From Cytophagales bacterium (lineage in GTDB: Bacteria > Bacteroidota > Bacteroidia > Cytophagales > UBA9547): DNA of 32,686 bases. The stretch is taken from contig JACMRH010000485.1 in assembly GCA_014376535.1 (NCBI GenBank), forward strand, positions 1 through 32,686. The letters are read 5' to 3'. Below, piece after piece: positions 1 through 32,686 of this stretch. The notes beneath the pieces are model-generated. The model was given only the letters and a program-made list of their open reading frames with translations. It was not told where the DNA came from and ran no database searches. Position 1 is the stretch's first letter; the number at the start of each line of letters is the position of its first letter. The translations under genes and the position numbers were made by a program.

Positions 1-141
1 CGTTCAGGTGGTCTTGTTAAGTCCATGCAAACACCGGCATTTTGGGATGGGACCAACGAGAAAGGACAGTTATCCGCTCCAGGCATTTATTTTTTAATAG
101 CCAACGAAGATTCCCAGAAAACAGTGACTTTGATCAGGTAA
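1..141 (+). CDS. C-terminal end of a type B T9SS-sorted protein (CHU_C tail), 5' partial
   Basis: The frame is open from the window edge and encodes 46 residues ending in TVTLIR. The pattern WDGTNEKGQ, then APGIYFLI, then a final TVTLIR fits the end of the gliding motility-associated (CHU_C, type B) sorting domain, which directs large surface proteins and adhesins through the type IX secretion system. The catalytic or adhesive part lies outside the window, so the function cannot be named. A PorP/SprF-like remnant follows directly; genes of that family commonly follow type B-sorted proteins, which supports the assignment. Confidence 0.7.
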   Translation, partial: RSGGLVKSMQTPAFWDGTNEKGQLSAPGIYFLIANEDSQKTVTLIR

Positions 142-157
142 ACACAAAGCAACTTCG

Positions 158-538
158 TTGGGCATCAGTTCTAATCAGATATTCAACAACTATTCCGTTT
201 CTGCCGGTTCTATTATCCTGAAAAGATTTTACTGTGCGAATTTTGACACTCGGTTTAGCTTAAGTCAAAATGTGGAGTTAAGCACCCACCTGCTCTGCAA
301 CTATTATACCGACTTACCTGCCCAGACAAATACTTCTGTTTCTCTACTTTTGCTCGAAACTGTGGCAGGAGGGTTAGGTTTTAAAAGCAAGCAAGGAACT
401 TTCGTTTATTTTTCTGTAACCGCTAATAAAGAGAGCGACCACCCAATAAGGATCTCGACCCTTTATAACAGTCTTTTATTTAGCAACCAAAACGCAATGG
501 CCGAATCGGTTGAGCTATCCTTAGCTTATTGCTACTAA
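158..538 (+). pseudogene. PorP/SprF-like outer-membrane barrel, C-terminal remnant
   Basis: The open frame gives 126 residues from a TTG codon; no ATG exists upstream before the in-frame stop at 131-133. Alternating hydrophobic strands and the ending HPIRISTLY followed by SVELSLAYCY, with a terminal aromatic residue, resemble the last strands of PorP/SprF proteins. These are usually about 300 residues and are partners of type B T9SS substrates. The N-terminal half and the signal peptide are absent, so it is probably a truncated relic of a PorP/SprF partner of the preceding CHU_C gene. The family call rests on pattern and position only; it could instead be a short unrelated beta-rich protein. 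Confidence 0.42.
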
Positions 539-647
539 CATTTTAATTGGCAGGTACTATTTAATTGGTAACAAATCCATTACAAGGCGATGGATTCCCA
601 GAACTCAATAAATACTACAGGTTCCAAGTTATAGTAGATGCCGCGCA

Positions 648-690
648 CTTCTATTTGCCTAAACACACAATGTATAAGGGCAAATAGAAG
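648..690. terminator. Hairpin between convergent genes
   Basis: CTTCTATTTGCC at 648-659 and GGCAAATAGAAG at 679-690 form a perfect 12-bp stem with a 19-nt loop. It lies between the end of the PorP/SprF-like remnant (plus strand) and the end of the HExxH protein gene (minus strand). A T-run follows on the plus strand about 15 nt later, so it may act as a terminator, though not a textbook one. Confidence 0.45.
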
Positions 691-739
691 AATTGTAGCA
701 TATAGTTTTTTAACAGCTTGGCTTATTTAATTAGCACTA

Positions 740-2707
740 TTATTTCTTAATAATTTTGTGAAAGGAGTTTCCTGTTTTAACCAGGTATATACCGGCTTTA
801 AGTTCGTTTCCGAAAGTAGCTACACTTATATTTTTGAATGAAAGTACCACTTGGCCTTCGGTTGTAATCACTTCAATATCGGAGGGGTTTGTAAGGACCA
901 CATTGAAATTTTCACTACTAGGGTTTGGAGATACGCTAGCAATAATTAAATCCTCTATTGATTCGTCTAATGAGGTAATGGTAGATGTAAAATTTGCAGT
1001 AACTTTTTTGTTTACATTCATCAGGATTTTCAATGGAGTGGTACTGCCTGAAGCATCGCCTGACCATCCTACAAATTTAAAACCGGCTTTAGGATAAGCG
1101 GTTAAAGTAGCTGTATCTCCCACCAGAAATCCACTTACTTCTGGAGAGATTCCTCCTTCACCTAAAATGGTTCCGGTGAAAGTAACAGTGTTTAAATTTC
1201 TCAATTTTGCCGATTCGTACCATTTTGTATTGATGCTTGCAGCACCAGTAACACCAGTTACAAGACCTAGCTTGTAATTATACTTGGCTTTTCGGGTAGC
1301 TTCACCTCTGTAGATATAATTTGTGTTGGTGATTATTGCGATTACAACTCCACTTGCTGGTGCCGCATCCAGTTTAAGGAAACAATTACCTTTTGAAACG
1401 TATTCGCTATAAATAGCCTTTCCGGTTGTAGTCCTGTATGCCAACTGGCAAGTCATGTTTTCCCCAATTGGCTGGAAATTAACAGTTACAGTATTGCCAG
1501 TTACTGTCAAGGGAATCTGATTTGAACCAGACCAGCCCGGCAATGTTAAAGTATCTGGCGTAAGAATGTTGCCGTTTCTTGTTGTCATAACATAAGGAGT
1601 TACTTTCCAAAGTGGTGGCTGTGAAGTAGAAGGCTGGTATTCAGCGCCAATATTTGCTCCAAAATTTGAGTTTAAGAGATTAATAGATGCAGTGGTCCAT
1701 TCACCCAGATCCATTATAGCCATCTTTGATCTGTATTCAGTAATAACACGTCTCATTTGGGTTTCGCCAATTCCACCGGCAAGACCTTCCAAAACACGTC
1801 CCGGGCAATTCACCCATATCCAACCAATCGCACCATCGCCAACAATTTGAGCTAGAACAGTAGGAAACATACTGCTGTATTGGTGGCCGCCCAATGTTCT
1901 TCTCCAATGGCATAATTGTTTGCCAGCGGCATCATATTGATTTACACCTTCCGCAGAAGGTCCACCAAACGTATTGTTTAATAGCCAGCCCGAATAACAT
2001 TCAATGGGCATAAAAGGTGCCATTAAATCTGTAGCATTAAGGTTTCCCATGGATCGGTAATTACCACTTCTTCTGGCATCGGCAGTTTGCTGGAGCCATA
2101 CGTTTCCTCCTTCCTGAAACCAAGCAGACTGTTTTACACCTGGCATATCAGCCAATACCGCATGAATACCTTCGTGAACCATTGCTCCTTTTTGGAATTC
2201 ATCGTTATATTGTGGATCAAAAGATTGTATTGGAACATAAGATGCTAGAACCATAGGCCAATTTTGGTTTTGATATCTAATATTGCTTTGCCAACCACCA
2301 AGAGCATTACTGTCTGCATTATCCGAACAAGTCAATCCTGAACCGTATAAGTAAATAGTACTTCTGTAGCCATTTCTTGCTCTTTTGTCTGACGGCCAAC
2401 CCATTACATCCCTGAAATATGCAAAGTCATCATTCATTCTGATTAACAAATTCTTGATAGCAAGTTCAGTAATGGTTGAGCGTTTATTAGGGCCCCATCT
2501 AAATGTGAACCAACGGTCATTCACTTCTCCTACTACTTGTATGCAATCATTTAAGTTTTTAGTAGGTTCAACAAAATTGGGGTTTTGTTCCTTGAAATTG
2601 TACCGCACGTTAGGCGAATAAGTTGGCCACTTAAATGGATTCCCTGTTTGGGCAAATGTGCCTACTGCAAAAAGGGAAATGCAAAATTGTAAAATAGTTT
2701 TTTTCAT
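740..2707 (-). CDS. Secreted HExxH (gluzincin-like, DUF6055-like) protein with InlB-type repeat and T9SS sorting domain
   Basis: The product has 655 residues with a signal peptide (MKKTILQF to TFAQ). Residues about 45-330 form a DUF6055-like domain containing H178-E-G-I-H182 and a downstream E199 in WFQEGGNVW, the ligand set of zinc gluzincin peptidases. A beta-rich stretch follows, then a divergent InlB B-repeat near 540-575 (FVGWSGDASG, KKVTANF), then a T9SS sorting domain from about 590 (ITSLDE, SPNPSSENF, IIKK). It is probably exported and surface-bound or released. Whether it cleaves protein or acts on glycoproteins is not shown. It stands alone, facing away from the CE1 gene. The DUF6055 name is from recollection of the pattern; the HExxH motif is seen directly. 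Confidence 0.72.
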   Translation of the reverse strand: MKKTILQFCISLFAVGTFAQTGNPFKWPTYSPNVRYNFKEQNPNFVEPTKNLNDCIQVVGEVNDRWFTFRWGPNKRSTITELAIKNLLIRMNDDFAYFRDVMGWPSDKRARNGYRSTIYLYGSGLTCSDNADSNALGGWQSNIRYQNQNWPMVLASYVPIQSFDPQYNDEFQKGAMVHEGIHAVLADMPGVKQSAWFQEGGNVWLQQTADARRSGNYRSMGNLNATDLMAPFMPIECYSGWLLNNTFGGPSAEGVNQYDAAGKQLCHWRRTLGGHQYSSMFPTVLAQIVGDGAIGWIWVNCPGRVLEGLAGGIGETQMRRVITEYRSKMAIMDLGEWTTASINLLNSNFGANIGAEYQPSTSQPPLWKVTPYVMTTRNGNILTPDTLTLPGWSGSNQIPLTVTGNTVTVNFQPIGENMTCQLAYRTTTGKAIYSEYVSKGNCFLKLDAAPASGVVIAIITNTNYIYRGEATRKAKYNYKLGLVTGVTGAASINTKWYESAKLRNLNTVTFTGTILGEGGISPEVSGFLVGDTATLTAYPKAGFKFVGWSGDASGSTTPLKILMNVNKKVTANFTSTITSLDESIEDLIIASVSPNPSSENFNVVLTNPSDIEVITTEGQVVLSFKNISVATFGNELKAGIYLVKTGNSFHKIIKK

Positions 2708-2824
2708 ACCTTAATTTCTGATTTGTATACTGAAAGCAAATGGCAGAAGGTAATAGTAACGATTAGTGGTTTATTGGGTAGCATTGTTGAAAAATTTACA
2801 AATCTGTATAACCAATAATAGTAT

Positions 2825-3187
2825 TCAGGAAAAGCATTCCTTAGCTACCATTCTTTGGTGATCAATTTTCAAGTTAGATGTACTAATTTTGCTCTTTAAG
2901 ATTTGCAAATCATCACTTACTTTCCTTTCAACTACTTTAGCATAAATCTGAGTAGTTCTAATGCTATTGTAACCAAGCATTTTGCTCACAGTCTCTATTG
3001 GAACTCCATTTGTTAAAGTAATCGTTGTAGCAAAAGTGTGGCGTGCAAGGTGGAAGGTTAAGTTTTTGTCAATCTCACATATGTCACCTATTTCTTTTAG
3101 GTAGCTGTTCAATCGTTGGTTTGAAATGCTAGGAAAAATTGTTCCATGTGCTAAACATGCAGGATGATCTTTATATTTAACTGTAAT
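2825..3187 (-). pseudogene. Tyrosine recombinase, C-terminal catalytic fragment
   Basis: The frame is open from a TGA at 3188-3190 to the stop near 2825, about 120 codons, with no proper start. It encodes the C-terminal part of a Bacteroidota phage-type integrase: HLARHTFAT (box II HxxR), MLGYNSIRTTQIYAKV with the catalytic Tyr. The usual His of LGH is Tyr here. From about 2866 to 3179 the DNA is nearly identical to 30711-31024, and the match stops abruptly at 3179. The N-terminal and core-binding domains are absent, so this cannot be a working integrase. It is a duplicated or rearranged piece of the element whose larger but also broken copy lies at 30793-31459. Confidence 0.85.
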
Positions 3188-3375
3188 TCACCAAATAGCT
3201 ATTCCAATTTTGGGGCTGGGCTTTACGTTGTGGGGATCCATCTTGAATTTGTAAATATTTTTAATGATTTATTAACATTTTTTGACAAAATAGGTTTGCA
3301 AAACCTCTCTTTCATTGTAGCTGATTAAAGTACAATCTTAAAATGGATTGCTTATTATCTTTAGTCAAGTACGGT

Positions 3376-4485
3376 ATGAAAAAGACATTAACTCAGGTAT
3401 TTAGTTCATTGAAGTATGGCACTACTTCCGTAAGTAAGGCTGCCACAATTGCAAGCTTGTTATTACTTCCTTTCTTATCGGGAGCCCAAACAACAACCCT
3501 CTCATTGCCAGGCCAAAGTAACCCAAGAACCATATTTGTTTATGCTCCTTCCGGCCTTGCTAAAAACAGACCTTTGGTAATTTCAATGCATGGTCTGGGC
3601 AACGTCATCAACGATCAGAGAACAGCAACTAAATGGGATTTAGTGGCGGATACGGCAAAGATTCTTGTGGTCTATCCACAAGGAGAAGGAGGCTCATGGG
3701 ATATAAGTGGCAACAAAGACACTGATTTTATATCTGCCATCATAGAATCTATGGTCACCAAATACAGTATTGACCGCAACAGGGTGTATGTTTCAGGGTT
3801 TTCTATGGGTGGTATGATGAGTTACCATGCCGCCAATAAAATTGCCAACAAGGTTGCAGCAATCGGCCCAGTTTCAGGTTACTTATTCGGTAATCCCGTA
3901 GCAAGTTCCAGGCCTATGCCAATCATCCATGTTCATGGTCTTTCAGATAACGTAGTTTATTATACACCTAACGGAAACCAACAAGGAGTAGTTGCCACGC
4001 TGCAAAAGTGGAGAACCTGGAACCAGTGCCCATCTACAGGAACAAAAACCACCCCTTATCCTGTAAACAAGCCGCTTTCTAAATCTACAATGGAATATTG
4101 GGGGCCTTGTAAAAATAGTGCAGTTCAACTGGTCTTTTTATACAATAAATACCATGAGCATTCCATCGACCCGGCAGGTGTGAATACAACTTATGAACTA
4201 TGGAACTTTTTCAAAAAACAAACTTTAAATGCGGGAACAGTTACAGGACTTGAAGGAGAAGAATTTTCTAGCTCATCCGTTTACCCTAATCCTTTTACAA
4301 ATATTCTTTCGATCTTTGTTAAAGGTAGATTTAACTATCATTTAATTTCGATGTCTGGTACAATTCTGAGTGAGGGAGCTGGAGAGAATATAATTAAAAT
4401 CAATGACCTACATCCAAAAGGCATCTATTTGCTAAAAGTTTATCAAGTTGATAAGTCTCAAATAATAAAAGTCGTGAAAGAATGA
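3376..4485 (+). CDS. Secreted CE1/PHB-depolymerase-type esterase with T9SS sorting domain
   Basis: This is an alpha/beta-hydrolase of the polyhydroxybutyrate depolymerase/feruloyl-acetylxylan esterase type, probably removing feruloyl or acetyl groups from hemicellulose outside the cell. The ATG at 3376 (MKKTLTQV) is preferred to that at 3343 because it places the signal peptide (SLLLLPFLSGAQ) near the N-terminus. The nucleophile is S143 in GFSMGG, followed by HVHGLSDNVV (Asp) and YHEHS (His). From about residue 290 a linker VTGLEGEE leads to a T9SS domain with VYPNPFTN and KGIYLLKV. It is the first gene of the plus-strand enzyme run. The exact ester substrate cannot be read from sequence. Confidence 0.82.
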   Translation: MKKTLTQVFSSLKYGTTSVSKAATIASLLLLPFLSGAQTTTLSLPGQSNPRTIFVYAPSGLAKNRPLVISMHGLGNVINDQRTATKWDLVADTAKILVVYPQGEGGSWDISGNKDTDFISAIIESMVTKYSIDRNRVYVSGFSMGGMMSYHAANKIANKVAAIGPVSGYLFGNPVASSRPMPIIHVHGLSDNVVYYTPNGNQQGVVATLQKWRTWNQCPSTGTKTTPYPVNKPLSKSTMEYWGPCKNSAVQLVFLYNKYHEHSIDPAGVNTTYELWNFFKKQTLNAGTVTGLEGEEFSSSSVYPNPFTNILSIFVKGRFNYHLISMSGTILSEGAGENIIKINDLHPKGIYLLKVYQVDKSQIIKVVKE

Positions 4486-4609
4486 GTGGTTTACAGTCGA
4501 ATGATAAAATAAACTTAACTCATTTCAATACTTTTTATGATCTATTTGGTCTAACATATATAATATAGACTAATCGTAACAAAACAGATGGTATAATAAA
4601 ACTAACAAC

Positions 4610-6394
4610 ATGAAAAAAATATTAGGACTAGTTATTGGATTAGGATGTACTATTGGCTGTCTAGGTCAAGCGCAGGTGGGTTTCAATATAAATGTAAACC
4701 AGGGCAGAAAGCCAATCAACCCTGATATTTACGGAACAAATACCTATAAAGCAGTTGGAAAAGACACATTAAATCCAACAGTTAGCAGGTTTGGAGGCAA
4801 CAGGAGTTCAGCTTATAACTGGGAAAATAACTTTTCAAATGCAGGCTCAGATTATATCTTTAGCAGCGACGACTGGTGGTTAGATGCAGTGGGAATTAAT
4901 AAAAATACCTGGAAGACGGTTTCTGGTTCTCCCGTCCAGGCACTGGTTGATTCTGCCGGTAAAACAAAACGTTCAAGCATGATCACTCTACAAGCAATGG
5001 GATATGTTTCAGCCGATGGTAATGGAGCGGTTGCCTGTAACGCACCATGTAATAGATGGATTCCTGCTTATGCCAATAAACCAGGAGGAAATTATCAATA
5101 CCCTCCTGATAAAACCGACAACGCAGTATACCTGGATGAGGAAGTTTCATGGCTGGTTAATAAATACGGCAAAGCAAGTAGCGGAGGGATAAAATACTAT
5201 CAGATTGACAACGAACCTGAACTATGGAATTCCACACACAGTAAAATCAGGACGAAACTTGTTACACCAGTTGAACTAGCTCAGATAAATGAAACATTTG
5301 GCAAAATGATAAGAATAATTGACCCAAGTGCTTCAATTATGGGTTTTGTAGCCTTTGGTTGGTATGGTTTGGTAACTGTTGATTTAAAAACCTACTTGAA
5401 AGAAATGAAAATAAGGTCAACTGCATACGGATCTCCGTTGATAGATATTTTTGACTGGCATTTCTATCCAAATGATCTTCTTAATTATACAGCAAATAAA
5501 GAATGGGATTTGCTACAGGCTCCCAGGATACTCTGGGATTCAAAATATTTTATTCAGGGAGGAGCAGGACCCATGGGATATTATGGAAATGCACCGCAGT
5601 TAATGAAAAGATATAAAGGTATTATCAACACAGAATTTCCGGGACTAAAAATGGGTATCACGGAATGGAATTCGTCTTACGATGAAACCAAAGTGGTAAG
5701 TGGTTTATATGTGGCGGATATTTTGGGTGTCTATGGCCAGGAAGATATTGAAGTAGCAACTTACTTTACAAGACCTACCGCTTATGCTGCGACAGGATTT
5801 AAGCTATTCAGAAATTATGATGGTAAGAACTCAACTTACGGTGATACATATGTGCAGGCAATATCTTCAGATGTACCCAACGCAACGGTTTATGCTTCAA
5901 CAGAAAGTAAAACCAACGATGACAGAATTCATATAATTGCTGTATCCAAAAACATGACAAGTACTACTAATGGTACTTTTACTGTTAGCGGAACTAAATC
6001 ATATATCAAAGCTGAAGTCTACTATTTCGATCCTACCTCACAAAAGATCAAAAAAGGACAAGATATTACTGGAATTACTGGAAATGCTTTTCAATATAAT
6101 TTGCCTAATCATTCAGCAGTACATTTTGTGTTGACCACCTCAACAGTTACTGGCCTTGAAGATGAAAGATATGATGATAAGATAAATTTGTTTCCACAAC
6201 CTTTTGAAAAAGACTTTAGGATTGAAGCGGGTAAAGAGTTTATTGCCACAATTTACTCTTTAGATGGGGTCAAGATTTCTAATGGAATATACCAAAATGA
6301 AGCATTTCTTGGAAATGATCTGTCTAAAGGTACTTACCTGGTAAAAATTGAAATTGATAATCAGGTTTATAATAAGAAGGTTATCAAGTATTAA
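4610..6394 (+). CDS. GH44 endoglucanase/xyloglucanase with T9SS sorting domain
   Basis: The 594-residue protein begins with a signal peptide (GCLGQAQ). The body matches glycoside hydrolase family 44: FGGNRSSAYNWENNFSNAGSD near residue 60, acid/base E202 in QIDNEPELW, nucleophile E352 in GITEWNSSY. The family is retaining and cleaves beta-1,4-glucan and xyloglucan. Residues about 510-594 are a T9SS sorting domain (VTGLEDER, FPQPFEKDF, GTYLVKIE, KKVIKY). No separate CBM is visible. It lies about 125 bp after the esterase and before a hairpin terminator, so it may be its own unit. Extracellular hemicellulose or cellulose attack is inferred from family and export signal. Confidence 0.93.
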   Translation: MKKILGLVIGLGCTIGCLGQAQVGFNINVNQGRKPINPDIYGTNTYKAVGKDTLNPTVSRFGGNRSSAYNWENNFSNAGSDYIFSSDDWWLDAVGINKNTWKTVSGSPVQALVDSAGKTKRSSMITLQAMGYVSADGNGAVACNAPCNRWIPAYANKPGGNYQYPPDKTDNAVYLDEEVSWLVNKYGKASSGGIKYYQIDNEPELWNSTHSKIRTKLVTPVELAQINETFGKMIRIIDPSASIMGFVAFGWYGLVTVDLKTYLKEMKIRSTAYGSPLIDIFDWHFYPNDLLNYTANKEWDLLQAPRILWDSKYFIQGGAGPMGYYGNAPQLMKRYKGIINTEFPGLKMGITEWNSSYDETKVVSGLYVADILGVYGQEDIEVATYFTRPTAYAATGFKLFRNYDGKNSTYGDTYVQAISSDVPNATVYASTESKTNDDRIHIIAVSKNMTSTTNGTFTVSGTKSYIKAEVYYFDPTSQKIKKGQDITGITGNAFQYNLPNHSAVHFVLTTSTVTGLEDERYDDKINLFPQPFEKDFRIEAGKEFIATIYSLDGVKISNGIYQNEAFLGNDLSKGTYLVKIEIDNQVYNKKVIKY

Positions 6395-6445
6395 GTTAAT
6401 AAAAACATAAAATATATTAAAATACCTACTCATACATGAAAGTTC

Positions 6446-6471
6446 AGAAGGGGATGTAAGCTACCCCTTCT
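6446..6471 (+). terminator. Terminator after GH44
   Basis: AGAAGGGG at 6446-6453 pairs with CCCCTTCT at 6464-6471 across a 10-nt loop. A T-rich stretch follows (CTTATTTGATTTTT). It lies 52 bp after the GH44 stop codon. Confidence 0.7.
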
Positions 6472-6617
6472 CTTATTTGATTTTTAAAATTTATTAAAGC
6501 CTTGTCATTACATTTTTAATTCCGTCGTGTATTTGATGTGATGTTTAATTTAATTGGAATTAGAAATCTATCCTGCTTTTAGAAGCGACATTGATTGGTA
6601 CAGCCTAAAATAATTAT

Positions 6618-8176
6618 ATGAATAGAATTTTGCTCATTTTTATTCTCGGAATGCTTCAGCATATGGCTTTTGCAAAAACCCATTTTGTTTCGCCAAATGG
6701 TAGCAATTCCAATTCTGGTACAAAAAAAACCCTTTTCAAAGTATTCAACGGGCACAGGAATTGGCTGCAGGTGGAGACACAGTGTACTTTCGTGGGGGCA
6801 AATATCAGATTGCAGAAAGCGACATTGCGCTCAAAACCGGTATTTATGCATATGTTTTTAATCTTGGGAAAAGCGGAACTTCCGGAAAAAGAATCCACTA
6901 TTGGGCATACCCTTCAGAAAAGCCGGTTTTTGATTTTTCAGCTGTCAATCCAGCGAATTACAGGGTTGTAGCCTTTTATGTGACAGGTTTATGGATACAT
7001 TTCAAAGGACTTGAAGTCACAGGCGTTCAAGTGAATATTCTCACACATACACAATCTGAAAGCTTTGAGAACAGAGGCAGCAACAATATTTATGAGCAAC
7101 TCTCCATGCACGACAGTCAGGCTATCGGAATCTATTGCATAAGAGGATCGAATAAATTATTTCTGAATTGTGATGCTTACAACAATTACGATTACACCTC
7201 AGAAGGTGGAAACGTTGATGGTTTTGGTTGCCATACACCAAAGGGAGGTTCCGGGAATATTTTTAGAGGCTGCAGGGCATGGTTTAACAGCGATGATGGC
7301 TATGATTTGATTAACGAAGAGGAAGAGGTAATATTTGAAAACTGCTGGGCATTTTATAACGGATACACAACTAAGTTTGTTGGTGTAGGAGATGGAAATG
7401 GCTTCAAAGCCGGTGGATATGGCGCAACACCAGTGGCAGACCTTCCTAATCCTATACCACAACATACTGTAAGAAATTGTCTTTCTGTAGGTAACAAGGA
7501 CGCAGGTTTTTACCGAAATCACCATATAGGTGGTGGGATTTTTATCAATAATACCTCCTACAAAAATGGTGTCAATTATAACATGTTATGCAGGCTTAAT
7601 GACAATGTAACAGATATAGCCGGATATGGCATCACTATGAAAAACAACCTTGGCTACAAGGCAAGAAGTTCAGAGGTAAATAACCTTGATAAGCCCAAAA
7701 GTTTTTTGTTTAACAATTATTTTGACCTCAATCTCACCGTCAACGATGCTGATTTCTTAAGTGTAGATGAAACCCAACTCACTGCTGCCAGAAAAACTGA
7801 TGGCAGTTTGCCTGATATTACCTTTATGCAAATAGCTCCTGGAAGTGACCTTGTTGACCGTGGCGTTAATGCAGGTTATCCATTCCAGGGAAAAGGCCCG
7901 GACCTTGGCTGTTTTGAATCAGGTACGATTACCGGATCGGAATTATTATTTTCAAACAGCAGTATTCAATTGTCACCTAATCCATTTTATAGCACAATTT
8001 TAATGACCTATGAAGGCGAGTTTGCTTATACCATTTTGGATTTGACCGGCAACCTATTGGAGTCAGGAAATGCGACAAACAGTGCATTTATAGGAGGGTA
8101 ATTGTCTCCAGGAGTTTATCTAATAAATCTTAAAAGCAGTAAGGGTAACCACATGCTAAAAGCCATTAAGGATTAG
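6618..8176 (+). pseudogene. PL9-like pectate lyase (right-handed beta-helix), frameshifted and with CTD nonsense codon
   Basis: The start encodes a signal peptide (MNRILLIFILGM to AFAK) and HFVSPNGSNSNSGTKK. The frame then breaks at an A8 run (6722-6729): one more A would give TKKNPFQSIQRAQELAAGGD and join the long frame that continues from 6761. The body has beta-helix repeats and NVDGFGCH, FRGCRAWFNSDDGYDLIN, as in PL9-type pectate lyases. Near the end a TAA at 8099-8101 interrupts the T9SS sorting domain; the same frame continues with LSPGVYLINLKSS to the TAG at 8174-8176. As written the gene lacks a continuous start and the last sorting-domain strands, so secreted product is unlikely. A sequencing error in the A-run could explain the first lesion but not the second. 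Confidence 0.82.
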
Positions 8177-8218
8177 TTTGAAAAAGTATTTGAAGACGAG
8201 AAAACCGTTGAAAAAAGA

Positions 8219-9997
8219 ATGAAAAATATACACCTAAACAATCGGTCTGCATCTCAAAATTTAAATAGAATTTTTATCATGATTAATAATATGTACTCTA
8301 AAATAAGATTATCAATTACTGCCTTTTTACTTGTGGCTATTTATGCAGCACATGGCCAGGTAATACAAAATGATGTTTTTTGGAAGGACTTAGATGGCAA
8401 CCCAATTTATTCTCAGGGCGGAGGAGTTTTGAAAGTGGGGAATACCTGGTATTGGTACGGCCCAAAGTACAATGGAGCAGTAACTTATTATAACAATCCA
8501 GGTGGTGGTAAAAACAGTAATTCTTCTTTTGATGCGATCACCTGTTATTCTTCAACTGACCTGGCACATTGGAAGTTTGAAGGAAATGTAATGACCACTT
8601 CAGACATAAACAGCGGTTGGGTGGGCAGAGTGGGAGTTACATATAACCCCACTACCAAAAAATATGTTTTGCTTGCCCAAGGAAATGGAGGGTTAGCCTT
8701 TGCCATAAGTAATACACCTAACGGACATTTTACTTACCATCATACCCAAATGGTGATCACCAATGTGGTCAACGACAATTCAGGCGACCAATCTGTTTAT
8801 ACAGATTCAGATGGAAAAGCTTATTTGGTTTTTAGTAATCGTTCAGGTAGAAGCCATCTTTATGTTTCTGCTCTTCGTACTTCAGATTATCTAAATGCAG
8901 AACCAGCTGTAAATATTTACAACAGTAGCTCCGGAGGAAGGGAAGGAAGTATTATGTTCAAGCAAAATGGGACTTATTATTTCTGCTCATCAGATCTTCA
9001 TGGCTGGAATACCTCCCAAACTTATTGCATTTCGGCCACGAACATTTTTGGCCCTTATTCAAAAGAATTTGTAATACAGGGAACAGAAAAAGATTACTCA
9101 CATGTAACACAATGTGGTTTGGCGGTAGAAGTAAAAGGCAAAACCGGATCTTTCGTTATTTTTGGCGGAGACCGTTGGTCAGATTTTGCCGGAAACGGAA
9201 TTGGATACAATCAATGGATGCCGATTTCTTTCAATGGAACAACACCAGTTTTTAATTCCTTAAGTCAATGGAATATCAATGCTGCCGAAGGAACATGGTC
9301 GGTCGGAAGCGGCAATAATTACGCTTTAAACCCAAATTTTGAAGCCGATAGGGTTTCTGTAACCAATATTACAGGATGGACCAACTCAACTATTACCGGA
9401 ACTGACCCAAACGGAAATGACAATGGCAGTCATATTCCCGGACGTTTTATGTTGTCTCAGAATAGCACCTCGGCATATCAAGCTAGTGTATTGCAAAACA
9501 TCACAGTTCCAAATGGGACTTATACTTTATCTGCCTGGGTCAAAAGCAGTGGTAGTCAGAAAAAGGCAAACATCTATGCTAAAAATTTTGGTGGAACTGA
9601 AATGAATTCTTCAATCAACCGTGATATAGGAACCTGGACACAAGTAAACATACCCAATATCAAAGTGACCAATGGTTCAATCCATATAGGGGTGTTTTCA
9701 GATGCAAATGCAGGCAACTGGGTAAATGTTGATGATTTCAGCCTGGTAAGAACCGACCTGGTAACAAGTCTCAATAATAATTCTACATACGAATCTCAAA
9801 CAACTTCTCAAATAGTTTATCCTTCACCAACAAAAGGAGAAATAAGCTGGGCTGAACCACAAAACTGGATATTAATCAATACACTAGGAAATGTAATGGG
9901 CAACGGTAATGGTACCTCTGCGGATCTAACCACTTTTCCTGGTGGCCTTTATTTTGTAAAACTGGGAGAAAAAATATATAGGGTGGTTAAGGAATAG
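8219..9997 (+). CDS. GH43 (exo-galactanase-like) with CBM4/9-like domain and T9SS-type tail
   Basis: The product has up to 592 residues. ATGs at 8279 or 8291 fit better with the hydrophobic signal (ITAFLLVAIYAAHGQ), so the first 20-24 residues may not be translated. The five-bladed GH43 region (about residues 48-350) contains DLDGNPIYSQGGGVLK and NTWYWYG and a candidate acid E242 in GREGSIMF, resembling the beta-1,3-galactosidase-type GH43 branch. Residues about 367-505 resemble a CBM4/9 jelly roll (NPNFEADR, NGTYTLSAWVKSS, WVNVDDFSLV). The tail is a weak sorting domain (YPSPTKGEIS, GGLYFVKLGE, VVKE) without the usual NPF. Arabinogalactan side chains are a likely substrate, inferred only. Confidence 0.78.
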   Translation: MKNIHLNNRSASQNLNRIFIMINNMYSKIRLSITAFLLVAIYAAHGQVIQNDVFWKDLDGNPIYSQGGGVLKVGNTWYWYGPKYNGAVTYYNNPGGGKNSNSSFDAITCYSSTDLAHWKFEGNVMTTSDINSGWVGRVGVTYNPTTKKYVLLAQGNGGLAFAISNTPNGHFTYHHTQMVITNVVNDNSGDQSVYTDSDGKAYLVFSNRSGRSHLYVSALRTSDYLNAEPAVNIYNSSSGGREGSIMFKQNGTYYFCSSDLHGWNTSQTYCISATNIFGPYSKEFVIQGTEKDYSHVTQCGLAVEVKGKTGSFVIFGGDRWSDFAGNGIGYNQWMPISFNGTTPVFNSLSQWNINAAEGTWSVGSGNNYALNPNFEADRVSVTNITGWTNSTITGTDPNGNDNGSHIPGRFMLSQNSTSAYQASVLQNITVPNGTYTLSAWVKSSGSQKKANIYAKNFGGTEMNSSINRDIGTWTQVNIPNIKVTNGSIHIGVFSDANAGNWVNVDDFSLVRTDLVTSLNNNSTYESQTTSQIVYPSPTKGEISWAEPQNWILINTLGNVMGNGNGTSADLTTFPGGLYFVKLGEKIYRVVKE

Positions 9998-10132
9998 ATT
10001 GGCTTCAAATTGATTCGAGCCAGGGTGATTCTTTAAAGTGTGTCAATAAATATTTCAAGTTCGATTTACTTTTTTGTACATGGATTGTAGCATTTAAGAG
10101 ACAGCAATTCTAACAAAGCTTTAACAAATCTT

Positions 10133-11794
10133 ATGAAAAAACTCTATTTTCTGGTAATCGGCCTTTTCGTTTTCCTTAGAATTACAACTGCTCAAAATTT
10201 TGTAACAACTGCTGAAGCAGAAAGTGGCACCCTTACTGGTGTTACAATTGCCAATCAAACAGGTAATTCAAGTGGTGGTTACGTAACTGGCTTCGATGCT
10301 TCAGGTGATAAAGTCACTGTTCCCATATCAGTACCCTCTGCCGGGCTTTATAAAGTGGTAATTACTTACCGGGCAAACCAGGGACAAAAAACACAAGATT
10401 TATTTGTAAACGGGACTTCCAATGGAAGCCTGATGTTTCCAGCCAGCACAACATTTACTGACCTTGATGCGGGTGGAGTGTATCTGAACAAAGGAAGCAA
10501 CACCCTTGCCATTGTGAACAACTGGGGGTACATGGACGTGGACAAGTTTTCTGTTTATACTTCTGCAAAACATACTTATAATTTGTCGCCTTCTCTGATA
10601 GACCCTTCTGCAAATGCAGCAGTTAAAAATCTTTACAACTTTATGAAATGTCAGTTTGGGAAAAAGATCATCTCTGGACAAACTGATGACTATTTTGATA
10701 ACCTGAAAACCATTGCCGGTAAAACACCCATGCTACGGGCTTTTGATTTTCAGCATTATTCTGCAGGTTATCCTTACAAATGGGCAAACGGTGGCTCTTC
10801 ATTTGGAGCAGATCCTAACAATCAACCCGAAGCCGCTATCGCCTGGTATAACGGTACGAACAAGAAAGGCATAGTGAGCTTTCAATGGCATTGGCATTCG
10901 CCTTCAGGAGGTACAGTAGGAACTAATACATTTTACACAGCTTCTACCACTTTTGATGTTAGGGAGGCGGTAAAAGCCGGCACTCAACAAAACAAGGATA
11001 TTTTAAGGGATATTGATGCAATAGCAACAGAACTTAAAAAATTGCGAGATGCAAACGTACCTGTTGTTTGGAGGCCATTGCATGAAGCAGGAGGAGGATG
11101 GTTTTGGTGGGGCGCCAAGGGCTCGGCAACATGTAAAGCATTGTATGATATTCTTTATGACCGAATTACCAATTACCACGGCATTCATAATTTAATCTGG
11201 GCCTGGTCCTCGCCTGAGGCAGACTGGTATCCGGGTAATTCGAAAGTAGATTTATTAGGCTATGATTCCTACCCGGGAGACTTCAACTATACAACTCAAA
11301 AATCTATGTTCGATAAGTTGTATACGATAGTAAATGGTGAAAAACTGATTGCCATGACAGAAAATGGCCCAATACCAGATATTCAAATGTGTTTTGATAT
11401 GGATGCTCCCTGGTTGTACTTTATGTCCTGGGGAAACTTGGTAAGTGCCCAAAATTCTGCACAGCACATCAAAGACGTTTTTGCGAATGCATCAGTGCTT
11501 TCTATAGAAAATCCTGGAAGTAACTGTGTTATAACGGCATTAGTTGAAGATAATCAGATTAAGACTTCGGAATTTAATGTAATACAATGTTCACCAAATC
11601 CTTTTACTGATAAACTTAAGCTTACTGGCGAAGGTGAATTTGATTATACGATTATGGATTTGCAAGGCAATATCTTGGAAGAAGGCCAGGGCAAGTCCAG
11701 TAAAGAAGTAGGGAGCGGTCTAACATCAGGCTTGTATCTGGTAAAATTAACTTCTAAAGGAACTTCCCAAATTTTCAAAGTAGGAAAACAATAA
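10133..11794 (+). CDS. GH26 beta-mannanase with N-terminal CBM35 and T9SS sorting domain
   Basis: The 553-residue protein has a signal peptide ending near TTAQ. Residues about 22-140 form a CBM35 (EAESGTLTG, NSSGGYVTGFD, WGYMDVDKFSVY). Residues about 150-440 are glycoside hydrolase family 26: SGQTDDYF, FQWHWHSP, acid/base E318 in WRPLHEAGGGWFWWG, nucleophile E410 in MTENGPIPD. Family members cleave beta-1,4-mannan. The T9SS domain starts near 486 (CSPNPFTDKL) and ends in GLYLVKL and FKVGKQ. The SGNH esterase begins 11 bp downstream, so the two are probably one transcript for (acetylated) mannan. High certainty on family, inference on the substrate in this organism. Confidence 0.94.
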   Translation: MKKLYFLVIGLFVFLRITTAQNFVTTAEAESGTLTGVTIANQTGNSSGGYVTGFDASGDKVTVPISVPSAGLYKVVITYRANQGQKTQDLFVNGTSNGSLMFPASTTFTDLDAGGVYLNKGSNTLAIVNNWGYMDVDKFSVYTSAKHTYNLSPSLIDPSANAAVKNLYNFMKCQFGKKIISGQTDDYFDNLKTIAGKTPMLRAFDFQHYSAGYPYKWANGGSSFGADPNNQPEAAIAWYNGTNKKGIVSFQWHWHSPSGGTVGTNTFYTASTTFDVREAVKAGTQQNKDILRDIDAIATELKKLRDANVPVVWRPLHEAGGGWFWWGAKGSATCKALYDILYDRITNYHGIHNLIWAWSSPEADWYPGNSKVDLLGYDSYPGDFNYTTQKSMFDKLYTIVNGEKLIAMTENGPIPDIQMCFDMDAPWLYFMSWGNLVSAQNSAQHIKDVFANASVLSIENPGSNCVITALVEDNQIKTSEFNVIQCSPNPFTDKLKLTGEGEFDYTIMDLQGNILEEGQGKSSKEVGSGLTSGLYLVKLTSKGTSQIFKVGKQ

Positions 11795-11805
11795 TTGTCA
11801 CCAAG

Positions 11806-13137
11806 ATGAATTTAAATATAAGAGTATCAATTTGCTGTTTTATAGCGGCAATGCTTTTTACTCAATTAGTCTATTCCATCACTTCTAATCCTTTACTTTC
11901 AAGAGGAAAGCAAGTATGTACTTCAAAAGGGAATGCTACTTATTTAACAGATAATAAATATGGTGGAACCTCTTTTACAATCAGCAACAACTCATGGGTC
12001 GCAGTTAATGTGGGAACGGGACCTTCAAAAGTTTTCTTTAACTGGAACAGCCTTGCTTACACCTGGTCAGATGTAATTGCTTCTGCCGGAAGCTGCAAAA
12101 GCAACATGGGCGTTCCTGTTGATTATACTATTCAAAAATCAGCCAACTCTACAAATGGTGCGGATGGACTATGGACAACCGTTCTTACTATTTTAGGAAG
12201 CAATGTAACAGCTCGCGGTCACGTTGTTGATTTTTCCGGGGCATCCTGGATCAAAATAAACATATCCAACGGAAGTGGAAATCTAGATGAAGTTGAAGTT
12301 TTTGATCTTTCTTCCAATGGAAATGACATGTGGTTTTTCCCTGGAACCAGTATCACCGCCAATACTTACAAAGGAACACCTCCAGCTCAAAATTATGCAG
12401 ATTTAATTACCCAAACCTATCCAGGCTACAATCCTGTAATGATTAGAGGTGGTATTCCATGTATAAGCAGCAGCAATTTGGCGACAGACCTGTCAAAATA
12501 CCTGAGCAATGCAGGCAATGCAAAGTATTGGGCGATTGAAATGGGCACCAACGATGCCTGGGGTGGCGGTAACGGGAACGTTAATAACTTTAAGAATAAT
12601 CTTCAAACTGTAATTACAGCTTGTAAAAATGCTGGCATACAGCCCATATTGGCAAGAATGATCGGAACAAACCAAACGGTCGCCAAATGGCAGGTCCATC
12701 CGGATTTTCTTAAAGCTATTGACGATCTTACAACAAAGAACAATTTAATTGTTGGCCCTGACTTTTTCACCTGGTTTTCAACTCATCCAAATGATCTCAC
12801 CAGCGATGGAGTACATCCTAATGCTGAAGGGGCAGCAGGCATACAGCGGATGTGGGCCGAAAAAATGAAACCTCTATATGCAAGCACTGTCACGGGATTG
12901 GAAGAAGAAAATGAAATAGAAACCCTCAATTTTTCACCTAATCCTTTTCTCCGGGAAATTACACTTAAAGCAAATGGAATTATTGAATATGAAGTATATG
13001 ACCTTTATGGAAATGAGTTTGAAAAAGGAAAGGGCAGCCAGTCTGTTTTGGTTGGAGAGAAGCTTGCTTCAGGTTCTTATATAATCAAAGCAAAATTAAA
13101 AGGAGAAAGTCAGGTTTTAAGGGTTTGTAAAAAATAG
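11806..13137 (+). CDS. SGNH/GDSL carbohydrate esterase-like protein with N-terminal beta domain and T9SS sorting domain
   Basis: The 443-residue protein has a signal peptide (IAAMLFTQLVYS). Residues about 30-170 look like a galactose-binding/discoidin-type beta-sandwich. An SGNH hydrolase follows (about 175-360): block I is PGTSIT with S182 and Thr where Asp of GDS is usual; block III is EMGTNDAW; block V is SDGVHPN with D334 and H337. So Ser, Asn, Asp and His are all present. Linker VTGLEEENE precedes a sorting domain with SPNPFLREIT. It lies 11 bp after the GH26 gene, suggesting an acetyl-mannan esterase role, which is inference from context. Confidence 0.8.
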   Translation: MNLNIRVSICCFIAAMLFTQLVYSITSNPLLSRGKQVCTSKGNATYLTDNKYGGTSFTISNNSWVAVNVGTGPSKVFFNWNSLAYTWSDVIASAGSCKSNMGVPVDYTIQKSANSTNGADGLWTTVLTILGSNVTARGHVVDFSGASWIKINISNGSGNLDEVEVFDLSSNGNDMWFFPGTSITANTYKGTPPAQNYADLITQTYPGYNPVMIRGGIPCISSSNLATDLSKYLSNAGNAKYWAIEMGTNDAWGGGNGNVNNFKNNLQTVITACKNAGIQPILARMIGTNQTVAKWQVHPDFLKAIDDLTTKNNLIVGPDFFTWFSTHPNDLTSDGVHPNAEGAAGIQRMWAEKMKPLYASTVTGLEEENEIETLNFSPNPFLREITLKANGIIEYEVYDLYGNEFEKGKGSQSVLVGEKLASGSYIIKAKLKGESQVLRVCKK

Positions 13138-13172
13138 GTGTTGATCTCCGTATTTTTATTTTGGCCACATTT

Positions 13173-13346
13173 ACCACCCCGGCCTGCGACCACCCCTCCT
13201 TGAAAAGGAGGGAAGTTGTGGGGTGCGACATTTTTAATTATTCTCAAAATCTTAAATTATTAGTGTTTCTCTGCCCAAATTCAAAAATGATTTGAGTTCT
13301 CAAACTCCCCTCCTGCGAAGGAGGGGTGCCCACAGGGCGGGGTGGT
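13173..13346 (-). repeat. TIR element copy A (about 174 bp)
   Basis: Imperfect inverted ends about 29 bp long: the left starts ACCACCCCGGCCTGCGACC and the right ends GGGCGGGGTGGT. Each end also has an internal CCTCC/GGAGG palindrome. The interior motif, read on the minus strand, includes GATTTTGAGAATAATTAAAA, related to the interiors of the copies at 17754, 26310 and 26904. It is oriented opposite to those copies. No protein is encoded. It follows the SGNH gene and its palindromes may act as a terminator. Confidence 0.8.
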
Positions 13347-13469
13347 TGATGGGAGTTCTAATGCGCCACCTTCTATAAATCAATTATAAAAAGGTTTAAA
13401 TGAACAGTGTTCTAATTCTTTATAGTATTTTAAAAAGCTAATACAAGAAGACTAATCTAGTTGGGCAGC

Positions 13470-13580
13470 ACCACCCTATCTGCGACCACCCTCCTTGAAA
13501 AGGAGGGAATTGCGGGAGGCGGCATTTTGACCTGTTCTCAAAACTTTTAGTATTGTCAACTATTTCTGCCGACCAACCCT
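13470..13580 (-). repeat. TIR element copy B, partial
   Basis: One end is present (ACCACCCTATCTGCGACCAC then CTCCTTGAAAAGGAGGG) plus interior matching the family (minus strand: GTTTTGAGAACAGGTCAAAA). The other inverted end is not recognisable, so this is a truncated copy. The rest of 13138-13682 holds only AT-rich DNA. Confidence 0.65.
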
Positions 13581-13682
13581 ATTAGGATTTCAATTAAACA
13601 TAGTAACTTTCAGATTTTATTCTTTATTCTAAACTCCTGTCAAGTCAATTTGAAACGTTTTTAACCCATTAAAACGTGTCAA

Positions 13683-14057
13683 ATGAAACAATTTGAAAGC
13701 TGTGAAATAGTTTACAAACTTATTGTGCAATTAGAGAAAAAAGGAATTTCCCTAACAAAAGAAAATGTGTTCAAAGAATATGAATTTGTGTTGTGGTATT
13801 ACTACAGGATGAAATGTAAAAACCTCAAAAGATCAATTCTAGAGAAACACCTAAACAGAAAAGGGATACCTGTTACAAAAGAAAACCTTCAGAAAGAGTT
13901 GAAGTTGCGGTTGCGCGAATATGAGATATTTGTCCTTAAAACAGTTTTAAAAGCAGGTGCTGAAGCTGTTCAGGTATTAAAAGACTTGAAAGAAAAAGAA
14001 AAAGGAGAAAATTGGTTAAAGTTATTAGTTTGTATGGTAAAAGGGGTTAGTTTGTAG
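13683..14057 (+). CDS. Hypothetical 124-residue basic helical protein with internal duplication
   Basis: I do not recognise a family. The protein is rich in Lys, Glu and Leu and predicted helical, with no signal peptide or membrane segment, so it is probably cytoplasmic. Two similar units are visible: LEKKGISLTKENVFKEYEF near residue 18 and LNRKGIPVTKENLQKELKL near residue 58, each followed by an aromatic/basic helix (LWYYYR, LREYEI). The repeated G-I-x-[LV]-TKEN turn suggests a tandem helix-turn-helix-like unit. It stands alone after repeat copies A and B, ahead of a lipoprotein gene. ATG at 13683 is the only good start. Confidence 0.6.
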   Translation: MKQFESCEIVYKLIVQLEKKGISLTKENVFKEYEFVLWYYYRMKCKNLKRSILEKHLNRKGIPVTKENLQKELKLRLREYEIFVLKTVLKAGAEAVQVLKDLKEKEKGENWLKLLVCMVKGVSL

Positions 14058-14258
14058 TATAACCATCAACAATTGAAAAACCAGAATTCAATTTAAATTA
14101 GGCAATATCCCTTGTCATGTCTAAGCAGGACATTGAGTATAGCCACCGAAACCTTAACTTTCTCCTTAACTATCATTACACCAATAACTTAAACCCGAAC
14201 ATAATCTGATGTTTATTAGAAAAAATTTCTAATTTTAAAATTCAACTATCCTGATTAC

Positions 14259-15209
14259 ATGAAAAAAGCAACTCTGATCATCTTAACAATCTCAGCATTT
14301 CTATTTAACTCATGTAAAAAAAGTAAAGATCCGCAACCTGAAATTACAAATCCTGTTCCAGCTCAAACTTCCCCGGCCCAGGTAAAATCACAACCTCTCA
14401 GATATTTGGTAAGCACAGCTGAAGGAAAACTTTTGGGAGGGTATATGTATAAATATGACTCCAAAGGCAGGGTTATTAGCCTTGAGAGCCTTGATTCAAC
14501 CGGAAATATTAATTCCAAATACAATACAAAATATGAATATAACAGTGATGGCACTCTATCTAAAGTAAACGATATCAATCAGTCTGGTTCTGACAATTAC
14601 ATATTCGAATACAACTCAGGTTTGGTAAGTAAAATAATTAAGACTACTGGTTCCAATACTATTACTTACAAATACTATTATACCGGAGGTAATCTTAACA
14701 TCATATCCAGCATTGAGAGCATTGGGAGTATGAAGTATAGAGACAGTATATCTTTTGAAAACTATAACGCAGCTGGCAGACCAGCCCTGAGCAAACATTT
14801 CTTTACCACTTATGTGATGACCTCATATTACACTTACGATAACAATTCAAATCTTACCTCAACACAAACCTCTGATGACCTTCATAATAATATCAAAAGT
14901 CTGAAATTTGAATATTCTTATACAGGTGATGTGCTACCGGAAGCCTTTTCAATGCTATCATATTTTGGAATAGAAACTGATCCTAATCTGAGCTCAAAAA
15001 ATAAGGACACAAATTTTATTTCTCAAACTAAATTCTATGGTAATTGTATCAGAGAACTTTCAACTCTTATATATGAAACCAATACATCCTTAATAAAAAA
15101 AGATGGCTCGGGAAGAATTATTTCATTCAAAAGTCAAACTATATCCCATAAAGTTACTTGCAGCCCCCAAGACGGTGACAGTGGCTACATATACACTTTT
15201 GAATACTAA
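14259..15209 (+). CDS. Lipoprotein with YD-repeat-like beta structure
   Basis: The 316-residue protein starts with a lipoprotein signal (MKKATLIILTISAFLFNSC), the Cys being residue 19, followed by KKSKDPQPE as a tether. The body consists of strand pairs such as YKYDSKGRVISLES, YEYNSDGTLSKVN, FEYNSGLVSKI and YYTYDNNSNLTSTQ, like the RHS/YD-type beta repeats found in Bacteroidota DUF4595-like lipoproteins. It is likely anchored in the outer membrane or periplasm. No enzymatic motif is visible and no operon partner is adjacent. Function unknown. Confidence 0.75.
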   Translation: MKKATLIILTISAFLFNSCKKSKDPQPEITNPVPAQTSPAQVKSQPLRYLVSTAEGKLLGGYMYKYDSKGRVISLESLDSTGNINSKYNTKYEYNSDGTLSKVNDINQSGSDNYIFEYNSGLVSKIIKTTGSNTITYKYYYTGGNLNIISSIESIGSMKYRDSISFENYNAAGRPALSKHFFTTYVMTSYYTYDNNSNLTSTQTSDDLHNNIKSLKFEYSYTGDVLPEAFSMLSYFGIETDPNLSSKNKDTNFISQTKFYGNCIRELSTLIYETNTSLIKKDGSGRIISFKSQTISHKVTCSPQDGDSGYIYTFEY

Positions 15210-15390
15210 GAGGTATAAGTCCAAGCTGGTCTTTATTTAGTCATTCACCTCTGAAGTTCTCATGAGCTGGTCCGTGTTTCCAAGGGCATTGTTTGAGTAT
15301 GCGCAGGAATAAGCATAGTTCATTAACAGCTGAGAACTCTTTGCACTAGCAGGGTCCAAACCGGGCAAAAGTTTTAAAAATTAAAAAAAA

Positions 15391-15418
15391 GAGGCAATAC
15401 CATCTCGAGTATTGCCTC
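15391..15418 (-). terminator. Rho-independent terminator of the PL11 gene
   Basis: GAGGCAATAC at 15391-15400 and GTATTGCCTC at 15409-15418 form a 10-bp perfect stem. On the minus strand it is followed by a run of eight T. It lies 10 bp past the PL11 stop codon. Confidence 0.9.
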
Positions 15419-15428
15419 CCTCAAAAAA

Positions 15429-17510
15429 TTAGTTTTTAGTCACCTTAAAGACTTTGCCTCCGGATGCTGACTTTATCTTTACAATATACATTCCGGATTT
15501 CAATGTGCTGCCAGCGTAATATACATTTTGTCCATGACCTTGTTCCATTTCCACCCCTTTCAGATCGTACATAATATAATCGAATTCTTCTGAGGCTCTC
15601 AGGTACAGGTCTTCTGTGAAAGGATTTGGAGAAAGGACTAATCCGGATTGCTCAAGGAACGAATTTTCATCGTTTATACCAGTTATGGTGCCATTCCCAA
15701 CCAAAACGATATTTGGAGTAGGTGCTTTATCAACACCTGCACCAAGGAAGAAACCCAAGTGTGGCGGCTGGTTATAGGACGATTGCTGTGAGGAAACTAA
15801 ATTTCTGTAAACAGGATCATGCATCAGCGTATACAACTTGTACTGTGTAGAAATAGTGGTCGTGTGAATGTATAATTTGGAAGCGCCATCGTGCAGAATA
15901 ACTTCCTCTCTCCAATCACCAAACAGGTCGGCACTGATGTTTGGAGTTGACTTTGTGCCGTTGCAAGCCTGTCCTGTAAGCGTCAAAAGCCTGGTAGTTC
16001 CGTTCCCGTTCCATTTATCTAATTTGTTCCCGTCAAGCAACTCATCCTGTAAGTCCCCATCCCAATATGCCCTGAAATTCATGGATGGTTTTGCAGTTGA
16101 TATGGATGTTCCGGTGCTTGTAAAAGTGTTAGCAACAGTAGCCGACCATACCTCACTGCCCGGTTGACTGGCATCGATGTCACCTGTCATTCCTCGACCA
16201 TCATCATGTCCGCCACCAGCTCTCCAAAGCACATGTCCATCACTTGCTCTGATCATATAATGATCAGGCTGACTGCCTGTTTCCTCATTTACTTCCCAAA
16301 CTTCCAGGCCAGGGCTGCTGATATCAAAATCACCCACATGGTTTGCATCTCCATGCCCAAATCCTGTTGTCCACTTTAATGTTCCATCATGGTCAATACA
16401 GGCCGCTCCAGTTAATATTTCATCAAAACCGTCGTTGTCAACATCAGCACACATAGTATTGTGGTTACCCTGACCGTAGGCTTTACTGCTTGCCGGATTA
16501 TTAGAATCAAATAACCATTTGGTTATGAGTTTCTTTCCATCCCAGTCCAGTGCCATCATCGTCATTCTCGTATAATATCCTCTCTGAAAAACCATACTTG
16601 GTTTTACCCCATCCAAATAGGCATTTGTTGCATTGTAACGGTCCAGCCTGTTGCCATAAGTATCTCCCCAACTTCCTACATTGCCTCTTGCAGGTACATA
16701 AGGAATGGTTGCCATTTCCGCACCCGTTTGTCCATTGAATATGGTAAGATGCTCCGGTCCGGACAATACATACCCATCGCTGTTTCTATAATCGGCGCCG
16801 TCATCATCAGTTGCTGCAGGCCCCTTGCTTAAGTATTTTCCGGTGCCATCTTTGGTATTTGGCGCAGTCTTGCAGGCAAGTTCTGCTTTTCCATCTGAAT
16901 CATAATCACCTACTAAAACCTGTACGTAATGAGCACCAGACCTGATGTTCTTACCTAAATCGATCATCCACATGGGAGTTCCGTCCAACTGATAGGCCCC
17001 AAGAAAGGTGTTGTCAGTAACCCCAGACTGGGAATTGTCTTTTGCATTTGCAGGATACCATTTAACGATCAGGTCATACTGCCCGTCCCCATCCAGGTCG
17101 CCCACCATAATGTCATTGGGGGCATGATTAGCGCTTGGGCGGTTTGGCAGGTTGACTGTCTTAATTTGAGATGCCCACACCGTTGCTGCATCAGCCTGGG
17201 TTTGTTCTGCTCCATTTATAATGGCCTTTACAGTATAAGCAGAAGTAGCCGCGCCGGCAGCATCTGTGATATTGGTTGCACCGGTAATGGGAGAAGCGTT
17301 CACTTTGGTCCCATTTCTGTAAATATTAAAGGCGACATTTTTAGGATCTGTACCAAACACCCGCCAACTGAGAAATACCCCATTGCTGGTTTTCACTGCA
17401 ACTAAACCACGGTCAAGTCTTTCCATTCTCCGCTGAGCCTGGATGGTTAAAACCGGAAACCAAAGTAAAACAAGTACAATGTACTTTGTGATTAGTGAGA
17501 GTTTTTTCAT
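15429..17510 (-). CDS. PL11 rhamnogalacturonan lyase with T9SS sorting domain
   Basis: The 693-residue protein starts with a signal peptide (VLLWFPVLTIQAQ) followed by RRMERLDRGLVAVKTSNGVFLSWR, the typical start of polysaccharide lyase family 11. The catalytic beta-propeller (about 30-610) has the repeated Asp-rich calcium loops of the family: VGDLDGDGQYD, GDYDSDGKAE, DVDNDGFDE, and GNHNTMCADV, HGDANHVGD, GGHDDGRGMTGDID. Family members cleave rhamnogalacturonan I by beta-elimination. A T9SS domain follows (ITGINDENS, LSPNPFTEDLY, GMYIVKI, FKVTKN). It is transcribed opposite to the surrounding enzyme genes and ends at a strong terminator, so it is an independent unit. Confidence 0.95.
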   Translation of the reverse strand: MKKLSLITKYIVLVLLWFPVLTIQAQRRMERLDRGLVAVKTSNGVFLSWRVFGTDPKNVAFNIYRNGTKVNASPITGATNITDAAGAATSAYTVKAIINGAEQTQADAATVWASQIKTVNLPNRPSANHAPNDIMVGDLDGDGQYDLIVKWYPANAKDNSQSGVTDNTFLGAYQLDGTPMWMIDLGKNIRSGAHYVQVLVGDYDSDGKAELACKTAPNTKDGTGKYLSKGPAATDDDGADYRNSDGYVLSGPEHLTIFNGQTGAEMATIPYVPARGNVGSWGDTYGNRLDRYNATNAYLDGVKPSMVFQRGYYTRMTMMALDWDGKKLITKWLFDSNNPASSKAYGQGNHNTMCADVDNDGFDEILTGAACIDHDGTLKWTTGFGHGDANHVGDFDISSPGLEVWEVNEETGSQPDHYMIRASDGHVLWRAGGGHDDGRGMTGDIDASQPGSEVWSATVANTFTSTGTSISTAKPSMNFRAYWDGDLQDELLDGNKLDKWNGNGTTRLLTLTGQACNGTKSTPNISADLFGDWREEVILHDGASKLYIHTTTISTQYKLYTLMHDPVYRNLVSSQQSSYNQPPHLGFFLGAGVDKAPTPNIVLVGNGTITGINDENSFLEQSGLVLSPNPFTEDLYLRASEEFDYIMYDLKGVEMEQGHGQNVYYAGSTLKSGMYIVKIKSASGGKVFKVTKN

Positions 17511-17753
17511 TTTCGATTCGTTATAGACACTATTATAATTTGTGATATAGAGACTCTATTACCTGCACGGAATCTTTTCGTAACGGATTTTAAATAAAAA
17601 AATTTTGGTTTGTCTGGAAGCCAAAATTATGCTTAAGGATCTGATCGAAGACTAAAATGTTCTGTTGTTCAGAAAGAATGGCAGGCTGACGAGGAGATTT
17701 GGAAATGGCGGCTTGGGTAAAAATTGTTCCGCAAATTCCTGAACTCGGCAGCA

Positions 17754-17972
17754 ACCACCCCGCCCTGTGGGCACCCCTCCTTGGCAGGTGGGGAGTTTAG
17801 AACCCAGTTCTTTATAGCATTTTGGTAGAAAAGTCAAACTATGTATGAGATTTTAAGGGCAGGTAAAAATGTCACATTCCGCAATTCCCCTCCTTTTTTC
17901 AAGGAGGGGTGGCTGAAAGCCGGGGTGGTTAATTCCTTTTTTCAAGGAGGGGTGGTCGCAGACCGGGGTGGT
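17754..17972 (+). repeat. TIR element copy C with two tandem right ends
   Basis: The left end is ACCACCCCGCCCTGTGGGC with a CCTCCTTGGCAGG block. The interior has GAGATTTTAAGGGCAGGTAA and AATGTCACATTCCGCAATTC. The right end (AAGGAGGGGTGG..CCGGGGTGGTT) occurs twice in tandem, ending at 17930 and 17972 with a period of about 42 bp. The remainder of 17511-18054 holds the PL11 leader region and no gene; an open frame across the element on the minus strand is not protein-like. Confidence 0.82.
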
Positions 17973-18054
17973 TGATGGGAGTTCTAATGCCGAATCCAGT
18001 AATTAGTAATTACAGACTTACAAAAGATGACTATTTGTGGGATAGGCTTAAGTC

Positions 18055-18456
18055 CTAGTCTTGTGACAAATAAGCATCTAAACTTTCAATTTCATTCTTG
18101 AGAGAATCGCTTTCGTATAAATCAAGACATTCGGCTGTTCCTAATGATTTACCAGTGTAGCTTTTATAAGTTGGTTTATGACTTTTTACGAAGGAATCAA
18201 TTTTTAAAAAGGCTTCAGGATCGTAGGATGATTTTTCGAAATAAATACCTTTGCTGTAATCCTCCTTCTGACAAGTATTAACTAATTCCATACAAGTACA
18301 AAAAGAATGTTTTCTTAAAAATTCCCTGTTTTTAATTAATGCTAATGTATCTTTTTGAACATAATTTTTACTCCGTTCTTCACATGAAGAAAGAAAATAA
18401 AATAGAACCAGAACTGAAATTAGGACAGTTCTTTTTATGATTAAGCAACTATCCAT
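18055..18456 (-). CDS. Tai4-like amidase immunity lipoprotein
   Basis: The 133-residue protein has a signal with lipobox-like LFYFLSSC, placing it in the periplasm or on a membrane. The mature part (EFLRKHSFCTCME, YDPEAFLKIDSFV, YKSYTGKSL, AECLDLYES, LDAYL) follows the pattern of the Tai4 family, which binds and blocks Tae4 peptidoglycan amidases. The ATG overlaps the end of the Tae4-like frame by 16 nt, so the two are translationally coupled. The reading frame is intact, unlike the effector. Immunity function is inferred from family and overlap. Confidence 0.72.
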   Translation of the reverse strand: MDSCLIIKRTVLISVLVLFYFLSSCEERSKNYVQKDTLALIKNREFLRKHSFCTCMELVNTCQKEDYSKGIYFEKSSYDPEAFLKIDSFVKSHKPTYKSYTGKSLGTAECLDLYESDSLKNEIESLDAYLSQD

Positions 18457-18905
18457 AAATGTACTTTTGAAGCATTTTTAAAGTAAAAATCTTTATCATG
18501 TTCTCCACCTAGCGTATTTGTTCCGTCAAATAAAGTAAAATGTCCACTGGCATCAGTCCAAATATCTATTTCGAAGCAGATTATTCCTTTCTTATTATTA
18601 AAATTATTTTTATCCCTGGAAATAAGATAAGCTGCACCATATCTCGTTTCAATAAAAAGTTTTAAATCTTTTACTCTATAAAAATATCAATTTTTATCCT
18701 GCCCAGATATTGTTTTATCTATTCCAAAAGGAATTTTAATACCACTGTATGTCAAAGCCCTGCTAACCCTTATCGTACATGAATTTCCAAATCCTATTGG
18801 ATTGCGTTTATGATTTTCATAAACCTTTCCACCAATCAATTTCCAGGCATCCTGGTTGTATCTCAAATAATGACTGCTTAAAACGTTCCACTGTATATTG
18901 ATCAT
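18441..18905 (-). pseudogene. Tae4-like peptidoglycan amidase effector, interrupted by an in-frame UGA
   Basis: From the ATG at 18903-18905 the frame reads 72 residues, a TGA at 18687-18689, then 81 further residues in the same frame to the TAA at 18441-18443. The combined 155 codons match type VI amidase effector 4: WNVLSSHY, KLIGGKVYEN, catalytic C43 in NSCTIRVSRALTYSG, ISGQDKN, then YFYRVKDLK, and the catalytic His (H122) in DASGHFTLFDG. Family members cut the D-Glu/mDAP bond of peptidoglycan in the target periplasm. The UGA replaces a position that could be Trp (TGG to TGA). Without read-through the product loses the His. No T6SS structural gene is in the window. Confidence 0.82.
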
Positions 18906-19012
18906 ACTAAAAAATCATTAACAAAGATAGAATTTGTTAGTAACATTTTAAAATCCTTACATATTAACATTTGGGCGGATTTCTTACTGGGTTCTAAAAA
19001 CTCTTATGCTGG

Positions 19013-19031
19013 CGCAAGCGTCTCGCTTGTG
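19013..19031. repeat. REP-like hairpin
   Basis: CGCAAGCG, TCT loop, CGCTTGTG: an 8-bp hairpin with one G-T pair, followed at 19041-19053 by a second partial unit (CAACAAGCGTCCC). Such palindromes typically occur next to RAYT transposases; the RAYT relic lies 110 bp away. Confidence 0.6.
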
Positions 19032-19080
19032 TTAAATTTTCAACAAGCGTCCCCCATCTATTCCAAGTTTGTCTACCCTT

Positions 19081-19117
19081 CCCTGTTTCAAGTTTAGCGA
19101 TAGCGTAACTTGGAACC
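19081..19117 (+). repeat. Left inverted repeat around the RAYT relic
   Basis: The sequence contains AAGTTTAGCGATAGCGTAAC, itself an imperfect palindrome. Its reverse complement recurs at 19757-19793 with one gap and one mismatch. The pair brackets the RAYT relic. Confidence 0.75.
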
Positions 19118-19144
19118 ATCATTATTTTCAGTTTTCAACTGACG

Positions 19145-19671
19145 TTAAATATAAAGTATATCGATCAAACCTTTGTTTTCAGTTTGATAATCTCTTGCGC
19201 TGCTGTATAAATACTCCTAGGCATTTTCTACAAACCCTGCTTCGACCGGATTTTCATGGATATAATCTAACTTTTGTTCAGTCATCTCAGAATTAAGCAA
19301 ATCTATTGGTTTATTATGTTGAAGCCAGAACTGATAATGTTCATTATTTGGATTATGCTTTCCTGCTCTTTCAAACATCCATATCATCCATTCCCTTCTG
19401 CTTTCACCAGGATAGTCTTTTATGGCCTTTAGTAAAGTTTTGGAAGTGTGCCTCTTCATATCCCTTACTATATCTTCCATTTTATCTCCACTGGTTCCGA
19501 TAATCAAATGCACATGACTGGTCATGATGCACCAGGCATACAATTCTAATCCTTTGTTTTCGATACAATGCTTTAGACTTTCTACTTCTATGTCTTTATG
19601 TTCTTTTCGGATAAATACTTCTATCCAATTAACAGTAGAATAAAAATAAAATAGAGTTTTTTCTGATTTCT
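19145..19671 (-). pseudogene. REP-associated tyrosine transposase (RAYT), decayed
   Basis: The frame is open from about 19671 (LFYFYSTVNWIEVFIRKEHK, then LELYAWCIMTSHVHLIIG) to a TAG at about 19217. In the same frame past the TAG it reads EYLYSSARDYQTENKG up to a TAA at 19145-19147. HVH is the HUH metal motif of Y1 transposases; REWMIWMFERAGK, YQFWLQHN, and YIHENPVEAGFV are typical of the RAYT branch. The usual N-terminus and an ATG are missing and the C-terminus is cut by the nonsense codon, so it is probably inactive. RAYTs mobilise REP palindromes, consistent with the repeats on both sides. Confidence 0.85.
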
Positions 19672-19756
19672 GAATTTATGGACTCTGCTCATATGATAAG
19701 CTTAGCCCGACTATAAAAGGTATTTTTAATACGTTAAGCTGGAAGCTTAATACAAC

Positions 19757-19793
19757 GGTTCCATTTACGCTATCGCTAAACTTGAAACAGGAA
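19757..19793 (-). repeat. Right inverted repeat around the RAYT relic
   Basis: GGTTCCATTTACGCTATCGC followed by TAAACTTGAAACAGG is the inverted partner of 19081-19117. Confidence 0.75.
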
Positions 19794-19839
19794 GCAGTTT
19801 AGTAAATTGGAACAGTGAGGGAAGACCCACAACCGACTC

Positions 19840-22800
19840 CTATTCACCATAATTTTGAACTGTTGCAATTAATCCCAACAGATCTTTTTTATGTACTGGT
19901 AGTAACATAAAATCCTTTTCAATTATTGCATTTAATAGTGTAAGGAAGTTGTCTTTGTTGTTAAATTTAGTTATTTCTATCAATAAGGGAAATCCTATTT
20001 TGACTCTAATTGACTCTAATGATGTTTGTAAGTATAATTGCTTGAAAAATTGTGAACATATTGAAGCTTTAATTTGCACACTGCATTTATCATTAGCTAA
20101 AATTTGAAAAGCATACTGAACAGCATTACTTACCTTAAATTGGCTATCATCTACTATTTGATACAAAACTTGCGCACTTAACGGAATTCCTCTGTAGTAA
20201 AATAAGAACAACATAGAAATTGCTTTAGTATATTCCGGCATAGTAATGGAATGAGATCTCCTTCCAAATTCGTATATTGTGTAGGAATTAGTACCATAAA
20301 TACCATATTCTGATAATGCATGAGAACGAAAACGTTCATCATCGCTTATTAGAAGTGCATCATTGTCAATAGATGCATATATTGTATCTAAAAATGACTT
20401 ACCCATTAATTTCTCTCTATCTTGTTTCTGAACTAAGTTAACCCTTAGATCATGACTGCTTGGTAAAATGGCAGTATGCTTAACAATCCATCCCTTTAGA
20501 TTTGCATAAAATTCAATTGTTGCTTTTTGCTGTTCTTCAGAACGCACTTCTTTAACATATTCGCCATTTACTTTTCCTATAGAAAAAGATTGACCTTTGC
20601 TTGCCGAAAACTCTAAATCCTTTAATAAATCATTTATTTCATTTAAAGTAGTTTGACATACATATTTCTTGTTATTCAATCTCTCCAAATATTCCAATGT
20701 TCCAGAATGATGAAATGTTAGTAATGAAGTGATATCTAATAAAATATCTTTTCCAGATTGAATTAATCCAATTCCAGCTTGAAATTCATTAAGTAAACCT
20801 CCTGAGATAATTCCAAGTTCTCGATCACTAACTAGTTTGTGCCAAATCTTTATAGGATTGGTCCCTTTAAGCTTCGAATAAACACCAATTGTTAGTGAAC
20901 CAGCTTTATATAATTTGTTTAATTCATTATCGTATGTTTCATCTTGGTCTAATGCTTCAAAAATTGGTTTTAAACTAGCCTTTATATCATACTCGGACTC
21001 TCCTGTTTGTTTTAGTTTAAAAGATTTAAACCCTTCTATCTCCAGATAATCGCTTTCAAGCAATCGCACACTTTCAGTAAAAGCACTTTGATACTTACTT
21101 ACAATAGATACTATCTGCAAATTAGTTGCAAATCCGAGCTTACGTTCCAATTCAATGATATCTCCCTGAGTTCTCCCCAATAATTTTTTAGACAATGCGT
21201 CGTTAACATCTATTTCATGTCTCTCAGGTCTAACATTTCTACTATTGAGGATTGTTTTTTGTATCTCATTGTTTGTTTCTATATCCCGCAATAACACAGT
21301 TGCATCTATTTCAACTTGTGGCAGATTTATATATGCTTCCATTGTTTTATTGTCAATAGAAACTACAAGGTAGAAATACAATAGATGGACTCTTCCTGTG
21401 CTGTAATTTTCTCTACGAGTTTCATAAGCTATTTCTAAAGCATTAAGTGGTTCGTCAATCTCAAGATATAGCTTTGCTATATCAAATCTTGCCTCCATTG
21501 TTAATGCATCGAAAGACTCTATCCCATAAAGTGTGCTTCTAAGGTTCTCAATATCATTTAAGAGATGATATATCTGTGACAATCTGAATAGAATAACTGT
21601 GTTCTTAGGATCTGAAGACAAATAGTCTGAACATACATCTTTTGCTCTTTTGTAATCACTTATTTGACAATAAATAGTGGCCTCAAAATCAATTAAATAA
21701 TCGCTAAAAATCCTTTGTTCTTTAAGATTGCTAATTAAATTAATTGCTTTTCCATATTCTTTCGCATGAAAATAGGCAAGAAGTAAACTAGATGTATTTG
21801 ATGAAAGGGCATTCCTGTTGGTAATTCTTTCTAATAAGGATATGGCTTCTTTGTATTTGCCTTCTTTATTATAAATAGCAGCTAAATTATTGATGTCGAG
21901 GCTAGATGATGTATCAGTAATTTGGGTAGAAGCTTCTGTAAGGTAAAAATCTAAATTTTGTTTATCATTAAGTTTCCTATATATCCATGATAAGGAAACA
22001 AGAAATGGCAATCTATCGGTTTCCTCTTTTAGAAAGCTTTTTGCCAAGTCAATTGCATCATTATTCTGTTCATTGTAAAACAAAGAATTGATCATCAATA
22101 ATCGAGCTGCACGAACCACATCTCCTTTGGTAACTGTAGAAAGGTCAAGTCCTTTTAACCTGGCAATTGCTTCCGAATACTTTCCCCACTCATAGTATGA
22201 CTCACAGATCGATAATTCGATTTCTAAGTCACTGGGAGCATATTGTTTTGCCGATTCAAGGACCTCGATAGCTTTCTTATGGTTGCCTATTTCAGCAAAT
22301 GCTATTCCCAAATGCTTAATACAATAAGGGTCCTTAGGGCTTAATTCAAATGCTTTTTTAATATCATCTAAGGCTCCTTCTCTATCTCCTAGTATCTTTT
22401 TCCCAACAGCCCTTTTAATAAACCACCATGACTTTGCGTATAGTAAATCTGTATCTTTTAATTCTTCAAAAACATCATCAAATAGCTTTATTGCCTGTTT
22501 GATAATACTAATTCGCTCTGTATCATACTGCTTTGTAATATAGTGGAAAGGATTACTTATGCTTTCCATTAATGTTGATGCTAAAGAGCCTTTAATGTCA
22601 ACGTGTTTACCTTTGGAATTTTCTAAGGATTTTTTTAGCCATTCGATAGCCTTATCAAAAATATCTAAATCTCTTGCTTTGATTCCGAGAGAATAAGCAA
22701 TCTCAGCAGAGCTAGATAACCCGATGGGAACACTATTCAGAATTTCTTGAAAATCAACAGATTGGTTTCTGGATATTTTACAAGAGTTTGCTAATATATT

Positions 22801-23652
22801 AAGAGGATTTTTGCTGATAGTTTTTGCAATAAACTTATCAGCTTCTGCATCTCTAAAAAGAGTGTATGCTAATGCTGTATTTGCAAGAGCGTTTTCATCA
22901 TCTGGGTTATACTGAAGAGCTTTTATAAATAATGGAGCCGCCTTTTCAGTTTGATTAAGTTCCAAGAAACAATATCCCCTTGCAGATAATACTTTATATT
23001 TCACTGTATCATCTGCTAAATCCCATCTTGTATCTTGAAAAGAATTTAAATAATCAAGAGCTTGTTTAGGATTATTTTTACTCCTTAATTGTTTCGGGTA
23101 TTCTAAATCTTTTAAGTATTCATCTTTTCTACTTAACAGATCACTTGACAAGGAAGCTGTATTGTTAAGTATTTGTTTTGTAACCTGCTGAATAGAATCT
23201 ACAGCATTTTTACCTTCAATCTCCTTGGGACTTCGGGTCTTGTTAACAACTATATTGAATTCTTGCCTGAAATCCTCAATCTCTTTTTGAAGATCTACGG
23301 ATTGATTTTTAAGAACTCGTAGTGTTTGATTGGTATGTAAATGACTATCTAAGGTAATCTGAAATGACCAATTATTATTTTCATAAAGTTCTTTTTGAAA
23401 AGCTTCTTGTACTTCTCTAATATTAAAAAGTTTTATTATACCTTCATTCTTATTTTGCTCGACAATTAGATTATACAAAGTAGCTATATATATTGAATTG
23501 AAATCTTCTTTTAGTTCAACTTTGTAAATTTTTCTAAGTAATTTGTAGGAGTGAAAATCCTTCTCAAGCCTGCTTTTAGTAAGCTTGAACAAAAATCCAG
23601 CAGCTTTAATAGCAGGACTTATTGCATGTTTAATTAAAGTTTCCAACATCAT
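19840..23652 (-). CDS. Large TPR / GreAB-C-like / PIN nuclease protein (TPR-GreAB-C-PIN type)
   Basis: The 1270-residue cytoplasmic protein has no signal peptide. Residues 1-200 are helical with a coiled-coil-like stretch. About 205-770 are tetratricopeptide repeats (ARGYCFLELNQTEKAAPLF, AEIGNHKKAIEVLESA, YNKEGKYKEAISLLERI). About 815-860 resemble the GreA/GreB C-terminal domain (LSKKLLGRTQGDIIELERKL). About 970-1130 form a PIN-like nuclease with candidate acids D973 (LLDITSLLT), E1005 (LNEINDLL), D1089 (FLDTIYA) and D1104/D1105 (ISDDERFR). A helical tail follows. This order matches the TPR-GreAB-C-PIN architecture described in predicted conflict systems (recollection). It starts 26 bp after the helicase gene, in the same operon. 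Predicted role: RNA-cleaving effector or sensor. Confidence 0.8.
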   Translation of the reverse strand: MMLETLIKHAISPAIKAAGFLFKLTKSRLEKDFHSYKLLRKIYKVELKEDFNSIYIATLYNLIVEQNKNEGIIKLFNIREVQEAFQKELYENNNWSFQITLDSHLHTNQTLRVLKNQSVDLQKEIEDFRQEFNIVVNKTRSPKEIEGKNAVDSIQQVTKQILNNTASLSSDLLSRKDEYLKDLEYPKQLRSKNNPKQALDYLNSFQDTRWDLADDTVKYKVLSARGYCFLELNQTEKAAPLFIKALQYNPDDENALANTALAYTLFRDAEADKFIAKTISKNPLNILANSCKISRNQSVDFQEILNSVPIGLSSSAEIAYSLGIKARDLDIFDKAIEWLKKSLENSKGKHVDIKGSLASTLMESISNPFHYITKQYDTERISIIKQAIKLFDDVFEELKDTDLLYAKSWWFIKRAVGKKILGDREGALDDIKKAFELSPKDPYCIKHLGIAFAEIGNHKKAIEVLESAKQYAPSDLEIELSICESYYEWGKYSEAIARLKGLDLSTVTKGDVVRAARLLMINSLFYNEQNNDAIDLAKSFLKEETDRLPFLVSLSWIYRKLNDKQNLDFYLTEASTQITDTSSSLDINNLAAIYNKEGKYKEAISLLERITNRNALSSNTSSLLLAYFHAKEYGKAINLISNLKEQRIFSDYLIDFEATIYCQISDYKRAKDVCSDYLSSDPKNTVILFRLSQIYHLLNDIENLRSTLYGIESFDALTMEARFDIAKLYLEIDEPLNALEIAYETRRENYSTGRVHLLYFYLVVSIDNKTMEAYINLPQVEIDATVLLRDIETNNEIQKTILNSRNVRPERHEIDVNDALSKKLLGRTQGDIIELERKLGFATNLQIVSIVSKYQSAFTESVRLLESDYLEIEGFKSFKLKQTGESEYDIKASLKPIFEALDQDETYDNELNKLYKAGSLTIGVYSKLKGTNPIKIWHKLVSDRELGIISGGLLNEFQAGIGLIQSGKDILLDITSLLTFHHSGTLEYLERLNNKKYVCQTTLNEINDLLKDLEFSASKGQSFSIGKVNGEYVKEVRSEEQQKATIEFYANLKGWIVKHTAILPSSHDLRVNLVQKQDREKLMGKSFLDTIYASIDNDALLISDDERFRSHALSEYGIYGTNSYTIYEFGRRSHSITMPEYTKAISMLFLFYYRGIPLSAQVLYQIVDDSQFKVSNAVQYAFQILANDKCSVQIKASICSQFFKQLYLQTSLESIRVKIGFPLLIEITKFNNKDNFLTLLNAIIEKDFMLLPVHKKDLLGLIATVQNYGE

Positions 23653-23678
23653 ATATCAGCTTTTTAAAACAATTTTCA

Positions 23679-25874
23679 CTAAACAAAAATCCTTTCAAAC
23701 ACCCCCACAATCCGAAAACTCAAATCCTCCCCACCCACAACCACAATCTCCTCAAATCCTTCCTCATAAGACAAAGGCTTTAAAATGATGGATTCATGTT
23801 TCCAGCCTTCTTCAGTCACGGTTTTTTTGCTGTGATATTCTTTTACTGTGTAGCGGGAACCAGTATCAGGGTCTTGGAGACGGGTAAATTCTACCAATAC
23901 AATCTTTCCGTTTCTGCTTCCTCCTTCGTCCTGTCTGAACAGGCAGTAGGAGCCGTTGGGGATCTTTTTATTCATGGATTCTCCCACCACTTTGCAGACA
24001 AACATTCCTTTTTTTGCGGCTACATTAAATGGAGGTTCTATCCATTCTACCATTTCATGAATCTGCAGGTCACTGAAACTTCCTGCTGCTGCGGAGATGT
24101 CAACTAATGGGATGGCATTTACATACGGGATCACTTCATCAAAAGGAATTACTCTGAATGGTTTGGGCTGTTCGTATTCCCGGATGTGTTCTTTCAAATA
24201 CTCCCGCAATTCGTGATTGCAGGCATAGATAAATGCTCCTCTTATGCCCCGGTACAGAATGGTTTTGTAAATATTGATGACATAGGCTTTTAACTCCTCC
24301 GGATCAGAAATTCCGTTTTTGCCGTTCTTGTCAAAATAGAGCTTAGGGTCTATTTCTATTTTGCCAGTTTTTGGGTTGTAATTAATTTCCCGGCCAAAGA
24401 TGACCCCGGTATAATTGAGGTCGTAGCCTTGGGTGGTATGGATACAGCCAATTTCTTTAAATGCAGTGGGAGAATTGATCCAGTCCTTATCGGTCTGGTT
24501 CCACTGGAACTGCAAACCTTCCAGCTCTATGTCTATCGCGCTTTTGTTTTCTTTAGATGCCCAGGGCCAGGAATATCCTGCTACTAAGCGGCATAATCCA
24601 TATTCAGTTTCCTTCCTATCCAGTTCTTTGTAAAGATCAGGAAGAGAATCAAATACCAGGATTTCGTAATCCTTCGGATCATAAAAGTACTTCCGGGGTC
24701 TTTTAACATGCAACAGTTCATCCACAAAGGTGATGTAATCCACTCCGCCCTTTACCCGCATCTGGGATTTGAGCATGAGCATCATGGTTCTATTGTCATC
24801 CAGAAGTTCTGAAAAATCCTCTTCGCTTACGTCAGAAGGTTTTACAGATTGGGCAGGGTCATAGAAAAAGATCTGGTTCTTACTGTTTGCCAGGATCCAG
24901 TCCAGTTCATTGCCATCGTCTCCTAATCCTAGTTTTTGGTTGTTCTTTTTAAAAGCACCCATCCAGCTGATGTTTTTGTACTGGCGCAGGCGGTGTGCCT
25001 CGTCCACAATCAGCAGGTCGTACTTTTCCTTCAGTTTAAAAGTATCGGAAGGATTAAGTACCATGGAAGCTTTCAGTCCCGGTATTTTAGAAAAGACACT
25101 TTGCAAAGATTCCCTGAGGGAAGTCATGGCTACTACCAGCCCGATCTTTGCGTTGGGATATTTCTTCTGGAATTGTTTGATGTAAAGCACTTCACGCAAT
25201 TCCTCGTCATTGTATTCCTTATAACCAGATTCTGAAACATCAGAAGACAAAAGTTTAATCAGATATGTCGCCAGGATGGTCTTGCCTGTACCCGCACTGC
25301 CTCTTACAAAAATCTGATTGGCTTCTTTAAAGCATAATCCTTCCAGGATCTCCAAGACTGAATTGTACTGATCTTCATTTAAAGATTTATAAGGAGAGTA
25401 TTTGAAAAGCTCTGAGTTCTCAATTTCAGTCAGGGACTTTGAAACGATTTTCTTCTGAACCAGCTTGTTCCAGATTTCTTTAAATAGGTCCTTGTACAAA
25501 TCCTGCTGATAATACTGGTGATTGATCAGTCCGAAGTTTCCATTCAGCAGTTTGTAAGTACCTTCAGAAGTAATGTATTGAATGAGGTTGGATTCTATAT
25601 CCAGCGTAGCGGACTTGTTGAACTTGTCACTTCCGATGATGGAGATCTTGTTCAGTTTGGTGGTTTTGTCAGGATTGGCAAGATGGTTTTTAATCCTGCT
25701 TCCTGCGTTGGTGGATTCGCCCACATAGGCCAGCTTCTCCTTGTCATTTTGTATGAAATAGACCAAAGGCCACTGGTTCTTCACCCAGACATTCTGCTCA
25801 ATGTTTGGTAAAGCTTCTTTGCTAAAATCATAGGGTTCGGATACTTCTACTGAAATATCAAAGGATACTTTCAT
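23679..25874 (-). CDS. GIY-YIG / DUF2075 superfamily-1 helicase / S24 LexA-type peptidase fusion
   Basis: The 731-residue protein has three parts. Residues about 35-110 are GIY-YIG-like (PLVYFIQ, LAYVGESTNAGSRIKNHL). About 160-590 are a DUF2075 P-loop helicase: Walker A GSAGTGKT with K198, Walker B LLIVDEAH at 287-294, DPAQS motif III, and HTTQGYDLNYTGVIFG followed by LYRGIRGA as late SF1 motifs. About 605-731 are an S24 (LexA/UmuD) fold: S633 in VVGESMNKKIPNGSY and K678 in YTVKEY, a possible Ser-Lys dyad. The start overlaps the MazG stop codon (ATGA), so the two are coupled. Likely a DNA or RNA remodelling and sensing component of a defence operon; inferred. Confidence 0.87.
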   Translation of the reverse strand: MKVSFDISVEVSEPYDFSKEALPNIEQNVWVKNQWPLVYFIQNDKEKLAYVGESTNAGSRIKNHLANPDKTTKLNKISIIGSDKFNKSATLDIESNLIQYITSEGTYKLLNGNFGLINHQYYQQDLYKDLFKEIWNKLVQKKIVSKSLTEIENSELFKYSPYKSLNEDQYNSVLEILEGLCFKEANQIFVRGSAGTGKTILATYLIKLLSSDVSESGYKEYNDEELREVLYIKQFQKKYPNAKIGLVVAMTSLRESLQSVFSKIPGLKASMVLNPSDTFKLKEKYDLLIVDEAHRLRQYKNISWMGAFKKNNQKLGLGDDGNELDWILANSKNQIFFYDPAQSVKPSDVSEEDFSELLDDNRTMMLMLKSQMRVKGGVDYITFVDELLHVKRPRKYFYDPKDYEILVFDSLPDLYKELDRKETEYGLCRLVAGYSWPWASKENKSAIDIELEGLQFQWNQTDKDWINSPTAFKEIGCIHTTQGYDLNYTGVIFGREINYNPKTGKIEIDPKLYFDKNGKNGISDPEELKAYVINIYKTILYRGIRGAFIYACNHELREYLKEHIREYEQPKPFRVIPFDEVIPYVNAIPLVDISAAAGSFSDLQIHEMVEWIEPPFNVAAKKGMFVCKVVGESMNKKIPNGSYCLFRQDEGGSRNGKIVLVEFTRLQDPDTGSRYTVKEYHSKKTVTEEGWKHESIILKPLSYEEGFEEIVVVGGEDLSFRIVGVFERIFV

Positions 25875-26200
25875 AACTCATTGTATTTATCCGCCTTCCC
25901 TTTTGCCTTCTCCACCGGATATTTCAATGCGTTTTCTTTGATCTTGTCAAGCATTACCTGTTTAATGTCCAGCCCTAATTTACTGGCCAGTAAAAATGAA
26001 AAAGCCAGCACATCGGCCAGCTCTTTTTTAATCTTTTCTATGTCTGCGTCTTCGGCTTTTTTCCAGAGAAATAATTCCAGCAATTCTCCTGCTTCTATGC
26101 TGATAGCCAGTGCTAAGTCCTTGGGATTGTGGAACTGGTCCCAGTCCCGGTCCTCGTTAAACTTTTGAAGTACTTTGGTTATTTCTTCGATGTCGGTCAT
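25871..26200 (-). CDS. MazG-like nucleotide pyrophosphohydrolase
   Basis: The 109-residue protein starts at the ATG at 26198-26200; a TTG one codon upstream is not needed. It has the all-alpha NTP pyrophosphatase motif: RDWDQFHNPKDLA, then E36xxE39 in SIEAGELLELF and E60xxD63 in KELADVLAF, which bind magnesium. Family members hydrolyse (d)NTPs to monophosphates and pyrophosphate in the cytoplasm. It is the first gene of the operon and overlaps the helicase start by ATGA. In this setting nucleotide depletion or clearing of modified nucleotides is a possible role, which is inference. Confidence 0.92.
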   Translation of the reverse strand: MTDIEEITKVLQKFNEDRDWDQFHNPKDLALAISIEAGELLELFLWKKAEDADIEKIKKELADVLAFSFLLASKLGLDIKQVMLDKIKENALKYPVEKAKGKADKYNEL

Positions 26201-26309
26201 CAAAAAAGTGGAGTTTTACAATTGTAATTCTTTTTGTTTGTAATAGCAATTAGCTAGTTAGATGAAGTAAGATAATTGTGCGAATTGCAGGATGCTGGAG
26301 TCCGCAACA

Positions 26310-26484
26310 ACCACCCCGCCCTGCGGGCACCCCTCCTTCGCAGGAGGGGAGTTTTAGAACCCAATTCATTTTGGCATTTAGGAAGAAACTGTTATCTATT
26401 TGCGAGATTTTGAGGACAGTTAAAAATGTCTAATTCCGCAATTCCCCTCCTTTTCAAGGAGGGGTGGTCGCAGACCGGGGTGGT
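26310..26484 (+). repeat. TIR element copy D, with single right end
   Basis: The left end is ACCACCCCGCCCTGCGGGC with CCTCCTTCGCAGGAGGGG; the interior includes TGCGAGATTTTGAGGACAGT and AATGTCTAATTCCGCAATTC; the right end is AAGGAGGGGTGGTCGCAGAC followed by CGGGGTGGTT. About 175 bp with no coding capacity. It ends 18 bp from the DUF559 stop codon. Confidence 0.85.
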
Positions 26485-26501
26485 TAATACTGCAAGCTGG
26501 G

Positions 26502-26858
26502 TTATATTTTAAAATTCCGTTTTATCTCTTCCAGAACATGGTCCAAAAACTTAAATACAGTTTCATTTTCAAACCTGATCACCTTTATTCCTATACTATT
26601 TAATACTTCTGTTCTTTCTTCATCATAAGCCATTCCTTCTTCCGTAAAATGCCCTGCGCCATCCAACTCAATTGCTAATTTCTCAGAAGGGCAATAAAAG
26701 TCTATAATGTAATTGCCAACGCTGTGCTGTCGCCTGAACTTACGGCCTTCCAATTGATTGTTCTTCAAAAGGGTCCATAGTTTGGCTTCAGCTGGCGTAA
26801 GTGTTTTTCTTAGTTGTAATCTTTTGTCTTTTAGTTTGGGAAGGTTATTAAGTTTCAT
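26502..26858 (-). CDS. DUF559 (Vsr/PD-(D/E)XK-like) endonuclease-domain protein
   Basis: The 118-residue cytoplasmic protein shows the DUF559 pattern: LRKTLTPAEAKLWTLLKNN, GRKFRRQHSVGNYIIDFYCP, KLAIELDGAGHF, DEERTEVLNSIGIKVIRFEN, and a final helix. The D in IIDFY and the E and D in AIELDG are the candidate metal ligands of a PD-(D/E)XK or Vsr-like nuclease fold. The length is normal for the family (about 115-130). It is separated from the MazG operon and closely bracketed by TIR element copies D (18 bp away) and E (45 bp away), both in the same orientation. A link with those repeats is plausible but unproven. Confidence 0.88.
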   Translation of the reverse strand: MKLNNLPKLKDKRLQLRKTLTPAEAKLWTLLKNNQLEGRKFRRQHSVGNYIIDFYCPSEKLAIELDGAGHFTEEGMAYDEERTEVLNSIGIKVIRFENETVFKFLDHVLEEIKRNFKI

Positions 26859-26903
26859 TTTTGGAATATTGGACTTAATACAAATGTATGAATTAAGGCA
26901 TCA

Positions 26904-27164
26904 ACCACCCCGCCCTGCGGGCACCCCTCCTTGGCAGGAGGGGAGTTTTAGAACCCAATTCATAATTCTATTTTGGAAGAAACTGTCAACTATTTGTGAG
27001 ATTTCGGGGACAGGGAAAAATGTCTAATTCCGCAACTCCCCTCCTTTTTTCAAGGAGGGGTGGTCGCAGACCGGGGTGGTTATCTCCTTTTCAAGGAGGG
27101 GTGGTCGCAGACCGGGGTGGTTATTTTCTCCTTTTCAAGAGGGGTGGCTGAAAGCTGGGGTGGT
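26904..27164 (+). repeat. TIR element copy E with three tandem right ends
   Basis: The left end and interior match copy D closely (TTTGTGAGATTTCGGGGACA, AATGTCTAATTCCGCAACTC). The right-end unit (TCAAGGAGGGGTGG..CCGGGGTGGTTA) occurs three times, ending at 27080, about 27121 and 27164; the last unit is diverged (GGCTGAAAGCTGGGGTGG). A fragment, TCTTTTCAAGGATAGG, follows. No gene lies in 26859-27304 apart from this element and the leader of the next gene. Confidence 0.85.
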
Positions 27165-27304
27165 TATTATCTTTTCAAGGATAGGAAGTTTTAAGAACCC
27201 AATTTCTTATGGCAAATAGTAAAAGATATTTCTTCAATTCCGTTACATTTTCAAAAAATATAAGTATTAGTTAAGATTAATTAATTCCTGGACAACAATA
27301 AGTT

Positions 27305-29266
27305 ATGAAACAATACTTACTGCTGAGTTTAACACTGACTATCTCCATGGCTGCATTTTCCCAAACAGTTCCCTGGCTAAGCAAAGAAACACTTACTGGG
27401 GCGCATGACCCTACTGTTATCAAAGACGAAAGAGGTATTTACACACTCATGACTACAAATAATATGTTGCAATTGCGCCAATCTGATAATATGTTGAACT
27501 GGAAGATTGTTGGAAATGTGCTACCCAAAGTCCCTTCCTATATGAACAATGTTGGGAATCTCTGGGCCCCGCAAATGTATTTCAGAAATGGCAGGTACTG
27601 GGTTTATTATTGTGGTTCTACATTCGGCACAAACAATTCCTGGATAGGGGTTGCCTCCAGTGCTACCTTGAATACGGCAGCATCCAATTACGGATGGACT
27701 GACCATGGGGAAGTAATCCACAGCACTACTGCCAATAATTACAATTGCATAGATCCTGAATTAATCGTGGATTTTAACAACAAGGTTTGGATGGCTTTTG
27801 GTTCTTTCTGGTCTGGTATAAAAATGATTGCCATAGATCCTGCGACTGGACAACAGCTATCCTCTGATAAAACAGTTTACTCGATTGCCTCCAGAGGAGG
27901 GGGTGCTCTTGAAGGACCCTCAATGTCTAAAAACAATGGATACTACTACCTGTATACAGCATGGGACAAATGCTGTGATGGGGTGAACAGTACCTATCGT
28001 ACTATGATGGGAAGGTCTCAAAATATTACAGGTCCTTATCTAGACAAAACCAGCAAAGACTTAAATAGCAGTGGCGGTACTCAAATGCTGGCACGTTATG
28101 GACGATATATTGGACCAGGAGGTGGATCACCTTTTACGGATGGCAGAAGGACCTATTTTGCAAATCATTATTATAACGGAAATCAAAATGGTGCTGCCAA
28201 TTTACAAATAAGAGAAATCGTATATGACAATGCTAACTGGCCAAGTATTACTCAACAATTTCTGGGAAGAAGACAATCATTTGAAGCAGAACATGCCCAA
28301 ATAACCAATGCAGATATCTTGACGACTAATGCAGCTTCCAATTCCGAATACATTGGAAATATTGATGCAACAGACAGTCGTGTAGTATTTCATATCAACG
28401 CCCTGCAAGGTGGAGAATATTCAGTAAGGATTCGTTTCTCAAGTCCCAATGGCGCGTCCTCTCATTTTTTAAAAGTAAACAGTGGTGCCGAAACCGAAAT
28501 ATTATATCCAGCGTCACCTGCCACGGTGGACTTTCCTGAAAGCCGCTTGATATTAAAAACAATTGCCCTAACAGAAGGCTATAATGTGTTGATCTTTAGA
28601 AAAGGAAATGGAACTGCGCTGTTGGATAGAATAGACCTGGTTAGAAGTGCTAAAAACCCAATTGAAGGCGGCAGTTTTGATGACAGCAAAGTAGTGGATT
28701 ATGTTGCAGCAGGAAACAATGGGACATTTGCTACAGGTGATTGGGCGCAATTTGAAAATATTGACTTTGGTCAGGGAGGTAATACAAGAGCCTTGATTTC
28801 TTTTTCCGGAAGTTGCAATGGACAGATCAAACTTGCCATTGATGGCGCTAATGGTACTATTTCTACAACTAATGCTGTAAATGTCAGCACTGCTACACAG
28901 GACCATTCAGTCATAATGCCTGCTGCCATTGCTAATCTTAACGGGGTTCATGATCTATTCATGACTTACACAGGTACCGGAGGGTGTGCATTAGATAATC
29001 TTAAATTTACCACTATTACTGGCTTAGAAGAAGATCAATTGAGCTCCCAGATTTCTGTTTATCCTAATCCTTTTACCAATTCATTTGAGATTCTAACAGA
29101 CACAGAAGTGAATTATGAGGTTTTAGACCTTCAAGGCAAACTAATAGCAAAAGACGTTTGCTATGGACTTAGCGTTATTACGATTGTCCAGGAAAAAGGT
29201 ACCTATTTTGTTAGGTTAACAAAAAATGGACACCAGCCGATTGTCAAAAAAATTATCAAGAACTAA
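27305..29266 (+). CDS. GH43 endo-arabinanase-like enzyme with two CBM6/35-like domains and T9SS sorting domain
   Basis: The 653-residue protein has a signal peptide (LTLTISMAAFSQ). The GH43 propeller (about 25-315) has the catalytic base D35 in GAHDPTVI, D150 in CIDPELI and acid E203 in GGALEGPSM, and GGSPFTDG as in 1,5-alpha-arabinanases. About 323-445 is a CBM6/35-like domain (FEAEHAQI, LLDRIDLV); about 448-575 is a second, CBM6-like domain (GDWAQFENIDFG, CALDNLKF). The T9SS tail is ITGLEEDQ, VYPNPFTN, and KKIIKN. It likely cuts arabinan side chains of pectin outside the cell. A second GH43 gene starts 31 bp downstream, so they form an operon. Confidence 0.92.
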   Translation: MKQYLLLSLTLTISMAAFSQTVPWLSKETLTGAHDPTVIKDERGIYTLMTTNNMLQLRQSDNMLNWKIVGNVLPKVPSYMNNVGNLWAPQMYFRNGRYWVYYCGSTFGTNNSWIGVASSATLNTAASNYGWTDHGEVIHSTTANNYNCIDPELIVDFNNKVWMAFGSFWSGIKMIAIDPATGQQLSSDKTVYSIASRGGGALEGPSMSKNNGYYYLYTAWDKCCDGVNSTYRTMMGRSQNITGPYLDKTSKDLNSSGGTQMLARYGRYIGPGGGSPFTDGRRTYFANHYYNGNQNGAANLQIREIVYDNANWPSITQQFLGRRQSFEAEHAQITNADILTTNAASNSEYIGNIDATDSRVVFHINALQGGEYSVRIRFSSPNGASSHFLKVNSGAETEILYPASPATVDFPESRLILKTIALTEGYNVLIFRKGNGTALLDRIDLVRSAKNPIEGGSFDDSKVVDYVAAGNNGTFATGDWAQFENIDFGQGGNTRALISFSGSCNGQIKLAIDGANGTISTTNAVNVSTATQDHSVIMPAAIANLNGVHDLFMTYTGTGGCALDNLKFTTITGLEEDQLSSQISVYPNPFTNSFEILTDTEVNYEVLDLQGKLIAKDVCYGLSVITIVQEKGTYFVRLTKNGHQPIVKKIIKN

Positions 29267-29297
29267 TTCTTACGTTTCATAAATAACTAATACTGAA

Positions 29298-30485
29298 ATG
29301 AAAAACTCTTTCCAAACGGAAGTGGCATGCACTTTCACGGCTTTATTGTTAGGCTTATCTGCAATTGCGCAAAACCCTATCATACGAACCAAGTTTACTG
29401 CAGACCCATGTGCATTGGTGGTAGACAATACCGTTTATGTCTACACTGGTCATGACGAAGCATCCACAACTGCAACAGATTATGTGATGAACAATTGGCA
29501 TGTCGCTTCTTCTAAAGACATGGTCAATTGGACCGACCACGGACAACGTCTGTCTTTGTCTAATTTCAGCTGGGCAAATGCTGCTGCCTTTGCTTCTCAT
29601 GTAGTTCCCAGGAATGGAAAATACTATTGGTATACCTGCGTTCTTCAAAAGCCTCAATTAGGATATGGCCCATATTTTGGAATTGGAGTGGCGGTAGCTG
29701 ACAATCCATTAGGTCCTTTTATAGATGCTTTGGGAAAGCCTTTGATAAAAGACAATCAAACTCCTGATCTTCAATTTGATATTGATCCATGCGTTTTTAT
29801 CGATGATGATGGCCAAGCCTATATGTATTGGGGAAATGCAACAAGTAATGGACCATTGAAAATGGTGAAGCTCAAAGCCAATATGACTGAAATTGATGGA
29901 GCTATTACAACTGTTAACGTCCCTGCTTTTACAGAAGCACCTTATCTGCACAAAAGAAATAATATGTATTATTTGTCTTATGCTTCAGGCTGGCCGGAAA
30001 CCATTGCCTATGCTACCAGCAATTCTCCTTTAGGACCATGGACATCAAGAGGTACTTTAAATGGAAGGGTGAGTTCTGAAACAAACCACCAATCGATCAT
30101 CGATTTTAAAGGACAGTGGTATTTTGTATATCACAATGCTGGATTGCCAACTGGCGGAAATTTTAGGAGGTCTGTTTGTATCGATTATCTGTATTATAAC
30201 ACCGATGGAACCATTAAGAAGATTGTACAGACTACAGCAGGCGTTAAACCTGTAGTAACAGGAATAGAAGAATCCAGTGAAACCGATGAAAGTCCTTTTT
30301 CATTTAGCTCTTTGTCATCAGAGGCTATTCTTGACTATGAAACCTACGATTTTCTTGGAAGGAAAATCACAGAAGGTATGGGCACAAAACAAAAAATAAT
30401 GTCTGAAATGGTGCAAGGAACAGGTTATGTTTTAAGAATCAAAAATGGCAATAGATCTGGAATATTTAAAGTCATAAAATACTAA
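29298..30485 (+). CDS. GH43 arabinofuranosidase/xylosidase-type enzyme with atypical T9SS tail
   Basis: The 395-residue protein has a signal peptide (FTALLLGLSAIAQ). The GH43 catalytic set is D36 in FTADPCALV, D163 in FDIDPCVF and E213 in AFTEAPYLHK. WYFVYHNAGLPTGGNFRRSV resembles GH43 enzymes acting on arabinoxylan or arabino-oligosaccharides. The tail has the VTGIEESSE linker and ends FKVIKY like T9SS domains but lacks the NPF motif. It lies 31 bp after the arabinanase gene, so its likely role is to trim arabinan fragments released by that enzyme. The exact bond specificity cannot be read from the sequence. Confidence 0.88.
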   Translation: MKNSFQTEVACTFTALLLGLSAIAQNPIIRTKFTADPCALVVDNTVYVYTGHDEASTTATDYVMNNWHVASSKDMVNWTDHGQRLSLSNFSWANAAAFASHVVPRNGKYYWYTCVLQKPQLGYGPYFGIGVAVADNPLGPFIDALGKPLIKDNQTPDLQFDIDPCVFIDDDGQAYMYWGNATSNGPLKMVKLKANMTEIDGAITTVNVPAFTEAPYLHKRNNMYYLSYASGWPETIAYATSNSPLGPWTSRGTLNGRVSSETNHQSIIDFKGQWYFVYHNAGLPTGGNFRRSVCIDYLYYNTDGTIKKIVQTTAGVKPVVTGIEESSETDESPFSFSSLSSEAILDYETYDFLGRKITEGMGTKQKIMSEMVQGTGYVLRIKNGNRSGIFKVIKY

Positions 30486-30604
30486 AGTGCCGAAGCAAGT
30501 TTAAGAACTATAATAGTAATTAAAGTGGGTATTTGTCTGATAATAAATTACTTATATTACACGACATGGAAAATCCAATTTATGATATATTTTAATTGAA
30601 CGTC

Positions 30605-30638
30605 AAATTCAGAAGGAGATTACCCTCCTGCTGAATTT
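30605..30638 (+). terminator. Terminator of the GH43 pair
   Basis: AAATTCAGAAGGAG and CTCCTGCTGAATTT form a 14-position stem with one mismatch and a 6-nt loop, followed by CTTTTTAG. It lies 120 bp after the second GH43 gene; the stretch 30486-30604 shows nothing else. Confidence 0.82.
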
Positions 30639-30675
30639 CTTTTTAGAAAAGAATACCTTAAACAATATCTTGTGA

Positions 30676-30700
30676 ACGGGAAGCTTATCTTCCCGTTTTT
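30676..30700 (+). terminator. Second terminator-like hairpin
   Basis: ACGGGAAG (30676-30683), CTTAT loop, CTTCCCGT (30689-30696), then a run of T. It sits between the GH43 terminator and the integrase relic. Confidence 0.75.
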
Positions 30701-30792
30701 GCTTGGTCAATTTTTAAATTAGAAGTGCCAATTTTTTTCTTTAAGATTTGCAAATCATCACTTACTTTCCTTTCAACTACTTTAGCATAAAT

Positions 30793-31459
30793 CTAAGTAG
30801 TTCTAATGCTATTGTGACCAAGCATTTTGCTCACAGTCTCTATTGGAACTCCATTTGTTAAAGTAATCGTTGTAGCAAAAGTGTGGTGTGCAAGGTGGAA
30901 GGTTAAGTTTTTGTCAATCTCACATATGTCACCTATTTCTTTTAGGTAGCTGTTCAATCGTTGGTTTGAAATGCTAGGAAAAATTGTTCCATGTGCTAAA
31001 CATGCAGGATGATCTTTATATTTCTCAACAAGATCTAAGGCCTTTGGCAAGAAAGGCACTTTTACGCTGGTATCTGTCTTTTCCCTTGAAGTAAATAGCC
31101 AATACTCTTTATCAATCCCAATTCGGAGATGGGAGGGGGTAAATTTCATAACGTCGGTATAAGCCAGCCCAGTGTAATAGCTGAAAACAAAAAGATCTTT
31201 TACTTGCTGAAGCCTACCAATAGAGAATTCTTTGTGCTTAATAACTTCAAGTTCTTCTTGAGTTAAATAACCTCTTGTGTTTACTTCCTTTGGCCATGCC
31301 TTTGCCCACATGCCAGGATTCTATTTCTATATCCATTTTAATAGAAATGTCGACCCTCACTGCATCAACTGTGATTCTGGCATAGATGGGTGCTTTTCCG
31401 TTTTTGACTTTGTATCTACGGAGATAAAAAATGATTCCGAAGGTGTTGGTGGTTTTCAT
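30793..31459 (-). pseudogene. Tyrosine recombinase (Bacteroidota integrase type), broken
   Basis: The start (31459 to about 31290) encodes the Arm-binding domain: MKTTNTFGIIFYLRRYKVKN, GKAPIYARITVD, SIKMDIEIESWHVGKGMAK. It then shifts frame into AWPKEVNTRGYLTQEELEVI, and the roughly 100-residue core-binding domain normally between them is missing. The catalytic domain continues (FVFSYYTGLAYTDV with the box I region, SREKTDTSVKVPF) to HLAHHTFAT, where the conserved Arg of HxxR is His, and ends at TAG at 30793-30795 just before IYAKV, so the catalytic Tyr is lost. The original gene was probably about 400 residues. It lies next to a tRNA gene, a common integration site. Confidence 0.92.
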
Positions 31460-31680
31460 CCGTTCTTCAACTTTTTAGGTGCATTTAGTTTCATTTCTTG
31501 TGACCTTCCATTTTGGGGTACACAAACAATTGCAATTACTGCTAATTTTTATTAATCAATTAACTAAATCACAATAACTTAAACCTAATTTTTACCCTAA
31601 ATCCAATTGAAAAAATGGGGCACCAAATAGGGCACATTTTGTTTGAAATTGTATGACTTGTATTAATTGAAGAAAAATAA

Positions 31681-31714
31681 AAAAGCCTTCAAATCGTAAG
31701 ATTTGAAGGCTTTT
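31681..31714. terminator. Bidirectional terminator after tRNA-Pro
   Basis: A perfect 15-bp hairpin, AAAAGCCTTCAAATC, GTAA loop, GATTTGAAGGCTTTT, with A and T runs on both sides. It lies 24 bp beyond the 3' end of the tRNA gene on the minus strand. Confidence 0.93.
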
Positions 31715-31737
31715 AATGCTAGTTGTGGTTTCATTCG

Positions 31738-31811
31738 TCGGAGTGGGGGGATTTGAACCCACGACCTCCAGCACCCCATGCTGGCGCAATACCAAGTTAC
31801 GCTACACCCTT
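31738..31811 (-). tRNA. tRNA-Pro (anticodon GGG), with imperfect stems
   Basis: Read on the minus strand: D-arm GCGT..GCGC, anticodon stem CCAGC/GCTGG perfect around ATGGGGT, giving anticodon GGG; 5-nt variable loop AGGTC; T-loop TTCAAAT. CCA is not encoded. The T-stem GTGGG/CCCCC has one T-C mismatch, and the acceptor stem AAGGGTG/CACTCCG lacks its first two pairs. It therefore may be weak or decaying, yet it keeps its own terminator. Its 3' end faces the broken integrase. Confidence 0.78.
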
Positions 31812-32192
31812 AACTTGTATTTCTGTTATCAGAATTTTAAAAAAGGTGTGAATATAAAAGCGAAAATAGGCTTTTGATAAAAAATTTGAATTTTGATTTC
31901 TGGTAATTCAAGACCCTACATAACTACATTCACTACTTTTTAGTGACGAGATTCTATGTTACTACTTAATGGTAACAGATAATTCCAACTAGAAAACCTC
32001 AGTTAATTTGATAATTGATAAATCCCTTTCATCACAAACAAGGAGTAACCTAAATCCAAATATTTAAATAAAACGAATCCAAATTTTTCGTACCAGGTAG
32101 TACTAGAAATTGGGGATGTTTCAAGGTAAATATCATTATGATCTTTCTTGCTCTTCTCTTTTATAATTCTTTTAGTACATTAAGATGTCTAT
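31812..32192. other. Intergenic, nothing recognised
   Basis: AT-rich stretch between the tRNA and the UbiA-like gene. I see no protein-like frame, strong hairpin or repeat. Short open frames here are not protein-like. Confidence 0.5.
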
Positions 32193-32686
32193 TCAACTCA
32201 AAACCCATAAAAAAATACCCTGCAATACCATGGTACCGTCCAGTAAACCTGTGTAAAAATAGCCCGAACGGTCTTTTTGTGCAAGTGGAAGTAATAATAG
32301 AACAATGCTTGAAACAATTAACCGAGAAAGTAATACATAACCACTACCATAATTCTGGAATGAAATAACAAGGTAAACGAAAAGAACAAAACCAGACAAA
32401 ATCAGGGCATTTTGAACACCCATCACCCTCGGAATCGTTTTGAGATTGTTTGCCTGATCATGGTCCAGGTCCCGGATATCAAATGGAATAGTAATGGCAA
32501 AAATGAACAGGAATCTTTCGAACATTAAAAAGTACACTGGCATTCTCTGGTGAATGTAGTCACTAGAATAAATTGGAAGGAGCACCGTAGCAACAGCCCA
32601 GTTTATCGAAATAATAAATATTTTCAGGAAGGGTACATTACGGAGCCTTACACCTCTGATCGGGACATAATAAAGCATCGTGCTTA
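32193..32686 (-). CDS. UbiA-family prenyltransferase, 5' end outside window
   Basis: About 164 residues are visible and the frame runs off the window edge; the ATG at 32678 is internal to the family and probably not the start. Four to five hydrophobic segments are present (IFIISINWAVATVLLPI, FLFIFAITIPF, LILSGFVLFVYLVISF, LIVSSIVLLLLPLA). The second Asp-rich motif of the UbiA family is seen in IPFDIRDLDHDQANNLKTIP (DxxDxDxD); the first motif lies outside. Members are inner-membrane enzymes that transfer isoprenoid chains in quinone, heme or lipid synthesis; which substrate applies here is not visible. It looks like normal chromosomal backbone beside the tRNA. Confidence 0.85.
   Translation of the reverse strand, partial: STMLYYVPIRGVRLRNVPFLKIFIISINWAVATVLLPIYSSDYIHQRMPVYFLMFERFLFIFAITIPFDIRDLDHDQANNLKTIPRVMGVQNALILSGFVLFVYLVISFQNYGSGYVLLSRLIVSSIVLLLLPLAQKDRSGYFYTGLLDGTMVLQGIFLWVLS

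Follow-up and report, generated by a model that had tools for sequence, protein, structure and literature searches.

The window analysed here, a stretch of 32,686 nucleotides, is contig C320 of a 4.68-Mb assembly. It contains a gene of the DUF559 (PF04480) nuclease type, encoding 118 amino acids with a predicted Vsr-like EDxHD fold (26502-26858, reverse strand; Pfam E = 2.3e-34), located between two palindromic elements on the forward strand. Repeat comparison and folding indicated that element D (26309-26485, 177 bp) consists of a left end, a middle of ~90 bp and a right end. Element E (26903-27081, 179 bp), identified by repeat comparison, has the same make-up and orientation, and the two are 89% identical over 151 nt. 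Two surplus right ends in tandem lie next to E (27084-27165, forward strand); the first ends at 27122 and the second, which is degenerate, at 27165. D is separated from the stop codon of the DUF559 gene by 16 bp and E from its start codon by 44 bp. The initial annotation had given these gaps as 18 and 45 bp, which needed correction, but had correctly placed D and E in the same orientation and described an element-nuclease-element unit of about 0.85 kb; we measured ~0.86 kb for D, the PF04480 gene, E and the surplus right ends (to 27165). Further copies in the window are element C plus one surplus right end (17753-17973, forward strand), element A, which is inverted relative to D and E (13172-13347, reverse strand), and a putative remnant of an element interior (13498-13543, strand not assigned; 72% identity to 13204-13249).

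Three parts make up each end of the window element: the outer box, AACCACCCCG or CGGGGTGGTT, is accompanied by a small hairpin and by a strong one (CCCCTCC...GGAGGGG). In D, the left end runs from the AACCACCCCG box through a GCCC-TGC-GGGC hairpin to the CCCCTCC hairpin, and the right end from the GGAGGGG hairpin through a GGTC-GCA-GACC hairpin to the CGGGGTGGTT box. Folded as single-stranded DNA, D reached -47 kcal/mol, compared with -21.4 +/- 2.8 for shuffled sequences (z = -9.3). Across 28 distinct ends from several genomes, the stem of the small hairpin varied (GCCC/GGGC, GGTC/GACC, GGCT/AGCC, GTCC/GGAC, GGTAC/GTACC and others) while its pairing was kept in nearly all of them, with a triloop that was usually GCA, GAA or AAA. 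Such covariation speaks for a role of the end in its folded form. An Rfam search of the window element gave sub-threshold matches only, all to anti-hemB and in the left part of the element (26313-26372, E = 0.036; 26907-26974, E = 0.008). Judged by this likeness alone, the Burkholderia RNA anti-hemB might be the same kind of element as that of the window.

Several other features were present in the window. A defence-like operon (19840-26203, reverse strand) encodes a MazG-like protein, a Schlafen-group helicase with GIY-YIG and S24 domains (AbiO/Nhi-like) and a TPR-GreAB-C-PIN protein. A 300-bp direct repeat with 95% identity (2848-3147 and 30693-30992), located inside two tyrosine-recombinase fragments, brackets ~28 kb and may be the mark of an island. 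A RAYT-like Y1_Tnp remnant (19217-19543, reverse strand; E = 1e-3) has inverted repeats of its own (19058-19108 and 19765-19815), which are unrelated to the DUF559 elements.

The function of the DUF559 domain, which is widespread in bacteria, is unknown. On the evidence of its profile match and predicted structure (AlphaFold pLDDT 91), the window protein is a DUF559 member of the Vsr-like EDxHD nuclease family. The catalytic E-D-ExD-H residues are present; D53, E64, D66 and H70 do not vary among 79 relatives, and E24 is kept in 78 of them; nuclease activity is inferred from these features. The model matched the N. gonorrhoeae structure 3hrl and the homing endonuclease I-Bth0305I (3r3p), and more weakly Vsr (1vsr). 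The dN/dS of DUF559 genes was ~0.05-0.25, indicating purifying selection. In Legionella, DUF559 segments are recombination hotspots (PMC12308824). The fold likeness to Vsr is compatible with an enzyme of repair or defence, active in Vsr-like mismatch repair or in restriction, which would lie near the repeats by chance or have its regulatory or target sites in them. The Caulobacter DUF559 protein VsrA, which causes the SOS response in cells without a methyltransferase (PMC12907096), and a weak PADLOC similarity of the DUF559 protein to a methyl-directed enzyme point the same way. However, a domain search of the window genes found no methyltransferase partner adjoining the DUF559 gene, and a repair or defence role leaves unexplained the cognate pairing, the in-frame insertion in many enzymes and the presence or absence at the same site in close relatives that are described below. 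We regard this role as improbable.

A profile search detected only three PF04480 genes in the source genome. The protein encoded on contig C319 is 81% identical to the window protein, and two tandem elements of the window type lie directly after its gene. The third protein (contig C226) is ~40% identical to the other two, and its gene has a different two-hairpin element on both sides. The core pattern of the window element had 30 matches in ~9 clusters in the source genome, and the reversed control had none.

To compare DUF559 genes with other genes, we took Bacteroidia DUF559 loci, each at most 20 kb long, from a search of the whole class, with the other genes at the same loci as controls, and a flank similarity threshold of a local score of at least 25 (control 95th percentile ~16). 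Matching flank repeats were found at 42 of 76 stand-alone DUF559 genes (55%) and at 22 of 917 neighbours (2.4%). Pyrimidine-arm hairpins lay within 300 bp on both sides of 35/76 DUF559 genes (46%) compared with 8/917 neighbours (0.9%), and on any side of 62/76 compared with 147/917 (16%). Within 250 bp of DUF559 genes, the density of hairpins was 3.3 per kb; past 2.5 kb it was mostly 0-0.1 per kb. Some repeat-bearing control genes merely adjoin the DUF559-linked elements. Thirteen of the 76 DUF559 genes had no pyrimidine-arm hairpin within 500 bp, and some of these still had flank repeats. A multi-phylum sample was drawn by protein-only scan with one genome per species (80 loci, at least 14 phyla). 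In this sample, hairpins occurred on both sides of 36/73 DUF559 genes (49%) and 10/525 neighbours (1.9%), and flank repeats at 32/73 (44%) and 19/525 (3.6%), respectively. Per-genome sign tests for the Bacteroidia enrichment gave p values from 3e-9 to 6e-6. Elements were also present at 5/5 DUF559 loci read in a plasmid collection (Photobacterium, Picosynechococcus, Neisseria gonorrhoeae, Azospirillum and Deinococcus), and beside all six stand-alone DUF559 genes in Vibrio. No other conserved gene was found inside the units at the Bacteroidia and multi-phylum loci. The check put forward in the initial annotation, enrichment of the element beside DUF559 genes relative to other genes, was thus strongly positive in Bacteroidia and across at least 14 phyla.

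As a main explanation, ordinary transcription termination by the hairpins, or the chance occurrence of palindromes beside a short gene, is refuted by these counts. Such hairpins are not rare, as the 16% of neighbour genes with at least one of them within 300 bp indicates, but hairpins on both sides are ~50 times commoner at DUF559 genes. Terminators also cannot account for the long flank repeats, the tandem arrays, the copies at a distance or the hairpins that are translated within open frames, and we give this proposal almost no credence.

Flank sequence was related to the identity of the neighbouring nuclease. DUF559 pairs from the same genome that were at least 60% identical shared flank sequence in 6/6 cases (score of at least 20), whereas most pairs below 50% identity did not. 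Among between-family pairs, flank sharing (score of at least 25) was 0.3% below 40% identity and up to 34% above 60%, and protein identity and flank similarity gave a Mantel correlation of 0.246, with 0/2000 permutations as high. Some high-identity pairs represent orthologous loci, but the trend is still seen between families. By these comparisons, the type of element tracks the nuclease clade, between families as well. The window element type was present in 12/296 Bacteroidia genomes from nine families, and 12/12 of these had PF04480 genes, which overall occurred in 141/296 Bacteroidia genomes (Fisher p = 1e-4 for co-occurrence). The mean number of PF04480 genes was 3.8 in element-positive Bacteroidia genomes versus 0.92.

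These data bear on the main rival explanation, that the nuclease gene is a homing parasite of existing palindromic repeats, which would themselves be spread by a RAYT, an IS transposase or recombination. The closest characterised relative of the protein is the homing endonuclease I-Bth0305I (PMC3943268), many stand-alone genes lie between element ends and not inside one element, and two Vibrio genomes have the element with no DUF559 gene, all of which would suit a parasite. However, 0/296 Bacteroidia genomes had the window element type without DUF559, and element sequence tracks the nuclease clade. In-frame units, described below, lie at sites that are repeat-free in most relatives, and the repeats that flank the RAYT remnant of the window are its own and differ from the DUF559 elements. 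We therefore consider homing on existing repeats unlikely, though less so than a repair or defence role.

Filled and empty versions of the same site were found in three groups. Between folD and nupC, 14 Vibrio species have an element-free spacer of 74-202 bp, one has a gene-less element array, and V. jasicida has element arrays together with DUF559. The V. jasicida locus (L136, 5394-5838) contains tandem units of ~103 bp, each a left end plus spacer without right ends, and the end of the DUF559 gene there matches the end of the array spacer. In Deinococcus psychrotolerans, the paaD-paaZ interval holds a DUF559 gene within inverted ends of ~55 bp; the corresponding junction in a relative measures 83 bp. 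Filled and empty alleles of the E. coli fepB-entC site differ by ~180 bp and are otherwise 98-99% identical. No clear target duplication was detected in the element copies or between the filled and empty E. coli alleles. We read these sites as gains without a reconstruction of ancestry; an outgroup supports this reading for Vibrio alone, and the differences could in part be losses.

In E. coli, the DUF559 gene is ycjD, located in the sapF-fabI interval in K-12 with elements directly behind it, and K-12 has ~20 copies of the ycjD-associated element. The gene was present in 3,366 of 5,426 E. coli genomes. In a spread sample, ycjD-positive genomes had 14-33 element matches (median 22) and ycjD-negative genomes 2-19 (median 5), a comparison that is confounded by clonal lineages. 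Two candidate sites were rejected: the ycjD locus is not a clean empty site, as the ycjD-negative strains read have an efflux-gene island between sapF and fabI, and yhjE-yhjG is too divergent to be used as an insertion site.

Among the Bacteroidia class matches listed, 73 of 150, or about half, were in open frames of at least 300 amino acids. Pfam and NCBIfam identified the host proteins as LeuRS, IleRS, methionine synthase (MetH), RecJ, RecG, acetyl-CoA synthetase (Acs), IcmF, methylases and others. The DUF559 domain was mostly in the middle of the host, with the hairpins at the domain edges translated in frame. A pyrimidine-arm hairpin was present on at least one side in 45 of the 53 in-frame units read, and the full order of outer box, hairpin, nuclease, hairpin and outer box in 28 of them. 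Large DUF559 open reading frames, of which 0/9 had hairpins at their ends, proved invalid as a negative control: in these genes the hairpins lie internally, on either side of the inserted domain. No intein domain was detected at E <= 1e-3 around the in-frame units in four host proteins, and the units do not read as self-splicing introns or inteins, as their flanks are hairpins translated in frame.

Among 30 leuS genes read from one genus, three species had a DUF559 unit, three had a solo hairpin end and the rest had neither. The interrupted LeuRS scored 927 bits against a cutoff of 548 and was the sole leuS match in its genome (G086); from this score and the lack of a second copy, the LeuRS carrying the insert is apparently functional. 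LeuRS variants with 18 amino acids at the insert site were also observed. These may be old footprints or normal variation, and we make no claim for them. Clustering of in-frame nucleases by site was weak (median identity 0.51 for the same site vs 0.48) and was not used as proof of homing. Two Eco57I-type methylase genes (L333 and L334), in genomes from two families, have DUF559 inserts at the same site that are 92% identical. This identity suggests a recent transfer, of either the host gene or the insert.

We interpret the observed association and cognate pairing of element and nuclease, the covariation in the stems, the conservation of the catalytic residues, the purifying selection, the co-occurrence, the insertion polymorphism and the in-frame units in single-copy enzymes as a mobile system, in which a palindromic two-ended element is spread by its cognate DUF559 nuclease. 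We put the probability of this reading at roughly 70%. The ends of an element are mutually inverted, each with an outer C- or G-rich box and a strong pyrimidine-arm hairpin, joined in the window family by a small hairpin. In the proposed mechanism, the hairpin ends that the nuclease most likely recognises are those of its own family of elements; it would nick or cut DNA, and element copies with or without the gene would reach new sites through a break and host repair or replication. The gene is placed between two elements, as in the window, inside one pair of inverted ends, as in Deinococcus, or with its ends in frame in housekeeping enzymes. The action of the protein on the element ends and the break-and-repair route are both inferred, in the absence of binding, cutting or movement data. 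The initial annotation suggested a possible role of the nuclease in mobilising or maintaining the repeats, comparable to that of RAYTs for REPs. This suggestion is supported by the enrichment, cognate pairing, co-occurrence, insertion polymorphism and in-frame units; its biochemical step remains unproven. We also favour, with less confidence, the broader proposal of a pan-bacterial type of mobile DNA, in which the DUF559 nuclease is the sole encoded enzyme and moves cognate hairpin-ended elements to intergenic sites and, in frame, into essential genes (leuS).

To our knowledge, no mover has been identified for many families of C/G-rich palindromic repeats. Should the DUF559 nuclease be what spreads the repeats, then a kind of mobile element that relies on a restriction-like nuclease has gone unnoticed, including in E. 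coli K-12 (ycjD). Many common pyrimidine-rich palindromic repeats of bacteria, among them the K-12 copies that accompany ycjD, would then be explained. The copies that lie in frame in leucyl-tRNA synthetase and methionine synthase would be selfish DNA that resides, without any splicing, within important proteins. For annotators, it is relevant that many 'DUF559-fused' enzymes are insertion hosts. A search of the open-access literature, which did not cover subscription papers, found no report tying DUF559 to palindromic repeats; for this reason, and because of the unrelated enzyme and the in-frame residence, we call the system new.

Within the system, E. coli ycjD and the window gene have a common element architecture but different element sequences, so that ycjD is a homologue with another repeat family. 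Like insertion sequences and MITEs, the elements have terminal inverted repeats and short non-coding copies beside a coding relative; unlike insertion sequences, they have no transposase, and their sole protein is a nuclease of 110-150 amino acids. No clear target duplication was seen in the copies and alleles compared. Rickettsia palindromic elements also place palindromic DNA in frame in protein genes (PMC10969869), a likeness that applies to the class and not to the window copy. They are ~150 bp long with no encoded enzyme described in that paper, whereas DUF559 units encode a nuclease and are present in at least 14 phyla. The fold and catalytic motif are common to EDxHD homing endonucleases such as I-Bth0305I, but DUF559 has no intron or intein, and many copies of the palindromic ends with which its gene travels lack the gene. 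A parallel in way of working, although not in descent, exists with REP/REPIN-RAYT (TnpA-REP) systems. RAYTs are thought to drive the spread of REPs. In both cases, short inverted palindrome pairs occur genome-wide, a dedicated nuclease gene is flanked by copies, and the type of repeat is paired with the nuclease. The enzymes differ, the RAYT being an HUH Y1 transposase (Y1_Tnp, PF01797) and the DUF559 enzyme a PD-(D/E)XK, Vsr-like protein, and the DUF559 element ends are larger, with two hairpins, and their units also reside in frame inside enzymes.
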